64,000 bases of DNA from Deltaproteobacteria bacterium (lineage in GTDB: Bacteria; Desulfobacterota; Dissulfuribacteria; Dissulfuribacterales; QOAL01), in the NCBI GenBank assembly GCA_026986785.1, contig JALSNW010000023.1:1-64000 (forward strand). The letters are read 5' to 3'. Below the pieces are notes generated by a model. It saw only the letters and a list, made by a program, of their open reading frames with translations. It was not told the origin of the DNA and did no database searches. Numbering within the stretch: the first letter of the stretch is position 1; each line of letters opens with the position of its first letter. The position numbers and the translations under genes are program-made. Shown in pieces: positions 1 to 64,000 of this stretch.

Positions 1-1
1 G

Positions 2-103
2 ACAGGCGGTAACAGGACCCACGCGGCACGGTTGCTTGGTATAAGTGTGCGTACCCTGAGAAACAAGCTGGCAGAATACAGAAAGATGGGACTGGTCCTT
101 TGA
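2..103 (+). CDS. C-terminus of sigma-54-dependent flagellar activator (FlrC/FleR-like), partial
   Basis: Only the last 33 codons are in the window. They encode a Fis-type helix-turn-helix tail (TGGNRTHAARLLGIS, then RTLRNKL), which is the usual C-terminal DNA-binding end of NtrC-family sigma-54 activators. The gene stops 7 bp before flgB. A sigma-54 activator directly in front of flgBC-fliE is a common order for flagellar regulators of the FlrC/FleR/FlgR type, so it probably controls the flagellar genes that follow. The receiver and AAA+ domains lie outside the window, so the exact family member cannot be fixed. Confidence 0.8.
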   Translation, partial: TGGNRTHAARLLGISVRTLRNKLAEYRKMGLVL

Positions 104-110
104 GGTAGAT

Positions 111-584
111 ATGAAGACCTTATTCGATAAGACAATTCAGCTCATGCAAAAGGCCTTGGAATTGCGATCCAAGAAAAATGCCATCTTGGCCTCCAATATC
201 GCCAATGTGGATACCCCTGGTTACAGGGAAAAGGACCTTGATTTCAGACAACTGATGGAAGGATATGCAAAAAAGTTGGAAAGTGGCAAGAGAAATGTCC
301 AGGAGATAACAGGTCAAGCTGCCCCTTTTATCCCGCTTGACGGGAAAGATGTTGGGGAGCTGCCCTTGGTGGCTACTGAACCAGGCCATTTTTCAGAAGG
401 CAGTAGTTCAGCTCACGATGTGATAGAGATCTCCCGTGAAAGGGGTGTACCCAATAACGTGGACCTGGATGAACAGATGTCCAAGCTTTCAGAAAACAGT
501 CTCCATTACCAGGCGACCATCCAGCTTTTGGCAAAGAAGTTTGCACTCTTGAGGGATGCGGCTACTGAAGGAGGTAGACAATAA
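111..584 (+). CDS. flgB: Flagellar basal-body rod protein FlgB
   Basis: 157 residues, near the usual FlgB length. The N-terminal rod signature is clear: ALELRSKKNAILASNIANVDTPGYRE at about residues 16-41, the conserved ANxxTPGY motif of axial proteins. The C-terminus (YQATIQLLAKKFALLRDA) is the usual amphipathic helix that packs in the rod. FlgB forms the proximal rod next to the MS ring and is exported by the flagellar type III apparatus. The ATG at 111 lies 8 bp after the upstream stop. The flgC start codon overlaps its stop, which suggests translational coupling. Confidence 0.95.
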   Translation: MKTLFDKTIQLMQKALELRSKKNAILASNIANVDTPGYREKDLDFRQLMEGYAKKLESGKRNVQEITGQAAPFIPLDGKDVGELPLVATEPGHFSEGSSSAHDVIEISRERGVPNNVDLDEQMSKLSENSLHYQATIQLLAKKFALLRDAATEGGRQ

Positions 585-1039
585 TGAACCTTTTTACAGC
601 AATAAAAATCAGCTCCAAAGGCCTTACGGCTGAAAGGACGAGGCTCGGTGTGGCCTCCATGAACCTGGCCAATGCCCATGTCACCAGGACCAGAGAAGGC
701 GGGCCGTATAGGGCCAAATCCGTAGTCTTTTCATCTACTCCCCTGGAGACGAGACAAGATGGCAGCATCTCTGATGAAGATGGATTTGAGAAGAAGCTCT
801 CACAGCTCTTGCAGACAGTGGAGGTAAGCCAGATCGTAGATGACAAGACCCCGTTCATGGAGGTCTTTGATCCAGGGCACCCAGATGCTGACGAAAAAGG
901 AATCGTCAGGTTACCAAACGTAAACGTCATGGAGCAGATGGTGGATCTTATGAGTGCCCAGAGGGCTTACGAGGCAAATATTTCTGCCATTGATACCGCA
1001 AAGACCATGGTGCTCAAGGCCATCGACCTTGCAAGGTAG
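584..1039 (+). CDS. flgC: Flagellar basal-body rod protein FlgC
   Basis: 151 residues. The N-terminus keeps the axial-protein pattern (ASMNLANAHVTRT), and the C-terminal section has the FlgC signature VRLPNVNVMEQMVDLMSAQRAYEAN, followed by a helix ending in TAKTMVLKAIDL. FlgC is a proximal rod subunit exported through the flagellar type III system and assembles with FlgB, FlgF and FliE. Its ATG overlaps the flgB stop codon (TAATG arrangement), so the two are coupled. The usual TPGY is altered to HVTRT here, which is tolerated among FlgC proteins. Confidence 0.95.
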   Translation: MNLFTAIKISSKGLTAERTRLGVASMNLANAHVTRTREGGPYRAKSVVFSSTPLETRQDGSISDEDGFEKKLSQLLQTVEVSQIVDDKTPFMEVFDPGHPDADEKGIVRLPNVNVMEQMVDLMSAQRAYEANISAIDTAKTMVLKAIDLAR

Positions 1040-1055
1040 TTAAAGGGAGTTGGTT

Positions 1056-1358
1056 ATGAAGGTAGATCCTCTTGTCTCAGGGATGGATGGACTAAGTGGT
1101 TCTGGACAATATCACGGACCAAAGGCATCAGAAAAGAGGGAGGGTTTCTCCCAGATCTTGGAAAACGGTTTGGACAAGCTCAACAGTACTATAAATTCGG
1201 CAGATGAGCAGGCCAAGGCCCTTGCCACAGGGAAGGAAGTGGATGTATCCGATGCCATGATCGCCATCACAAAGGCAGATATTTCCTTCAAGCTGTTCTT
1301 GCAGCTCAGGAATAGGGCCATTAGTGCCTATGAAGAGATTATGAGGTTACAGTTCTAG
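1056..1358 (+). CDS. fliE: Flagellar hook-basal body protein FliE
   Basis: 100 residues from the ATG at 1056, which has a GGGAG ribosome site 6 bp upstream. A TTG two codons earlier is the alternative start but is badly spaced. The C-terminal half carries the FliE pattern VSDAMIAITKADISFKLFLQ, then RNRAISAYEEIMRLQF, a common FliE ending. FliE is a small adaptor between the MS ring (FliF) and the rod and is needed to open export of rod proteins. Its position between flgC and fliF is the standard order. Confidence 0.94.
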   Translation: MKVDPLVSGMDGLSGSGQYHGPKASEKREGFSQILENGLDKLNSTINSADEQAKALATGKEVDVSDAMIAITKADISFKLFLQLRNRAISAYEEIMRLQF

Positions 1359-1386
1359 TTGAGGAGATGACGAGGAGGTTATTCCC

Positions 1387-2994
1387 ATGGCGAAGCCAGT
1401 AGACTATCTGTCTCAGCTCAAAAGGCTCTATTCAGATCTCACCCTGAGGCAAAAGATAATATCTGGATTGGTGGCTGCTGTGGTGCTCGCGGGTTTTGCA
1501 GCCATGTTTTTTTTCATCAACGCTCCAACCTACAAGACCCTTTACTCTGATCTCGAGCAGAAAGACGCAAGCGAGATAGTTGAATGGCTCAAGAAGGAAG
1601 GGATTCCATATGAGATAACCAAGGGTGGCACTACCATAAAGGTGCCAGAGGACAGATTATATGACATAAGGCTGGCACTTGCCAGTGCTGGATTGCCAAG
1701 GTCGTCTGGGGCCGGTTTCGAGCTTTTCGACAAGACGAATCTGGGCACAACGGATTTTGTGCAAAAAGTGAATTACCAGCGGGCACTCCAGGGAGAACTG
1801 GAAAAGACCATCTCCAGGTTCCCAGAGATCAAGTCCGTAAGGGTACATATTGCCATGCCGAGAGACAGCCTCTTTGTCTCCCAGAAACAAGAGCCATCTG
1901 CTTCGGTGGTGCTGCAGCTCAAGCGGGGAAAGGAGCTTTCCAGGGTACAGACAAAGGCTATCGTCCATCTCGTTGCCTCGGCAGTCCCCAGGCTTCACAA
2001 AGAAAATGTCTCTGTGGTGGATACCTCTGGAAACGTACTCTATGAGTTTAAGCCTGATTCCAATGATCCACTAAAGGCCCAGACAAACTTGAGGCTGGTC
2101 TATCAGAGGCGACTCGAGGAATATTTCAAATACAAGATCCAGACCATGTTGGATGATGCATTGGGTGAGAAAAAGGCAGTGGTCAGGGTATCGGCTCTTG
2201 TGGATTTCGACCAGGTAAAGACCAGCGAAGACAGATTTGATCCAGATAGTACTGCCATCCGAAGTGAACAAAAAAGTGAAGAGACCCTGAAGTCGGATCA
2301 GAACGGCGGTGTGCCAGGGGTAAAGGGTGGTCTGTCCGACAAGCTCCTGGGCAATGTGGGGACAGGAGAGCAGGCCCCCCTGACCGTTAAGAAGAAAGAG
2401 ACCACTAACTATGAAATCTCCAGGGTCCAGAGGCAGATCCTTGGTGCAGTGGGAAGACTCCAAAGGCTTTCAGTAGCAGTAATGGTGGACGGGAAATACA
2501 AGACGGTCAAGGGAAAGGTGGTTTACGAGCCAAGGACACCAGAAGAACTCGCCAGCCTTGAACAGATAGTCAAGGCGGCAATGGGATTCAGTGAGAGCAG
2601 GGGAGACGAGGTAAGCGTTGTCAATGTACCTTTCTCAAAACAGCCTACCCACGAAGGCATCCTAAACAAGACCGTGGATCTGTTTTCGAAGTTTATAAGG
2701 CCTATGGCCAACCTCATCTTGGCACTCATATTCATATTTGCCATCTTGAAACCTCTTCTCAACCGTTTTGTCTTGAAGCCCCCAGAAGAGATGGCATCTG
2801 CACAGACCCCTGCCTTGGAAGGGGCAGGAGCAGAGGCAGAGGTGCCAGCTCCTCCCAGTTTCGAGCCTGTTCCGGATGTGAGAGGGGAGTTGAGGGATCT
2901 GGCCAATGAATATCCTGAAAGGGCTGCCGCATTGATAAAGGTATGGCTCAGAGAAAAGCAGACAGAGGGTGAAAAAGATGCCGAAGGTACCTGA
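1387..2994 (+). CDS. fliF: Flagellar MS-ring protein FliF
   Basis: 535 residues, the expected size. There is a membrane segment at about residues 25-47, a YscJ/FliF ring-building domain (TYKTLYSDLEQKDASEIV onward), and a second membrane segment near residue 440 (MANLILALIFIFAILKPLL). The cytoplasmic tail ends with AALIKVWLREK, the FliG-binding peptide. FliF makes the inner-membrane ring on which the rotor and export gate are built. A GAGGAGG-like ribosome site precedes the ATG. The tail overlaps fliG by 17 bp. Confidence 0.96.
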   Translation: MAKPVDYLSQLKRLYSDLTLRQKIISGLVAAVVLAGFAAMFFFINAPTYKTLYSDLEQKDASEIVEWLKKEGIPYEITKGGTTIKVPEDRLYDIRLALASAGLPRSSGAGFELFDKTNLGTTDFVQKVNYQRALQGELEKTISRFPEIKSVRVHIAMPRDSLFVSQKQEPSASVVLQLKRGKELSRVQTKAIVHLVASAVPRLHKENVSVVDTSGNVLYEFKPDSNDPLKAQTNLRLVYQRRLEEYFKYKIQTMLDDALGEKKAVVRVSALVDFDQVKTSEDRFDPDSTAIRSEQKSEETLKSDQNGGVPGVKGGLSDKLLGNVGTGEQAPLTVKKKETTNYEISRVQRQILGAVGRLQRLSVAVMVDGKYKTVKGKVVYEPRTPEELASLEQIVKAAMGFSESRGDEVSVVNVPFSKQPTHEGILNKTVDLFSKFIRPMANLILALIFIFAILKPLLNRFVLKPPEEMASAQTPALEGAGAEAEVPAPPSFEPVPDVRGELRDLANEYPERAAALIKVWLREKQTEGEKDAEGT

Positions 2995-4009
2995 TGTCTC
3001 AGACTTGAAGAATCCAAAAGGCCCTGTCAAGGCGGCAATATTCCTCCTTGCAATGGGAGAGGTCTTCACCTCCGAGGTATTCAAGTACCTCAAGGAAGAC
3101 GAGGTCAGGAAGGTTTCTACCCTCATGGCCCAGATACAGCATATCCCAGGAGAGGGCGTGCAGAAGGTCTTGGATGAGGTAAAGGCCAAGATGGGGATGG
3201 TTCAAGGTGAGATGAGTGTTCCTGTAGAGGAATTCCTAAAGAAGGTGCTTTTTAATTCAATGCCAGAAGAGCAGGCCAAGCAGATCTATGAAGACATCAT
3301 GAGACAGCTTCATCCCTCTACTTTTCAAAAGCTGTCCAGCCTGGAGCCAAAGGTGATAGTGAATTTTTTGAGCAATGAGCATCCCCAGACCATTGCTGTT
3401 ATCTTGGCACATCTTGAGCCATCTCTTGCCGCTCAGATCCTTGAGGAACTCAGTGATAAGCTCCAGGCCGATGTGATGCTCAGGATAGCCCATCTCGAGA
3501 AGATAAGTCCAGAGATAGTAGCTGAGATAGACAGGGTGTTGGAAGAGGAACTCTTCTCTGTAGAGATGAGTGATGCAACCAAGGTTGGAGGGGCTGAAAA
3601 GGTCGCAGAGATCCTCAACAGCGTAGATCGCAACCTTGAAGATACCTTGATGGAACAGATAGAGGACACCTCCGAAGAGCTTGCAGAAGAGATCAGAAAG
3701 CTCATGTTCAAATTCGAAGACCTATTGCAAGTTGACGATCTTGCAATCGTGGCAATACTGAAGGAGATAAGCACAGAGGAATTGAAGCTTGCCCTCAAGG
3801 CCGCATCGGAAGAGCTCAGGGCCAAATTCTTCAATAACATGTCCGAGAGGGCAGGGATGATGCTCAAGGAAGATCTCGAGGCCATGGGGCCTGTGCGTCT
3901 AAAAGATGTGGAACAAGCGCAACAGGCAATAATAAGGGTGGCCAAGCGTCTTGAAAGCGAGGGTAAGATCGTCCTTGGAGGAAAGGGCGGAGACGATGTG
4001 TTGGTATAG
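2978..4009 (+). CDS. fliG: Flagellar motor switch protein FliG
   Basis: 343 residues from the ATG at 2978, which has GAGGG about 8 bp upstream. A GTG at 2969 would add three residues. All FliG parts are present: the FliF-binding N domain, the middle domain with the EHPQTIAVILAHL motif that contacts FliM, and the C-terminal torque domain with charged residues around IRKLMFKFEDLLQVDD. FliG couples stator ion flow to rotation. The overlap with fliF suggests the two partners are translated together. Confidence 0.96.
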   Translation: MPKVPDVSDLKNPKGPVKAAIFLLAMGEVFTSEVFKYLKEDEVRKVSTLMAQIQHIPGEGVQKVLDEVKAKMGMVQGEMSVPVEEFLKKVLFNSMPEEQAKQIYEDIMRQLHPSTFQKLSSLEPKVIVNFLSNEHPQTIAVILAHLEPSLAAQILEELSDKLQADVMLRIAHLEKISPEIVAEIDRVLEEELFSVEMSDATKVGGAEKVAEILNSVDRNLEDTLMEQIEDTSEELAEEIRKLMFKFEDLLQVDDLAIVAILKEISTEELKLALKAASEELRAKFFNNMSERAGMMLKEDLEAMGPVRLKDVEQAQQAIIRVAKRLESEGKIVLGGKGGDDVLV

Positions 4010-4051
4010 TCCATCTTTTTCTGACCATTTGTTGAATTGGTGGTCTTGAAA

Positions 4052-4939
4052 ATGGCAAAGGTCATCAAGCATGGAAGATGTGACTACCATTTTCTGGATC
4101 AGGGCAGAAACTCTATCCAGGAAGAAAATGGGGACAAAGGCGCCATCTTTAATTCCCTTCATGGCCTGGTACCTGGAGGGGCTCAACAACCTCGACAAGG
4201 AACTGTAGCCAAAAAGGATGTGGAAGATCCGGCTGAGTTGATCGAGGGACAAAGGCAAAGATGCGAGGCAATGCTGCTGGAGACCCAAAAAGAGGTTGAG
4301 GCCATGAAAGCAGAGGCCCAAGAAGTTCTATCGACTGCAAGATCAAAGGCAGCAGAGATAGAGAGCCAGGCCTATGCCCAGGGTTATGAGCAGGGGCAGA
4401 AGGATGGTGAACAGCTTGGCAGACAACAGTTCAATGTAGCCCTTCAACACCTTGAGTCAGTGGTAGAGGACCTAAAAAGGCAAAGCGCCAGTCTGGTATC
4501 CAAGTATGAGGCCCAGATGGTCCAGATCAGTCTTCTCGTAGCAGGCAAGGTCATAGAAGGGCAGGTCTCGGAAGATCGACAGCTTGTTGCCAGGGTGCTT
4601 TCTGCCTCCCTTAAAAAGACAGTAGAGGGTAGTAGCATCACTATACATGTGAATCCCAGGGACTGGGAAAACCTTGGGGAAGATTTCCTGTCCCGGCTGT
4701 CATCTCCAGGCGGCAACATCGTAGATGTAAGGGCTGATGCCTCGGTGAAAAGGGGAGGCTGTCTTATTAAGACAGAGTTTGGCCTGATTGATGCCACTAC
4801 TGAGTCGAGATGGAAGGCCATGGTTGAGGCAATAAACGAGAGCCTTAAAGAAAGGACGGGCATAGAGGTGGACGACAATATAAAAAGACTTCTGGATGAG
4901 CCAAGGGAGGATTCTGACGCTCACAGTGGAGACAAATAG
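4052..4939 (+). CDS. fliH: Flagellar assembly protein FliH (stator of the export ATPase)
   Basis: About 295 residues from the ATG at 4052, with GGTGG 8 bp upstream. Homology is weak along the first 80 residues, as is normal for FliH. A charged coiled coil follows (EAMKAEAQEVLSTARSKAAEIESQAYAQGYEQGQKDG). The C-terminal domain (GKVIEGQVSEDRQLVARVL, then VNPRDWENL) resembles FliH/YscL and the V-ATPase E subunit. FliH dimers hold FliI at the export gate. The 3' end overlaps fliI by 44 bp in another frame. Confidence 0.92.
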   Translation: MAKVIKHGRCDYHFLDQGRNSIQEENGDKGAIFNSLHGLVPGGAQQPRQGTVAKKDVEDPAELIEGQRQRCEAMLLETQKEVEAMKAEAQEVLSTARSKAAEIESQAYAQGYEQGQKDGEQLGRQQFNVALQHLESVVEDLKRQSASLVSKYEAQMVQISLLVAGKVIEGQVSEDRQLVARVLSASLKKTVEGSSITIHVNPRDWENLGEDFLSRLSSPGGNIVDVRADASVKRGGCLIKTEFGLIDATTESRWKAMVEAINESLKERTGIEVDDNIKRLLDEPREDSDAHSGDK

Positions 4940-6266
4940 CAAACCATATCAAGGACATTCAATAGACCTGGAACCATATGTGGAAGCTTCGGCATCCGCC
5001 AATCTCATCCGTTCCTGCGGCATAGTTCAGGAGGTTATAGGCATGGTCATAGAGGGACTAGGCCCAGGAGTGCCAGTAGGGGGGATATGTTCCGTAGAGC
5101 TCAACGGATCGGATATTCTCCAGGCCGAGGCCGTAGGTTTCAGGAAGAACAGGGTATTGTTAATGCCCTTGGGGGATATGCGTGGGATCGAACCAGGAAG
5201 CAAGATATGGGTGAATGAACAGGAGGCGAAGGTGGGCGTTGGCCCAGGGCTCTTGGGTAGAATCTTGGATGGTACAGGCACTGCCATAGATGGGAAAGGG
5301 GCCCTCAAGGTAGATGATCAGTATCCCCTTTATGCAGCCCCTTTGAACCCTATGAAAAGACCTCGTATAGATATGCCTGTAGATGTTGGCATACGTGCCG
5401 TAAATGCATGTCTAACACTGGGCAAAGGCCAACGTATTGCAATCATGGCAGGTTCCGGCGTGGGAAAGAGCACTCTTCTTGGCATGATAGCTAGGCATAC
5501 GGCAGCAGATGTCAGTGTAATAGCACTCATTGGAGAACGCGGCAGAGAGCTCAGGGATTTTATCGAAAGGGATCTTGGAGAGGATGGCTTGGCACGCTCA
5601 GTGGTGGTTGTTGCCACATCTGATCAACCTCCCCTCATACGCATGAGAGGTGCCTATCTGGCAATGGCTATTGCCGAATATTTCAGGGATTGTGGCAAGG
5701 ACGTGATACTGATGATGGATTCTGTAACCAGATTCGCAATGGCCCATAGGGAGGTAGGACTTTCCATTGGAGAGCCGCCGACCTCAAGAGGCTATACCCC
5801 GTCTGTATTTGCAGAACTACCAAAACTCTTGGAGAGGGCAGGCAGAAAAGAGGCGGGAGGCAGTATAACTGGCATCTATACCGTCCTTGTAGAAGGTGAT
5901 GACATGAATGAACCCATAGCCGATTCGGTCCGCAGTATAGTGGATGGCCATATAGTGCTCAAGAGGGAGTTGGCACATCAGGGTCACTATCCAGCCATAG
6001 ATATCCTATCCAGTGTCAGTAGGCTCATGGCAGATATTGCAGCCCCGGGACAGATAAAATCCTATCAACAATTGGTAAAGGTATTATCAGTATATGAGAG
6101 GGCTGAAGACCTCGTAAATCTTGGTGCGTATAACATGGGAACAAATCCTGAGATAGACTTTGCCCTTAACAAGATAGAAGAGGTCAAGGCCTTTTTGAGG
6201 CAGAACGTGGATGAGTGCTCTAGCCTTGAGGAGAGCATTTCAAGGCTTATTGGCATTTTTCAGTAA
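4896..6266 (+). CDS. fliI: Flagellum-specific ATP synthase FliI
   Basis: 456 residues. The ATPase core has Walker A GSGVGKST (about residue 187), Walker B VILMMDSVTR, and the FliI/YscN pattern GEPPTSRGYTPSVFAELPKL. The C-terminus (LIGIFQ) is typical. FliI powers unfolding and delivery of export substrates together with FliH and FliJ. The start lies inside fliH, 44 bp before its stop. No better-placed start was found, because a later GTG would remove conserved N-terminal residues. Confidence 0.96.
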   Translation: MSQGRILTLTVETNSKPYQGHSIDLEPYVEASASANLIRSCGIVQEVIGMVIEGLGPGVPVGGICSVELNGSDILQAEAVGFRKNRVLLMPLGDMRGIEPGSKIWVNEQEAKVGVGPGLLGRILDGTGTAIDGKGALKVDDQYPLYAAPLNPMKRPRIDMPVDVGIRAVNACLTLGKGQRIAIMAGSGVGKSTLLGMIARHTAADVSVIALIGERGRELRDFIERDLGEDGLARSVVVVATSDQPPLIRMRGAYLAMAIAEYFRDCGKDVILMMDSVTRFAMAHREVGLSIGEPPTSRGYTPSVFAELPKLLERAGRKEAGGSITGIYTVLVEGDDMNEPIADSVRSIVDGHIVLKRELAHQGHYPAIDILSSVSRLMADIAAPGQIKSYQQLVKVLSVYERAEDLVNLGAYNMGTNPEIDFALNKIEEVKAFLRQNVDECSSLEESISRLIGIFQ

Positions 6267-6272
6267 GGGGAC

Positions 6273-6725
6273 ATGGCCTTCAATTTTCGACTGAAGACCC
6301 TTTTGACCATGAGAAAGCGCATGGAAGAGGCAGCGGAGATGAAGCTTACCTCCCTCGTACACAAGAGGGATAGAGCCAAAAAGGCCTTTGAGAATGAACA
6401 TACGAGGTTGGAGGAGGCCAGGAAGGATATGGAAAAACGAATGGAACAAGGCATCGTATCGGATGAATTTCAGTTTAAGTGGCTTCAGATATCCCACCTG
6501 GAGAAGAGGTGCAAGGAGTTGGCGGCCGCTCTGGAAGAGGCGGAAATAGAGTTGAGCCAGGGTAGGATAGAACTCCAACAGAGACATGTTGAAACAGAGC
6601 TTGTTTCTAACCTCAGAGAAAGGGATCTCAAAAGATATCTCCAAGAGGTGGATAGGCAGTTACAAAAGGAATTAGACGATATTGCAGCCTTGAGACACAA
6701 TAGATTGAAGGGCAATTCCAGGTGA
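6273..6725 (+). CDS. fliJ: Flagellar export protein FliJ
   Basis: 150 residues, almost wholly alpha-helical coiled coil (FRLKTLLTMRKRMEEAAEMKL, then the Glu/Lys-rich repeat LEEARKDMEKRMEQ). This matches the FliJ family, the central stalk-like chaperone of the FliI ring. It begins 6 bp after fliI and ends at the start of the next gene. The size, position and coiled-coil pattern identify it. Sequence conservation in this family is low. Confidence 0.9.
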   Translation: MAFNFRLKTLLTMRKRMEEAAEMKLTSLVHKRDRAKKAFENEHTRLEEARKDMEKRMEQGIVSDEFQFKWLQISHLEKRCKELAAALEEAEIELSQGRIELQQRHVETELVSNLRERDLKRYLQEVDRQLQKELDDIAALRHNRLKGNSR

Positions 6726-6745
6726 TTGGCATAAATAGGAAAGGC

Positions 6746-7333
6746 ATGAAAGATCATAAAATTAATCGACTCCCTTTTGACAAAGTGGTTGGTGCCATGG
6801 GCTTGACCCTTTTTCTATTATTTACAGGTCTTGGTCCTTGCAAGTCATATGGTGCACGGGCAGACATCTCGGCTCATGGGGACAAGGGTACAAATATTGG
6901 TGCAGGTGAATACCTTAAAGACAATTCGAAAAATTGTCATCCAGAGTTTTTGGTCCTTCTGAGGCAGAAGAAATTGGATCTCGAAAAGAAAAACGAAAGC
7001 CTTGCCAAAGAGGAACAGGATCTAGATTTTCTCAGGCAGGAGATGGACAATAAAGTGAAGATGTTGAAAGATCTTCAGAGAAGCCTTGAGGGGCCTGTGA
7101 AAAGGAGAAAGTTTCAGGAACAGGCCAGGCTTCAGCACCTTGCCGGGGTATATGGCTCAATGGAGCCATCCAGGGCAGCGGCCCTTCTGGACAAGATGGA
7201 TGAAGATACTGTTACAAAACTATTTTCCATTATGAAAAGCAAAAAGGTGGCCCCGATACTTTCAAAAATGTCCCCAGACAAGGCTGCCAGAATAAGCGCC
7301 TATCTCTACAAAAAACCTCCTCCAGAATATTAG
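6746..7333 (+). CDS. MotE-like flagellar operon protein (MgtE N-domain)
   Basis: About 195 residues. A hydrophobic N-terminal segment (VVGAMGLTLFLLFTGLG) serves as a signal or membrane anchor, then comes a long coiled coil (residues ~70-120), then a compact C-terminal repeat (LAGVYGSMEPSRAAALLDKMDEDTVTKLF) of the MgtE intracellular N-domain type. Proteins of this design follow fliJ in many flagellar operons. In rhizobia the relative MotE is a periplasmic chaperone of the stator protein MotC. The ATG at 6746 has AGGA upstream; a GTG at 6722 is the alternative. It appears to be the last gene of the flagellar operon here. Confidence 0.82.
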   Translation: MKDHKINRLPFDKVVGAMGLTLFLLFTGLGPCKSYGARADISAHGDKGTNIGAGEYLKDNSKNCHPEFLVLLRQKKLDLEKKNESLAKEEQDLDFLRQEMDNKVKMLKDLQRSLEGPVKRRKFQEQARLQHLAGVYGSMEPSRAAALLDKMDEDTVTKLFSIMKSKKVAPILSKMSPDKAARISAYLYKKPPPEY

Positions 7334-7602
7334 GGCATGAATAGTTCTTGGCAAATCAATATCGATGTCCATGGCCTGATCCTTTATGAGACAAGCTCAG
7401 CTTGACATTTGACAGGTTAGTCATATATTATTCTTCACTCAACCTGGATACATGGGCTAGATCAGCTATGGCTCAGCAGGTTGTTATGTAACTTACGCCG
7501 GGAAAATCTTGGGTATCAGGTCTATGGCATGATTTGGCCGAAGGCCTGAGGACTTGTGTACTGTTTCGTATCTTTCCAGCGAATTAACGATTGTAGGTTG
7601 AT
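7334..7602 (+). other. Intergenic leader with possible RNA structure, unidentified
   Basis: No coding frame is convincing here. The region holds the promoter at 7402-7431. After it comes a stretch that can fold: AACCTG/CAGGTT arms (about 7440-7482) enclosing a smaller GGCT/AGCT stem, and further on a tight GGCC-GAA-GGCC hairpin at about 7538-7548. None of the standard SRP RNA, 6S RNA or tmRNA core motifs is visible. It may be a small RNA, a tRNA precursor leader or simply spacer. Confidence 0.35.
7402..7431 (+). promoter_or_regulatory. Near-consensus sigma-70 promoter
   Basis: TTGACA at 7402-7407 is followed by TATATT (16-bp spacing) or TATTAT (18-bp spacing), each five of six matches to the -10 consensus. 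It lies about 70 bp after the flagellar operon and points toward tRNA-Gly. A start near 7437 would give a leader of about 165 nt before the tRNA. Confidence 0.6.
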
Positions 7603-7678
7603 GCGGGTGTAGCTCAGCTGGTAGAGTACAAGCTTCCCAAGCTTGGAGTCGCGGGTTCGAGGCCCGTCACCCGCTCCA
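7603..7678 (+). tRNA. tRNA-Gly (anticodon CCC)
   Basis: The cloverleaf is complete. Acceptor arms GCGGGTG (7603-7609) and CACCCGC (7668-7674) pair fully. The D arm is GCTCAGCTGGTAGAGT. The anticodon stem CAAGC/GCTTG encloses loop TTCCCAA, giving anticodon CCC for glycine codon GGG. The T arm contains GGTTCGA. The discriminator T is followed by an encoded CCA at 7676-7678. Confidence 0.95.
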
Positions 7679-7782
7679 TCCCTTTTTGAGGTTGGACTGC
7701 CTCTTACCGAGAGGTATTTCGGTAATGGCAGTGCTTACTTCGATGAGTGGAGGTATAAAAATTTATATCTTTGTCTCTCGTG

Positions 7783-7811
7783 AAGTGGGCTCTGCCCACT
7801 TTTTTATTTTT
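7783..7811 (+). terminator. Rho-independent terminator/attenuator before rimP
   Basis: A perfect 8-bp stem AAGTGGGC (7783-7790) / GCCCACTT (7794-7801) with a TCT loop is followed by a T-rich run (TTTTATTTTT). It lies between tRNA-Gly and the rimP start, so it can end the tRNA transcript or act as an attenuator for the rimP-nusA-infB operon. It falls only 8 bp before the chosen rimP ATG, which argues against the longer rimP frame that would run through it. Confidence 0.8.
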
Positions 7812-7818
7812 GGACAAT

Positions 7819-8289
7819 ATGGGGTTCGAACAGAGGAAAAAGCAGATAGAGACCAAGGTAAGCGAATTACTCGAGCCCTTGGTAATATATAATCAGATGG
7901 AGTTGGTCTGCGTGGAATATCTAAAGGGTCCCCGAGGACCTGTGCTTCGTCTCATTATCGACAAGACCGGGGGGGTGAGCTTGGACGACTGCGCTCGGAT
8001 AAGTAGGGTCGCCAGTGATGTGCTCGATGTACATGATCCAGTACCAGGCAGCTATAATCTCGAGGTTTCTTCTCCTGGAATCAACAGGAGACTTGTAAGG
8101 GATGAAGATTATGAAAGATTTTCTGGGGAAAAGGTGTTGATCAAGACATCGGACTCTATTCAGGGCCGAAGACGCTTCAAAGGCATCTTGAGAGGGCTCA
8201 GAGATGGCCAGGTTATTGTGGAGGCATCGGGTGAGGAATTTGCGCTTCCCTTGGAACTGATTGCAAAAGCAAGATTGGATATTCTTTGA
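7819..8289 (+). CDS. rimP: Ribosome maturation factor RimP
   Basis: 156 residues from the ATG at 7819. A longer frame from 7771 would translate the terminator hairpin and add 16 residues absent from the family. RimP features are present: a start region with a helix and LVCVEY, then GPVLRLIIDK, GVSLDDCARISR and the motif NLEVSSPGINRRL. RimP is needed for 30S subunit maturation. It opens the rimP-nusA-ylxR-infB operon. The ribosome site is weak (TTTTTGGAC). Confidence 0.93.
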   Translation: MGFEQRKKQIETKVSELLEPLVIYNQMELVCVEYLKGPRGPVLRLIIDKTGGVSLDDCARISRVASDVLDVHDPVPGSYNLEVSSPGINRRLVRDEDYERFSGEKVLIKTSDSIQGRRRFKGILRGLRDGQVIVEASGEEFALPLELIAKARLDIL

Positions 8290-8306
8290 TCGGGGATGAT
8301 TAATCT

Positions 8307-9758
8307 ATGGAAATAGGACTTAAGAGGATAATAGACCAAGTAAGTAGGGAAAAAGGCCTTGAGAGAAAAGTACTGATATCTGCCCTCAAAGAGGCTATCA
8401 GTTCAGCAGTGAAAAAACGTTTTGGGCCCAAGATGGATATTGAGGTCAATTATAACGAGAATACTGGTGAACTTCAGGTATATCAATTCCGAACCGTGGT
8501 GGAGAAGGTATCCGATCCTGATATAGAGATCTCATTGGAGGAAGCAAGGGAACTCGATCCTGAAAGCGAATTGGGTGATAGCATCGGCACCAAAATGGAG
8601 ATGGCCGAATTGGGTAGGATAGAGGCCCAATCTGCTCGGCAGGTCATTATCCAGAAGATGAAGACCGCAGAGATGGATGTCATCTATGATGAGTTCAAGG
8701 ATAGGGAAGGAGAGGTGGTGAATGGTATCGTCCAGCGTTTCGAGCGTGGCAATGTAGTTGTAAATCTCGGTGGTACCGAGGCCATATTGCCTCCATCCGA
8801 GCAGATACCAACAGAGAGTTATAGGCGCGGAGATAGGATAAGGGCCTATATCGTAGAGGTAAGAAAGACACAAAGAGATACCCAGATCATTCTTTCCAGG
8901 ACCCATCCAGAGTTTCTAAAAAGGCTTTTTGAAATCGAGGTCCCCGAGATTGCAGAAGGCGTAGTCCAGATCATGGGTGTAGCCAGGGAACCAGGAAGTC
9001 GATCAAAGATAGCAGTCAGTTCCAGTGACATGGATGTGGACCCCGTAGGGGCCTGTGTGGGCATGAGGGGCTCCAGGGTGCAGACCATTGTACAGGAATT
9101 GAGGGGTGAGAAGATAGATATCGTGCCCTGGAGTCCTGATCCGGCCAAGTTTGTATATAACGCCTTGGCGCCTGCCGAGTGTACTCAGGTGACAGTTGAC
9201 GAGACCAATGAAGTCCTCGAGGTAATAGTTCCAGATGATCAACTCTCTTTGGCTATTGGCAGGCAAGGACAAAATGTGCGTCTGGCAGCCAAGCTCATGG
9301 GTTGGAAGATAGACGTCAAGAGCGAGACACGGTTCAAGAATAGCCAGGATCCCAACTATCAGGCAATGTTGCAATATCTCGACATGAGTGAAAACATTGC
9401 TGATCATCTCTTTAAGAAGGGTATCAAGAGCATAGGTCAATTGGCCCAGGCTGACCCAGAGGAACTCAGGAAGGATGCGGTCCCCTTTATCGAAGTGGCC
9501 AAGCTCTTTCTGCAGGAGCATGGGGATGAGTATGCTGCCATTGCCAATATTGATCAGGACGTATCTCAGGAAGAGGATAGGGGTTATAGTGCCGATGGGA
9601 GTGAAGTTCAGCCAGATCTGGCCATTGAAGCGGACAAGAAAGAAGATGATCTGAGTTTAGGTGCAGATCATCAAGATAAAGATACCCAACAGGACATTTC
9701 TGAGGAAAAGGTAAGGCAAGGTATACGACTGGAAGAGGAGATGAAAGAGAAGTCCTGA
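8307..9758 (+). CDS. nusA: Transcription termination/antitermination factor NusA
   Basis: 483 residues. In order there is an N-terminal RNA-polymerase-binding domain, an S1 domain (VVNGIVQRFERGNVVVNLGGTEAILP at about 130-155), and two KH domains (including DPVGACVGMRGSRVQTIVQEL and the conserved AIGRQGQNVRLAAKL). A single helix-hairpin-helix-like module follows (MSENIADHLFKKGIKSIGQLAQADPEEL), and then a long acidic, probably disordered tail from about residue 410. NusA modulates pausing and termination. In E. coli it feeds back on its own leader, which is relevant to the terminator before rimP. Confidence 0.96.
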   Translation: MEIGLKRIIDQVSREKGLERKVLISALKEAISSAVKKRFGPKMDIEVNYNENTGELQVYQFRTVVEKVSDPDIEISLEEARELDPESELGDSIGTKMEMAELGRIEAQSARQVIIQKMKTAEMDVIYDEFKDREGEVVNGIVQRFERGNVVVNLGGTEAILPPSEQIPTESYRRGDRIRAYIVEVRKTQRDTQIILSRTHPEFLKRLFEIEVPEIAEGVVQIMGVAREPGSRSKIAVSSSDMDVDPVGACVGMRGSRVQTIVQELRGEKIDIVPWSPDPAKFVYNALAPAECTQVTVDETNEVLEVIVPDDQLSLAIGRQGQNVRLAAKLMGWKIDVKSETRFKNSQDPNYQAMLQYLDMSENIADHLFKKGIKSIGQLAQADPEELRKDAVPFIEVAKLFLQEHGDEYAAIANIDQDVSQEEDRGYSADGSEVQPDLAIEADKKEDDLSLGADHQDKDTQQDISEEKVRQGIRLEEEMKEKS

Positions 9759-9787
9759 ATGGTAGAGAACAAAAACGGGTACCTAAA

Positions 9788-10003
9788 ATGGGGCAACAGC
9801 CGATCAGGATGTGCGTTTTTTGCAGAAGAAAGTTGCCAAAAGTGGAACTGACGAGATTTGTGAAATATGATGGAGTGATTGTCAGGGATGATACGGGCTC
9901 ACTTCCCGGCAGAGGGGCATACTGTTGTAAGGATGATAGGTGTGTCAGAATGGCAGAGCATGATGAAAAGGGCCTATTGATGAAGTCTTTTAAAAAAAAT
10001 TAG
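9788..10003 (+). CDS. ylxR: YlxR family RNA-binding protein
   Basis: 71 residues with the YlxR/DUF448 signature: [19 protein letters not shown] near the N-terminus and [16 protein letters not shown] in the second half. The family is a small RNA-binding fold, reported in Gram-positive bacteria to bind RNase P RNA or act as a nucleoid-type regulator. It sits between nusA and infB as in most genomes. Start at ATG 9788, with no strong ribosome site. Confidence 0.9.
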
Positions 10004-10038
10004 AAGTAATTGGATTTTTTTCGGGGGTAATAACAGGA

Positions 10039-13026
10039 ATGGCAAAAATTAGAGTACATGAACTTGCCAAAGAATTTGGCATCTCGAGCAAAGAGATGGC
10101 AGCCAGAATAAAGGATCTCGGCTATCCCATCAGGAATTATATGAGCACTCTTGAAGAATATGAAGCTCGTGATATCAGAAAGAAATTGAGACTTCAGGAG
10201 AAAGAGTCAGAGGAAGATGCCAATGGCCAGGATAATCAAAAGAAGGTTATTCGGCGTCGTCACAAGGTACTTCATATAAAAAAGGTTATCCTGAAGAAGA
10301 AAGGCACTGCCACAAAAGAACAGGTCTCTGAAAAAGAGGTACCTGAAGATGTGACTGCTATGGCAGAAGAGATTGAAAAAAAGACCAAACCTGCCATTAC
10401 CCCCGCAGACAAGGACGTAGAGACCGAAGAGGCCCAAATAGGTCAGGAAGCTGTTGAAGAAAAGGCCCCTGAAACAAAGGAAGAACCAAATAAGAAGGAA
10501 AAGAAGCAAGAGGTGGAGAAAGAGCCTCTTGCCAGGATAATCAGGCCAGCTCCGACCAAGATCGAATCCAAGGAGCCTGAAAAATCTGTAGAAAAAGTGA
10601 CCCCACCTCAGGAGGCTGTATTGTCAGAGGAAAAGCCCCCGTCAGGATCTTGGGTCAAAGAGGTAGAAGGCGAGAAAAGAGAGACATCGGAGACGAAGGA
10701 GACAGAGGCGCTGGAGCAGATCGATACCAGTGAGCCAGAGGCAATCGAGGCCAAAGTGCCTGAAAAGGAAGGACCAGCCGAAAAAAGCCCAAAGAAGGGG
10801 CAAATGCCTGAGAAAAAGATAGAGGAGAAAAAGGCTGCTGAACCGAAGAGTTTTGTCAAAATCCTCGATAGGCCCAGGATAGAGATACCTAAGCTCAAAA
10901 AGGCCGAAAGACCAACCTCAAGGCCTGAAAAGAAGACAAGGCATGTATCTCGCAAGGCCACAGGTCCTGGCCCCGAAGGTATTACAGCAGCACCACCTCC
11001 ACTTACTGGCAAGGGTAAGAAAAAGGGCAAGAGGGTGGTCAAGGCCTCGGATCTCGAGACCCTGGGTAAGAAGAGGAAATCCCTCAAGAGAAAATCAAAA
11101 AGAGAGTCCATTAGGCGGATTCTCGATGAGGAAGCCGGCGTCTCAAGGGTGGGCAAAAAGGCTGCCAAGGCTGCCAAGGGCCAAAAGGAAAAGGGTGTAG
11201 GCACGGCACCTATCAAGGCGGAAAAGAGAAAGATACAAATGTCCGAGACTATCCAGGTGGCCGAACTGGCAAAGAAGATGGGTGTCAAGGTTGGAGAGGT
11301 CATCATGAAACTCATGGGCTTGGGTGTCATGGTTACCGCCAATCAAACAATAGACTATGATTCCGCAGCCCTTGTTGCATCTGAATTCGGCTATGAAGTC
11401 GAACAAAAGGGGGTTGTAGAGGACATAATCCAGATGCAGCAACAGGTGGAGGGGGGAGAATCTGTGCCCAGGCCACCTGTTGTAGCCGTCATGGGGCACG
11501 TGGATCACGGCAAGACTACTCTCTTGGATGCCATTAGGCGCTCCGACGTGGCAGCTAAAGAGGCAGGTGGTATAACCCAGCATATAGGTGCCTATGAGGT
11601 ACGTCTGCCTTCGGGTAATCAGGTGGTCTTTCTCGACACACCGGGTCACGAGGCCTTTACGTCGATGCGGGCCAGAGGCGCAAGCGTCACGGATATGGTC
11701 ATACTCGTGGTTGCTGCCGATGACGGGGTAATGGCCCAGACGAGAGAAGCAATCGACCATGCCAATGCCGCAGGCGTTCCAATCATTGTAGCCGTTAACA
11801 AGATAGACAAGCCAGGAGCCAATCCTGACAAGGTCAAGAAGGAATTGGCTGAAGTGGGCCTGATACCTGAAGATTGGGGTGGTGAGACTATTTTTGTCAA
11901 TGTCTCGGCCAAGAAGGGTATTGGGATAGAAGAGCTTCTTGAGATGATGGTCCTGCAAGCCGAGGTCCTGGAACTAAAAGCAGATCCCAAGAAGCCGGCT
12001 CGGGGCCATGTGATAGAATCGCGGCTGGATAAGGGCCGAGGTCCTGTCGCCACCCTCTTGATCCAAGAAGGTACACTACACGTGGGTGATGCCATTGTCT
12101 GTGGACTCCACTATGGCAAAATCAGGGCCATGCTCAATGATAGGGGGGAAAAGCTGGAGTCTGCTGGTCCTTCCATGCCTATTGAGGTTCAGGGGCTTTC
12201 AGGGGTTCCTGAGGCAGGTAGTGAATTCGTGGTCCTACCCAATGAGAAAAAGGCAAGAGAGGTTGCCGAATACCGCCAGAGGAAGGCGAGGGAGGCCGAG
12301 CTTGCCAAGAGTACGAGGATGAGCCTTGAGACCGTCTTTGAAAAGATGAAGGAGAGGGATCTCAAGGTGCTTCACGTGGTGTTGAAGGCAGATGTCCAGG
12401 GTTCCCTTGAGGCCCTTTCCGATTCGCTCAAGAAACTGGGCACAGAGAAGATAAAGATCGATATCGTCAGGGGCGGCATAGGTGCTATTACAGAATCGGA
12501 TGTGCTCTTGGCCTCTGCATCCGAGGCCATCATTATAGGTTTCAATGTAAAACCCAGCCCTCAGGCAAAACAGCTTGCCGATCAGGAACATGTGGATATC
12601 AGGTTCTACGATGTAATTTATCATGCCCTTGAGGAGGTCAAGGCTGCAATGGCAGGCCTTTTGGAGCCTGTTTTCAAAGAAGTCACCCTTGGCAGGGCAG
12701 AGGTCAGACAGACATTTCATATATCAAAGGTGGGAACCATCGCTGGCTGTTACGTGCTCGATGGCGTTGTCCGAAGAAATGCCCTGGCGAGGCTGTTGAG
12801 AGACAATGTCGTAGTCTACAAGGGAAAGATAGAATCTCTCAGGCGATTCAAAGACGATGTCAAAGAGGTACAGTCTGGTTATGAATGTGGAATCGGCCTT
12901 GAAAAATTCAATGATATCAAGGTAGGTGACGTCATTGAGGTATATGAACTGGAAGAGGTAGCTCCTGAACTTGGTGAGACAAGTGCAGATCGCCAAAAGG
13001 CTGAAGAAACTGGTAAGGGTAAATGA
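10039..13026 (+). CDS. infB: Translation initiation factor IF-2
   Basis: 995 residues, at the long end for IF-2 because of a low-complexity Lys/Glu/Pro linker (about residues 55-390). An IF2-N domain begins the protein ([18 protein letters not shown]) and a second one comes near residue 405. The GTPase domain has G1 GHVDHGKT, G3 DTPGHEAF and G4 NKID. Domains II to IV follow, with [14 protein letters not shown]-2 places initiator tRNA on the ribosome. Its stop overlaps the ylxP start by 4 bp. Confidence 0.97.
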
Positions 13027-13313
13027 TTGTAGCAGTGGCCAGAATCAGGTTTCGTCTACCTGCCAATCATTCCCTCAAGGGTAAACGTAAGGTTGTCAAA
13101 AGCATGCTGAGTCAGGTGCGAAACCGATACAATGTTGCCTGTTCAGAGACAGATTTTCATGATGTGTGGCAGTCTGCTGAGATTGGTATTTGCACAGTGG
13201 GCAATAGTGAGCCAATACTTTCATCTGCCATGGAAAAAGTGCTTCATTTCGTGGAAGATGCCTATCCTTGCGAAGTGGTAGATTCAGAACTTGAGATCAT
13301 TCATATGGGTTGA
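13023..13313 (+). CDS. ylxP: YlxP/DUF503 family protein
   Basis: 96 residues beginning [22 protein letters not shown], the DUF503 signature (IxxxxxxxxSLKxKR), and containing [12 protein letters not shown]. The ATG overlaps the infB stop (ATGA). DUF503 proteins occur between infB and rbfA in many bacteria. Their function is not settled, but association with ribosome assembly is suspected from context. Confidence 0.9.
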
Positions 13314-13318
13314 GATTT

Positions 13319-13708
13319 ATGGATTACGAAATATTCGACGGCCTACTTTCCAGGCAGCCAGCATTTTCTAGATCCGAGAGGGTAGCCGATCTCTTGAAGG
13401 AAGAGGTTGCCAAGATGCTCCTTTCAGAGGTCAAAGATCCCAGGGTACAGGGGTTGGTAACTGTGATCTCTGTTAAGGTCACAAAAGACCTGAGGCATGC
13501 GAATTTCTTTGTCACGGTTATTGGTGGTTTGTCTGCAGAGAAGGCTGCTATAAAAGGTCTCCACAAGGCCAGCGGTTTCATAAGAAGGAGCTTAGGGAAA
13601 AGGCTTCACATCAGACGTATTCCAGAACTCCACTTCAAATTGGATGAAACCGTCAAGGCTCAGCAACACATAGAGGGCCTGCTCAGGAAGATCCATGAAC
13701 AGGATTGA
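13319..13708 (+). CDS. rbfA: Ribosome-binding factor A
   Basis: 129 residues from the ATG at 13319, 5 bp after ylxP. A TTG three codons earlier is possible. The KH-like RbfA fold is recognisable from SRSERVADLLKEEVAKMLL, then KDPRVQGLVTVISVKVTKDLRHANFFV, and the ending RRIPELHFKLDET. RbfA assists late maturation of the 30S subunit, acting on the 16S rRNA 5' helix. It overlaps the next gene by 14 bp. Confidence 0.94.
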   Translation: MDYEIFDGLLSRQPAFSRSERVADLLKEEVAKMLLSEVKDPRVQGLVTVISVKVTKDLRHANFFVTVIGGLSAEKAAIKGLHKASGFIRRSLGKRLHIRRIPELHFKLDETVKAQQHIEGLLRKIHEQD

Positions 13709-14717
13709 CAGTGCGGTCCAGAAGGCAGCGCGTCTTATGGAAAAAGGGGAGGTTTTCATCCTCACAGGCCATGAAAGGCCAGATGGAGATGCAGCCGGCT
13801 CTGTTCTTGGTCTTGGTGATGCCCTCACCAGCCATGGTAAACAAGTCATGATGTTCGCTTCTGATGAGCTTGCCAATAGCCTGTCTTTTTTGCCTGGCTC
13901 TTCAAGGATCCAGAGGCGCCTTCCCGACAATCTCCCTCAAGACTATATCCTTGTATTATTGGATTGTAATGAGGAGGATAGGGTAGGTGAATATGGTCCC
14001 AGGCTGGTCAAAGAGGCATCTTCTGTGATAATTTTGGATCATCATCTCGGAGAAGGTTTTTGCAAGGAGCTATCGCAACCGTGTGTGAGTGTAATAGACA
14101 CCAAGGCATGTGCCACTGCTGAGATCTGTCTGAGACTTATGAAGGTCTTGAACTGGGAGGTCACCAAGAAAATTGCTACCTGTTTTTATACTGCCATAGT
14201 TACGGACACGGGTGGCTTCAGATACAGCAATACATCGTCAACCACCTTCAAGATAGCAAGACAGTTAGTGCTTGCAGGGGCCGATCCCTATGAGATAGCC
14301 CTCAACTGTTTTGAGTCAAAGTCCCTTGCAAAGTTAAAGCTTCTCGGCCTCGCCCTCGAAACCCTGGAGACCTTTTACAATGGCAGGGTATCGGTAATGT
14401 TGCTAACACCTGATATGTTTGCCCTCTGTGGGGCCAAGGAGTCAGAAACAGACGACTTCGTCTCTTATGCAAGGGGCATAGATACGGTTGAGGTGGCAAT
14501 ACTGATAAAAGAGGTCAAATCTGGAAGGATCTCCGTTAGTTTGCGCTCTAAACACAGTGTAAACGTCGCAGAGCTTGCGGGCAGATTTGGAGGAGGTGGT
14601 CATTTCAATGCAGCAGGATTCAAGACCACGGGAGATCCTTTGGAGATAAAGGAGAAGGTGGTGGCCCTTGCAGGCGAATACCTGATAGAAAAGGTATCGA
14701 CTACCTCTAAAGATTAG
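13695..14717 (+). CDS. nrnA: DHH-family phosphoesterase, NrnA-like oligoribonuclease/pAp phosphatase
   Basis: 340 residues. The DHH domain has GHERPDGDAAGS (about residues 24-35), LLDCNEEDR, ILDHHLGE and TDTGGFRYSNT. The C-terminal DHHA1 domain has FGGGGHFNAAGFK. These are the metal-binding motifs of NrnA, which degrades nano-RNA and, in several bacteria, pAp. A position between rbfA and truB is usual in Firmicutes and Deltaproteobacteria. Start at ATG 13695, inside the end of rbfA. Confidence 0.9.
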   Translation: MNRIDSAVQKAARLMEKGEVFILTGHERPDGDAAGSVLGLGDALTSHGKQVMMFASDELANSLSFLPGSSRIQRRLPDNLPQDYILVLLDCNEEDRVGEYGPRLVKEASSVIILDHHLGEGFCKELSQPCVSVIDTKACATAEICLRLMKVLNWEVTKKIATCFYTAIVTDTGGFRYSNTSSTTFKIARQLVLAGADPYEIALNCFESKSLAKLKLLGLALETLETFYNGRVSVMLLTPDMFALCGAKESETDDFVSYARGIDTVEVAILIKEVKSGRISVSLRSKHSVNVAELAGRFGGGGHFNAAGFKTTGDPLEIKEKVVALAGEYLIEKVSTTSKD

Positions 14718-14734
14718 AAATTTTGTGCGAGAAG

Positions 14735-14848
14735 ATGATAAATGAGAAAGAAAAATACATATATCTTGTCGACATATCGAGGACTATTTTTGGAATACAA
14801 CGTGATGATCTGGCAATTAACCGATTTTCAAAGGTAGCTGTATTATGA
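14735..14848 (+). CDS. Possible 37-residue small protein coupled to truB
   Basis: In the 127-bp gap before truB there is an open frame of 37 codons (begins MINEKEKYIYLVDISRTIFG) whose TGA overlaps the truB ATG as ATGA. A weak GAGAAG lies just before its ATG. The coupling geometry is that of genuine genes in this operon, but the sequence is not recognised and the length could occur by chance. Confidence 0.25.
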   Translation: MINEKEKYIYLVDISRTIFGIQRDDLAINRFSKVAVL

Positions 14849-15804
14849 ATTCCGGGATAATCTTGATAGATAAGCCCTTGGGGATCTCGTCCTTTCAGGC
14901 AGTCAACAAGGTCAGGAGAAAGGCTGGAATAAAAAAGGCTGGCCATACTGGTACTTTGGATCCAATGGCTACGGGTCTTCTGACAGTCTGCCTCGGTAGA
15001 GCTACAAGGATGGCAAGATTCTTGACCGATGCCAGGAAGACCTATCAAGGCACCATTACTCTCGGAGTCGAGACAGACTCATTTGATGCCCATGGCAAGA
15101 TCACAAGCAAAGGACAGGTCCCCAAGGGATTAGGTTTGGAAGAGCTCCAAAGATTGGCCCTGGAATTCGTGGGTACCATTGAACAGTCACCACCTGCCTT
15201 TTCTGCTGCCAAACACAAAGGGGTCCCTCTTTATAAGTTGGCCAGGAAAGGCATAACGATCCAGAAGGAACCAAGGCAGATCGAGGTCTACAGATTCAGT
15301 ATCGATGCCTATGATCCACCTCATCTTTCATTTATCATTGAGTGTTCCAAGGGGACCTACATCCGATCCCTGGCCCATGATCTTGGCCGTAGGCTTGGTT
15401 GTGGTGCTCATCTTTCCAGCCTCAGGAGGACTAAAAATGGGCATCTATCTGTGGATCAGGCGGTAGGCCTGGAGTTTTTTCTGAATGCCTCTCATGGCCC
15501 AGGGCTTGAGAGATGGATCTTGCCTGTTGAATTCGTTCTTTCCCACATTCCCGCCATTGTTGTCGAGCCTGAACAGGCCCTTGCCATTCAACATGGCCAA
15601 GGGATGTCTCTTGAGGCAGCATTGGATTATTTGGATGAACAGAAGCCCCGTCTGGATACGTCAAATCCAAGATATATGCGTATTCTAACCACGGGTGAAG
15701 ATGGGAGTTATAGGTTGGTTTGCATGGCCAGTTGGCCTGTAAGACCATGTGATGTCTCAGACGATGACAGACTGGAGATTTTGAGGGTGTGGAACCCGAA
15801 TTGA
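14845..15804 (+). CDS. truB: tRNA pseudouridine(55) synthase TruB
   Basis: 319 residues. The catalytic motif GHTGTLDPMATGLL holds the active Asp at about residue 40. It is preceded by IDKPLGISSFQAVNKVRR and followed by YQGTITLGVETDSFD. The C-terminal PUA-like part is present. TruB makes pseudouridine 55 in the T loop of tRNAs. The ATG at 14845 overlaps the stop of a possible 37-codon frame. It is part of the long nusA-infB-rpsO-pnp gene series. Confidence 0.95.
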   Translation: MNSGIILIDKPLGISSFQAVNKVRRKAGIKKAGHTGTLDPMATGLLTVCLGRATRMARFLTDARKTYQGTITLGVETDSFDAHGKITSKGQVPKGLGLEELQRLALEFVGTIEQSPPAFSAAKHKGVPLYKLARKGITIQKEPRQIEVYRFSIDAYDPPHLSFIIECSKGTYIRSLAHDLGRRLGCGAHLSSLRRTKNGHLSVDQAVGLEFFLNASHGPGLERWILPVEFVLSHIPAIVVEPEQALAIQHGQGMSLEAALDYLDEQKPRLDTSNPRYMRILTTGEDGSYRLVCMASWPVRPCDVSDDDRLEILRVWNPN

Positions 15805-15883
15805 TTTTTTTATCCCTCAGTTGTTTTACGAGGGCAATATTTGAAAAAAACAGATATTTTTAGAGACAAGGAGGAATAATGTT

Positions 15884-16153
15884 GTGGCTTTAGACCCTGT
15901 ACGCAAAAGAGAAATAATTGATCGTTTTAAGACGCACAGCGGAGATACCGGTTCCCCTGAGGTGCAGATTGCTATCTTGACCACCAGAATCAAGGATCTT
16001 ACCGAGCATTTCAAGACCCACAAGAAAGATCATTCGTCGAGAAGAGGTCTCTTGAAGCTCGTCGGCCAGAGAAGAAGGCTTCTCGATTATCTAAAGAGAC
16101 GGGATATTGGACGTTATAGAAAACTCATCCAGGAACTGGGGTTAAGAAAATAA
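15884..16153 (+). CDS. rpsO: Small ribosomal subunit protein uS15
   Basis: 89 residues, the standard S15 length, with [43 protein letters not shown] and the ending LIQELGLRK. The start is GTG at 15884, with AAGGAGG about 10 bp upstream. An ATG at 15879 is in another frame and would give only four codons. S15 binds the central domain of 16S rRNA early in assembly and in many bacteria represses its own mRNA. Confidence 0.96.
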
Positions 16154-16176
16154 AAAAGAGATAAGGACGCAATTTA

Positions 16177-18261
16177 ATGGCAATTACGAAAATCGAAATC
16201 GAATTGAATAATCTACCCTATGTAATGGAAACAGGTCGGTTGGCCAAGCAGGCCAATGGAGCTGTTCTTGCCAGCCAGGGAGACACCGTTGTGCTTGCCA
16301 CAGCGGTCACTTCTGGGAAACCCAGGGAGGGAGCGGATTTTTTGCCGCTAATGGTAGATTATCAGGAGATGTATTACAGCTCTGGACGCATACCTGGCAA
16401 CTATTTCAGAAGAGAGATCGGCAGACCGAGCGAAAAGGAGACCTTGACCTCCAGGTTCATAGACAGGCCGCTGAGGCCCCTATTCCCTGAAGGTTATTTT
16501 TATGATACCCAGATAATAGTGTCTGCCCTTTCAGTTGATCCAGATGTTGATGCTGACGTTATTGCCATAACTGCTGCTTCGGCAGCATTAATGGTATCTG
16601 ATATCCCATTTGCTGGTCCAATTGCAGGGGTAAGGATAGGCCATATTGGGGACAAATATATTGTAAATCCCACGAGATCTCAGCTCTTAGAATCCGACCT
16701 CAACCTCATAGTGGCTGGCTCTCGAGATGCAGTGGTGATGGTTGAGGGATGTGCCTCTATTGTCCCTGAAGGAGAGGTTCTTGAGGCCATCTTTTTTGCC
16801 CAAGAGGCCATCCAGCCATTGATCAAGATGCAAGATGAGTTGAGGGAAAAGGCTGGGAAGAAAAAGTTCACAGTCTCTCCTCCAGAAAAGGACGAGGAAC
16901 TTGAGGCAAAGGTGCGAGAAGCCACCTATTCAGAGCTCGAAAAGATTATGACTATCCCTGCAAAGCTGGAGAGGAGCCAGGCAAAAAAGCTTCTCAAAGA
17001 AAAGGTGGTAGAGGATCTGTCTGTCGCCTGGCCTGATGCCCAGGGCCAGATCTCTGCCATCCTTAAGGAGCTTGAAAAAGAGATAGTCAGGAATCGTATT
17101 CTGAATGAAGGGATCAGGATAGATGGACGCAAGTTTCACGAGATCCGTCCTATAACTTGTGAGGTAGGTGTACTTCCTCGGACCCATGGCTCAGCTATAT
17201 TCACAAGAGGTGAGACCCAAGTGCTTGCCGTGGCTACCTTGGGAAGCAGTGAGGATGAACAGAGAATAGAGTCTCCAGCAGGCCAGGAATTCAAGCACTT
17301 CATACTTCATTATAATTTTACCCCCTTTAGTGTGGGAGAAGTGAGACCGCTTAGGGGGCCAGCCAGGAGGGATATAGGACATGGGGCCCTGGCTGAAAGG
17401 GCCCTGGCTGCCGTAGCCCCTCTTCCAGAGGATTTTCTATATACGATCAGGGTGGTTTCAGAAGTGCTTGAATCCAACGGCTCATCATCCATGGCCACGG
17501 TTTGTGGTGGTTGCATGGCAATGATGGATGCTGGTATACCCATAAGGGATGCAGTGGCTGGGATTGCAATGGGGCTTATCATGGACGAAAAGACGGGAAA
17601 ATCGGCAATCCTGTCTGACATCCTTGGAGATGAGGACCACCTGGGAGACATGGATTTCAAAGTGGCTGGGACCCAGGAGGGTATTACAGCACTCCAGATG
17701 GATATCAAGGTGAGTGGCATCTCTAAGGAGATTCTCTCAAAGGCACTGGCCCAGGCTCGAGAGGGTAGGGAGTATATATTGAAAAAGATGGCAGAAGGCA
17801 TATCTGCTCCTAGAAAAGAACTATCCCAGTATGCACCGCGGCTGACCAGCATCACCATAAATCCGGAAAAGATTAAAGATGTCATAGGTCCTGGTGGAAA
17901 GACCATAAAGGCATTGGTTGCCAATACAGGGGCAAAGATAGATATAGATGATTCGGGCGAGGTGCATGTCTTTAGTACATCACCAGAATCAGCGGAACAG
18001 GCAATCAAGGAAATAGAAAGGATCACAAAGGAGCCAGAGGTGGGAGAGGTCTACGAGGGAGTTGTAAAGAGGATTGTCGATTTTGGAGCCTTTGTGGAAA
18101 TACTCCCTGGCACTGATGGATTGCTGCATATCTCCCAGATAGCCAATTACCGAGTAAACAATGTCCGCGACGAACTCAAGGAAGGAGACAGGATAAAGGT
18201 CAAGGTTATAGGCATTGATGACCAACACAGGATAAAGCTTAGCAGAAAAGCACTCTTATAA
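16177..18261 (+). CDS. pnp: Polyribonucleotide nucleotidyltransferase (PNPase)
   Basis: 694 residues. There are two RNase PH domains (SSGRIPGNYFRREIGRPSEKETLTSRFIDRP in the first; FSVGEVRPLRGPARRDIGHGALAERAL in the second) joined by an alpha-helical linker. The KH domain (IKDVIGPGGKTIKALVANTGAKIDIDD) and S1 domain (YEGVVKRIVDFGAFVEILPG) follow. PNPase degrades RNA 3' to 5' by phosphorolysis. It lies 23 bp after rpsO, the near-universal rpsO-pnp pair. The S1 tail is short, so the protein ends just after it. Confidence 0.97.
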   Translation: MAITKIEIELNNLPYVMETGRLAKQANGAVLASQGDTVVLATAVTSGKPREGADFLPLMVDYQEMYYSSGRIPGNYFRREIGRPSEKETLTSRFIDRPLRPLFPEGYFYDTQIIVSALSVDPDVDADVIAITAASAALMVSDIPFAGPIAGVRIGHIGDKYIVNPTRSQLLESDLNLIVAGSRDAVVMVEGCASIVPEGEVLEAIFFAQEAIQPLIKMQDELREKAGKKKFTVSPPEKDEELEAKVREATYSELEKIMTIPAKLERSQAKKLLKEKVVEDLSVAWPDAQGQISAILKELEKEIVRNRILNEGIRIDGRKFHEIRPITCEVGVLPRTHGSAIFTRGETQVLAVATLGSSEDEQRIESPAGQEFKHFILHYNFTPFSVGEVRPLRGPARRDIGHGALAERALAAVAPLPEDFLYTIRVVSEVLESNGSSSMATVCGGCMAMMDAGIPIRDAVAGIAMGLIMDEKTGKSAILSDILGDEDHLGDMDFKVAGTQEGITALQMDIKVSGISKEILSKALAQAREGREYILKKMAEGISAPRKELSQYAPRLTSITINPEKIKDVIGPGGKTIKALVANTGAKIDIDDSGEVHVFSTSPESAEQAIKEIERITKEPEVGEVYEGVVKRIVDFGAFVEILPGTDGLLHISQIANYRVNNVRDELKEGDRIKVKVIGIDDQHRIKLSRKALL

Positions 18262-18272
18262 GGAGGCCAATC

Positions 18273-19550
18273 ATGGGAAAGGGAGAAACCTTTGCAAAGA
18301 CCGTGCTTTCCAACGGTATCAGGGTGCTTACCGAAAAGGTCTCTGGCAGTCGTGCTGTCTCTATAGGTGTCTGGGTATCTGCTGGATCACGTGATGAGCC
18401 CTATGAGTTGTCAGGTATATCTCACTTTATTGAACACATGATCTTCAAGGGTACTGAAAACCGTACTGCCTTGGATATTGCCAAGACCTTTGATCGTCTT
18501 GGAGGATTTTCCAATGCATTTACCTCAAAAGAGACCACCTGTTTCCACGCCAAGGTGCTGGATGCACATCTGGATGTCATCATGGACCTACTTTCTGATA
18601 TCTTTTTGCATTCTGTCTTCGACCCCCTGGAGGTGGAGCGCGAGCGCCAGGTTATCCTCCAGGAGATCAACATGATGGAGGATTCTCCAGATGAATTGGT
18701 GCATGAACTATTCAATATGAATTTTTGGAAGGGGAATCCTGTGGAAAGATCTATCCTGGGAAGCCCTGAAACTGTCTTAAGGATCTCTTCCTCTACTCTA
18801 AAAACCCATATGAAGGAGTTTTATACAGGTAAAAAGGTCCTGGTGTCTGCCTCTGGAAACATAGATCATGATGATCTTTGTAAAAGGGTGGAAGAGCTCT
18901 TTTCTTGCCTGGGTAATGGCAACAACCTTCCTGAGAGGACAGCACCAAGGCCCAATTTCGATATCTTTTTCCGTAACAAGGACCTGGAGCAGACCCACAT
19001 CTTAGTAGGCCTTCCAGGGCCTTCTTCTTCGGATCCGGACAGGTACAAGATACTGCTGATGAATGTCATCCTAGGTGGCTCTATGAGTTCCAGGCTCTTT
19101 CAGGAGGTCAGGGAGAAGAGAGGCCTTGCCTATGCTGTCTATTCTTTTGTCTCAAGCCTTCACGACTCTGGCCTTCTTGGGATTTACGCAGGTGTGGCAC
19201 CTGAAAATACATACAAGGTGGTCTCCATTATCCAGAAAGAGATGGAAAAGATGGCTACAGACAATGTGGATGAGGTAGAGATCCAGGCTGCAAAGGATAA
19301 TATCAAAGGAGGCCTTCTCCTTTCATCCGAGAACACGGATGCCAGGATGTCCAGGATAGCAAGGAACGAGATAGATCTTGGCCAATATATTTCCTATGAA
19401 GAGGTGGTAGAAGAGATAGATGCTGTTACGGCAAAGGATATAAAGGAGTGTGCAGCCAGGCTCTTGAAAGATGGGTGTGCAGCCGCATTCGTTGGTCCTT
19501 GTGACGAAAGCGAGATGGAACGATGCCGGAAGAAGTTGACGGGCGCTTGA
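18273..19550 (+). CDS. M16 family zinc peptidase (YmxG/processing-peptidase-like)
   Basis: 425 residues. The inverted zinc motif [10 protein letters not shown] (HxxEH) is at about residues 51-60, with the downstream Glu in the usual spacing ([12 protein letters not shown] region). The C-terminal inactive half ([25 protein letters not shown]) is the M16 substrate-binding signature. Single-chain M16 proteases next to pnp are common (YmxG/PepR). The physiological substrate is unknown. An AAGGAGG ribosome site precedes the ATG, and it overlaps dut by 28 bp. Confidence 0.93.
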
Positions 19551-19987
19551 GGATATCTGTTATAAGGTTGCCTCACTTTGAGGGTCTGCCCCTACCTGAA
19601 TATATAACACCTGGGGCTGTCGGGGTGGATCTTTTTGCTGCTATTCATGATCAACTCCATCTACTGCCTGGAGATATCGTCCTCGTGCCAACAGGTCTCT
19701 GTGTGGCCATCCCTGAAGGATACGAACTCCAGATTAGGCCAAGAAGCGGACTTGCAGTCAAGCATGGTATTACAGTGGTAAACGCCCCTGGCACTATAGA
19801 TTCAGATTACAGGGGAGAGATAAAGGTGGGGCTCATCAACTTGGGCAAAGGTGAATTTGTAATAGAAAGGGGTATGAGGATAGCCCAGGCCATCTTGGCC
19901 CGGGTCTTCAGGATCGAGTGGCAATCTTGCCAAAGCCTTCCAGAGAGCAGCCGTGGAGATGGAGGCTTTGGGCATACAGGCCTGTGA
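19523..19987 (+). CDS. dut: Deoxyuridine 5'-triphosphate nucleotidohydrolase
   Basis: 154 residues, typical for a trimeric dUTPase. All five motifs are seen: [52 protein letters not shown], and the C-terminal P-loop-like [12 protein letters not shown]. The enzyme converts dUTP to dUMP, keeping uracil out of DNA. The start at 19523 lies inside the M16 gene. It is the last gene of the plus-strand series and is convergent with napH, 24 bp away. Confidence 0.96.
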
Positions 19988-20011
19988 TTTGATGGATCTT
20001 CTCCCTATTTC

Positions 20012-20881
20012 CTATGTATTGGGATGGGGCGTCGTCTGGTTTGTCTGGCCTCCAGGATATTCTGGCAATGAGATATCCCTCCATTTGAACATAAGGGCAG
20101 ACACCTTGCAGCTATCCACGCATTTCCCGCAGTTCCAGCAATAGGCAGAAAAACACTCCTGCTTTATTGGGTCGAGGCCTAATGGACACACCTTCTTGCA
20201 CGTACCGCATTCTATGCATTTCCCCATGTCTGTAGAGATTGCAAGTCTGCGTTTTGCCCCTATGATGCCTAACAATGCCCCAAGTGGGCAAAGATAACGG
20301 CAAAAAAAACGCTGTGATACAAGATGTAATAAGACTACGGCTATGACAATCAGGCCCTCTATGGCAACCGTGTGAAAGAGGGTGATCATCATGATCTCAC
20401 GGCCCACGAGACCTGGAGGCGAGAGAAACACAAATATTGGTGTCCCTATGACAAGGGTGAGTATTATCTCACCAAGGAGGGCATACCATAGAGTCTTTTT
20501 GGGCAGCGGACTGTGCTGCCTCCTGAACCTCTTTCTTGTGAAGAGCCCAAGACATCTATCCAGGATATCTGAAAGAAAACTTATGGGGCAGATCCAGCTA
20601 CAATAGACCCTGCCCAGCAAGGAGGCCAGAAGAACAGGCCAAGCCATGCCAATGAGTAGGGGGCCATATAGCTTTTTCGAGGTCAGGATGCTCTCCATGC
20701 CTTCAAGGGGAGAGACAAACCAAAGATGCCCAATACTAAGACTCTGAAACCATCCCTGAATAAAGCTGATATGCAGATACTTATTCAGGATTGGCACAAG
20801 GAGGAGGAGGCAAAATGCCATAGTGAGGCTCAAGAGCCTGAGGCGATTATAGTAGGTTGCTCTGCTGGATTCTTTCGACAT
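20012..20881 (-). CDS. napH: NapH-type membrane ferredoxin, quinol dehydrogenase component
   Basis: 289 residues with four to five membrane segments. Two paired-Cys motifs of the NapH/NosR type are seen (VYCSWICPISF and FFCRYLCPLGA), plus a C-terminal cytoplasmic pair of 4Fe-4S motifs (CIECGTCKKVCPLG and CWNCGKCVDSCK). NapH with NapG passes quinol electrons toward the periplasmic nitrate reductase. It is the last gene of the minus-strand nap series, 9 bp after napG. No terminator with a clear U-run was seen in the 24 bp to dut. Confidence 0.92.
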   Translation of the reverse strand: MSKESSRATYYNRLRLLSLTMAFCLLLLVPILNKYLHISFIQGWFQSLSIGHLWFVSPLEGMESILTSKKLYGPLLIGMAWPVLLASLLGRVYCSWICPISFLSDILDRCLGLFTRKRFRRQHSPLPKKTLWYALLGEIILTLVIGTPIFVFLSPPGLVGREIMMITLFHTVAIEGLIVIAVVLLHLVSQRFFCRYLCPLGALLGIIGAKRRLAISTDMGKCIECGTCKKVCPLGLDPIKQECFSAYCWNCGKCVDSCKVSALMFKWRDISLPEYPGGQTNQTTPHPNT

Positions 20882-20890
20882 TTGGGCTGT

Positions 20891-21571
20891 TTACCATCTT
20901 ACAGGTTTGAATGCATAGATTGGTTCTATGTTGATGGCCTTTTCTCCATCTTTTCTGGTGATAGGACATCCATGGGTGCAGATACCACAGCCTGTGCAAT
21001 ATTCCTCGATTACGACAGGGCGGAGTTGATCCAGTTTTATGGCCTTTTCCTTGAATGGACATACGTTGTAACAGGTCCTGCATAGGGCCAGTTCCTGATT
21101 CCATGTTACACAGGCGTGCTTATCGATAACGGCCAGTCCCATCCTGGTCTCGGCCTGCGGTATTCTTGAAAGTGTGCCAGTAGGGCATACCTCTACGCAT
21201 TTCATGCAGAGATAGCATGGTATTTTTTTTACATCTATAAGGGGGGTGCCGGCAAAGACGCCTTTTCTTATGTCAAGCGGCACTATGGCTTGATAGGGAC
21301 ATACCTCTACACAGCGTCCACATCGTATGCACCTTGCAGGAAAGATCTCTTCGGGTACTGCCCCAGGGGGACGAAGTATATTGGTATGCACTGGAGAGCT
21401 GATCCAGGACTTTGCAGGAGAGGGCTTTGGGGCAAGCCAGCAGGTAGCGATTGTTCCCAATGAAGCAGCGGCAAGCCTCAAGACCTGCCTTCTATTGAAT
21501 TGTCTCTTTTCCAAGGGACCTTGCTGGGACGTATCTGCCTGATTCGATTTTTTCGACTTCATCTTCCGCAT
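20891..21571 (-). CDS. napG: NapG-type periplasmic ferredoxin (four 4Fe-4S)
   Basis: 226 residues. A twin-arginine-like signal (FNRRQVLRLAAASLGTIA) lies at about residues 25-42, so export folded by Tat is likely. Four Cys groups follow: CIRCGRCVEVCP, CYLCMKCVEVCP, CRTCYNVCP with an upstream partner Cys, and CTGCGICTHGCP. The gene overlaps napD by 80 bp in a different frame, unusually long. A TTG at 21514 would cut the overlap to 23 bp but leaves almost no n-region before the RR motif. Confidence 0.92.
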   Translation of the reverse strand: MRKMKSKKSNQADTSQQGPLEKRQFNRRQVLRLAAASLGTIATCWLAPKPSPAKSWISSPVHTNILRPPGAVPEEIFPARCIRCGRCVEVCPYQAIVPLDIRKGVFAGTPLIDVKKIPCYLCMKCVEVCPTGTLSRIPQAETRMGLAVIDKHACVTWNQELALCRTCYNVCPFKEKAIKLDQLRPVVIEEYCTGCGICTHGCPITRKDGEKAINIEPIYAFKPVRW

Positions 21572-21788
21572 TGAAATAGGTGAGTCCTACGGTTAGAACA
21601 TGTTGCTGGGCCATTATGGTTCTAACCATTTCTTCCATCTGTTCGGATGTCTCGCTTTCAAGGACTACGACTACGTTTCCTTTTTCATCAGAGCCGTGTA
21701 TCTCCAGGCCCTCTATCCTACGTAATGAAGCCAGGGCGGACTCAATAGAGTCAGGGTGTACATTTACTACGAAACCGCCGATGGGCAT
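21492..21788 (-). CDS. napD: NapD, chaperone for nitrate reductase maturation
   Basis: 98 residues beginning MPIGGFVVNVHPDSIESALASLRRIEGLEIHG, the ferredoxin-like NapD pattern in which the N-terminal strand binds the NapA twin-arginine signal. GNVVVVLE and the helix after it also fit. NapD stays in the cytoplasm and holds NapA until its molybdenum cofactor is inserted. An AGGAGGACA ribosome site precedes the ATG. It follows an unidentified exported protein rather than napA directly. Confidence 0.9.
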   Translation of the reverse strand: MPIGGFVVNVHPDSIESALASLRRIEGLEIHGSDEKGNVVVVLESETSEQMEEMVRTIMAQQHVLTVGLTYFNAEDEVEKIESGRYVPARSLGKETIQ

Positions 21789-21800
21789 GGGTTGTCCTCC

Positions 21801-22490
21801 TCATGGTCTTTGGATCTTCTTGTTCCCTGATATCCGTTTTTCAAGATAGGATGTGGACCTAATATGTGTGTTGCCGAATGGGGATAGAATACCCTGGAGC
21901 ACATCTGCCGTTAAGAGGCCGTCCAGACTTTCCTCGTCTTCGAAACAGACCATAGAGCCATGCACAGGTTGACTCAGGGCGCTTATGGCCTGTTTCTTTA
22001 GCTTATGCATGAAACCATGATTGCATTTTTCATCACCCATGATTATTGCAGAGCACCTTGCTACATATGCCCTAATTCTGCCCTGGAAACATTCTATGCC
22101 TGCATTCTTACAAAACTTTACCATCTCTGGACCTGGCAGCTGTGACAATTCTACATATCTTGCCTGTAGATCAATCCTCCGTAGCAGTTCTAACCATTCG
22201 TGTTCAGCATATTTACCCCCAATTTTTCTTGCCATCTCGAGAACAGCCCTTGTGCCCCTGAGGTATGGAAAACCCGAGATACGATAGAGCTGTTTACACC
22301 TCGTCTTGTTCTTGTCAATCAGCCTGTCCATGATTAGCCAGGTACTAGCGCAGGTCTTGGCCTTGGTATGGCCAAATGAAAATGGCGAACTGTTGCCAGA
22401 TGAATCAGTATCTGGCTGCGCCTTTACTATAGATAGGCTGGAGACAAGGAGAAACCCTAACAATAAAATGATATGGATGGTTCTTTTCAT
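21801..22490 (-). CDS. Unidentified exported protein between napA and napD
   Basis: 229 residues from the ATG at 22490; an upstream in-frame ATG at 22529 would add 13 residues before the signal. The N-terminus is a classical signal peptide (MKRTIHIILLLGFLLVSS, cleavage probably after IVKAQ). The mature part is basic, has several Cys (KTCAS, TRCKQL, KFCKNAGIECFQG, YVARCSAIIMGDEKCNHG) but no CxxCH, and has no family I recognise. It lies 68 bp after napA and 12 bp before napD, so it is almost surely made with the nitrate reductase. The Cys pattern could mean disulfides or metal binding; I do not assign a function. Confidence 0.75.
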   Translation of the reverse strand: MKRTIHIILLLGFLLVSSLSIVKAQPDTDSSGNSSPFSFGHTKAKTCASTWLIMDRLIDKNKTRCKQLYRISGFPYLRGTRAVLEMARKIGGKYAEHEWLELLRRIDLQARYVELSQLPGPEMVKFCKNAGIECFQGRIRAYVARCSAIIMGDEKCNHGFMHKLKKQAISALSQPVHGSMVCFEDEESLDGLLTADVLQGILSPFGNTHIRSTSYLEKRISGNKKIQRP

Positions 22491-22558
22491 TGCTGCTCTT
22501 GGCACCAGGGCCATCAGATGGTCAAACATGGTATCACTGGCCCTGGTAATCCCTTTTC

Positions 22559-24964
22559 TTATGACAATTCAACGATAAATGGCCTCAATGGTTTTGGCCC
22601 AGACACCTTCTTTATGCGACAGGCGCAGATTTTGAATTCTGGTTCTTTGGAACCTGGATCAAATGCGTCTTTGGTAACCCTATTGATCATGCGTTCCTCT
22701 TTCATGTCGTGCCAGTAGACAAAAACCATGCCTTCACACGGGCCTACGTATACCTTGGCAGGAAGGATATTTTTGCCCCTTCTGGAAGATACTTCCACCA
22801 TATCTCCAGGTCTTATACCTAGTTTCTCTGCATCCTTTGGATTGATCTCGACAAAGGCATAGGGGTTGGCCCTTATGAGTTCGGGTATCCTGCCTGTCAT
22901 GCTGCTGGTATGCCAATGGTCGATGACTCGGCCTGTGGATAGATAAAAGGGATATTCGGAATCAGGCATTTCTTCCGGACCCTTTTGTGGCCTGAGCCAG
23001 ACCCAGAGTTTTTTATCAGGATGGGCAGGTCCATAGAACTGAAACGGCATTTCATTGGTGGCATGTTCATCGGCCAACGGATCTATACCCCTTACAAATT
23101 TTATATCAGTTCCCCCTTTCAGAGCGAATTCCTTGGTAGGAGCGGGCCATTGGACCCCGTCTGGCAGTTGCTCCAGAACCTCGTATGTTGCCCCCCTGAG
23201 GTCATTGTCTCTACCCTTGGTGAGTTTTTGGGTGTACTCGTCCCAGATGGCCTTTGGGAGTTCATAGTCTGGTTCCTTGTTCAGGAAAGGCTCTACACAT
23301 TTTTTTATAACAGGGTCATTGAGTTGCTTGGAGAGCTTGAGGGCCCATTGCCTGACTATCCATACCTCAGGCATCGCATCTCCAGGGGCATCGATGGCCT
23401 TTCTCGTGAGTTGGGAACGCCTTTCGGTGCAACCATATACGCCAGTCTTTTCAAAGATGAACGCAGTGGGCAGGATCAGGTTTGCAAGCTCTGTCGTCCT
23501 GGTGGGGAAGATATCTGTCACCACCATGAAAACATCCTGTCTTGCCATCCCCTTGCGATATTTATCACAATTTGGAAGGCTCTGTGCAGGGCTTGTACAG
23601 TTGATCCAGATCGCCTTGATCTTCCCCTGATTCACTGCCTCGAACATGGCTATCGTATGATAGCCTGGTTTGGAAGGAATTCTACCCTGGGGGATGCCCC
23701 AGAGCCTTTCTACCTCGTGGCGCAGCCTGTTTTTCTTTACCAACCTGTGTGCAGGCAGTATGTGACACAACCCCCCACCTTCTCGTACTCCACCACAGGC
23801 ATTTGGCTGACCAGTGAGGGAAAAGCTGTCTGCCCCAGGTCTGCAGAGCTGACCTGTGAGGATGTGGAGGTTATGAATGAGATTGTTGGCCCAGACCCCT
23901 CGTTTTCTCTGGTTTATCCCCATGGTCCACAGACTCATGGTGCCTTCGGATGTGGCAAACCAGCGGGCTGCTGTCCTGATCTTGTCGGCTGTGATATTGC
24001 CTTTGCATATCTGGGCGGCCTTTTCAGGGGTATAGGCAGAGAGAAATTTCTTGTATTCTTCAAAAGAGACCTGTTTCTTGTCTTTGCCTTTTCTGAAAAC
24101 AGAGTAATTTTTCAAAAAATCTTCATTATAGAGCTTTTCATCGATAATCACATAGGCCATTGCATTTAAGAGGGCCAGATCAGTACCTGGTTCAAACACC
24201 AAGTCCAGATCTGCTATCCTGGAGGTGGGGGAGATACGTGGATCGGCATTAATGACCTTGACTGTGTCCCTATGGTCCATCTTTCTCCTCATGATTCTTC
24301 TGAAGAGGACGGGATGGGCCTCTGCAGTATTGCTCCCGATGATGAAAAAGCAATTGGCCCTTTCAAAATTGGCATAGCTTCCTATTGGTTCGTCTGCGCC
24401 AAAGGAAGTGATATAGCCTCCTACAGCGCTTGCCATACACAGTCTGGGATTACCCTCAACATTGTTGGTCTTTAGTCCTCCTCTCATAACCTTTTGAAAT
24501 ATATAGGTCTCTTCTGTGAGGGCCTGGCCAGAACCATAGTAGGCAACGGCATCGTTCCCATGTTTTTTTATGGCCTTGGCGAATTCCTTTGCTGCAATAT
24601 CGAGGGCCTCATCCCACGATATCTCCTTGAAGGGCTGGTCTTTTCTCTTGCGGTACAAGGGTTTTTTCAGACGATCCGGGTGGTTGTTTCCCATAAGCTT
24701 GTAGAAAAGCATACCCTTCATGCAAAGATAGCCAAAATTTGTCCTGGACTTGGATATGCCTCTGAGGGCAACCGCACGCCCATTCTTTACTCCAAGCTCC
24801 AGACGGCACCCAGATCCGCAAAGACGGCAAGTGCCTGGATGCCAACTGTCTGCATCTGATGCTTGTGCTACTCCTTCCAGGCTTATGGGCAGATTCATGC
24901 CAATATATGATGCTGCTGTCAAAGCAGCAGTTCTCTTTAGGAAATCTCTTCTTGAAAGGCCCAT
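22559..24964 (-). CDS. napA: Periplasmic nitrate reductase catalytic subunit NapA
   Basis: 801 residues, near the size of the monomeric Desulfovibrio enzyme. A twin-arginine signal (SRRDFLKRTAAL) begins the protein. Four Cys bind the 4Fe-4S cluster (C46, C49, C53, C81), and Cys176 in NPRLCMASAV is the expected molybdenum ligand (canonical NxRxCMASAV). The GTD/LALLNAMAYVIIDE and STGRVIDHWHTSSMTGR segments are typical of the bis-MGD family. It reduces nitrate to nitrite in the periplasm. No napB is nearby; napM directly upstream probably replaces it. Confidence 0.95.
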   Translation of the reverse strand: MGLSRRDFLKRTAALTAASYIGMNLPISLEGVAQASDADSWHPGTCRLCGSGCRLELGVKNGRAVALRGISKSRTNFGYLCMKGMLFYKLMGNNHPDRLKKPLYRKRKDQPFKEISWDEALDIAAKEFAKAIKKHGNDAVAYYGSGQALTEETYIFQKVMRGGLKTNNVEGNPRLCMASAVGGYITSFGADEPIGSYANFERANCFFIIGSNTAEAHPVLFRRIMRRKMDHRDTVKVINADPRISPTSRIADLDLVFEPGTDLALLNAMAYVIIDEKLYNEDFLKNYSVFRKGKDKKQVSFEEYKKFLSAYTPEKAAQICKGNITADKIRTAARWFATSEGTMSLWTMGINQRKRGVWANNLIHNLHILTGQLCRPGADSFSLTGQPNACGGVREGGGLCHILPAHRLVKKNRLRHEVERLWGIPQGRIPSKPGYHTIAMFEAVNQGKIKAIWINCTSPAQSLPNCDKYRKGMARQDVFMVVTDIFPTRTTELANLILPTAFIFEKTGVYGCTERRSQLTRKAIDAPGDAMPEVWIVRQWALKLSKQLNDPVIKKCVEPFLNKEPDYELPKAIWDEYTQKLTKGRDNDLRGATYEVLEQLPDGVQWPAPTKEFALKGGTDIKFVRGIDPLADEHATNEMPFQFYGPAHPDKKLWVWLRPQKGPEEMPDSEYPFYLSTGRVIDHWHTSSMTGRIPELIRANPYAFVEINPKDAEKLGIRPGDMVEVSSRRGKNILPAKVYVGPCEGMVFVYWHDMKEERMINRVTKDAFDPGSKEPEFKICACRIKKVSGPKPLRPFIVELS

Positions 24965-24979
24965 ATTTACCTCCCTGTT

Positions 24980-25357
24980 TTACTTATGAACGAAAAAGTT
25001 ATGTGCTGGATGACAAGCCCAACACCTCTTGTCCTTGGGGCGCTTCAGGTATTGTTTGTTGTGGCAGGCTGCACAGTGGGTCTCGTCAGGTTCTGTACGT
25101 AGATTTTCATAGGTTCCGTGGCACTGAAAGCACTTGACATTGGCTATGCCATGTACGGAGTTGTACCACTCCTTGTAGATTTCCGGTGTAGCCTCCTTGT
25201 GGCACTGGGAACAAGGGGTCAACTTTTCTTGCTGGCTGAGTTTTGGGTGAGATGCCTGCCCTGCAGAAGCATATGCGGCATGTGGAAATATGATGGACAG
25301 AAATATGAAGAAAAGGGTTAAGGGCTGTATAATGTCTTTTTTCAGCTCTATAGTCAC
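24980..25357 (-). CDS. napM: NapM-like tetrahaem cytochrome c
   Basis: 125 residues from the GTG at 25357, with AGGAGG 6 bp upstream. A signal peptide (LTLFFIFLSIIFPHAAYASA) is followed by four CxxCH haem sites (CSQCH, CFQCH, CAACH, CWACH). NapM is the small multihaem cytochrome of the napCMADGH operon type known from Desulfovibrio and Campylobacterota relatives. It is thought to carry electrons to NapA where NapB is missing. It lies 15 bp before napA and behind a terminator-like hairpin. Confidence 0.88.
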   Translation of the reverse strand: MTIELKKDIIQPLTLFFIFLSIIFPHAAYASAGQASHPKLSQQEKLTPCSQCHKEATPEIYKEWYNSVHGIANVKCFQCHGTYENLRTEPDETHCAACHNKQYLKRPKDKRCWACHPAHNFFVHK

Positions 25358-25374
25358 AATCTACCTCCTTGACT

Positions 25375-25400
25375 GAAAAAGGCCGGTTGTAAGCCGGCCT
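25375..25400 (-). terminator. Rho-independent terminator after the barrel gene
   Basis: Read on the minus strand, AGGCCGG (25400-25394) and CCGGCCT (25386-25380) form a 7-bp GC-rich stem around CTTACAA, followed by TTTTTC. It sits 8 bp after the outer-membrane barrel stop and just before the napM ribosome site. Full termination would separate napMADGH from the octahaem gene, so partial read-through or a second promoter is expected. Confidence 0.8.
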
Positions 25401-25407
25401 GGATCTG

Positions 25408-26883
25408 TTAGAACCTGAGAATCCCTTCTACGTAGAAGAAATTCATGTCTTCATCTTTGGGGAAATTGTATTCGATGACATCGTCGCCAAATATATGGCT
25501 GTAGTATAGATTCAACCCGAGTGACGCCCCCTGGTACTTGTAGATGTCCTTGATGAAGAAGGATATATCCCACATTGTGCCGAGAGAATCGTCACCATGA
25601 CCTATATGGGCAGTTTTTGCGCCATAGCCGAACTGGTCTGGCCTGGTCATACCAGAGCCTTGGTACCAGGCATCATCTTCTTCCGTGAGCCACAGTCTTG
25701 TGACATCCGTCCTCACAACTACCTTGGGACAAGGTTTGAAGATGAGCTGGCCAAAGGCATAAGTCGTATTCATGAGGTTATAGAATGGGGTCATTGCATA
25801 GACCCTCAGGGTGGGAATCATCATGAAGAATGTATCGTGATCTCCATCATTGGGATCGTCGTCACCTGATCCCTGAAACCAACCACCCCTTATCCATGGC
25901 TGCCACATGACATCTGAGAACTTGTATCCACCTTCTACTGCCACGGCATAGGCATTGTGATCAAGTCTTTTCCCGGCCTTTACACTGGAATACGTACCTG
26001 TCTGGTAGTCACCCCATACCAGGAAATCGAAGGAGCCAGGACCGACCTTGGGGGTATTGTAAAGTAGATGGCCACCAAAATTGTTGATCTCATCTTCGTC
26101 ACCTATCCCATCCTTGTAGAGCCCACGGTGATCATTGTAATAATAGTAAAATAGTTGAGCGTCCAACCCCTTGATGACATTGTCCTTCATTGTTGCAGCT
26201 ACGGTTATCATGTCGATATCATTGGAGCTGTAACCATTTACATGGGTGTCGTCCCTTTTGAGGTAGAATCCACCAGGCGTGGGATGCATGGCAGATACTG
26301 TCAGGTTCCAGGATGGATCATTGTAACTGGCCTGGATACCATCATAGGCCCTTCCTACCCTGGACCAATCAAATGGTCCGATCAGTCTCTGAGATATCCG
26401 CTTCTTTCTCAGCCATGCCAGGGTCTTGTTCTTTGGAAGGGTATTGGGTTCAAGTCCTGATTTATAGAGAAAACGGCCCAGCCTGAGGCTCAATTGTTCA
26501 AAGCCAGGCATCCTGCCACGTATCCAGCCCTGGGATATACAGGCATAACCTACGTTTCTGCTGCCATTGTTCTGGGCATAATAGAGTGCACCTGTGCCAT
26601 ACATGGCATCGTCGGGCATGTTGATAAGCTGGGTCCACTGAAATTGGGCATAGGCATCCATAAGCTTTGTATTGAAACCAAAACCAAGACGCATCTTACT
26701 GGACATGAAGGTATAACCATCGTCTTTCCCAGGTGCACCATTGTCAAAGGTGTCCCAAGTCTCAGAGCGAAACTGTTCAAGAAAATTGACCTTTATATTG
26801 TTATTGATTCGATAGGCAAAAGATGCGGCACTGGTAGCCCAAAATGCCGCAGCAATGAAAACAGCAACAAAGACTCGCTTCAT
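25408..26883 (-). CDS. Outer-membrane beta-barrel protein (alginate-export/porin-like)
   Basis: 491 residues with a signal peptide (MKRVFVAVFIAAAFWATSAAS), alternating aromatic/polar strands throughout, and a terminal Phe (FFYVEGILRF), the usual outer-membrane barrel ending. The opening INNNIKVNFLEQFRSETWDTFDN and later strands resemble the alginate-export/AlgE-like porin family found in many anaerobes. Its position between the octahaem gene and napM suggests a channel for nitrate, nitrite or a metal needed by this respiration. That is inference from position only. Confidence 0.75.
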   Translation of the reverse strand: MKRVFVAVFIAAAFWATSAASFAYRINNNIKVNFLEQFRSETWDTFDNGAPGKDDGYTFMSSKMRLGFGFNTKLMDAYAQFQWTQLINMPDDAMYGTGALYYAQNNGSRNVGYACISQGWIRGRMPGFEQLSLRLGRFLYKSGLEPNTLPKNKTLAWLRKKRISQRLIGPFDWSRVGRAYDGIQASYNDPSWNLTVSAMHPTPGGFYLKRDDTHVNGYSSNDIDMITVAATMKDNVIKGLDAQLFYYYYNDHRGLYKDGIGDEDEINNFGGHLLYNTPKVGPGSFDFLVWGDYQTGTYSSVKAGKRLDHNAYAVAVEGGYKFSDVMWQPWIRGGWFQGSGDDDPNDGDHDTFFMMIPTLRVYAMTPFYNLMNTTYAFGQLIFKPCPKVVVRTDVTRLWLTEEDDAWYQGSGMTRPDQFGYGAKTAHIGHGDDSLGTMWDISFFIKDIYKYQGASLGLNLYYSHIFGDDVIEYNFPKDEDMNFFYVEGILRF

Positions 26884-26923
26884 GATCTTATCCCTCCTTG
26901 TTAAGATGTCAGAAACCAGTAAA

Positions 26924-27008
26924 CCCGGATTATGTATCTCAAATGCCTGAAAAAAGTAATTCCTTTAAATCAACATCCTATGCAAATTTGTCAGATGCAT
27001 AATCCGGG
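26924..27008 (-). repeat. Long inverted repeat between octahaem and barrel genes
   Basis: The arms CCCGGATTATGTATCT (26924-26939) and AGATGCATAATCCGGG (26993-27008) pair in 15 of 16 positions (the odd pair can be G-U on one strand), with 53 nt between them. It lies in the 201-bp gap that also contains two shorter hairpins. There is no U-run, so it is more likely an mRNA-processing or stability element than a terminator. Confidence 0.65.
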
Positions 27009-27012
27009 GTAG

Positions 27013-27073
27013 AGGGCTGCAGTCTTTCAACCCCGCAGCCCTGACACTTCTGGGACGAGTTTGATTCGTCCCA
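27013..27073 (-). repeat. Two tandem hairpins after the octahaem cytochrome gene
   Basis: TGGGACGA/TCGTCCCA (27051-27058 with 27066-27073) is an 8-bp stem with a 7-nt loop, 11 bp after the octahaem stop. AGGGCTGC/GCAGCCCT (about 27013-27020 with 27035-27042) is a second 8-bp stem. Neither is followed by a T-run on the minus strand. They could block 3' exonucleases and so give the octahaem message a different half-life from the genes after it. Confidence 0.6.
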
Positions 27074-27084
27074 GCCCTTTCCCA

Positions 27085-28452
27085 TTAAAGAGGACCACTG
27101 CTCATGACTGTGCTGAGATCCTCGATCTTGTTGTTTTTCATACGCCAGTCATAGATCTGCTGCAGATCTTTATATACCTGAAAGATCTGGAAGAAGCCGT
27201 GCCAATGGGCATAGTCGGGTCCGTTCATGGCAGCACCCTGACGGGCTCGCCTTCCCGTGTGATGCCACAGATAGTACATGAGCTCTTGGAACCCATCCTT
27301 CCAAGGGTCTTTTCCCAACAGGCCCTTGGCAGCCAGTTCCTTCTTCATCTTGACAGCTCCATCCCAGTATATGTTGTAGAGTGCTACGGCATCATCGAGT
27401 GTATTTATCTCCTTGTTGATCTGGGTTGGGCCATGGCAGTTGGCACATACCTGTCTCATGAGCTTGGCACCTTTTTCCCCATCGCCCCTTTCACCGGACC
27501 TAATAACGCTCTTCTTGTGCACAAGGTCCCACTTGAGCCTCTCGTTGATGTTGTGCGTTGTGGTCAAGTCTCCTATACCACTCATATGGCAGGTAGCACA
27601 GGTAGGAGCGGTATAGTCACCGGGCTGCCATGCATCGGGTGAGCTGTCCCACTCCCAATCTTCCCCATGTGTGGCAAAGATCTGGCCATGTTTGCTTTCC
27701 ATGTAGATCTCTATATCTGGGTGGTCTGGGCCGAGGTGACAACTAGCACATGCCTCTGGTTTTCTGGCCTCGGTGACAGAGAACTGATGTCTGGTATGGC
27801 ATACCGTACAGGTTCCAATGGATCCATCAGGATATCTGGTCCCCACTCCCCCAGGCCATGTATTCTTGATAGGCTTGTGGTCTGGGCCGAGTTCAACTTG
27901 GCCACCGTGGCACATTTGGCAACCGGCCTGCCTCGAGGCCCAATTGCTTGGATTAGTCTTCTGGTTGCCAATGAAGCCAGCCCCCTCGAGATGATAGATG
28001 AGATTGATCATCTTCTTGTTATCTACTACTGGGGCACTGGCAAGTTTTGCATGGCCACTTTTCAGGAACTGCTCGACTTCTTGTGGATGGCAACGTGAGC
28101 AGACCTTGGATGATACCATGGGTGAAATATATATGTTGCTGCCCCTGATGCCTGAACATTGGCTTGCCATTGGGGAGCTCTTTTCGACTACATGGCAGTC
28201 ATAGCAGGAGACAGCTGCATGGGCCATCTTGCCAAGCTTCCAAGAATCCACGATTCCTGGTGTCTTTTTGGAATGGCATTCTATGCACCTGGCCGCCTCT
28301 GGAGAGACACCTCTTTTGATGACCAGTTCCTTGTGAAGCTTGGGTGTTGTCTGTTTTTGGGCCTGTTCCTGTGCGACAGCCGCATCTGCAATAAGTGCAA
28401 GGCAACAAGCTGTCATACAGACAATACCCAACTTTCCAAATAAACCTTTCAT
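27085..28452 (-). CDS. Octahaem c-type cytochrome of the hydroxylamine oxidoreductase (HAO) family
   Basis: 455 residues with a signal peptide and eight CxxCH sites, at residues 56, 83, 118, 178, 215, 235, 285 and 336. The C-terminal HAO block ([18 protein letters not shown], then [12 protein letters not shown]) is clear. In organisms with Nap but no NrfA, HAO-like octahaem proteins are proposed or shown to reduce nitrite or hydroxylamine to ammonium. Here it directly follows a NapC/NrfH-type quinol dehydrogenase. No CxxCK site, the mark of NrfA, is present. A GGAGGG ribosome site precedes the ATG. Direction of reaction is inferred from context. Confidence 0.9.
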
Positions 28453-28583
28453 GTTTACCCTCCTTTTTTCAGTAGACTTCTATTTTTTTTCCATACTGTT
28501 TAATCCAAGGGAGAGGCCCTGGACTCTATGGCCAATTCCCATTTGGCTGCCCATTTTACCCTCTTTATTAGCATCTTAACCGT

Positions 28584-29138
28584 CTATTCTGTTTCCCTTT
28601 TTGCTATTTCTCTGAATTCCGTGACGAGATCTCCATGGCCAACTTCATGATGACAATCTATACATGTGCGTTTGGTCTGTCCTACCAAGTAGGCCTTGTG
28701 GGCGGTAAATGCCTTTACCGGGATACCAGGGGCCACCAATTTTTTATGACACTCTTTACAGCCAGATTCATATGCCTCGTGTACATATGGCCCTCTGTTC
28801 TTCCAGATTTCCAGCCAGGGGGTCTTCTTTTTGAGTAGGTGCGCTTTCATGTCATGCAGCCCAGCCTTGGTCTTGACTGCGAGATAATTGGCGAGGCTGT
28901 CATGGGGTAGATGGCAGTCGACACATCTTGCTCTGACTGCTCCCTTGGCATCTAGCCCGTGTTTCCCAGCAGCCCAGGTGCGGTAAAAGGGATGCATCTC
29001 GTGACAGGAATTGCAGAATTCCACAGTGCTAGTAGATTTGACCTGTTTAGCAGTGATGAAGGCGACCAAAAGGGCGATTAGGAAGGCGATAATACAGGCG
29101 ACAACCGTTGATCCCTCGTGGCTTTTCAAGATTCTCAT
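28584..29138 (-). CDS. NapC/NrfH-type tetrahaem quinol dehydrogenase
   Basis: 184 residues. One N-terminal membrane helix (VVACIIAFLIALLVAFITA) anchors four CxxCH haem sites (CNSCH at 42, then CVDCH, CKECH, CIDCH). This is the NapC/NirT/NrfH layout, which takes electrons from menaquinol and passes them to periplasmic partners. It is the first gene of the minus-strand respiratory series and is 131 bp from the octahaem gene, its likely partner. An AGGAGGG ribosome site precedes the ATG. NapC and NrfH cannot be separated by eye. Confidence 0.9.
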   Translation of the reverse strand: MRILKSHEGSTVVACIIAFLIALLVAFITAKQVKSTSTVEFCNSCHEMHPFYRTWAAGKHGLDAKGAVRARCVDCHLPHDSLANYLAVKTKAGLHDMKAHLLKKKTPWLEIWKNRGPYVHEAYESGCKECHKKLVAPGIPVKAFTAHKAYLVGQTKRTCIDCHHEVGHGDLVTEFREIAKRETE

Positions 29139-29187
29139 AAATACCCTCCTGAGTTGGACAATAAAGCTCCTAAGTTAAAGGCTTACA

Positions 29188-29199
29188 TGTATAATAATA
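29188..29199 (-). promoter_or_regulatory. -10 region of the respiratory locus promoter
   Basis: On the minus strand GTATTATTATAC supplies two overlapping TATTAT boxes (29199-29194 and 29196-29191). No good -35 hexamer is at the right distance; the palindrome at 29209-29237 covers that position instead. That is the usual look of an activator-dependent promoter. The predicted start is about 29184-29187, giving a 46-nt leader. Confidence 0.5.
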
Positions 29200-29208
29200 C
29201 ATAATTTT

Positions 29209-29237
29209 TTGTAACTATGTTGTTAAACATGTTACAA
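29209..29237. promoter_or_regulatory. Large palindromic operator shared by divergent promoters
   Basis: TTGTAAC (29209-29215) pairs with GTTACAA (29231-29237), and inside them ATGTT-GTTA-AACAT is a second dyad of 14 bp, the half-site and spacing size of CRP/FNR-family sites. A further GTTAC follows at 29242-29246. The centre (29223) is about 36-39 bp upstream of the predicted minus-strand start and about 44 bp upstream of the plus-strand start, close to class II activator positions for both. Confidence 0.6.
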
Positions 29238-29260
29238 AATTGTTACGGTTCTGTTATTAT
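29232..29260 (+). promoter_or_regulatory. Promoter of the cupin/two-component genes
   Basis: TTACAA (29232-29237), then 17 bp, then TATTAT (29255-29260). The -35 is poor and overlaps the right arm of the palindrome, so activation is likely. The start is expected near 29267, 35 bp before the cupin ATG. Confidence 0.45.
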
Positions 29261-29301
29261 CGGGTTTAGTGGAAATAACGATATCACAAGGGGGAACTCA
29301 C

Positions 29302-29643
29302 ATGGCCAACTACTTCAGTGAGGAAGCAATCGTCTTGGAAGCTCATCCCAAATTCAAAGGGGTTCAGATAGCAAAATTTGTAGGCAAAGAACAAGGTTCG
29401 CCCATAGGGAGTTCCATCTTGAAAATAGATCCCGGGGTTGAAATCCCCATTCATACCCATGATGAGAGCATAGATTCTATTTACTGCATCAAGGGAGTGG
29501 GACAGGTTTTCAGAGATGGTTCTTGGCAGCCGTTTAGTGAAGGAGACTACTGTTTCATACCGGCAGCACAGGAGCATGGGGTCAGAAATACGTCTGATAA
29601 GCCCTTGAGGCTTTTCGTAGTCCACTGCCCACCCCTTTTCTAA
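29302..29643 (+). CDS. Small cupin-domain protein
   Basis: 113 residues from the ATG at 29302, which has GGGGG 7 bp upstream. A GTG at 29269 is the longer choice but lies at the predicted transcription start. The cupin motifs are present: HTHDESIDSIYCIKG (metal-binding His, Glu/Asp) and GDYCFIPAAQEHGVRN. Single cupins bind metals or small ligands. Its position before a haem-binding kinase and across from the nap locus suggests a role in sensing or handling a ligand of this respiration. The substrate is not predictable. Confidence 0.8.
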   Translation: MANYFSEEAIVLEAHPKFKGVQIAKFVGKEQGSPIGSSILKIDPGVEIPIHTHDESIDSIYCIKGVGQVFRDGSWQPFSEGDYCFIPAAQEHGVRNTSDKPLRLFVVHCPPLF

Positions 29644-29661
29644 TAGATATAGGTCCCTTAG

Positions 29662-31188
29662 ATGTTTTCCAAACTGGAAAATAAGATACTTTTTTGGATT
29701 GTCGTAATCCTGGGCATGTTCGGTGGGATTTTGCTCTACTGGCAGGGAAGACAATATCAAGAGACCGGGATTAACCAGTTGAGGCAGGAGGCAAGGGGGA
29801 TTTATCATTATGTAGTCATTACAAGGGAGCTTATCTCCCAATGGAGAGGGGTCTATATCAAGAAAGGCGAAAGGTTTCATAGAAAGACGCCTTCCCAGTT
29901 TACAGCCGATCTGGCCTCGTTTGCAGGTCAGAATGCACCTTTTTCCATAAAGATAGCAGTGGACGGAAGCACTGCTCCCGGCCACATCCCCGACCGCTTC
30001 GAGATGGATGCCATAAAGAAGATGAAGGAACAGGGCAAGACCGAGGTCTGGAAGATATTTTCAGACCATGGCAGATACAGATTCAGGTATGCTGGCCCCC
30101 TGATCTTTGAAAACGAATGCAAGACCTGTCATAGCAAGGCTCCTCCTACCAGATTGGTTGGTTGCATATCAATTGGGGTAAATGCAACCAGGTTTTTTCA
30201 AAATCTCCAAAAGGACGCCAGGTTTTTTGGCGGTTACATGATATTTGCCCTTTTCATGATTATTTTCCTGCTCTGGTTCATGCTGAGAACCAGTGTGCTC
30301 AATCCTCTAAAGGAATTAAATGGCGCAGCTGAAAAGGTGAGAAAGGGACAACTCAATGTCTCTGTAAATCTCACTGCCAGCAGCGAGTGGAAAAGTGTGG
30401 GGGAAAATTTCAACAACATGGTACAGGCCTTGGCCCGGAGGCAGAATCAGTTGCAAAGAGAGGCTGAAGATGCCCTGGAGAAGATGAAGTCGGCCTTTGA
30501 AGAATTAAAGCGTACTGAAAAATATAAAGCAGACTTCTTCACTAATATCACCCATGATCTCAAGACCCCGATAACTGCCATTAAGGGGGCCATAGGTATA
30601 CTCAAGCGCAAGTGTAGCGGACAGGGTTCGTCCTATCTTGACATACTTCAGAGGAACACAGAGAAACTTTCATCCATGGTTCAAGATCTCCTGGATTGTT
30701 CCAGGTTGGAAAGTGGTGAGATGGAACTCAATATCCAAGAGGCAGATCTTGACGAGGTCTTGGAGGATGCCATCTTGATGGCAATGCCCCTGGCCTGGAA
30801 GAAGAATATAGAACTTCAATACAATGTATCTGAGCAGCCCTGTCTTTCAAACATAGATATCAAGCGGATGGAACAGGTTATCATCAATCTGCTGTCCAAT
30901 GCCATAAGGTTTTCACCAAAGGGTGAAAAGGTGGAGATCAGCCTTTTTCGTAAAGGGGATTTCTGGAAGGTTACTGTGAAGGACATGGGGCCTGGTATTC
31001 CGCCTGAGGAGGAAGATCTAGTATTCAAGAAATTTTTTCACCGCGATGACAATGTCAAGGGCACAGGAATGGGCCTGGGACTTGCCATTGCAAAAGGTAT
31101 CGTAGAGGCGCACAAGGGGCAGATAGGAGTGAAGACCAGCCATGGCCACCAGGGCTGCTGTTTCTATTTTACCGTCCCTGCTGCCTGA
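29662..31188 (+). CDS. Membrane sensor histidine kinase with haem c sensor domain (DUF3365)
   Basis: 508 residues. A membrane helix (about 9-26), an extracytoplasmic DUF3365/Tll0287-like domain with a haem c motif ECKTCHSK (residues 152-159), a second helix (about 190-208), HAMP, a coiled coil, HisKA with phospho-acceptor His298 (NITHDLKTPITA), and an ATPase domain with NLLSNAIRFSP, DMGPGIPP and GMGLGLAI. A haem-bearing sensor could detect NO, oxygen or redox state. Regulation of the divergent nap/octahaem genes is inferred from context. It starts 18 bp after the cupin gene. Confidence 0.92.
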   Translation: MFSKLENKILFWIVVILGMFGGILLYWQGRQYQETGINQLRQEARGIYHYVVITRELISQWRGVYIKKGERFHRKTPSQFTADLASFAGQNAPFSIKIAVDGSTAPGHIPDRFEMDAIKKMKEQGKTEVWKIFSDHGRYRFRYAGPLIFENECKTCHSKAPPTRLVGCISIGVNATRFFQNLQKDARFFGGYMIFALFMIIFLLWFMLRTSVLNPLKELNGAAEKVRKGQLNVSVNLTASSEWKSVGENFNNMVQALARRQNQLQREAEDALEKMKSAFEELKRTEKYKADFFTNITHDLKTPITAIKGAIGILKRKCSGQGSSYLDILQRNTEKLSSMVQDLLDCSRLESGEMELNIQEADLDEVLEDAILMAMPLAWKKNIELQYNVSEQPCLSNIDIKRMEQVIINLLSNAIRFSPKGEKVEISLFRKGDFWKVTVKDMGPGIPPEEEDLVFKKFFHRDDNVKGTGMGLGLAIAKGIVEAHKGQIGVKTSHGHQGCCFYFTVPAA

Positions 31189-31205
31189 AAGAGGGACTAA
31201 CTATT

Positions 31206-31898
31206 ATGAGACCTGCAAGGGTATTGGTGGTGGAAGATGACAATGATATCCGTAAGGTCCTTATGGACCAACTGAGTCTCGACGGCTATGTGACTGCTGG
31301 GGCTGCCAATGGTAGACAGGTCATGAAGATGTTTTACTCCTTCAGGCCTGATCTCATAATACTCGATCTCAAGCTACCGGATGTGGACGGAATCATCATT
31401 TGCCAGCATATTAGAAAGATATCCAGTGTACCAATAATCATTGTCAGTGCCAGGGATACTCTCCCCGACAAGATCAGGGGACTTGAAGTAGGAGCTGACG
31501 ACTATGTGACCAAACCCTTTGAATATCTGGAACTTGAAGCCAGGATCAAGGCCTGTCTCAGAAGGAGACGTGATAGCAATATCTTGGAGGAAGAGATCCT
31601 CGATCTGGGTGAGCTCAGGGTATTTTGTGAACAGAGAACTGTAGTGAGTGGCACACGAAGAGAAAAACTCACCAGAAAGGAATTCGAGCTCTTGAAACTG
31701 TTTATTGAAAACAGAGGGAAGGTGTTGTCCAGGGATTTTCTCAGCTCAAGGCTTTGGGACGAAAAAGAGGTGTATCCCTGGAGTCGCGCATTGGATGTCC
31801 ATATAAGGAGGCTTAGAAAGAAGATAGAGCCAGATCCGGCAAATCCAAAGTTTATATTGACACATTCAGGAGTAGGTTACCGATTCAATCCAGAATGA
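31206..31898 (+). CDS. OmpR/PhoB-family response regulator
   Basis: 230 residues. The receiver has the acidic pair EDD (residues 10-12), phospho-acceptor Asp54 (IILDLKLPDVDG), Ser in VSAR and Lys in YVTKPF. The C-terminal winged helix has LTRKEFELLKLFIENRGKVLSRDFL and RALDVHIRRLRKKIEPDP. It lies 17 bp after the sensor kinase, so the two form a cognate pair. Targets are unknown. Such regulators usually bind direct repeats, so the large palindrome upstream may be for another regulator. Confidence 0.94.
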   Translation: MRPARVLVVEDDNDIRKVLMDQLSLDGYVTAGAANGRQVMKMFYSFRPDLIILDLKLPDVDGIIICQHIRKISSVPIIIVSARDTLPDKIRGLEVGADDYVTKPFEYLELEARIKACLRRRRDSNILEEEILDLGELRVFCEQRTVVSGTRREKLTRKEFELLKLFIENRGKVLSRDFLSSRLWDEKEVYPWSRALDVHIRRLRKKIEPDPANPKFILTHSGVGYRFNPE

Positions 31899-33751
31899 TA
31901 GACAAGACAAAGCAGGGGCAGCTCTTTCCATTGGACGAAGGCTTTAGCTGCAAAGACCTGCCTTCGAGTCCTGGTGTCTATATATTCTTTTCATCCGAGG
32001 ATAGTGCTCTATACGTAGGGAAGGCCAAGAGCCTCAGGCAGAGGTTGCTCAGCTATTTCAGGCCAGTACAAAGCCTATCACCAAGGATCAGGTTGATGGT
32101 CCAGAAGGCACGTCTTCTCGAGATCATCCTTACCAGGACCGAAAAAGAGGCCTTAATACTGGAGGCCGAGCTCATAAGTAGCCAAAAGCCCAAATACAAT
32201 GTCAGACTCAGGGACGACAAGGCCTATCCTTTTCTGCGTCTTGGGATAAAGAGTGACTTCCCAAGATTGAGTATCGTCAGGAGACGAAAAAGGGATGGCG
32301 CTGCCTACTTTGGTCCATATACCTCGTCCCAGGCCCTTCGCCAGACCTTAAGGATAATCTTCAATGTCTTCAGGCTGAGAAGTTGCAGTGATGCTGCCAT
32401 GAAGGCCAGGTCCAGGCCCTGTCTCAAATACCAGATCGACAGATGTTCAGCCCCATGTACCGGGGCCATATCCAAGGAAGATTATCAGGCTGATGTGGAA
32501 AGGGTGAAGGCCTTTTTACAGGGACAGTCCCATCATGTTGCCTCACAACTCGAACATGCCATGAAAGAGGCTGCCGCAAGGCTTGAATTTGAAAGGGCCG
32601 CCCTTTATAGAGATCAGCTCCAGGCATTGCAAAAGGTCCTGGAAAGGCAGGCAGTGGTCCTGGAAAGGCAGGCGAATCTGGACGTGATCCATATAGAGAC
32701 GGGAGGGGACATGGCAGAGGCCGCTGTGATCAGAGTAAGGCAGGGGGCTATCTATTCCACCCATCTATTGGGGCTTGAAGCCGGTGCTTTTGAAGATATG
32801 AATGACATCTATGCCAATTTCCTGAAGATCTATTACTCAACCACTGAACCGCCTGCCGAGATAGTTATCAGTCATGGGCTGACACAAAAGGCAGAGCTTG
32901 AACAATTGCTTGGATATTATGCGGGCAAACGGGTCTTTATTAGGAGCCGAGTAAGGGATAAAAAGAGGGATCTTCTCGAGATGGCAAGGCTCAATGCGGA
33001 ACAGGGCATTGAACGCAGGAGACGACAATATGAGTCATGGCAGGAAAAGGCGGCTCTTCTCGGAGAGCGATTGAAGCTCGAAAGACTGCCAAATAGGGTC
33101 GAAGGCATAGACATATCAAATACCTCAGGGCGGCTTCCAGTTGGAAGCCTTGTGAGATTCTATAAGGGACTGCCTGACAAGAAGGGCTACAGGCACTATT
33201 TTCTTGGTGGCGAAGGCCCAGACGATTATGTGATGATTCGCCAGGTCATGGAAAGAAGATTGAAAAGGGCCCTTCAAAAAAGAGATCTCCCAGATCTTTT
33301 CTTGATAGATGGTGGCAGGGGACAATTGAACAGCGCAGTTTCCGTATTGAAGGAACTGGCTCTGGCCGACCAGGTTGACATCATCTCGATCGCCAAGGAC
33401 AGAGACGGGGCAGGGGAAAAGATCTTTCTATGTGATGAGAATGAACCTCTCGTGCTGAAACGTACAGACCCAGTATTGATATTCTGCCAACAAATTCGTG
33501 ACGAGGCACACAGATTTGGGTTAAAGGTACACAGGCGGAGGAGGAGCAAGGAGGTTTTGGATTCGGAACTGGCAAAGATACCAGGTGTTGGCTATAGACG
33601 TCAGATGCTACTATTGAGGTATTTTGGGAGCGTGGAAAAAATAGCCAATGCCACGATGGATGAGCTGGAGGCTGTCCCAGGTCTGCCCAAGAGATTGTGC
33701 ATACAGATCGCCAGATATTTCAATAAAGAGGAAGTAAGTGGGAAAGATTAG
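31895..33751 (+). CDS. uvrC: Excinuclease ABC subunit C
   Basis: 618 residues. The GIY-YIG nuclease domain begins at SSPGVYIFFS and has ALYVGKAKSLRQRL. A UVR domain follows, with EHAMKEAAARLEFERAALYRDQL. The RNase H-like half has GIDISNTSG (catalytic Asp), DLFLIDGGRGQLNSA and DEAHRFGLKVHRR. Tandem helix-hairpin-helix motifs end it (KIPGVGYRRQMLLLRYFG). UvrC makes both cuts in nucleotide excision repair. The ATG overlaps the response-regulator stop by 4 bp, so the repair genes may be read from the same mRNA. Confidence 0.96.
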   Translation: MIDKTKQGQLFPLDEGFSCKDLPSSPGVYIFFSSEDSALYVGKAKSLRQRLLSYFRPVQSLSPRIRLMVQKARLLEIILTRTEKEALILEAELISSQKPKYNVRLRDDKAYPFLRLGIKSDFPRLSIVRRRKRDGAAYFGPYTSSQALRQTLRIIFNVFRLRSCSDAAMKARSRPCLKYQIDRCSAPCTGAISKEDYQADVERVKAFLQGQSHHVASQLEHAMKEAAARLEFERAALYRDQLQALQKVLERQAVVLERQANLDVIHIETGGDMAEAAVIRVRQGAIYSTHLLGLEAGAFEDMNDIYANFLKIYYSTTEPPAEIVISHGLTQKAELEQLLGYYAGKRVFIRSRVRDKKRDLLEMARLNAEQGIERRRRQYESWQEKAALLGERLKLERLPNRVEGIDISNTSGRLPVGSLVRFYKGLPDKKGYRHYFLGGEGPDDYVMIRQVMERRLKRALQKRDLPDLFLIDGGRGQLNSAVSVLKELALADQVDIISIAKDRDGAGEKIFLCDENEPLVLKRTDPVLIFCQQIRDEAHRFGLKVHRRRRSKEVLDSELAKIPGVGYRRQMLLLRYFGSVEKIANATMDELEAVPGLPKRLCIQIARYFNKEEVSGKD

Positions 33752-35477
33752 AGAACTGCCCGTACACGTGGCCAATCAGATCGCGGCTGGGGAGGTGGTG
33801 GAAAGGCCTGCATCAGTAGTCAAGGAGCTGGTGGAAAATGCCTTGGATGCAGGTGCGAACTCATTGGAGATCAGGTTGCACAATGGTGGAAAGTCTTTGA
33901 TAGAAGTCAGGGACAATGGTGAAGGCATTGCCATGGAGGATCTGGAGCTTTCCATATTGCCTCACGCCACCAGCAAGATCTATGATGAAGAGGATCTTTC
34001 CTCCATAAATTCCCTTGGCTTCAGGGGCGAGGCATTGGCCAGTATCTCTGCTGTGAGTCACCTTATCATTACCTCGAGACCAGAAGGCCAGGAGCAGGGT
34101 TGGAGGGTTGCCGTTTCCTTTGGCAGAGATAGACAGTTTGTACCTGCTGGTTGCCCAAGGGGAACGACCGTGCAGGTCAGGGATCTCTTTCTCGAGGTCC
34201 CGGCAAGGCTCAAGTTCTTGAAAGCAAGACAGACAGAGCTGTCTCGTTGCCTAAAGGTCATAAGGGCATTTGCTGTCTGCTGGCCAGAGGTGTCGTTCTC
34301 GGTCAGTAATGAAAAGAGACAGATCTTTCGTGGAACCCCTGGTAGACAGGGAATCGAACGCCTAACACCCCTCTTTGGTACAGAGATACTCGAAAGCATG
34401 TGTGAGATTTCTGGACAGGCCGATGGCATGAGCTTTGAAGGTTTTCTTGCATCGCCCGAAGAGGTAAGGCTTTCGTCAAGACACATGTATTTTTTCCTAA
34501 ACAGGAGATTGATTACCAGCCCCCTGATCTGGAAGGCAGTCAACGAGGCACTGAGGGGCCGAATAGTCAAGGGTAATTTCCCCGCAGGTGTACTTTTCAT
34601 AGACATGGAGCCAGAGCTCGTGGATGTGAACGTACATCCGTCAAAGAGTGAGGTCCGCTTTCAGAGACCAGAACTGGTCTATCGTATGCTATATAATGGA
34701 ATCAAGAGGCCCTTTTCTGCATCTGTCAACCTCTGTGAAGAACCGGTATCCGATTCGATATCCAACGAGCGAGTTCAGTCTGAAATCCCTTTCTCAACAC
34801 AGGGGAGAACTCTCAAAGGGGATTTCGTGGCAGAAGAGGCTGAAAGAGCATATGAAAGTGTTGCCAACGCCAAAGTGCAACCCCCAGGGCTGGATAATCA
34901 AGGTCAGGTCAGAATAATTGGTCAGTTTGCCAGGAGTTACATCCTTGCAGAAATAGGTGAACGGCTTCTTGTCTTTGATCAACATGCTGCCCATGAGGCC
35001 CTTCTTTTCAAGAGGCTTCTGAACGAGATCAAAGACAAGGGTATTGTAAAAAAAGAGCCCCTGGTATTTCCCCATCTTTTCACAGTGAACACCTCAATGA
35101 TGGAAAATCTGGACAAGATAAGGGAGATCCTCGCGGGATTGGGGTTGGAGGTCATTGTCTTTGGCCAGAGGGAACTTGCCATAAAGGCCATCCCTGTATA
35201 TCTCTCCGGGGTCTCTGATGCAAAATACACAGCCCAGGAGATAGTTTGCCAGCTACTCGAAAATCCCCACCGTTCTGGCCATGAGGCCTTGAGAGAGTGC
35301 ATCTCGAGAATGGCCTGTTCCATGGCCATAAAAGCAAAGTGCGCCCTCCACAAAGAACAAATGGCATCCCTTGTCGAGGATTGTCTCAGTGAAGGGGTCA
35401 GTAGTTGCCCCCATGGCCGCCCTATAATGAAACAGATCGATCTTGGGCAGATGGAAAGGGAATTTTTCAGGCAGTGA
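33738..35477 (+). CDS. mutL: DNA mismatch repair protein MutL
   Basis: 579 residues from a GTG at 33738 (then IRELPVHVANQIAAGEVVERPASVVKELVENALDAGA, the GHKL signature). The ATPase motifs DNGEGI and GFRGEALASI are present. The C-terminal dimerisation domain carries DQHAAHEALLF, a form of the endonuclease motif DQHA(x)2E(x)4E in which the last Glu is Lys, and SCPHGRP. So the nicking activity is uncertain. It overlaps uvrC by 14 bp. No mutS is in the window. Confidence 0.95.
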   Translation: MGKIRELPVHVANQIAAGEVVERPASVVKELVENALDAGANSLEIRLHNGGKSLIEVRDNGEGIAMEDLELSILPHATSKIYDEEDLSSINSLGFRGEALASISAVSHLIITSRPEGQEQGWRVAVSFGRDRQFVPAGCPRGTTVQVRDLFLEVPARLKFLKARQTELSRCLKVIRAFAVCWPEVSFSVSNEKRQIFRGTPGRQGIERLTPLFGTEILESMCEISGQADGMSFEGFLASPEEVRLSSRHMYFFLNRRLITSPLIWKAVNEALRGRIVKGNFPAGVLFIDMEPELVDVNVHPSKSEVRFQRPELVYRMLYNGIKRPFSASVNLCEEPVSDSISNERVQSEIPFSTQGRTLKGDFVAEEAERAYESVANAKVQPPGLDNQGQVRIIGQFARSYILAEIGERLLVFDQHAAHEALLFKRLLNEIKDKGIVKKEPLVFPHLFTVNTSMMENLDKIREILAGLGLEVIVFGQRELAIKAIPVYLSGVSDAKYTAQEIVCQLLENPHRSGHEALRECISRMACSMAIKAKCALHKEQMASLVEDCLSEGVSSCPHGRPIMKQIDLGQMEREFFRQ

Positions 35478-36424
35478 AGGATAGCAGCCCCTGTTTACCA
35501 GTCCTTTTCCCAGTGATTGCCGTGGTTGGACCTACTGCTGTTGGCAAGACGGCGATTGCCATTCGTCTTGCCAGGCGTATTGGGGCACATATAATAAATC
35601 TCGATTCTGTTCAGGTATACAAAGGGCTTGATATTGGTTCAGCCAAGCCTAGCCCTAAGGAACAGGCCTTGGTAGTTCATCACCTGATTGATATCAGGGA
35701 GCCGTTTGAGCCCTTGGATGCTGCCTCATTTGCCAGAATAGCTGCAAGGTGCGCAGACAGATTGCTTTCTCAGGGTATAAACGTGGTCTTTGCTGGAGGA
35801 ACAGGTTTCTATCTGGATGCCGTGCTCTCGGGTCTCTCACAGATGCCAAGTCGTCTGCCAGGCATGAGGCAGTCACTGAGACGCATGGCTTCTGAATCGG
35901 GTAACGAGCTACTTCATGCCTTCTTGATGGAGATGGATCCATCTGCTGCGGAAAGAATTCATCCAAACGACCTTTACAGGGTAATCAGGGCCATAGAGGT
36001 CTTTCTATCATCAGGCAGGCCATTCTCATGGTGGTGCAGGAGGAAACCGGATACTATTGCTATGTTTCCAAGGCAGAGGAGCTGCTTCAAGATAGGCCTT
36101 GGCCTTCCAAGACGTATCCTATATGAACGGATAGACAGACGAGTAGATCAGATGATAGCATCCGGGTTCATACAGGAGGTGGAAGGCCTTTTGGCCAGAG
36201 GGCTTGATCCCGAATTGAAATCCTTGCAATCGCTGGGATACCGTCATATTATCCGCTACCTCCAAGGAGCCTGCAGCCGGGAGGCAGCAATCTCAGAGAT
36301 GAAACGAGACACTAGACGATATGCTAAGAGACAGCTTACTTGGTTCAGGAAAGATACGCAGACAAGATGGTTCACACCGGATTATCTCATCTCGTGCCCT
36401 GATATTTGGAAGGCGGTAAATTGA
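35474..36424 (+). CDS. miaA: tRNA dimethylallyltransferase MiaA
   Basis: 316 residues from the GTG at 35474, whose GTGA overlaps the mutL TGA. An upstream ATG at 35405 would add 23 residues lacking homology. The P-loop VVGPTAVGKTAIA, the DSVQVYKGLDIGSAKP element and the ending TRRYAKRQLTWFRKD are standard MiaA. It transfers a dimethylallyl group to A37 of tRNAs reading codons that begin with U. A mutL-miaA pairing is common. Confidence 0.95.
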   Translation: MKDSSPCLPVLFPVIAVVGPTAVGKTAIAIRLARRIGAHIINLDSVQVYKGLDIGSAKPSPKEQALVVHHLIDIREPFEPLDAASFARIAARCADRLLSQGINVVFAGGTGFYLDAVLSGLSQMPSRLPGMRQSLRRMASESGNELLHAFLMEMDPSAAERIHPNDLYRVIRAIEVFLSSGRPFSWWCRRKPDTIAMFPRQRSCFKIGLGLPRRILYERIDRRVDQMIASGFIQEVEGLLARGLDPELKSLQSLGYRHIIRYLQGACSREAAISEMKRDTRRYAKRQLTWFRKDTQTRWFTPDYLISCPDIWKAVN

Positions 36425-36966
36425 ATATACCCAATCTACTCACCTTGGTTAGGATATTACTTACACCTCTTTTGGTAATATTCCTTATAGACAAGAAATA
36501 CGAACCCGCTTTTCTGATCTTTTGCACAGCAGGAGTCACCGATGGACTCGATGGCTTTATTGCAAGGGTGATGAAACAAAAGACCAGGATAGGGGCTATA
36601 CTGGATCCCATTGCAGACAAAGCCCTTTTGGCATCTTCCTATATCACAATGGCAGTTACAGGGATAATCCCCGACTGGCTCGCCGTAATCGTCATCAGCA
36701 GGGATATAATAATAATATTCGGTGTCATGGTGTTACTCCTTTTTCACTCTGGAGTCGAGATCTGTCCCTCCATCATAAGTAAATTAACAACGCTTTTTCA
36801 GCTCATTACCATATTCTTTGTGCTCGGAGGTATGGTGCTGAATTTCAACTGTGCCCCATTGGTAACGAGCCTTTACATCATAACGGCCATACTGACCATT
36901 GCCTCTGGTCTACACTATGTATATAAAGGCGTGATGATTCTCGGTACAGAGAGTAATGGTATCTAA
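36421..36966 (+). CDS. pgsA: CDP-diacylglycerol-glycerol-3-phosphate 3-phosphatidyltransferase
   Basis: 181 residues from a TTG at 36421 (TTGA overlaps the miaA stop), with GGAAGGCGG 4 bp upstream. It begins NIPNLLTLVRILLTPLLVIF and carries the CDP-alcohol phosphotransferase motif DGLDGFIAR...G...D...D (DPIADK). Four or more membrane helices follow. The enzyme makes phosphatidylglycerophosphate in the inner membrane. It is the last gene of uvrC-mutL-miaA-pgsA. Confidence 0.93.
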   Translation: MNIPNLLTLVRILLTPLLVIFLIDKKYEPAFLIFCTAGVTDGLDGFIARVMKQKTRIGAILDPIADKALLASSYITMAVTGIIPDWLAVIVISRDIIIIFGVMVLLLFHSGVEICPSIISKLTTLFQLITIFFVLGGMVLNFNCAPLVTSLYIITAILTIASGLHYVYKGVMILGTESNGI

Positions 36967-37040
36967 CAGGGAAATGAAAACCCTACTGACTGATTGGATC
37001 CATTGGGAAAGGGCAAAGGGCTGTCCTGACAGTTGTCCAA

Positions 37041-37898
37041 TCAGGCAGCCAGTACCCTGCTTTTCATGTTTATCTTGTCCTTTTCTGATTCAGCCCATTC
37101 CAACATCTCCGAGTAGGCCTTTTGATCGAGCCCAATGGCCCTTAGCAACTGTTCTGGTACCCCAGCCTGGTTGACATCCAACAGGCGGTTGCCCATGCCA
37201 TTTGCCAGATGATTAGCAAGGGAGATCACCATTAGATATTTGGCAGGAACTATGTCAGAGATGGGACAGTGGTGCCTGAGGGCCACTACCTGGAATGGTT
37301 CTGGTAGATTCCATTTCTCGAGGAGTTTTCCCCCCCATAGTTCATGGTCCACACCCCAATCCTGCTGGAGTTCCATCAGGCTCTTTCCCTTTTCCTCTGC
37401 CATTGACAAGAAGACCTTGGGGGCCTGGGCCATGAGGACGAGCCAGCCAACATCGTGAAGGATACCCAGGGTGTAGAGATCTGGCTCCTCTGCATCCACC
37501 TCGAACTCTTTTGCCAGGATGGCAGTTGCCAGCAGGTGTTGCCAAAGGGCCTCTGCATGACCTTTAAGTTCTCTTGTCACTGTCAAGAATCTCTTGGCCA
37601 AAAGAGAGCTTACAGCAAGCTGGATCACTTCTTGGTGCCCAAGCAAGACTATTGCATGTTTTATGGAAGTCACTTCTGAGCCAAATCCATAGAGGGCACT
37701 GTTACATATCTGGAGAACCTTGACAGTCAGGGCAGGGTCCTGACTGATGAGTTCATAGAGCTCAGCAGTCTCTATTTCCTGCCTGCAGAGCATCTCTATC
37801 AATCTGTAGGCTATAAAGGGCATGGTAGGCAGCTCGTCGCTGTCCCAGTCTATTGGGATAAGCCTTCTTTTTTTCAAGGGGTCATTGGTACAAGCCAT
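37041..37898 (-). CDS. HDOD domain protein
   Basis: 285 residues from the ATG at 37898, which has GGATGAGG upstream. The longer frame from 37964 lacks a ribosome site. The HDOD domain covers most of it: LISQDPALTVKVLQICNSALYG, IKHAIVLLGHQEVIQLAV, and a partial HD pattern (GILHDVGWLVLM, later HELWGGKLLEKWNLP, LRHHCP). HDOD proteins are signalling scaffolds rather than proven phosphodiesterases. It follows the slipin gene by 7 bp, and its role here is unknown. Confidence 0.9.
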   Translation of the reverse strand: MACTNDPLKKRRLIPIDWDSDELPTMPFIAYRLIEMLCRQEIETAELYELISQDPALTVKVLQICNSALYGFGSEVTSIKHAIVLLGHQEVIQLAVSSLLAKRFLTVTRELKGHAEALWQHLLATAILAKEFEVDAEEPDLYTLGILHDVGWLVLMAQAPKVFLSMAEEKGKSLMELQQDWGVDHELWGGKLLEKWNLPEPFQVVALRHHCPISDIVPAKYLMVISLANHLANGMGNRLLDVNQAGVPEQLLRAIGLDQKAYSEMLEWAESEKDKINMKSRVLAA

Positions 37899-37905
37899 TA
37901 TTACC

Positions 37906-38673
37906 TCATCCTTTTTCCTTAATTGGTTCCTGGTCCCCTTGGAGAAAAGGTTTGAATAGATCAATGGGGATGGGGAAAAGGGTGGTCGAATTGTTCTCTG
38001 CCGAGACCTCCCTCAGTGTCTGGAGATATCTGAGTTGCAGGGCAGCCGGTACCTTCTGGATGATCTCTGCGGCATCAGCAAGTTTCTGGGCTGCTTGATA
38101 TTCGCCTTCGGCATTGATGATCTTTGATCTCCTTTCCCTTTCGGCCTCTGCCTGTTTGGCCATGGCCCTTTTCATCTCATCAGGCAGATCGATTTCCTTT
38201 ACCTCGACCTTGCTCACCTTTACTCCCCAAGGTTCAGTGTCTAGATCAAGTATGCCTTGTATCTTTGCATTGATCTGATCTCTTTCCGACAAGAGTGTGT
38301 CAAGTTCTGCCTGGCCACAGACACTTCTAAGGGTTGTCTGTGCCAATTGGGACGTAGCAAAATAGAAATCCACCACTTCTACGATTGCAGCCACTGGATC
38401 AAGTACCCTGAAATAGACTACGGCACTGACCTTAACTGACACGTTGTCCTTGGTGATGATATCCTGGGGTGGAACGTCCAGGGTCACAGTTCTAAGGTCC
38501 ACCTTTTTCATCTTATCGATAATAGGAATGAGGATGATTAGCCCAGGGCCTTTGGCCTTGATAATTCTCCCCAGGCGGAATATGACTCCCCGTTGGTATT
38601 CGTTTAATACCCTGATAGAAGTAGCCAGAAAGACCACTATCAAAAAGGTGATGAATGCAAAAGAGATTGGCAT
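37906..38673 (-). CDS. Slipin (stomatin/prohibitin-family, SPFH) membrane protein
   Basis: 255 residues. An N-terminal hydrophobic hairpin ([16 protein letters not shown]) is followed by the SPFH signature [14 protein letters not shown], then [19 protein letters not shown] and the basic coiled coil [20 protein letters not shown]. Slipins form large membrane assemblies. The pairing with NfeD, 3 bp upstream, is a conserved operon in which NfeD processes or stabilises the slipin. Confidence 0.94.
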
Positions 38674-38676
38674 GGT

Positions 38677-40065
38677 TCAATCCTCCACTGGTTTGATTTT
38701 TAAGGTTAGTCCTTCTACTGCCTCAACAATAACACCTTGACCCACATAGATGGGATGGGATGAGTATGCTCGCCAAAGCTCACCATGTATAAATACCATA
38801 TACGCGCCCTGGCCCAGATCTTGTTTTACTATCCCTTTTTCACCAATCAGGCCTTCAGAGCCAGTCTTAGGCCTTGACAGGACAGCCTTTGCAGCCAGAT
38901 AGCAAATAGTTGCCAGAAACAGAGAGACAGCCAAGACAGTGGGCCATAGTACCGATGCATCTATTGCTATACCTGTGGCATTCGTGTCAAAAAGCATCAA
39001 CGACCCGAGAATAAGGGCACATGTCCCAGAGATGGCAAGGAGGCCGTGGCTTACTATGAATAGCTCCAAGACAAATAGCACAAATGCAAGTATTACCAGT
39101 AACACCCCTGTTGTGGAGGCAGGAAGTGCCTGTAGGGCATAAAAGGCCAGTACCAGACTTATGGCCCCAACGGTCCCGGGGAAGATCGCCCCTGGGTGTG
39201 CCAACTCGAAATATAGGCCCACCATACCAATCATCATGAGGACATAGGCTACGTTGGGATCGGCAATGAGTTCCAGGATCTTTTCCCTTAGACTTTGCCT
39301 GATAGGTATGATCCTTGATACATCTGGATGGATCTCGACCTTTCTGCCACCCTTTAATTCAACCTGCCTACCTTGGACTTTTTTGAGCAGATCGGAGAGA
39401 TCCGAGGCAACAAGATCTATTACATGTAGTTTGAGGGCGATAAGGGCAGACACAGACCTACTCTTCCTGACAGCCTCTTCGGCCCATTTGGTGTTTCTGC
39501 CCCTTTTGGCCGCGATACTTATGGCAAGAGCTGCCAAGTCGTTTTCTATCTTCTTGCCCATGGTGCTATTGCCATCTGAACCACTGCCCAGGTTGACAGG
39601 ATGGGCAGCCCCTATATTCGTGCCAGGGGCCATGGCTGCTATGTGGGCGGATAGGGTCAAGATAGCCCCTGCTGACGCAGCCCGAGCCCCTGGGGGATAG
39701 ACGTATACGATTATAGGGACCTCTGACTGCATCACTGCCTGGACCATCTTCCTCAATGTTGCAACCAGGCCTCCAGGGGTATCAAGAAAAATCACCAGAC
39801 AGGCCGCATTATTGGACTCGGCAACTGCTATGGCCCGGTCCACTACTGCTTTAGACCCTGGGTTTATACTGGCATCGAGCTCAAGGGTATAGACAGGGCC
39901 AGAGAGAATTTCCTGGATTTGGTGTCTTTTTTCAGGAGAGGCCTTGGCCGATATGATGGATGGCCATAGTAGCATTAAGAAAAGACAGGCAATTATGAAT
40001 TGGTCCTTAGCCGGTGGTTTTCTTTTTGTATTTTTCATATTCTGCTTGCAGCATCTGGAGGTCAT
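38677..40065 (-). CDS. nfeD: Long-form NfeD membrane serine protease
   Basis: 462 residues. A signal/anchor begins it, then a ClpP-like domain with catalytic Ser in GARAASAGAILTL and the preceding FLDTPGG, several membrane helices (about residues 265-390), and a C-terminal OB-fold (LIGEKGIVKQDLGQGAYMVFIHGELWRAYS). Long-form NfeD proteases cleave stomatin C-termini. The start at 40065 has AGGAAGG 6 bp upstream and overlaps the uracil-DNA glycosylase gene by 59 bp. A later ATG at 40038 is possible. Confidence 0.93.
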   Translation of the reverse strand: MTSRCCKQNMKNTKRKPPAKDQFIIACLFLMLLWPSIISAKASPEKRHQIQEILSGPVYTLELDASINPGSKAVVDRAIAVAESNNAACLVIFLDTPGGLVATLRKMVQAVMQSEVPIIVYVYPPGARAASAGAILTLSAHIAAMAPGTNIGAAHPVNLGSGSDGNSTMGKKIENDLAALAISIAAKRGRNTKWAEEAVRKSRSVSALIALKLHVIDLVASDLSDLLKKVQGRQVELKGGRKVEIHPDVSRIIPIRQSLREKILELIADPNVAYVLMMIGMVGLYFELAHPGAIFPGTVGAISLVLAFYALQALPASTTGVLLVILAFVLFVLELFIVSHGLLAISGTCALILGSLMLFDTNATGIAIDASVLWPTVLAVSLFLATICYLAAKAVLSRPKTGSEGLIGEKGIVKQDLGQGAYMVFIHGELWRAYSSHPIYVGQGVIVEAVEGLTLKIKPVED

Positions 40066-40765
40066 GCCAGGCCTTCCTTTTCAGGTCCTTTTGTTTCATA
40101 CCGCCAAAGCGGAGGAGATAGGCAGGATGATATGTCACCGTCACCTTTATTCCATTCAAATCATAAAATTTCCCCCTCAGGCTTGAAAGGGATTTGGTGA
40201 CGTTTAACAGTGACTGGGCTGCAATACCACCTAAGCAGAGTATAATGGATGGACAAAGTAGTTCGATTTGTCTTGTGAGGTAGGGCATACAAGTATTTAT
40301 CTCTTTTTTCGACGGGGTGCGATTTCCTGGAGGTCTACATTTTATAACACTCGTAATAAACACCTCTTTTCTATCGATATTTATTGCCCTCAGCATTTTG
40401 GTGAGCAATTCTCCAGACCTTCCCACAAAGGGCCTGCCTTGGATATCCTCTTCCCTGCCAGGTGCTTCTCCGATGATCATCAAGATGGGAGAAGGGTTTC
40501 CCTCACCAAATACCACCTTTCCTCTGGTCCTTGCCAATTCACATAATTCACATTGTTCCACCAAGGTCTGTAGCTGAGACAGGCTTTTGATTGAGGACAA
40601 ATTATCTCCTGGGCCTTTGGATGGGATATTTTTTTTCTCTTTTGCCATATCGATCTGCCTGATCTGGGCCAGGATCTGTATGGGTATCTCGTCAATGCCG
40701 GCTTGCCTTTGGTATTTCAACCAAAGGATAAGATTTTCAAGAAGTTGTTGGAGGTTTTTTTGCAT
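40007..40765 (-). CDS. Family 4 uracil-DNA glycosylase (Fe-S)
   Basis: 252 residues. An N-terminal helical extension of about 60 residues precedes the domain. Motifs: GEAPGREEDIQGRPFVGRSGELL (residues 99-121), the VIKCRPPGNRTPSKKEI element, and HPAYLLR. Cys72, Cys75, Cys143 and Cys159 are in place to bind the 4Fe-4S cluster of the family. It removes uracil from DNA, which matters at elevated temperature. It overlaps VanZ-like and nfeD genes at both ends. Confidence 0.93.
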   Translation of the reverse strand: MQKNLQQLLENLILWLKYQRQAGIDEIPIQILAQIRQIDMAKEKKNIPSKGPGDNLSSIKSLSQLQTLVEQCELCELARTRGKVVFGEGNPSPILMIIGEAPGREEDIQGRPFVGRSGELLTKMLRAINIDRKEVFITSVIKCRPPGNRTPSKKEINTCMPYLTRQIELLCPSIILCLGGIAAQSLLNVTKSLSSLRGKFYDLNGIKVTVTYHPAYLLRFGGMKQKDLKRKAWHDLQMLQAEYEKYKKKTTG

Positions 40766-41147
40766 TCTTCACTGCAACTTGGTGGAGTATCAACAGTATA
40801 ATCAATGCCCCCATGAATGTACCCACTGTATCCGAGGCCCAGTCTCTGACATCTGGACATCTACCAGGGACAAAATGTTGGTGCAATTCGTCCAGGCCAC
40901 CATAGATGGAGCCAGCTAAGGTGGAAAAAAATAGGCAAGAAAAGGCGAAACGCAGCACCTTACGTGTCCTTTGGCCATCTTTTTTGAAAAAACACCATCT
41001 CCCAAGAAGTATGCCCAACACCGCATATTCAGCCATATGCATCAGGTAGTCGGGTGTGGTGATGCAAGTCAGTTCCTGGCCTGGGATGGATGAACCTCCG
41101 AATATCACTGCCATCCAAACTAATACTGGTGTAAGTCTTCTATCCAT
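40737..41147 (-). CDS. VanZ-like membrane protein
   Basis: 136 residues with about four membrane segments and the VanZ pattern (DYLMHMAEYAVLGILLGR, GGLDELHQHFVPGR, WASDTVGTFMGA). VanZ-like proteins are widespread; the reference one gives low-level teicoplanin resistance by an unknown mechanism, but most members have no tested role. It begins the minus-strand series that runs through nfeD and ends at the HDOD gene, overlapping the glycosylase gene by 29 bp. Confidence 0.88.
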   Translation of the reverse strand: MDRRLTPVLVWMAVIFGGSSIPGQELTCITTPDYLMHMAEYAVLGILLGRWCFFKKDGQRTRKVLRFAFSCLFFSTLAGSIYGGLDELHQHFVPGRCPDVRDWASDTVGTFMGALIILLILHQVAVKNAKKPPTTS

Positions 41148-41295
41148 ATATTGCCTGTCTGAAAAGGTACAAGGCCCCTTGTGTCAGGATTTGTCTATGA
41201 TACCAAAGCAAACTTGACGCTACCTTGAGAGTAAACTAAGAATTGGCATCTGTCAGTATACTTTTTTGTCAGAATCCATGGGAGGACTATCTACA
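41148..41295. promoter_or_regulatory. Divergent promoter region vanZ-like/lysS
   Basis: This 148-bp gap separates diverging genes. A dyad ACAAGG-CC-CCTTGT lies at 41169-41182, and TTGACG at 41214-41219 is a possible -35 for lysS, but the -10 (TAAGAA at 17 bp) is weak. No other structure was found. Confidence 0.3.
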
Positions 41296-42807
41296 TTGAG
41301 CGAAGAAAGCCAGATCATAAAGCAGAGGAAGCAGAAGGCATTAGAGCTGGAAAGGCAAGGAATAGAGCTTTTTCCCAATGATATCAGAAAACCAGAAAGG
41401 GCTGGTGCCATAAAAAAGGTATATGGAAAATATGATGCCGAGGCCCTAAAAGATGTTCAAGACCCCTTTAGGGTGGCAGGCCGGATCATGGCGTTAAGGC
41501 GTTTTGGCAAGGCAGCATTTGCGAGCATAAAGGACAGTTCAGGTGCTATTCAGATACATGTCTCCAGGGACAGGATCGGATCCGATAACTATAATATCTT
41601 CAAAAAATTCGATATTGGTGACATAATCGAGGTGGAGGGCAGGCTTTTCAGGACCAAGACGAACGAATTGACCATAGAAGCAGATCATATACGCCTTGTT
41701 ACAAAGTCCATGAGGCCCCTTCCTGAAAAATATCATGGTATAAAGGACAAGGAACTCAGATACAGGCGGAGATACGAAGATCTGGTCATGAATGACGAGG
41801 TCCTCGAGACCTTCAGGACCAGGGCCAGGATCGTCCAGATGCTTCGCTCATATTTCACCTCCAATGGCTTCCTCGAGGTGGAGACCCCCATGATGCAGTC
41901 GATTGTAGGGGGGGCTACCGCCAGGCCCTTTGTAACTCATCACAACGCACTTGGGATAGATCTCTTTCTGAGAATTGCCCCGGAACTCTATCTAAAAAGA
42001 CTCCTGGTGGGAGGGTGTGAACGGGTATTCGAATTGAATCGTAACTTTAGAAACGAGGGGATCTCCATTCAGCACAACCCAGAATTCACCATGCTGGAGT
42101 TTTACGAGGCATATGCCACCTACGAGGATCTCATGGTACGTACCGAGGAACTCTTTGCCCAGATAGCCATGGACATAAAAGGGGATACCAAGTTTATATA
42201 TCAAGGCAATGAAGTCGATATGACGCCACCCTGGAGAAAAATGACGCTAAACCAGGCCCTGGTGGAGGTAGGAGGAATTGCAGAGAAGGATCTCTCCAAC
42301 AGGGAGACCCTCTTGGCGCGCCTCATGGAGTTGGGGGTTGATATGCCCAAAGACGAGGTACTGGGCAAATATCTGACAAAGCTGTTCGACCTTCTCGTAG
42401 AACCTAATCTGGTTCAACCAACCTTTATCACCGAATATCCCACGGATATCTCTCCTCTTGCCAGGAGAAATGCAAAAAATCCAGAGGTGACGGATCGTTT
42501 CGAACTGTTCATAACTGGCAGAGAGATAGCAAATGCCTTTTCAGAATTGAATGATCCCAGGGATCAAAAAATGCGTTTCGAAGAACAGGTAGCAAATCGT
42601 GGGGATGATGAAGAGATACCCCCTGAGGTGGATTATGACTACATCAGGGCCCTTGAAATAGGGATGCCTCCGGCTGCCGGAGAGGGAATAGGGGTGGATA
42701 GACTGGTAATGCTCTTGACCGACTCCGCCTCCATCCGGGACGTCATCCTTTTTCCACAGCTAAGGCCTCTATCATCCAAACGCCCCGATGGGAAAGGCAC
42801 AAAGTGA
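41296..42807 (+). CDS. lysS: Lysyl-tRNA synthetase (class II)
   Basis: About 503 residues. The start is taken as TTG at 41296, with GGAGG 10 bp upstream; ATG 41278 is the other candidate but lacks a ribosome site. An OB-fold anticodon domain (VAGRIMALRRFGKAAFASIKD) comes first. Class II motifs follow: motif 2 RNEGISIQHNPEFTMLEFYEAYA and motif 3 GEGIGVDRLVMLL, ending in FPQLRP. The stop overlaps the permease start by 4 bp. Confidence 0.96.
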   Translation: MSEESQIIKQRKQKALELERQGIELFPNDIRKPERAGAIKKVYGKYDAEALKDVQDPFRVAGRIMALRRFGKAAFASIKDSSGAIQIHVSRDRIGSDNYNIFKKFDIGDIIEVEGRLFRTKTNELTIEADHIRLVTKSMRPLPEKYHGIKDKELRYRRRYEDLVMNDEVLETFRTRARIVQMLRSYFTSNGFLEVETPMMQSIVGGATARPFVTHHNALGIDLFLRIAPELYLKRLLVGGCERVFELNRNFRNEGISIQHNPEFTMLEFYEAYATYEDLMVRTEELFAQIAMDIKGDTKFIYQGNEVDMTPPWRKMTLNQALVEVGGIAEKDLSNRETLLARLMELGVDMPKDEVLGKYLTKLFDLLVEPNLVQPTFITEYPTDISPLARRNAKNPEVTDRFELFITGREIANAFSELNDPRDQKMRFEEQVANRGDDEEIPPEVDYDYIRALEIGMPPAAGEGIGVDRLVMLLTDSASIRDVILFPQLRPLSSKRPDGKGTK

Positions 42808-44096
42808 AATATGAATTTTTCATGGCCTTGCGGTATCTCAGGGCCAGAAAGAGCCACAAGTTCATCTCCCTCATCTCTATCATTTCTACTGGAGGAGTGG
42901 CGGTGGGTGTAATGGCCCTGATAGTGGTTATTGCTGTCATGGCGGGTTTTGAGAACCATCTTCGCACCAAGATCCTTGGCGTGAATGCACATATTTTGGT
43001 AAGAAGCTACGAAGGCGCATTTGACCATGTGCCAAGGTTGGAGAAACTTATACTGGAGACCAGTGCTGAACCCAAGAGTGGTTTTTTGAGCCTGATCGAC
43101 AGACTGCATGGAGGTGCTGGCAGGCCAGCTATCACTGCTGTCACACCCATAGTGTATATCCAGGCCCTATTAAGTTCTGGAAGGGCAGTCAGTGGTGTGG
43201 CAATAAGGGGAGTAGATCCATCTACAGTAGGGGAGGTCATCACCTTCGGGAAGATCATTGATGGTGTGGGAATAAAGGCCTTTGCCAAATGGGACGGCAA
43301 GGGACCTCCTCCTATTCTCATAGGTAAAGAACTTGCCCAGACCCTTGGGGTCCATGCAGGAGATTTTATAAAAATAGTCCTTCCAAGTGGCACGATAACA
43401 CCAGTTGGCATGATGCCGAAGATACGAACCGTCAAGGTGATTGGGGTACAGACCCTTGGCATGTACGAATACGACATGTCCCTTGCCTTCATGCCCATCC
43501 AGGCAGCCCAGAAGTTATTAGGTCTGGGTTCGAGGATTCACGGTTTCGAGATCCGTGTATCTGATATATATGCTGCTGACATCCTTTCCATGGCCTTGCA
43601 GCAGCGCCTGGGATTCCCGTTTTGGGTGATGGACTGGCAGCAGATGAGCCGGAATCTATTCTCAGCCCTGAAGCTTGAAAAATTTGCCATGTTCGTGGTT
43701 CTCACCCTCATCGTCCTTGTGGCTGCCTTCAACATCATAAGTACCCTCACAATGATGGTCATGGAAAAAAAGAGCGATATTGCGATACTCAAGGCCATAG
43801 GTGCTACTGATGGCCAAATACTGAGGATCTTCATGTTGAATGGTCTCATGATTGGACTTATCGGTACTTTTTTAGGTGTATGCGGTGGACTGGGGCTTTG
43901 TTGGCTTTTGAAGCACTATAAGTTTATCAAGATCCCCAAAGAGGTGTATTATACGGATAGTATTCCCATACTCTTGTACAGTTCTGACGTGGTCTTGATT
44001 ACTGTCTCAGCCATCTTGATATGTTTTCTTGCCACAATCTATCCTGCCCGTCAGGCCTCTGGAATAAATCCCTCTGAGGTGCTGAGAAACGCATGA
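42804..44096 (+). CDS. lolC: LolC/LolE-family lipoprotein-releasing permease
   Basis: 430 residues from a GTG that overlaps the lysS stop (GTGA). It begins KYEFFMALRYLRARK, the LolC/E N-terminal motif, with a membrane helix at about 22-45 (GGVAVGVMALIVVIAVMAGF), a large periplasmic domain, and three helices at the C-terminus within the FtsX domain (VVLTLIVLVAAFNIISTLTMMVMEKKSDIAILKAIGA). LolCDE moves outer-membrane lipoproteins from the inner membrane to LolA. The ATPase LolD is not next to it here. Confidence 0.92.
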   Translation: MKYEFFMALRYLRARKSHKFISLISIISTGGVAVGVMALIVVIAVMAGFENHLRTKILGVNAHILVRSYEGAFDHVPRLEKLILETSAEPKSGFLSLIDRLHGGAGRPAITAVTPIVYIQALLSSGRAVSGVAIRGVDPSTVGEVITFGKIIDGVGIKAFAKWDGKGPPPILIGKELAQTLGVHAGDFIKIVLPSGTITPVGMMPKIRTVKVIGVQTLGMYEYDMSLAFMPIQAAQKLLGLGSRIHGFEIRVSDIYAADILSMALQQRLGFPFWVMDWQQMSRNLFSALKLEKFAMFVVLTLIVLVAAFNIISTLTMMVMEKKSDIAILKAIGATDGQILRIFMLNGLMIGLIGTFLGVCGGLGLCWLLKHYKFIKIPKEVYYTDSIPILLYSSDVVLITVSAILICFLATIYPARQASGINPSEVLRNA

Positions 44097-44121
44097 CAGA
44101 TACTTTTGGATTTTTTCGACC

Positions 44122-44904
44122 ATGGTAGATGGACTCAGAGTCAGCCTTGGGAGGCAACTAAGCCTGTCTCGAACTGTGCATTCTCTTCCCTTGAGGTGTA
44201 ATTGGCAGGATTATACCCCTGAGGAAAGACATACGATAGTACAGGCAAAGAAGATCTATTTTCCTACGATCTTCTATTGTCATGCCTTCTACGCCATGGG
44301 GAAAGAGATTTTCCCTAGTTATAGTTCCTATAATCTGTTAGGCAACAAAATACGCCAGACTAGCCTTTTCAGCATGTTAGGGGTGCCTCATCCAGAGACG
44401 AGATTCTTTTTTGGCAAGGACAGGATGGACAAGATCCTGTCACATTTCAGCCTTCCTTTCATAGGCAAGATCCCAGAGGCCTCTTCACTTGGTCAGGGGA
44501 TCTTTCTAATCGATTCAGAAACTGCTCTCAAGGATTACCTTGCCAGGGTCAGGATTGCCTATATCCAGAAATACGTGCCAATAGACAGGGATATCCGAGT
44601 GGTTGTCATAGGAAAACAGGTGGTGCTTTCCTATTGGAAGATTGCAATAGCTACTGATTTCAGGACAAATGTCGCAAGGGGTGGAAAGATAAGCTTTGAG
44701 GAAGTGCCAAGCGAGGCGATAGGGTTGGCCAAAGAGGTCGCCTCCAAATCAGGGATAGACCACGCAGGTTTTGATATATGTATCTCTGAAAAAGGGCCGA
44801 TGGTCTTTGAGGCGAATATCCATTTTGGTACAGAAGGATTCGAAGCAGCAGGACTCTCTTATAAGGAAGTAATAGCACACATGGCTGATAGTTTTGAGAT
44901 ATGA
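44122..44904 (+). CDS. RimK-like ATP-grasp protein
   Basis: 260 residues. The fold is recognised from NLLGNKIRQTSLFSMLGVPHPETRFF, IGKIPEASSLGQGIFLI, AYIQKYVPIDRDIRVVVIGKQVV, RTNVARGGKI and GFDICISEKGPMVFEANIHFG (metal-binding Glu and Asn). RimK relatives ligate amino acids such as Glu to proteins or small molecules. The first 60 residues are unusual and could bind a specific partner. There is no strong ribosome site before the ATG at 44122. Substrate unknown. Confidence 0.82.
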   Translation: MVDGLRVSLGRQLSLSRTVHSLPLRCNWQDYTPEERHTIVQAKKIYFPTIFYCHAFYAMGKEIFPSYSSYNLLGNKIRQTSLFSMLGVPHPETRFFFGKDRMDKILSHFSLPFIGKIPEASSLGQGIFLIDSETALKDYLARVRIAYIQKYVPIDRDIRVVVIGKQVVLSYWKIAIATDFRTNVARGGKISFEEVPSEAIGLAKEVASKSGIDHAGFDICISEKGPMVFEANIHFGTEGFEAAGLSYKEVIAHMADSFEI

Positions 44905-45012
44905 CTTGGAGAGGATGGGTATTTTGCAGCAAATTTCTCCAGTAGAGGAAAGGTCGTTACATTCGGCTTGAATGCTCTGGGCGACTATGTTAAATAGATT
45001 GTTCCAATGGCT

Positions 45013-45089
45013 CGGGGCGTAGCGCAGTCTGGTAGCGCATCTGCTTTGGGAGCAGAGGGCCGGGGGTTCAAATCCCTCCGCCCCGACCA
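45013..45089 (+). tRNA. tRNA-Pro (anticodon TGG)
   Basis: Acceptor arms CGGGGCG (45013-45019) and CGCCCCG (45079-45085) pair fully. The D arm has GCGCAGTCTGGTAGCGC. The anticodon stem TCTGC/GCAGA encloses TTTGGGA, giving TGG. The T arm has GGTTCAAATCC. The discriminator A is followed by an encoded CCA at 45087-45089. A T-rich run (CTTTTTCTTC) follows directly. Confidence 0.95.
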
Positions 45090-45371
45090 CTTTTTCTTCA
45101 CCCACAGTCTTCCGTCTTTTCCTAATCTGTCAAACCGATATCGTTCGATTTGTTTTGGCAACTGAAACTGATCATTGAAGATCAAGGCCTTTTATCCCGG
45201 ATCATGCAGCTCGCAAATTTGCCGAAGATTTTGCGGTGTAGGGCATACAGACGTACTTTGGTACTTCAAGATACGGGATTATGGGATAAAAATAAGGGCA
45301 GTAGATTTGTTCTCAATTTGCAAAAAAAATCACTAAGTAAGAAAAATTTAACATCGAATGTTTCCACTCGA

Positions 45372-45417
45372 GCCCCCTTTTGGATGACTATATTCAGGGC
45401 AAAAGAGGGCCCTTTTT
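45372..45417 (+). terminator. Terminator-like hairpin with alternative pairing
   Basis: GCCCCCTTTT (45372-45381) pairs with AAAAGAGGGC (45401-45410) at nine of ten positions. Alternatively AGGGC (45396-45400) pairs with GCCCT (45409-45413). Both end before a run CCTTTTTAGATTTTTT. It would stop plus-strand transcripts coming from the tRNA-Pro side before they reach dnaA. Confidence 0.55.
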
Positions 45418-45689
45418 AGATTTTTTATATCAGTCAGGTCATTAAGGGACAAAAGATTAGAAATATGCAGTTTTTAAAAGATATTAAAAGGTTTTTGAGT
45501 CTTGACAATATTGTTGAAAAATATCGTTAGCATTTTAACCAACTGAAATTTCAATGAAAATATCTTATCAAAAAATCAATATTTCACAGCATGTTATGTT
45601 GTTTATGGCAAAAAATCACAAAAAATTCAAAGGATACAAGGCTGTTGAAAAACTTTGATCATGACATTGTTAATTGCCTCTAATCTTCT

Positions 45690-45718
45690 TTGACAATAAA
45701 ACATCATAGCGGTAAAAA
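45690..45718 (+). promoter_or_regulatory. Candidate dnaA promoter
   Basis: TTGACA at 45690-45695, 17 bp, then TAAAAA at 45713-45718 (four of six). It lies 193 bp before the dnaA ATG. Another TTGACA at 45502-45507 has no good -10 at normal distance. Confidence 0.45.
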
Positions 45719-45910
45719 TCTCATCCAACAGTTTGGAAATATTTCATTATTTCGTGAGCTTTTGCTCAAAAAGACAGAGGGAATTTCTCAAAGGAGGGGA
45801 ATTCTGTCGACTTTTGCCTTTTACTGGAATTTCCGGCTCTTCAGTAAGTCATTTGGTCAAACAACACTTCAGAACTATAGTTATGAAGGGTAGCAGCGGG
45901 GTTCATCATT

Positions 45911-47239
45911 ATGAGGGAGATTTGGGAGGATCTTAAAAACAAGTTGCGATCGAGGATCTCTGAGGGCAGCTTCAGGATATGGATTGCACCTTTGAGCTTT
46001 GCAGGAATAGAGGATGGTACCCTTATCCTGAGATGTCCAAATCAATTTTTCGCCTCCTGGGTTCAGGAGCACTATCTTCCCTATATCAAGGAAGATCTTT
46101 CTCGGATGGGGCAGGATTTCAGTATCAGGCTCGTACCTGTGGAAAAGGTGAAAGAATCAGCAAGAAACCAGCTTCACCTGCCACATTTTGCACCAACCGA
46201 ACTTCCCAAGCCGCGTTTTTGTGATCGGTTCACCTTTGAGGAATTTGTCATTGGGGAGAGTAATCGTTATGCACATGCAGCTTGCTGGGAGGCTGCAAAT
46301 GGTAGTGCGTCTTCTCCAAGGACCATATTTCTTCATGCCAATTCAGGTCTGGGTAAAAGCCATTTGACCCAGGCAGTAGGGCATAAGATCCTGGAAAGAC
46401 AACCAAGGGCCAGGCTTTGTTATCTTACTGCAAATGATTTTACACAGCAGGTCGTCTCTGCCATAAAGAACAACAGCCTGGATGCGCTGAAAAAGAGATT
46501 CTGTAATCGCTGTGATGTGCTCATGATAGAACAGGTCCATTGTCTGTCTGGAAGAGAGAGGACCCAGACCGAGCTGGCCCTTGCCCTTGACCCATTGATA
46601 GACAGGGGGAAGATAATAATCTTTACTGGTAACCAGCTACCAAGGACTATCCCAAGTATGAACGACGTTCTCAGATCCAGATTGGCAAGCGGCATAATCA
46701 CCTCCATCAATCCACCTGATTTCGAGACCAGGAAGAGGATTCTCAGGAGAAAGGCCAAGAGCCAGGGTGTAAGCCTCGGTGCTGATACTGTAGAATACCT
46801 TGCCAGGCATCTAAGGGGAGACATCAGGAGGATCGAAAGCGCAGTTATTGGTTTGATTACCAAATCGTCCCTTTTGAAGAGGCCCATAAATCTGGAGTTG
46901 GCGAGGGAGATCATCCATGAATTGGTAGGGGATCCAGAACCTCTGTCGGTTGCAAGGATCAGGGAGATCATTTGTGAGCACTTCAGCCTGGAGCCAAGGC
47001 AGATTTGCTCCAGGTCCAGAAAGAGAGAGATCGCCTTGCCCAGGCAAATAGCCATGTATTTGTCCAGAAAGTATACTGATTCTTCTCTTCAGAGCATTGG
47101 GAGCGAGTTCAATAGGGATCATGCCACTGTGCTTCATTCGGTAAAAAAGATAGAAAAACAGATGAAGATATCCAGTAAATTCAGGAGCCAGATAGAATAT
47201 CTCACAAGCCAGTTGGAAAAGAAGAAATGGCAATCCTGA
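45911..47239 (+). CDS. dnaA: Chromosomal replication initiator DnaA, divergent ATPase motifs
   Basis: 442 residues. Domain I is at about 1-80, the AAA+ domain at about 105-320, and the C-terminal DNA-binding domain has YTDSSLQSIGSEFNRDHATVLHSVKKI, the DnaA signature. The Walker A is HANSGLGKSH, lacking the first Gly pair, and the Walker B region reads VLMIEQVHCLSG (203-214), where E. coli-type DnaA has two Asp. LRSRLASGI keeps the arginine-finger region. It binds the origin and opens it. No dnaN follows. It may be the main DnaA of this lineage or a paralogue. Confidence 0.88.
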   Translation: MREIWEDLKNKLRSRISEGSFRIWIAPLSFAGIEDGTLILRCPNQFFASWVQEHYLPYIKEDLSRMGQDFSIRLVPVEKVKESARNQLHLPHFAPTELPKPRFCDRFTFEEFVIGESNRYAHAACWEAANGSASSPRTIFLHANSGLGKSHLTQAVGHKILERQPRARLCYLTANDFTQQVVSAIKNNSLDALKKRFCNRCDVLMIEQVHCLSGRERTQTELALALDPLIDRGKIIIFTGNQLPRTIPSMNDVLRSRLASGIITSINPPDFETRKRILRRKAKSQGVSLGADTVEYLARHLRGDIRRIESAVIGLITKSSLLKRPINLELAREIIHELVGDPEPLSVARIREIICEHFSLEPRQICSRSRKREIALPRQIAMYLSRKYTDSSLQSIGSEFNRDHATVLHSVKKIEKQMKISSKFRSQIEYLTSQLEKKKWQS

Positions 47240-47250
47240 GATCCATTTAA

Positions 47251-48633
47251 ATGAAAAAGATTGGCAGGCGTCTTGCGCTCAAGTTTATAGATATATTAGG
47301 CGCCGACTCCTTCTTGACAGAGCCAGAGGATACTTCCTGTTATTCGTTTGATGCAAGCGGATTACAGTTTGTGCCTGCTGCCGTGGCACTCCCTTCAGAT
47401 AGCCTACAGGTGAGAAAGATGGTTAGGCTCTGTAATGAAGAGGGTATCCCTGTAATCCCAAGGGGGGCTGGAAGTGGAACCACTGGTGGCAGTCTTCCTT
47501 CTACGGGAGGAGTTGTCGTCAGCCTTACTCGGATGAACAGGATAAGATCAATAGACCCTGTGGAACTTTCCTGTGTGGTTGAGCCTGGTGTGGTAACTGG
47601 TATATTGCAACGAGAGGTGGAAAAAAGAGGCCTTTTCTATCCCCCTGATCCTGCAAGTCTTGCCTTTTGCACAATAGGTGGAAACGTCAATACCTGTGCC
47701 GGCGGGGCCAGAGCAGTCAAATATGGAGTCACCAGGGACTATGTCAGGGCATTGAAGATAGTCCTTTCCGATGGGGAGGAGATAACTGTTGGGACATCTA
47801 CTGCAAAGGGCGTGGTAGGTTATGATCTAAGGCATCTCTTCGTAGGGGCAGAGGGTACCCTTGGGATAGTGACTGAAATAACCCTCAGGCTTTTACCCTT
47901 GCCAGAGGCCGTAGGAACTGTTGCAGCCGTATTTTTATCGACTCAGCAGGCCATAGATTCGATTACTGGCCTTTTCGAATCCAATATCCTCCCACGATGT
48001 GCAGAATTTCTCGATGGATTGAGTCTAAGTTGCATTGCCGATCTACTTCCATTCGAGCCTGGAGACGAGGCACAGGCGTTCATTCTCATAGAAGTGGATG
48101 GGCCTACGGATGCTGTAATTTCTCAGCTCGAAGACGTGGACAAATCCCTGTATGATAATGGCGCCTTGCAGATATATAGGCCAAAAACAGGGAATGACTC
48201 AGCCAGGCTGTGGACGGCCAGGCGTAAGTTGTCTCCCTCCATAAAGAAACTTGGTTTCGAGAAGAAGATCAGCGAGGATATATGTGTACCTCGAGCAAGG
48301 CTTTCTTCAATGCTCACCTTTTTGGATGATGTTCAGAGAGTGTACCCGGTGACGATTATCACCTTTGGTCATGCTGGAGATGGCAACCTCCATGTAAATC
48401 TGTTATTCAATACCAGAGACCTTAGATCAGGAACCGAGATAGAAGAAGTCATTACCCAGATCATGAAAAAGACAGTAGCCATGGGGGGGACCATTTCGGG
48501 GGAACACGGTGTAGGGCTATCCAAGCGTGCATTTCTTGAAATAGAGTTGTCGCCAAGGATGGTTGAACTTCACAAGCAAATAAAGGATGTATTTGATCCA
48601 AAAAATATCCTCAATCCCCACAAGATCTTTTGA
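47251..48633 (+). CDS. glcD: FAD-linked oxidase, GlcD/D-lactate dehydrogenase-like
   Basis: 460 residues. The FAD-binding type 4 domain has VIPRGAGSGTTGGSLPSTGG and GGNVNTCAGGARAVKYGVTRDYV. The C-terminal half has TFGHAGDGNLHVNLL and SGEHGVGLSKR. This matches the glycolate oxidase subunit GlcD and D-lactate dehydrogenase group, which oxidise 2-hydroxyacids. Its usual partners (GlcE, Fe-S GlcF) are not adjacent, so the electron acceptor is unclear. It begins 11 bp after dnaA. Confidence 0.9.
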   Translation: MKKIGRRLALKFIDILGADSFLTEPEDTSCYSFDASGLQFVPAAVALPSDSLQVRKMVRLCNEEGIPVIPRGAGSGTTGGSLPSTGGVVVSLTRMNRIRSIDPVELSCVVEPGVVTGILQREVEKRGLFYPPDPASLAFCTIGGNVNTCAGGARAVKYGVTRDYVRALKIVLSDGEEITVGTSTAKGVVGYDLRHLFVGAEGTLGIVTEITLRLLPLPEAVGTVAAVFLSTQQAIDSITGLFESNILPRCAEFLDGLSLSCIADLLPFEPGDEAQAFILIEVDGPTDAVISQLEDVDKSLYDNGALQIYRPKTGNDSARLWTARRKLSPSIKKLGFEKKISEDICVPRARLSSMLTFLDDVQRVYPVTIITFGHAGDGNLHVNLLFNTRDLRSGTEIEEVITQIMKKTVAMGGTISGEHGVGLSKRAFLEIELSPRMVELHKQIKDVFDPKNILNPHKIF

Positions 48634-48718
48634 TGTCTATGACAAGACATGATGATCCTTGTGGCTACTCATTTTTTAGCTCTTGATCTTTAACAATCCA
48701 TACACCAGGGGGAACATC

Positions 48719-49423
48719 ATGCTGGTATCAGGGATAATTGCTGCTGGAGGAGTGGGCACGAGACTTGGTGAGACAGAACCTAAACAGTTTCTCGACCTGG
48801 CTGGAAGGCCTGTCATCGCCTGGAGCCTGGATGCCTTCTCTTTTGCAAGCGAGATAGGGGAAATCATCCTTGTCTGTCCAGCCGACTATGTTGAGCAGAC
48901 AGAAGAATATGCAAAGAAATATTGCATAGGTAAGCCATGCCATGTGGTGACAGGTGGTACCACCAGGCAGGAATCTGTCCTAAATGGACTTCGGGCCTCA
49001 TCAAAGGATCTCAACTGGGTAGCTGTCCATGATGCTGCCAGGCCCTTTATTACTTCCAACGAGGTGGATTCGGTTTGTCTCATGGCCAGGGATGTCGGGG
49101 CTGCCATTATAGGGGCGAGGATAGTTGATACGATAAAGGAGGTCCACAACCAGATCATCACAAGGACCCTGGATAGATCCATACTCGTATCTGCGTTTAC
49201 CCCCCAGGTCTGTAGAAAAGGCGACCTCTTGTCCGCTTATGAGATAGCTTCCAAGACCCGTTTCACTGCAACAGACGAGGCCAGCCTATTGGAAAACGCA
49301 GGCATAAACGTAGCCGTACATTTTGGCTCTTCCTTGAATTTCAAGATCACCACAGCGGATGATCTATATCTCGCCAGGGCTGTTGCCAGTTTTTTCAAGA
49401 CACGGGCAAACAATGAAGAATAA
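48719..49423 (+). CDS. ispD: 2-C-methyl-D-erythritol 4-phosphate cytidylyltransferase
   Basis: 234 residues from the ATG at 48719 (AGGGGG 6 bp upstream). A longer frame from 48683 adds 12 residues before the conserved start. The nucleotide-binding motif [27 protein letters not shown] and [11 protein letters not shown] are standard for IspD. It makes CDP-methylerythritol in the MEP isoprenoid pathway. It overlaps ispF by 11 bp. A small hairpin (ATGTCT/AGACAT) lies upstream near 48632. Confidence 0.94.
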
Positions 49424-49913
49424 CCTTTATGATATCAGGGTGGGATTTGGATACGATGTGCATCGATTGGTCGATGGTAGAAAGTTGATCCTCGGGGGGG
49501 TGGATATCCCCTACCATTTGGGACTACTTGGCCATTCAGATGCAGATGTCCTGTTGCATGCCATCTCTGATGCCATTCTTGGGGCAGTAGGACAAGGTGA
49601 CATAGGGAGACACTTCCCAGATTCAGACCCTGCCTACAAAGGCATCTCGAGCCTTTTGCTTCTGGAAAAGGTGATGGAGACAGTGACTGTACAAGCATGG
49701 AAGATCAACAACATAGACAGTACCATAGTTGCCCAAAGGCCAAAACTCTCTCCCTTTGTTCCAGAGATGATCAAAAATATCTCACACGCCCTTGATATCC
49801 CTACGGAGCGGGTCAACATAAAGGCTACGACAACTGAAGGGCTTGGCTTTGCTGGCAGGGGAGAGGGGATCGCTGCCTACAGTGTGGTGACCGTGGCAAG
49901 ATCACAGGCGTAG
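49413..49913 (+). CDS. ispF: 2-C-methyl-D-erythritol 2,4-cyclodiphosphate synthase
   Basis: 166 residues from the ATG at 49413, inside the ispD end. The motifs GFGYDVHRL (metal-binding Asp and His), [26 protein letters not shown] and [19 protein letters not shown] identify IspF. It cyclises the diphosphate after IspD and IspE in the MEP pathway. The stop overlaps the stop of the convergent O-antigen ligase gene by 12 bp. Confidence 0.96.
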
Positions 49914-51239
49914 GGCATACGTCTTGGCTGCATCTCTCCTCGTCAACCTATGTCTTATGGCTACACCTGTTGATAATCCTGTAAATAGCCAATACATGGT
50001 GGCTGAACCGTGACAGAAGCCATCTGTAAACATATTTGTAGCCCAGAACATCAACATAAATATGAGGGATACAGCCATTAGGCTTGCATATTCCCCGTTG
50101 GGTTCTTCTCTCCATTTTTGCCACAAGAGCCGTGCCTGGCAGATAATCAAGCACAAGAGGGTAAGGGCCCCTTGGATTCCCATGTAGAATGCAAAGTTCA
50201 AAAAGGTATTATGTCCGTGGATAAGACCTGCTTTTTTAACCAGGTCGGCACGGTATTCCTTTATGAGTTTTCGTCCAAGCCCATTGGGTTTGAAGGGATT
50301 TTCCATGATGTATTCTGAGAACACCTTATAGGTGTTTATCCTCAATGGTATGGAACCTCCCTGGTCACGCGCCTTTTGCACCTCGCCATGAAGAAGTAGG
50401 TGCCAGTTCTCCCTGATGAAATATCCACCGTTACCAGAGATGACAAAAAATATTCCGAGTGCCCCAAAAAATAGCAGTGCTGCCTTTAGGTATCTACTGC
50501 TGTGCCTGAAAAGTATGGACGAGGCACATATACCAGCCACGACTGCCAGGGAAGCAGCGCGTCTGGTTGTGCTTATGAGGGCGAAAAGATCCATCAAGAA
50601 TATTGTCATGCCGGTTTTGGAGAGCTTAGCCTGGGCAGCCCTGACAGCCCAAAAAGAGATGACAAGGGTGAGAAAGAGACTTGTGTGTTTTATGCCATGG
50701 AACAATGTACAACCATTGCCAAAGGCGAACAGTCTGTCCCACCTGGTATGTAGTTCACTTGCTATGGATCGTTCCTGAAAAAGGGGATGAGAGGGAAACA
50801 ATATCCATTGAAGCATGACCCCTATGTAGACGATTAGGAAGACGATATTGGCAATACGTAGAGATTGTTGCCAATCTATGACTTCAGGCGTGGTTGCCAT
50901 CAAGGTGACAATGGAGAGAAACAGGATGGAGTTCAGGAAGAATTCTTCGAAGTAGACCGCTGTCGAATAAAAGGGATCCGGGCTAAAGATGATGGAGACA
51001 GCTGCAATGATATCTAATAGGAGAAGGAAAACAACAACTGGCAGACCTATTAACTCAGGGAGTAAAATTTTCAGATTTTCCTTCTTCTGCAGGGACAAGA
51101 GCCTGATGGCCACCGCTATCAATAGGAACGAAAGTATATATCTGCCAGTAGGTCCTATCTCAAAGGGCAAGACGGTAAGGTAGGTCACAAAGAGAAAATA
51201 TAGGATATTGGATGTCTGTATTTTTTGTTTATGGGCCAT
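49902..51239 (-). CDS. O-antigen ligase-like polymer/lipid A-core ligase (WaaL family)
   Basis: About 445 residues from the ATG at 51239; a TTG at 51269 is the alternative. Ten or more membrane segments, and a large periplasmic loop near residues 300-370 with [14 protein letters not shown] and [22 protein letters not shown], where the RxxxH-type O-antigen ligase signature is expected. It joins O-antigen to lipid A core on the periplasmic face. It follows two glycosyltransferase genes, which fits an LPS assembly role. Confidence 0.85.
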
Positions 51240-51258
51240 GTTCAAGAAAATGGAGGGA

Positions 51259-52386
51259 TTAGATGGCAAATTTTTTATAGAGTTTGATATTTGCCTTTAT
51301 CATTGCTTCTTTGCTGAAATTTTTCTCAATATGTTTTTTGGCTTTAAGTCCAATCTCCTTTAGGGCTATCTCGTCGAGGCCCCTGAATTGTATCATGGAT
51401 TCAGCCAAGGCCACCGTGTCTTGGGCCCGCACCATATGGCCAATGTTGTCCTTGGTATCGAAGATGTCCTTTATTCCAGGTGCATTGGTTGAAATGACCG
51501 GCAGAGATGAGGCCATGGCCTCAAGTATTGCAACAGCCAAACCTTCCCTGAATGATGGATGGACAAAACAGTCAAAGGCCTTCATCGCCTTTGCCACTTG
51601 ATGATATTGAATCCTGCCTGTGAAATGACATCTTTCATCTATCCCAAGCTGGCAGGCCAATTGTTTCAATTCATACTCCAAAGGGCCATCTCCTACTATG
51701 GCAAGCCTTGTGTCCGGATATGCCTTCAGGACATCTTTGAATGCATTGAGCAGGATGTCGTGACATTTGGCCTTTTTGAGCCTGGCTACGATCCCGAAGT
51801 AAAAACCATCTTCTGGTATCCCAAGCCATCTCCTTGCCTTGGCCTTGGGCAAATCTATCTCGAATTGTCGTATGTCAACGCCATTGTGGACGATACTCAC
51901 CTTGTCTTCGCCCAGGGCACGGGCATTTGTCAACATATACTCCTTTACCCCACTGCTTACACAAATTACCTGGCTTATTCTTTTGGTCAGAAAATTAAAG
52001 ACCAGACGTCTGTTCCAGTTCCTTAGTACGTTCGTGGCCCGAACCGTATAAAACAGGACATTTGCACCAGAGCCTGGTAGGGCAAAACCAGCATGTACCA
52101 TTGCCCTGTGGCGTTGGCAGTGGACAAGTAAAATATCTCTTTCACTTATCAGGCGTCTGAGTTTCTTCACCGTGACAGGACGAAATCCCTTGAATTGTTG
52201 TCTAGACAGTCCGAGAGATATGGCCTCCAGATCATCTGAGGCCATCTTGGAATCCTTAGCATCACCGTAAAAATAACATATAAGTGGATTGAAACCCGCT
52301 GAAGGCAAGGCATCAAGGAGATATCGATGGACATGTTTATCCTTTGTGGGATCATCCAATAGATATAGGGTATTGATTTTTTTCAT
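51259..52386 (-). CDS. GT4-type glycosyltransferase
   Basis: 375 residues. The GT-B fold shows GIVARLKKAKCHDILLNAFKDVLKAYPDTRLAIVGDGPLE and the donor-binding FVHPSFREGLAVAILEAMASSLPVISTNAPGIKDI (E-x7-E motif). It is cytoplasmic and likely adds a sugar to the LPS core or O-antigen. It lies between another GT4 gene and the O-antigen ligase. The sugar and linkage cannot be told from sequence. Confidence 0.9.
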   Translation of the reverse strand: MKKINTLYLLDDPTKDKHVHRYLLDALPSAGFNPLICYFYGDAKDSKMASDDLEAISLGLSRQQFKGFRPVTVKKLRRLISERDILLVHCQRHRAMVHAGFALPGSGANVLFYTVRATNVLRNWNRRLVFNFLTKRISQVICVSSGVKEYMLTNARALGEDKVSIVHNGVDIRQFEIDLPKAKARRWLGIPEDGFYFGIVARLKKAKCHDILLNAFKDVLKAYPDTRLAIVGDGPLEYELKQLACQLGIDERCHFTGRIQYHQVAKAMKAFDCFVHPSFREGLAVAILEAMASSLPVISTNAPGIKDIFDTKDNIGHMVRAQDTVALAESMIQFRGLDEIALKEIGLKAKKHIEKNFSKEAMIKANIKLYKKFAI

Positions 52387-52423
52387 TACAAGTAGTTTTC
52401 TCTGCCTTTGCTTTGAACTTGTT

Positions 52424-53527
52424 TTATAAAAGTCGCTTGTATACTTCTACTGTCTTTGCTGCAGTCTTTTCCCAGCTAAAGTCTCTTAGTCTCTTTTTCC
52501 CCCTGCTTACAAGGTCCTGGACCATGTGGTCATCGAGGATGATGGTCTTTATAGCCTCCCTTATCTTTCTTATATCATAGGGGTCAACCAGGACTGCAGC
52601 CCCCCCTGCTACTTCAGGCATAGAAGAACAGTTGGAGGTGACCACAGGGATCCCGGCCTTGAATCCCTCGAGGATAGGCAGGCCAAATCCTTCATAAAGA
52701 CTGACAAATATAAGCCCATTGGCACAGATGAGCCACGAGATTATATCATCAACAGGACCTGGAGTAAAAACATGTCTCGACCTGACGGAAAAAGATGAAG
52801 GAAGTCGGCCAAGGATTACAAGGCCTGTATCTCGCGGAAGTTCTGGCAGGGCTGCATGAAACGCCTCAATCGTCCTTTCCACGTTTTTTCTCCTGTCTTT
52901 GGAGGAGAAGGAGACCAGGTATTTTTCAAAGCTCAAGCCGTACTTTGCCAAGAGGGCATGTCTCATCTCCTTCAATTGTCTGGAGCTTAACTGGGGAATG
53001 TCCAGGCTACAGGCGAGATGGACCACATGGATCTTGTCTGGTTCGATATCAAAGATCCTGCAGAGATCTTTTTTGGTCTCTTCAGAGATTGCAATAAAGT
53101 GCCTGGCCCTTTTGACCGCGATTTCAAAAGGCCTGAGATTGGATTTTGGATATAGCCCAGGATGAATATAGCGCCTCAGGTCGTGAACCGTCATGAGGGT
53201 TGGTCTTTTTTCGCGAGGTGGCATAAAATGATGAAAGCAATGATAGAGTTCGAAGTCCCCGACCAGGGATCTCAAGGATGGCACTGGTAGAAACTTCCAG
53301 ATAGTTTGGAGCCATCTAAACTTGTATATACATGGCTTGGCCTCTGCCCAAGACCCAAGTCCTTTCATCAGTGTAGTTGCCAATCCTTCAAACCTCTTCT
53401 GGTAAAAAAGGATCATCTCTGGCCTTGTGTCAATGCTGTTCATCCCGTGGAGGAGCCCTGATGCAAAGGTGTAAAAGCCTGAATACCTATTTCTGAGGGC
53501 AGCATCCAGGTCGAAGGCTATGCGCAT
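52424..53527 (-). CDS. GT4-type glycosyltransferase
   Basis: 367 residues. It starts MRIAFDLDAALRNRYSGFYTFASGLL and contains YLVSFSSKDRRKNVERTIEAFHAA and FVSLYEGFGLPILEGFKAGIPVVTSNCSSMPEVAGGAAVLVDPYD, the GT4 donor-binding E-x7-E. It is the first gene of the minus-strand LPS set. The 193-bp gap upstream, shared with the divergent transglutaminase-like gene, should contain both promoters; nothing clear was identified there. Confidence 0.9.
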   Translation of the reverse strand: MRIAFDLDAALRNRYSGFYTFASGLLHGMNSIDTRPEMILFYQKRFEGLATTLMKGLGSWAEAKPCIYKFRWLQTIWKFLPVPSLRSLVGDFELYHCFHHFMPPREKRPTLMTVHDLRRYIHPGLYPKSNLRPFEIAVKRARHFIAISEETKKDLCRIFDIEPDKIHVVHLACSLDIPQLSSRQLKEMRHALLAKYGLSFEKYLVSFSSKDRRKNVERTIEAFHAALPELPRDTGLVILGRLPSSFSVRSRHVFTPGPVDDIISWLICANGLIFVSLYEGFGLPILEGFKAGIPVVTSNCSSMPEVAGGAAVLVDPYDIRKIREAIKTIILDDHMVQDLVSRGKKRLRDFSWEKTAAKTVEVYKRLL

Positions 53528-53720
53528 CAGTAGTTTCTCCGGGACCTTTTCCTGATAATCTTCATTTCCATCTCCTCCTGGCTATCTCCATGATTATGTG
53601 TCTTGTCATGATACACGAAATGTGCACTGGATAATATTCCCAAGGCCCGTCCATAAGATACTGTCCAGTTTTTTTACTTTTTGTATATTTTGGGGCTTCC
53701 AGGTCACTCATTAAGGACGA

Positions 53721-54845
53721 ATGCCTGGCACAGCGTCCCTTATTCAGAATCTTGTGCTTGCTTTTTCTGGAACTTTATGTTTTTTCATTTGTGTGATGAA
53801 TGCCAAAAAAATAACAACTTCACATATGGTTGTCGGGTTCTTTTTATTCCTGTCCTTTTTTGCCTGTCAGGATGCTGGGGCCAGCTTGGTCAAGGCCAAG
53901 GTCGTCTTTAAAATAGATCTCAGTTCCAAGGCAAAAGACAAGGAGGCCAAGCTGTGGCTACCATACCCTGTCTCTGACAATTACCAACTGGTTTCTGACA
54001 TCAGGGTGAGTGGCACTTTTGAAGCGCGAGGGGTCTATACTGATCGAAGATACAAGACCCCGGTCTTATATCTATACTGGTCACCCCATACGAGGTACAA
54101 GATCGCCTCTTTTTCCTTTGATGTTGAAAGGGCAGAGAGAAAGGAGAGAGCAGATTCAGCAGGGAAGGGCGAGGGGTGTGTGGACAGGCAATTTTTCAAG
54201 TTGTTTCTTCAAGCTACGCGTCTTGCCCCTGTGGATCCAAGGCTCCAGGTCTTGGCAAAGAAGATTACCAAGGCAAGGACAGATGTTTTTTCAAAGGCCA
54301 AGGCAATCTACGACTGGGTGACCATGCACATGAGACGTAATCCCAAGGTCAATGGCTGCGGAAATGGAGATGTTTGTATGCTATTGAATACCCTCTCTGG
54401 TAAGTGTGCAGACATACACTCTGTATTTGTAGCCCTCTTGAAGGCATCTGGCATACCAGCGAGGGAGGTATTTGGGCTGAGGCTTTCCAAGGACCAGAGT
54501 GCAGACATAACCACCTGGCAGCATTGCTGGGCCGAATTCTATCTGCCAGGGTACGGCTGGTTTGTTTCTGATCCTGGTGATTATCTAAAGGCCCTCTTGG
54601 TGAAAGGTTTGGACCCCCAATCAGATAGGGCAAGGAAACTCCATGGATATTTTTTTGGAACAATCGATCCATACCGGGTCCGATTGAGCATAGGACGGGA
54701 CATAGAATTAAATCCCAAGGCCAGTGGTTCTCCACTTAATTATCTCATGTACCCATATGCTGAGATAGAAGGTCTGCCCATAGATTATCTATCTCCCAGG
54801 GAATTTTCCTATAGGATATTGCAGGAGGCCCCAGATGGAGAGTAA
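53721..54845 (+). CDS. Exported transglutaminase-like protein
   Basis: 374 residues. AAGGA precedes the ATG at 53721; another ATG at 53796 would place the hydrophobic segment MVVGFFLFLSFFACQ as a cleaner signal peptide. The transglutaminase core has the triad Cys229 (SGKCADIH), His268 (WQHCWAEFYLPGYGW) and Asp284 (SDPGD). The N-terminal part is a beta-rich domain. Bacterial members are proteases or cross-linkers in the periplasm. The stop overlaps the following Tat ferredoxin by 11 bp, so they are probably co-produced. The joint role is unknown. Confidence 0.85.
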   Translation: MPGTASLIQNLVLAFSGTLCFFICVMNAKKITTSHMVVGFFLFLSFFACQDAGASLVKAKVVFKIDLSSKAKDKEAKLWLPYPVSDNYQLVSDIRVSGTFEARGVYTDRRYKTPVLYLYWSPHTRYKIASFSFDVERAERKERADSAGKGEGCVDRQFFKLFLQATRLAPVDPRLQVLAKKITKARTDVFSKAKAIYDWVTMHMRRNPKVNGCGNGDVCMLLNTLSGKCADIHSVFVALLKASGIPAREVFGLRLSKDQSADITTWQHCWAEFYLPGYGWFVSDPGDYLKALLVKGLDPQSDRARKLHGYFFGTIDPYRVRLSIGRDIELNPKASGSPLNYLMYPYAEIEGLPIDYLSPREFSYRILQEAPDGE

Positions 54846-55512
54846 TCTCTTTTCAAGGCGCTCCTTTTTAAAGATGAGTTTTTGGGCCATTGGGCTGTTA
54901 TCGGGTGGAGATGTGGCGATGTCTATGAAAGGACCTTGGCCTTCTTATGCCATGATAATAGATCTCCAAAGATGCATGGGATGCGAGGCCTGTGTAGTGG
55001 CCTGTAAGATCGCTCAGGATACCCCTTATGGGGTTTTCAATACGATCATCGCAGGGTTCAAAGACAAGTTCTCCGAAGGGCCTGACCTTTTCATGCCCCT
55101 TCTTTGCAACCATTGTGAAGATCCTCCATGTCAAAAGGTCTGTCCCCAGGGAGCCATCTCCAAGCTTGACAATGGCATTGTGGTTACAGATTGGGGCCTC
55201 TGCGATGGAGAAGGCCTTTGTGTCAAGGCATGCCCCTTCAATGCCCGTCATCTTGATCCTCGATATTCCTTCAGGTCTGCAAAGTGTGATTTTTGTGTGG
55301 AGAGGCTTGCAAAAGGGGCTGTGCCAATCTGCGTCGAGACCTGCCCAAGCCACGCCAGACTCTTTGGGGACCTGAACGATCCATTAGGGGAATTCAAGGA
55401 ATACCTCGATAAAGGCGGGCTTTTCTCCCTTGGGAAAAAACATGGACTTGATACCAGAGTATTTTATGCCGGTCTTTCATTCTCCGAGAACAGGGGTCTC
55501 TTGTCGAAGTAG
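54835..55512 (+). CDS. Tat-exported four-cluster ferredoxin subunit (TtrB/PsrB/DmsB-like)
   Basis: 225 residues with a twin-arginine signal (SRRSFLKMSFWAIGLLSG). Cys groups: C47/50/53/57, C91/94/99/103, a third group C123/129/133 where the second Cys is Glu126 (CDGEGLCVKAC), and C151/154/166/170. Substitution at this site in DmsB or NarH gives a 3Fe-4S cluster, so the same is likely here. It should carry electrons to the adjacent molybdoenzyme, 17 bp downstream. Confidence 0.9.
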   Translation: MESNLFSRRSFLKMSFWAIGLLSGGDVAMSMKGPWPSYAMIIDLQRCMGCEACVVACKIAQDTPYGVFNTIIAGFKDKFSEGPDLFMPLLCNHCEDPPCQKVCPQGAISKLDNGIVVTDWGLCDGEGLCVKACPFNARHLDPRYSFRSAKCDFCVERLAKGAVPICVETCPSHARLFGDLNDPLGEFKEYLDKGGLFSLGKKHGLDTRVFYAGLSFSENRGLLSK

Positions 55513-55529
55513 GAGGGAGATGGTCCAGC

Positions 55530-58415
55530 ATGAAGCTTCCTTGTGTAGTAAAGAAGGCCATTGAATGTCTCGATGACAGAGACATCAATGTGATCCATAC
55601 CGTGTGTCTGGGATGTAATGCACGATGCGGCCTCAGATGCAAGGTGATAGGCGGTCATGTCAAGGAGATCTCTGGAAATCCCTATCATCCTTACAATAGG
55701 CTTGGTAGCCCGATTCCCTATGGTACATCCATAAGAGATTCCATCAATATTGGCGCAAGCACCTGCGGAAAACCCCTTGAAATAGATGGATACTGTTTTA
55801 ATGAAAGAAGGATACTTGTGCCGCTAAAAAGGGCGGGCAAGAGAGGGGAGGGGAAATTCGAACCCATCTCCTGGGAAAAGCTCATTGAAGAGATCTCAGA
55901 AGGCGGAAGGCTTTTTGCCCATATTGGCGAAGATAGACATGTCCCAGGCCTTAGGGGGCTTTTGAGCGATGAGCCCATTGACGAAAGGCTGCCTTGGCTT
56001 GGGAGTAAGAGAAACAAATTCCTATTTTTGACAGGACGTCTTCAGTCAGGCAGAAAGGAGTTCATCGACAGATTTGTGAAGTCCAGTTTTGGCTCCATCA
56101 ACAGGATAGGCCATACGGATATATGCGGTCTTGGTTTCAGAATGGGGAATTTTGCCTTTACTGAAGGCAGGCAGGTGGAGCTAAAGGCAGATCCATGGAA
56201 CGCCAAGTACATAATCGTCTTTGGGGCCAATATCTATGAGGCCCTCCAGCCTGGCCTCAATACCTACGGGGCAACCCTTGCCAAGAGGCATTCAGAAGGG
56301 CAGGTGCGGTTCGTCATCGTCGATCCAAGGGCCCAAAAGGCAGGATGCCATGCCCACAAATGGGTAAAGATCATGCCTGGCCAAGATGGTGCCTTTGTCC
56401 TTGGTATGATGAGAAGGATCATAGAAAAAGAAAGCTACAACATCGCATATCTCCAGGCCCCAAACGAAGATGCGGCAAGGGCCCTTGGAAACGGCGCTTA
56501 CGTAAATGCGACACATCTTGTCATCTGGGAAAAAGGACATCCCAGATACGGTCGTTTCTTACGCATGAGGGATCTAATAACCCGGGACCGAGGTGAAAAA
56601 GACGATTACGTCGTTATAGATGAGCTGTCAGGTCTTCCCTGTTCATTCAGAGAGGTTAATAGGGCAAGGCTTTTTTTCAATGGAGAGATTGATACATCAG
56701 ATGGCAGGCGCATCAGGGTCAAAACCACCTTTCAAATAGTAAAGGAAGAGGCCTTTAGGTATCCCCTTTCAGGGTTCGCCCGCCTCTGCCGAGTTCCAGA
56801 AGAGGTCATTTGTGAGGTGGCCGACGAGTTCATGGCAAATGCCCCTTACAGCGCCACTTGCCAGTATCACGGGGCAGGGAACTATGTAAACGGTACCTAT
56901 GCTGCCTATGCGATCGCAATGTTGAATGCCTTCTCTGGCAGTATTGGCAGAAAAGGTGGCTATCTGGCCAGTGGCGGAGGGTTTGGTTCATGGAAGAACG
57001 GGAGATACAAACTAAATGACTTCCCAGGAAAGAGGCATCCTTCAGGAATACGGATATCCCGGGAGAAGGCAAAATTTGAGGGAAAACCGCCTGCCAAAAG
57101 GCCTTGGTTTCCCTTTACCAAGGGAGGACTGTGCGTAGAGGCCCTATCTGGAGTGGATGAGGCCTATCCCTATGGCATAGATGTCTTATTCCTCTATTTT
57201 TTTAATCCGGTCTATTCCATACCTGGAGGCAGAAGGTTCATTTCCACCCTCAAGGATGAAAACAAGGCGCCCCTTATCGTTTCCATTGATATAGGCATTA
57301 ACGAATCCAATATATATGCCGATTACATAGTGCCAGATGTTACCTATATCGAGGGGCAATATGGTTGGCTTTCTCCCCATGCCCCTGGCTTCAGATTTAC
57401 AGGGTTGAGGAGCCCTGCAATAGAACCGGTTACCAAAAGCTGTGATGACGGACGTCCCTTTTGTCTTGAGACCTTTTTGATAGACTTGGCCAAGAGACTC
57501 GATCTTCCCGGATTTGGCCAAAGGGCCATACCTGTAGTGGGTGAAAAGCAAGATCAGATGCAGCACTTGCCCCTCAACCGTGCAGAGGACTTCTATCTGA
57601 GGGCATATGCGAACATATGTGAAAGTGCAGGGAATATAGAGCCAGATCCTGAAGCTACCAGGTTTGTTGAGAGAAACTATCCTGTTGCCAGGTTCAAGGA
57701 CATACTGAGAAAAGATGAGTGGGAGAAGCTCTGTTTTGCCTTGGCAAGAGGGGGGATATTTCAGGGTTACGAGAAGGGGTTCTCAGGTAGTATCTTTAGA
57801 TATGGACCAAAGAGGTTCGTGCTCTACAATGAAGTGCTTGCAGGACTCAGGTGCTCTATCACAGGTAAGAAATTTTGGGGTTCTCTAAGGTATGTTCCCC
57901 CTGTTTATTCCCAGAACAGGGACTATCCCTTTGTGATGGTAAGTTATAAGACAGCCCTACAGACCCAATCGAGGACTATTTGGCACAAAGTGGCCATTGA
58001 ACTCCATGCTGAAAATCATGTCGAGATGCATCCTGAAGATGCCAGGGCCCTTGGCCTCGGCGATATGGACAAGGTTCGTATCATCTCGCCTTGGTCAAAG
58101 AAGGGAGTGGTTGGCCTAATGAAGATATCCGATAGAGTAAGAAGGGGGGTGGTGGCCATATCCATATCCTATGGCCACAGCCAGCTTGGGGCACAGTCAC
58201 TCTGGATTAAAGATGCAAGCAAGGCGGTGTTAGGAGGGGCAAAGGTCTGTAAGGCCAACGAGGTGATTGGGAATAAGGGCCTGGGACAAGGTGTGAATCC
58301 AAACCGTCTTTCAGCCCTGGACCCCCATTTTCACAATACCCCATTGGTGGATCTCGTTGGAGGCATACCTGACTTCAGTTCCTCCTGTGTGAGGATAGAA
58401 CCCTATGCCTTGTAA
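55530..58415 (+). CDS. Molybdopterin oxidoreductase, TtrA/SreA-like catalytic subunit
   Basis: 961 residues. C26, C29, C33 and C79 fit the 4Fe-4S site; the long gap before the fourth Cys is like tetrathionate/sulfur/arsenate reductases of the TtrA-SreA-ArrA kind. Cys199 (GHTDICGLG) is the expected molybdenum ligand. ASGGGFGSW, VSIDIGINESNIYADYIVPDVTYIEGQ and the C-terminal HAENHVEMHPEDARALGLGDMDKVRI fit the family. No Tat signal is seen, so export may depend on the ferredoxin partner. The substrate is probably an inorganic sulfur compound, by inference. No NrfD/TtrC-type anchor follows. Confidence 0.85.
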   Translation: MKLPCVVKKAIECLDDRDINVIHTVCLGCNARCGLRCKVIGGHVKEISGNPYHPYNRLGSPIPYGTSIRDSINIGASTCGKPLEIDGYCFNERRILVPLKRAGKRGEGKFEPISWEKLIEEISEGGRLFAHIGEDRHVPGLRGLLSDEPIDERLPWLGSKRNKFLFLTGRLQSGRKEFIDRFVKSSFGSINRIGHTDICGLGFRMGNFAFTEGRQVELKADPWNAKYIIVFGANIYEALQPGLNTYGATLAKRHSEGQVRFVIVDPRAQKAGCHAHKWVKIMPGQDGAFVLGMMRRIIEKESYNIAYLQAPNEDAARALGNGAYVNATHLVIWEKGHPRYGRFLRMRDLITRDRGEKDDYVVIDELSGLPCSFREVNRARLFFNGEIDTSDGRRIRVKTTFQIVKEEAFRYPLSGFARLCRVPEEVICEVADEFMANAPYSATCQYHGAGNYVNGTYAAYAIAMLNAFSGSIGRKGGYLASGGGFGSWKNGRYKLNDFPGKRHPSGIRISREKAKFEGKPPAKRPWFPFTKGGLCVEALSGVDEAYPYGIDVLFLYFFNPVYSIPGGRRFISTLKDENKAPLIVSIDIGINESNIYADYIVPDVTYIEGQYGWLSPHAPGFRFTGLRSPAIEPVTKSCDDGRPFCLETFLIDLAKRLDLPGFGQRAIPVVGEKQDQMQHLPLNRAEDFYLRAYANICESAGNIEPDPEATRFVERNYPVARFKDILRKDEWEKLCFALARGGIFQGYEKGFSGSIFRYGPKRFVLYNEVLAGLRCSITGKKFWGSLRYVPPVYSQNRDYPFVMVSYKTALQTQSRTIWHKVAIELHAENHVEMHPEDARALGLGDMDKVRIISPWSKKGVVGLMKISDRVRRGVVAISISYGHSQLGAQSLWIKDASKAVLGGAKVCKANEVIGNKGLGQGVNPNRLSALDPHFHNTPLVDLVGGIPDFSSSCVRIEPYAL

Positions 58416-58477
58416 AATAGGCATCTCCTGTTCCACCTTGCTTGATTCGAAAGGCTTTCCAAGCTTTAGCGCCAATG

Positions 58478-60019
58478 CTATTTTGGGGCAGCATAATCGA
58501 TAATCTCCTTGTACTTGTCTTGCCAAGGCACGTGGAATCGAGTGTAGTGCCGAATGATTTCTCCAAGGATTGGCCTGCCTGGGACAAGTTCCTCAAGACT
58601 TAGGCCAATGCGCCTGATGTCTGAAATACGTTGTGCTGAGGTGAGTTTTTTTTCTATCCTGGTGGCATCCAGGTCAAAAATCATAAGTTGGCCTCTTTTC
58701 TCAGGAGAATAGACAAAATTTGTGATCTTACAATCTCCATGAACAACACCCCTTTCGTGCATCTGCCACAAGAAGACAGAAATATTCTTTATGAAATGGT
58801 CTTCAGGCCCTTCAAGTGCTGACTTTACAAAGGCCTTGGTGGCCTGCACCTCTTTGATCCATGGAAATATGACAGCCCCATATATGGTCTTCCAGGGATT
58901 TCTGCTTTGTACGGCAGCAAGTGGGAGCAGTACAGGTATGTTTCGAAAGGCAAGCTGCCAAGATAGCTCCCAGGTCCTTAATGCCCTTGGTGTTCTGACG
59001 AGATAGGACAGGGACTTCATGGTCCCGGAACTTCGATATGCCTTGATGAAAAAGGACTGATCCTGGGAAGACACCCTGAGACACAAGGTATGGCGGGAAT
59101 CTTTTATGATGGTACAGGTTTTTGTTTCTGACAGCCATTTCTCAGGCCCCTTGATTATTGATAAAAGCAGGTCCTGGATGGCCTTGTCTGTGTTTATGTG
59201 TCTAATCTCCAGGATCCCCTCTCGCCGTGAACGGATCTGTCTTTGTTTTATCTTCCTTGGCCCCTTCTTGCTCCAATGTCTGCGCATATTTCCAAAGGCT
59301 TGATTTTGTATCTTGTATCTTTCTCCCTTGTCTTTCAGTACTGGGATGAGCTCAGACAGAAATAAGGTTGTTTCAAGAATGGCCCTCCCATTCACGCTCT
59401 CCATAAAGGGTGGCAGGACAAAACTCAATTGATCGAGTATCAGCTTGTGTATTGGCGAGTTCTCACATCTTGCCCTGTGAAGATCGAGCATCAAAAAGAT
59501 GTCGTCTTTTTCTTGATAAAAGATATTGTTTAGGTGAAAATCTGGCTGAAGAATGCCAGAATCTGCCAATCTTTTGAGAAAAATAGCAAATTTGCGTTCA
59601 ATCTCTTTTTGTCTCTGCCTGGAAAGGGAAACGAAACTGTCCTTGAGGTATTCCTCCAAGACCTGGCCAGATGCCTCTTTTGATACAAAGTAAGACCACT
59701 TTCCCCAAGTACCGAAGGCTACGGGCCTTGGACTCAAGCCTCTTTCAGCAAGGATTTTCGAAAGTCTCCATTCTTTCTTGGCAGGGTCCCTGAGTCTCCC
59801 TGCCGGCCAGGGAAGAAGCTTGAAGGCCTTTATATAATATCCTTTCGCCTTGAAGACCTTTCTTTTTTCAGTCTCTTTGACCAGAGAGGTCTCTTGGCTC
59901 CAGATCTCTTCAGGATCAAAAGAGGGCTCGGCTATGCTCCAAGAACTAGGGGGTGGACACTTGGTCGGAAATGGACTCATGTTATAGTTTTTAACTGCTG
60001 TCGGATACCTTTTGATCAA
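58478..60019 (-). CDS. Protein with two LPS-kinase-like modules
   Basis: 513 residues from a TTG that overlaps the heptosyltransferase stop (TTGA); ATG 59980 is the alternative. The first kinase-like module has Lys64 (YYIKAF), the catalytic loop PDFHLNN (159-165) and LDLHR. The second has Lys326 (FFIKAYR), VHGDCKITNF (426-435) and FDLDA. Both resemble WaaP/RfaY/InaA-type kinases that phosphorylate heptose or Kdo of the LPS core. Two modules in one chain is unusual; one may be regulatory or each may act on a different residue. Confidence 0.82.
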   Translation of the reverse strand: MIKRYPTAVKNYNMSPFPTKCPPPSSWSIAEPSFDPEEIWSQETSLVKETEKRKVFKAKGYYIKAFKLLPWPAGRLRDPAKKEWRLSKILAERGLSPRPVAFGTWGKWSYFVSKEASGQVLEEYLKDSFVSLSRQRQKEIERKFAIFLKRLADSGILQPDFHLNNIFYQEKDDIFLMLDLHRARCENSPIHKLILDQLSFVLPPFMESVNGRAILETTLFLSELIPVLKDKGERYKIQNQAFGNMRRHWSKKGPRKIKQRQIRSRREGILEIRHINTDKAIQDLLLSIIKGPEKWLSETKTCTIIKDSRHTLCLRVSSQDQSFFIKAYRSSGTMKSLSYLVRTPRALRTWELSWQLAFRNIPVLLPLAAVQSRNPWKTIYGAVIFPWIKEVQATKAFVKSALEGPEDHFIKNISVFLWQMHERGVVHGDCKITNFVYSPEKRGQLMIFDLDATRIEKKLTSAQRISDIRRIGLSLEELVPGRPILGEIIRHYTRFHVPWQDKYKEIIDYAAPK

Positions 60020-61167
60020 GACTTTCCGGCCCTTAGACCCCTGAGTACTGCCTCGAACACCTCATCTACAGAGATGAGGCCCATGCAGTGGGGGGTGCTA
60101 CAATATTTTTCAGTACATGGCCTGCAAGGTCTTGGCTTGGTTATCACCTTGTGTAACCCAAGGTCTTGTACAGGACCTGTAGCACGATGATTGCTCGGCA
60201 CGAACAGGGAGACCGTGGGTGTGCCAACTGCTATGGCAACATGGAGCGGGCCGGTATCGTTGGTGACAAGCAGGTCGAGGCCATGAATCATCTCGCCAAA
60301 ATGTTTTAGTCCTACTGCACCTGCCAGGTTTAAGATCCTCTTGGCCTCGCCGCCATTTTGGATCATGGTTTTTTTGATCTTTTGTGCCTCTCTTCTTTCT
60401 TTTGGGCTACCAATAAGGCATATTATATTATTACTTGAGGTCTCAAGAAGACGTGTGGCCAACTGTACGAAATTTTCTTCCGGCCAGATCTTGTACTTGC
60501 CCGATGCAGAAAACTGAAGCCCTATCTTCTTGGTATTCTCATCTGAAATCTCTGCCTTGGATAGAAGATCCAACCACAGCATTTGGGATAGCTGGTGGTT
60601 TATTGGTAGGTCCATTCGAAGATCCTCTTCAGTATCCAACGCAACCTTGAATACCTGTCTTATAACCTCAAGTCTTTGATCAATGGCATGTTTTCTCTGA
60701 TCATAGGGGATCCTGGCCGATAGGTATGGACGTGCAAGTTCATCCCTCTGACCTATCCTGAAAATAAAGGGGATCCCTGCAAGAAATGAGATTTGTACTG
60801 GGCAGGGGTCACTGTCGTGAAAGATGAGGCATAGCTGAAAGCCATGGCTCTTGATATTGCAAAAAAGTCTAAATGCCCCTTTATATCCGCCTCTATAGCC
60901 CATTACCCTGTCTGTAAAGGGATTGTTTCTAAAGAGATCCAGGAATTTCTGCCTGACCAAAAGATGGATTTCTCTATCAGGAAGGATATTTCTAAGTGCC
61001 CTGATAGCAGGTGTGGCAAACAGGGTATCTCCAATAGCAGTACATGAGATGACAAGGATCTTTTCTACCTCTGTGGGGGAAAATTGTTCAAGGGGTTGTA
61101 GGGTATTGACAGATGATCTTTTGAAAAGGCACAAGGCCTCAAATATGGTTTTTGTCAGGGCCTTCAA
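60016..61167 (-). CDS. LPS heptosyltransferase (GT9)
   Basis: 383 residues. The GT9 signature begins with ISCTAIGDTLFATPAIRALRNILP. The C-terminal donor site has GLQFSASGKYKIWPEENFVQLA and LDLLVTNDTGPLHVAIAVGTPTVSLF. It transfers ADP-heptose to the LPS inner core in the cytoplasm. It lies 2 bp after an InaA/WaaP-like kinase and overlaps the double-kinase gene, so the group probably builds and phosphorylates the heptose region. Confidence 0.93.
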   Translation of the reverse strand: MKALTKTIFEALCLFKRSSVNTLQPLEQFSPTEVEKILVISCTAIGDTLFATPAIRALRNILPDREIHLLVRQKFLDLFRNNPFTDRVMGYRGGYKGAFRLFCNIKSHGFQLCLIFHDSDPCPVQISFLAGIPFIFRIGQRDELARPYLSARIPYDQRKHAIDQRLEVIRQVFKVALDTEEDLRMDLPINHQLSQMLWLDLLSKAEISDENTKKIGLQFSASGKYKIWPEENFVQLATRLLETSSNNIICLIGSPKERREAQKIKKTMIQNGGEAKRILNLAGAVGLKHFGEMIHGLDLLVTNDTGPLHVAIAVGTPTVSLFVPSNHRATGPVQDLGLHKVITKPRPCRPCTEKYCSTPHCMGLISVDEVFEAVLRGLRAGKS

Positions 61168-61169
61168 TT

Positions 61170-61994
61170 TTATCCGTTGTTTTCTGCCATCTTGCGCCTA
61201 TGCCGCGCCTCTATCCTATCGGCTTTCTTGATTATGGCCTTTACGAGTCGAGTATGCCTTTTTAGCTCAAACCCAGCTGCCCTGGAATAAGCCTTGCAGA
61301 AGATCCTTATTTCATCCTCCGAAACCATGGGCCTTGCAGAAAAGAGGAGTTCTGCCAGGTCCTTGATCCTCCATCTGTCTGAAAGCTCCTTTTCTTTTAT
61401 AACCCGCTGTAGGTCAATGAGATGGGGGATCATGTCTTTGCCCTTAAGAAAAAAATGGACCAGATAAAGGTCTTGATGGGCTATCCCAGCCCTATGCATC
61501 CTGCCTGTATATAGACCTATTTGTTTTATTATATTGGCCCGGACGCCTTTGTCCGTTCTCCCTTTTGGGTCAAGGAGAACCGATGCCCTTTTGTAATCAG
61601 ATATCCCAAGGGTGAGGTTGAAGGAGCCTTCTGATACCCTGCCAGCAGCTATAGGTATAACAGTCGGTAGCTCCAGTCTGTGGAAAGCCAACTGGGCATG
61701 CCACTCGTGAAGGGCATCGAACTGGAAAAATTTAAGGGACATGATGTTTTTGACACGCTCAGACAGAGAAGCTCTGGTATAACGTTTGATGTAGACCTCC
61801 ACCTTTCTAAGACCATTGGGGCTTGTGAGAAAGGCCCTTCCCGTCCTTCTCTCTTTTACTATCGTCTTGACGCTTTCATCTCTGAGATCCCAAATGGCCT
61901 GGGCATCTTGGAGTCGATTGCAATCCAGAAAGCCAAGAAAATCCCTGTTTACCATAAGGTGGCCATTGTCAAGATCAACAATCTTTATCTGCAT
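61170..61994 (-). CDS. LPS core kinase-like protein (InaA/WaaP type)
   Basis: 274 residues. The kinase-like core shows VEVYIKRYTR (Lys), GRMHRAGIAHQDLYLVHFFL (catalytic loop HQDL) and PHLIDLQRV (metal Asp). The arrangement is that of WaaP/RfaP and InaA proteins that phosphorylate heptose of the LPS core. It lies 24 bp after a formyltransferase-like gene and just before the heptosyltransferase. The precise acceptor is not predictable. Confidence 0.86.
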   Translation of the reverse strand: MQIKIVDLDNGHLMVNRDFLGFLDCNRLQDAQAIWDLRDESVKTIVKERRTGRAFLTSPNGLRKVEVYIKRYTRASLSERVKNIMSLKFFQFDALHEWHAQLAFHRLELPTVIPIAAGRVSEGSFNLTLGISDYKRASVLLDPKGRTDKGVRANIIKQIGLYTGRMHRAGIAHQDLYLVHFFLKGKDMIPHLIDLQRVIKEKELSDRWRIKDLAELLFSARPMVSEDEIRIFCKAYSRAAGFELKRHTRLVKAIIKKADRIEARHRRKMAENNG

Positions 61995-62018
61995 GGGAGA
62001 TCGAAACCTGGACGTTGC

Positions 62019-62873
62019 TTAATCCATGCCTATTGATCTATTCACCTGTTCTGAAAGGTCAATAGGTTTGGAAAGAGGTCTACCATCGGCATCAAGTAGC
62101 CTTCCATCTTCTAAGCATATATCCCTCTCCGAAAAGGCCCTCAAGGTCTGCACTATTAAGGGTAATTCCCTGATTTCCCCTTGGTGGCGGATCTTTTCGA
62201 ACAGCCTCAGTCTTTCTCCAGGCTCCTTCATAACTTGGTCCATCCCTCTCTCATTCACAAGATCCAAAAATTCATTCCACAATGCATCCCAGCCATTACC
62301 TGTTATAGGAAAGGAAAAAAATGTCACTGCAGGGCCTTTGTCCAGCTCAGGGGTCACAAGATGCATCATGGCCCCTGTTTCTTGGGCTCTATTTGCAAGC
62401 AACTGCCATATCACCTCCTGCCATGTGCCTGCTGGCCCACCAGGGAGGGCAGGGTGCAGGTTTATGGCATTGATCCTCTTGCAGATCGCTGGACTGAGGA
62501 CCCACATATATCCGGCAAGAACGGCCAATGGGCACTGGTATTTCCCTATGAGTTCATACACCTGCTGGTGGTAAAGATCCCTCCACTGGGCCCTATCGGC
62601 CTTTCTGAGTTCTGGCCTGTATTCAACTGCAGAAAGGCTCTCCACAGCTATACCCCTTTTGGCTGCAAGTGCCATTATCTCATCACTATATCTACCTTCA
62701 CCCTCCTGTCTGGAACAAAAAACATAGCTCATTCGTCCCCTGATGGTACCATCTGAAATAGCATGCCAAACCGTGTCGAAGAGGTTCACGGCAGCCTGGT
62801 CTCTACCTGTGGTCCACCAACCAAATTGAAAATCAGCCAAGTCCTTCACCCCCTTTTCTTCAGTCTTCACCAC
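62019..62873 (-). CDS. Divergent formyltransferase (PurN/methionyl-tRNA formyltransferase fold)
   Basis: 284 residues. The catalytic block reads LAGYMWVLSPAICKRINAINLHPALPGGPAG, keeping the Asn and His of the N10-formyl-THF transferase triad, and the Asp is in TPELDKGPAV. The N-terminus (FQFGWWTTGRDQAAVNLFDTVWHAI) lacks the usual SGxGSN phosphate loop of PurN. Its acceptor may thus differ from glycinamide ribonucleotide; a sugar is possible given the LPS genes next to it. The C-terminal 60 residues are unlike PurN. Confidence 0.75.
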   Translation of the reverse strand: MVKTEEKGVKDLADFQFGWWTTGRDQAAVNLFDTVWHAISDGTIRGRMSYVFCSRQEGEGRYSDEIMALAAKRGIAVESLSAVEYRPELRKADRAQWRDLYHQQVYELIGKYQCPLAVLAGYMWVLSPAICKRINAINLHPALPGGPAGTWQEVIWQLLANRAQETGAMMHLVTPELDKGPAVTFFSFPITGNGWDALWNEFLDLVNERGMDQVMKEPGERLRLFEKIRHQGEIRELPLIVQTLRAFSERDICLEDGRLLDADGRPLSKPIDLSEQVNRSIGMD

Positions 62874-62893
62874 GAAACCTCAAAGGGCATTTC

Positions 62894-63898
62894 CTAAGTA
62901 CCCAGGTGATCTATCCAGCTCCTGCCCGGGTATCTCAAGGATTTAGCAGCCAGAGAAACTGCCTCGCTCAGTACATCCACGGGAGACTTATCGTTCAATA
63001 CAGCCGCGAGAAACCCTGCATTGAAGGCATCTCCAGCCCCTGTATTGTCCACGATCTTTTCTACTTTTCGTGCAGCACAAAAATAATTCCCATTCTGGGA
63101 ATAGATGACAGCCCCCTTGTTGCCCATCTTTTTAACGACTACAGGAGAGAAAACTTCCCTGAAAAATCTATATTCCCTCAACCTGTTATCGTTCTTCGTG
63201 GCCAATAAGCCATTACGAACAATATCGATCTCTTCCTCGTCATGAAATAGCTGAGCCAACTCGTAATCGGTTGAAAAAAGGATATCCGTACGCCTTAGCA
63301 GACAATCCACTGCCCCATGTCCCTTGGCTGCATAGATCTCGCCTGGATCAAAAGAACAGATTGCCTCGGCCCTGAGAAGGGTGAGCAGGCCCTGCTGAGC
63401 CTCAAGGCCGCTGTCCTGGACAATAGAGCTCATATGCAAAAGCCTGGCTTCAGAAAGCGCCTTTTTCAAGGCCCTCGTCTTCAGATTACAATCAAATGAT
63501 CCCGGTGCCACGAACATGGCTCTATCTTGTCTCTTTTGATCGACTACAATGATACACAAAGAACTCATGCCTTGTCTTACGACAAGAGAACAATCCACCT
63601 TTTTCATGGATGAGAGGATGAAAGAGCCTTCATCGTCTTGGCCTACCGAGCCTATAAATAGGCAATCAAACCCCATTTCAGCCAAGGCACATAAGGTATT
63701 GGCTGCAGAGCCTCCCCCGCTCTTGGCAATAAGGGTTCCCTTTCTTTCTAACGCTGTCCTAAGCTTTTGGGCAAGCTCGTGACTCCCCCATGTCTCATGA
63801 CCTGGCTCCAGGTTGACACCTTTGACCTGAATTTCCTCCAGGTCGGCTACCTCATATATGAGATCGAGATTTAAGGCACCAGAACCGATGAGACTCAT
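62894..63898 (-). CDS. PfkB-family carbohydrate/nucleoside kinase
   Basis: 334 residues. The ribokinase fold shows SGGGSAANTLCALAEMGFDCLFIGSVGQDDEG (N-terminal PfkB signature) and DNTGAGDAFNAGFLAAVL (C-terminal signature with catalytic Asp). It starts with MSLIGSGALNLDLIYEV. Family members phosphorylate sugars or nucleosides, and the exact substrate is not visible. The ATG overlaps the hisA stop (ATGA). It precedes the formyltransferase by 20 bp. Confidence 0.88.
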   Translation of the reverse strand: MSLIGSGALNLDLIYEVADLEEIQVKGVNLEPGHETWGSHELAQKLRTALERKGTLIAKSGGGSAANTLCALAEMGFDCLFIGSVGQDDEGSFILSSMKKVDCSLVVRQGMSSLCIIVVDQKRQDRAMFVAPGSFDCNLKTRALKKALSEARLLHMSSIVQDSGLEAQQGLLTLLRAEAICSFDPGEIYAAKGHGAVDCLLRRTDILFSTDYELAQLFHDEEEIDIVRNGLLATKNDNRLREYRFFREVFSPVVVKKMGNKGAVIYSQNGNYFCAARKVEKIVDNTGAGDAFNAGFLAAVLNDKSPVDVLSEAVSLAAKSLRYPGRSWIDHLGT

Positions 63899-63999
63899 GA
63901 ACCCTCTTTTTGGTTGAATCTTACTATTTCATCAAAGGCAACTCCTGTGCCACCGAAGATATCCAAGGCGCTACCAATAGTGAGATCCAACCTGTCCCT
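63895..63999 (-). CDS. hisA: C-terminus of HisA-like isomerase, partial
   Basis: The last 34 codons include DLTIGSALDIFGGTGVAFDEIV, the C-terminal phosphate-binding element of phosphoribosylformimino-AICAR-P isomerase, in a form (GSALDIFGG) that I recall from the plant and fungal type of HisA. The rest of the gene is outside the window. It overlaps the PfkB start by 4 bp. If it is the only hisA, histidine synthesis and the LPS-side genes share an mRNA. Confidence 0.65.
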   Translation of the reverse strand, partial: RDRLDLTIGSALDIFGGTGVAFDEIVRFNQKEGS

Positions 64000-64000
64000 A

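Follow-up and report, generated by a model that had tools for sequence, protein, structure and literature searches.

The window analysed here – a stretch of 64,000 nucleotides from a genome of the Dissulfuribacterales (Desulfobacterota) – carries three closely spaced genes for a secreted transglutaminase-like protein (hereafter TG), a ferredoxin resembling TtrB and a molybdopterin catalytic subunit resembling TtrA (Table 1). The original prediction had described a trio in which the first two genes overlap by 11 bp and the third follows after 17 bp, with the next gene on the opposite strand; the open reading frame coordinates match these spacings exactly, and the orientation of the next gene is as described. 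Scans for promoters and terminators gave signals no more often than shuffled sequences did.

Table 1. Position of the trio and its flanking genes in the window
Feature	Position	Strand	Details and basis
Gene preceding TG	52424-53527	-	
TG, secreted transglutaminase-like protein	53721-54845	+	374 aa as called; PF01841
Likelier alternative TG start codon, ATG	53796-53798	+	Inferred from homologue alignments
TtrB-like ferredoxin with Tat signal	54835-55512	+	PF13247, NF011569, alignment
TtrA-like molybdopterin catalytic subunit	55530-58415	+	961 aa; profile searches, alignment
Next gene after large subunit	58478-60019	-	

The TG contains a Transglut_core domain well above the Pfam cut-off (87.7 bits against 23; 7.7e-25), with a Cys-His-Asp triad (C204, H243 and D259, numbered from the start at 53796) whose columns are invariant in an alignment of 47 homologues. 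Its AlphaFold2 model (pLDDT 93.7) is most similar in structure to 3isr, a putative cysteine protease, and to the periplasmic domain of Pseudomonas aeruginosa TgpA (6g49); the core fold is shared at 15–18% identity, and the descriptions of both entries are silent on any redox partner. Most homologues begin at a position equivalent to Met-26, which makes the ATG at 53796 the likelier start and would leave the protein with one Sec signal peptide. The several N-terminal hydrophobic segments that had been proposed to replace the membrane anchor are thus most likely this single signal, of a cleavable type in the homologues, and the TG as an anchor is therefore rejected. What is predicted is a catalytically competent TG-fold cysteine enzyme behind a Sec-type signal.

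The other two genes encode the components expected of a CISM enzyme (DMSO reductase superfamily) – a molybdopterin subunit with FS0 cysteines and a multi-cluster ferredoxin – with PF00384, PF01568, PF04879 and PF13247 all scoring over their cut-offs at the locus. The large subunit matches Molybdopterin (59.9 bits), Molydop_binding (46.3) and Molybdop_Fe4S4 (26.9), and in alignments conserves FS0 Cys 26/29/33/79 and the Mo-ligand Cys 199; the ferredoxin matches Fer4_11 (78.7 bits, 4e-22) and carries an N-terminal Tat-type motif (SRRSFLK). This genome's large subunit lacks such a signal and would presumably be exported together with the ferredoxin. Their best matches are TtrA (NF011567, 503.8 bits, far under the equivalog cut-off of 1750) and TtrB (NF011569, 156.6 bits, below the cut-off of 416), respectively.

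Homologues of the large subunit were collected by searching with that subunit alone, without reference to the TG. Among the close ones (at least 49% identity, intact flanks), 16 of 16 have an adjacent TG and no NrfD anchor – three further copies, cut by contig ends, lie outside this count – and the pairing recurs in two gene orders and in several of the phylum's GTDB families. All seven of the more distant TtrA-like loci inspected, in contrast, combine ferredoxin, NrfD and molybdoenzyme with no TG (16/16 versus 0/7; Fisher p = 4e-6, kinship ignored), and a single branch of the tree divides one type from the other (SH-aLRT 97). The TG may lie upstream or downstream, gene order having changed four times on the tree, and is retained in a clade whose ferredoxin and large subunit form one fused protein. 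Its apparent absence from the genus g133 was rejected as an artefact of a strict E-value: a divergent TG (25–30% identity) lies directly downstream in 4/4 cases. The trio is accordingly the conserved unit it had been proposed to be, and the membrane anchor is indeed missing, with no NrfD at this locus or at the 16 homologous ones. Since only 48 of the 395 genomes in the phylum sample contain the TG (E<=1e-60), in one copy each, its adjacency in 16/16 cases is not due to chance. A gene neighbourhood without functional meaning, in whose favour one can cite only that the TG also exists as a stand-alone gene, has a nearly negligible probability, since the pairing persists in different families, in both gene orders and after a gene fusion. 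Judged from sequence, this is an exported molybdoenzyme family, apparently without a membrane subunit and always paired with a predicted secreted TG-like enzyme.

Published descriptions present respiratory molybdoenzymes of this kind as quinone enzymes anchored in the membrane, and an anchor might be encoded elsewhere. In genome-wide protein-family searches, at least one NrfD protein was found in all 15 trio genomes searched and in the window's own, as would be expected if the ferredoxin–large subunit pair used a membrane partner shared with another complex, be it DsrP of DsrMKJOP or some other protein that reacts with quinones, and its link to the TG were incidental. The NrfD beside an aldehyde oxidoreductase-like gene (C51) was rejected as a dedicated anchor: this type is independent of the trio, being present in relatives with and without it, and is missing from G027, a trio genome (99% complete) with a single, DsrP-type NrfD. 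No dedicated unlinked NrfD thus co-occurs with the trio, and G027 indicates that none is needed. Neither of the two outcomes that the original prediction had named as refuting it, a trio not conserved in relatives or a constantly accompanying anchor gene elsewhere, was obtained. DsrP itself is part of a general sulfite-reduction complex. Two membrane genes downstream of the trio in G022 (443 and 408 aa, one of them weakly cytochrome bd-I-like) might also be taken to favour a membrane partner, but the other trio loci examined show no such pair. With the FS4 ligand lost in most members, too, we consider a partner of this kind improbable.

That loss concerns motif III of the ferredoxin, which corresponds to FS4, the cluster on the quinone side in DMSO reductase. 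In the window, its second Cys is replaced by Glu (CDGEGLCVKACP), leaving 15 cysteines. Across the aligned ferredoxins, the FS4 Cys is lost, or the region deleted, in 16 of 23 TG-linked proteins versus none of eight NrfD-linked ones; the other seven TG-linked proteins retain this motif III residue, so that the predicted loss of FS4 is frequent without being universal. The clade-wide exchange of the anchor for a TG, together with the frequent decay of the quinone-side cluster, implies a different electron outlet.

The absence of NrfD at the locus, the strict TG pairing, the intact triad and the frequent FS4 ligand loss all support the reading we prefer, albeit with somewhat less than even confidence: a molybdo-iron-sulfur oxidoreductase that arose from the tetrathionate-reductase (TtrAB) branch and would be soluble in the periplasm and uncoupled from quinones, together with an obligate, competent TG-fold enzyme modifying a protein of the complex. 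Electrons would pass between Mo, FS0–FS3 and a soluble carrier, not NrfD and menaquinone; cytochrome c3-type proteins are candidate carriers, and the window's genome has six matches to this family. In the periplasm, the TG may process its target, hydrolyse an amide in it or transamidate it, thereby maturing or modifying the complex. The substrate of the oxidoreductase is probably an inorganic sulfur compound. Alternatively, the TG could be a stable third subunit, docking on the ferredoxin or large subunit in NrfD's place as a scaffold or adaptor, with catalysis secondary. It does substitute for NrfD gene for gene, and the TG-linked large subunits carry many clade-specific residues and a clade-specific 14-residue block (aa 894-907, with an invariant Gly-Gly) that could form an interface; this role is nonetheless unlikely in view of the invariant triad and of a TG partner that is not a single co-inherited lineage.

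TGs of this family also occur without a molybdoenzyme neighbour, in Geobacterales and Desulfobulbales, and plasmid records hold distant TGs near sel/fdh genes (Rhizobium) and beside MerT (Providencia), which are suggestive only. In trio-free relatives of the same order, the TG is divergently paired with another Tat-exported molybdoenzyme (4/4 determinable TG-containing cases). TtrA-linked TGs do not form one clade: their linkage changes 10 times on the tree, at least four of these changes being forced, and they appear to have been recruited or left behind several times, the very divergent TG of g133 included. This polyphyly and the TGs without molybdoenzyme neighbours count against a dedicated maturation factor. 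The TG might instead catalyse a metabolic step in the periplasmic pathway that the molybdoenzyme serves, without touching the molybdoenzyme itself, its cysteine making, cleaving or accepting a (sulfur) compound later oxidised or reduced by the molybdoenzyme – an idea that we find doubtful but take seriously. It is favoured by the apparent repeated recruitment, by the frequent neighbours of molybdoenzyme-free TGs – secreted rhodaneses at 6 loci, HgdA-type dehydratase/activator pairs at 8 and LysR regulators at 18 – and by the rhodanese that adjoins two of the order's NrfD-linked TtrA loci. It is disfavoured by the activity of TG-fold enzymes mostly on protein or peptide amides; we know of no sulfur chemistry for this fold. 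On the sequences, the best reading is that the TG would act either on the complex or in its pathway.

The order to which the window's genome belongs contains obligate sulfur disproportionators, and we know of no enzyme identified as starting this process. It is conceivable, though we would not presume it, that the trio represents a distinct quinone-independent, NrfD-free class of molybdo-iron-sulfur enzymes in Desulfobacterota, dependent on the TG and operating in dissimilatory sulfur metabolism such as disproportionation. The TG step would there be a modification of the complex or a cysteine-based handling of the sulfur substrate, for which we know of no precedent in molybdoenzymes. The TG–molybdoenzyme pair provides defined genes to target and might serve as a genomic marker. 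A general requirement of the trio for disproportionation was rejected: in Dissulfurimicrobium hydrothermale (G023; PMC8780430), the TtrA-like locus is of the NrfD-linked type, and nothing in the genome matched the trio. According to another study, TtrA-type proteins rank as the most abundant of those specific to thiosulfate disproportionation in a related organism, whose enzyme does have TtrC (PMC9751629).

Among known systems, ethylbenzene dehydrogenase-like type II enzymes (PMC8840923) are also soluble and periplasmic with an altered FS4 ([3Fe-4S] in EbDH), but their third subunit (EbDH/DdhABC/SerABC) is a heme-b protein, for which there is no gene at the window's locus, and the large subunit reaches only 102.7 bits against 984.75 for TIGR03479. 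The MOLY cluster (MolyABC) of sulfur disproportionators (PMC12998232) likewise includes a likely exported, anchorless AB pair in Desulfobacterota; MolyA, however, is set apart from TtrA, and a TorD-type chaperone, MolyC, is present, whereas the trio has a TG and no TorD (PF02613) beside it, the genome's matches lying on C19 and C17, outside the window. The closest relative is TtrABC, with FS0 and the Mo-ligand Cys conserved, from which the trio departs in its sub-equivalog scores, the absence of TtrC/NrfD, the added TG and a ferredoxin one Cys short of the 16, for four [4Fe-4S] clusters, expected of TtrB (PMC8076601, Table 1). TtrAB 'lacking TtrC' has been reported from Caldimicrobium thiodismutans, Dissulfuribacter thermophilus and Desulfobulbus propionicus (PMC9751629), and by that description and its occurrence in the same or related lineages, as distinct from sequence comparison, is probably the same enzyme group as the trio. 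That paper does not mention a transglutaminase, nor does its available part describe a ferredoxin–large subunit fusion or an FS4 change. No paper in our literature search paired a transglutaminase with sulfur disproportionation, and the coupling of a TG fold to a TtrA-like oxidoreductase, which the original prediction had thought undescribed, had no match in the literature searched. Anchorless TtrAB was thus already known (PMC9751629); its link to a TG and the loss of FS4 appear to be new.

The trio locus, in which a secreted transglutaminase-like protein (TG) is joined to a TtrB-like Tat ferredoxin and a TtrA-like molybdoenzyme large subunit, was recovered in an ORF check with exactly the coordinates and spacing of the original prediction, and is bordered on either side by opposite-strand genes. 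The longer TG start at 53721 is probably not used; a Met at 53796 agrees with the alignment. The top NCBIfam matches are TtrA for the large subunit (504 bits, against a curated cut-off of 1750) and TtrB for the ferredoxin (157 bits, against 416), neither score coming near its threshold. The nearest solved sequences are ArrA (6cz7) and a chain named thiosulfate reductase (2vpw).

Features of the trio locus and of nitrate reductase-type genes in the window
Feature	Position	Strand	Remarks
TG	53721-54845	+	ORF as called; transglutaminase core by Pfam
Ferredoxin	54835-55512	+	11 bp overlap with TG; 4Fe-4S ferredoxin by Pfam
Large subunit	55530-58415	+	17 bp gap after ferredoxin; molybdopterin oxidoreductase by Pfam
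Periplasmic nitrate reductase-type genes	20012-25294		including NapG-like and NapH-like
NapA-like	22559-24964
c3-type cytochrome match	25061-25294		just upstream

Searches of 60 relatives and a 395-genome phylum sample found close large-subunit homologues in 19 genomes, three of which (G006, G016, G018) have contig ends cutting inside the gene. In all 16 with complete flanks (the window's genome G000, and G004, G005, G008, G020, G022, G027, G030, G196, G243, G272, G285, G305, G343, G395, G413), the TG gene is directly adjacent or separated by the ferredoxin alone, which bears out the expected conservation of the trio; an NrfD anchor gene lies beside the large subunit in none of the 16. The same pair occurs at nine more loci of named genomes (Desulfobulbaceae, Desulfocapsaceae and Bacterium BMS3Bbin14), a set biased because it was located through TG, and in which one large-subunit gene (L117) is only a fragment. 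Three gene orders are found – TG-FeS-Mo, FeS-Mo-TG and, in seven genomes, a fused FeS-Mo followed by TG – with the fusion costing one change on the tree and gene order four. The fused proteins (L168, L169, L170, L171, L173, L174, L175) carry the ferredoxin at the N-terminus of a TtrA-like subunit of 1063-1200 aa with one Tat signal; those of L168 and L173 have only half of the cluster cysteines. In one genome alone, G022, the trio is followed 3' by two membrane proteins (L043, 1082-3642), of 443 aa (weakly cytochrome bd-I-like) and 408 aa (without a Pfam match).

Seven remoter TtrA-like loci (L176-L182; 30-36% identity to the window protein), a small comparison set, combine ferredoxin, NrfD and large subunit in 7/7 and TG in 0/7, and the NrfD arrangement recurs at an Azospirillum plasmid locus. 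A maximum-likelihood tree of 41 large subunits, built like our other trees by a quick method, has one branch (SH-aLRT 97) that parts 24 TG-linked proteins from 12 labelled as NrfD-linked; for one of the 12 (L185, Citrobacter), the gene at the place of NrfD bears no annotation beyond 'hypothetical'. The two states require a single change on the tree, where shuffling gives a mean of 10.2. The large subunit keeps the FS0 cysteines and the Mo-ligand Cys, and a block private to the TG-linked clade (window aa 894-907) contains an invariant Gly-Gly. In DMSO reductase, the second Cys of ferredoxin motif III is a ligand of FS4, the Fe-S cluster beside the menaquinol site (PMC8076601 lists Rothery & Weiner 1996 among its references). 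This Cys is kept in 8/8 NrfD-linked ferredoxins, whereas among 21 TG-linked ones retaining the region the residue is Cys in seven and Glu, Asp, Ser, Lys, Leu or His in 14 (Glu in the window); in two further TG-linked ferredoxins, those of G413 and G343, the motif III region is deleted along with half of the Cys residues. The difference (Fisher p = 0.0008, without kinship correction; five changes on the tree) fits a complex freed from electron exchange at a membrane quinone site. In the soluble relative EbDH, FS4 is a [3Fe-4S] cluster (PMC8840923).

An anchor might also be encoded elsewhere. Two NrfD proteins are encoded in the genome of the window: one, on contig C51, appears from our reading of the sequence to be DsrP of a dsrMKJOP cluster, and the other adjoins a putative aldehyde ferredoxin oxidoreductase-like gene (L183, G000:C51:82000-92000), a locus kept in most relatives of the order. 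This second NrfD is found both in trio-bearing relatives and in others that lack the trio. No match to it was obtained in G027, a 99% complete trio genome whose single NrfD resembles DsrP in length and profile span. A dedicated unlinked anchor is therefore not required, and none tied to the trio emerged from this search, which the original prediction had proposed; sharing of DsrP as membrane partner by the large subunit and ferredoxin is possible.

The Cys-His-Asp triad of TG is invariant across 47 homologues, and its confident AlphaFold2 model (pLDDT 93.7, pTM 0.89) is structurally closest to 3isr, a bacterial protein (putative cysteine protease), and to the TgpA periplasmic domain. The homologues have one N-terminal signal peptide, and the suggestion that TG serves purely as an anchor is thus unlikely. 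An exported, anchorless enzyme pair with an obligate TG neighbour, an intact TG active site and a frequently lost FS4 ligand – all read from genes and their order – would form a soluble periplasmic complex exchanging electrons with soluble carriers; the window's genome has six cytochrome c3-family matches. TG may act on this complex or within its pathway (gene neighbourhood is no proof of physical interaction), and we tentatively favour processing or modification of the molybdoenzyme complex.

The reading that TG is instead another enzyme of the same pathway follows closely in likelihood. TG extends beyond the trio (48/395 genomes of the phylum sample), and TtrA-linked TGs do not form a single clade (10 changes, at least four forced). 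In four genomes of the same order without the trio (G007, G009, G011, G012), TG and a different Tat-exported molybdoenzyme, of ~780 aa, are transcribed divergently, and this enzyme is best matched, under cut-off, by formate dehydrogenase/PhsA models; a contig end cuts this side of TG in G013 and G015. Such divergent pairs, their molybdoenzyme under cut-off for Fdh/PhsA/Nas models, are seen at L050, L051, L052, L055 and L124, in some genomes alongside LysR and ClC-type genes. The TG of Geobacterales and Desulfobulbales often has no molybdoenzyme beside it; among the genes that recur there are those for secreted rhodaneses, for LysR regulators and for pairs of an HgdA-type dehydratase and its activator. 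A secreted rhodanese-like gene lies immediately upstream of stand-alone TG in Geobacterales and Desulfocapsa (L065 4220-4636, L101 8513-8950, L110 8484-8903), and the HgdA-type dehydratase and BadF/HgdC-type activator lie near TG in Desulfobulbales and Geobacter (L079, L126, L133, L136, L138, L102). Distant TGs (32-34% identity) sit near selD/selB/selA/fdhE on Rhizobium and Sinorhizobium plasmids (L186, L187).

The window's genome shares its GTDB order with Dissulfurimicrobium hydrothermale (G023), which lacks the trio, so that disproportionation does not require it. Elsewhere in the window's genome (G000:C19:30012-31000), a TorD-type chaperone gene precedes a 778-aa molybdoenzyme frame that may belong to a MOLY-type cluster. 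In the open-access library searched, no paper combines 'transglutaminase' with 'sulfur disproportionation', an absence that does not prove novelty, and transglutaminase is unmentioned in a survey of disproportionators (PMC9751629) and in PMC12998232. Among known systems, the survey lists Caldimicrobium thiodismutans, Dissulfuribacter thermophilus and Desulfobulbus propionicus as having TtrAB but no TtrC, and it records TtrABC proteins of Desulfolithobacter made specifically during thiosulfate disproportionation (PMC9751629), and the MOLY cluster is a further anchorless candidate (PMC12998232).
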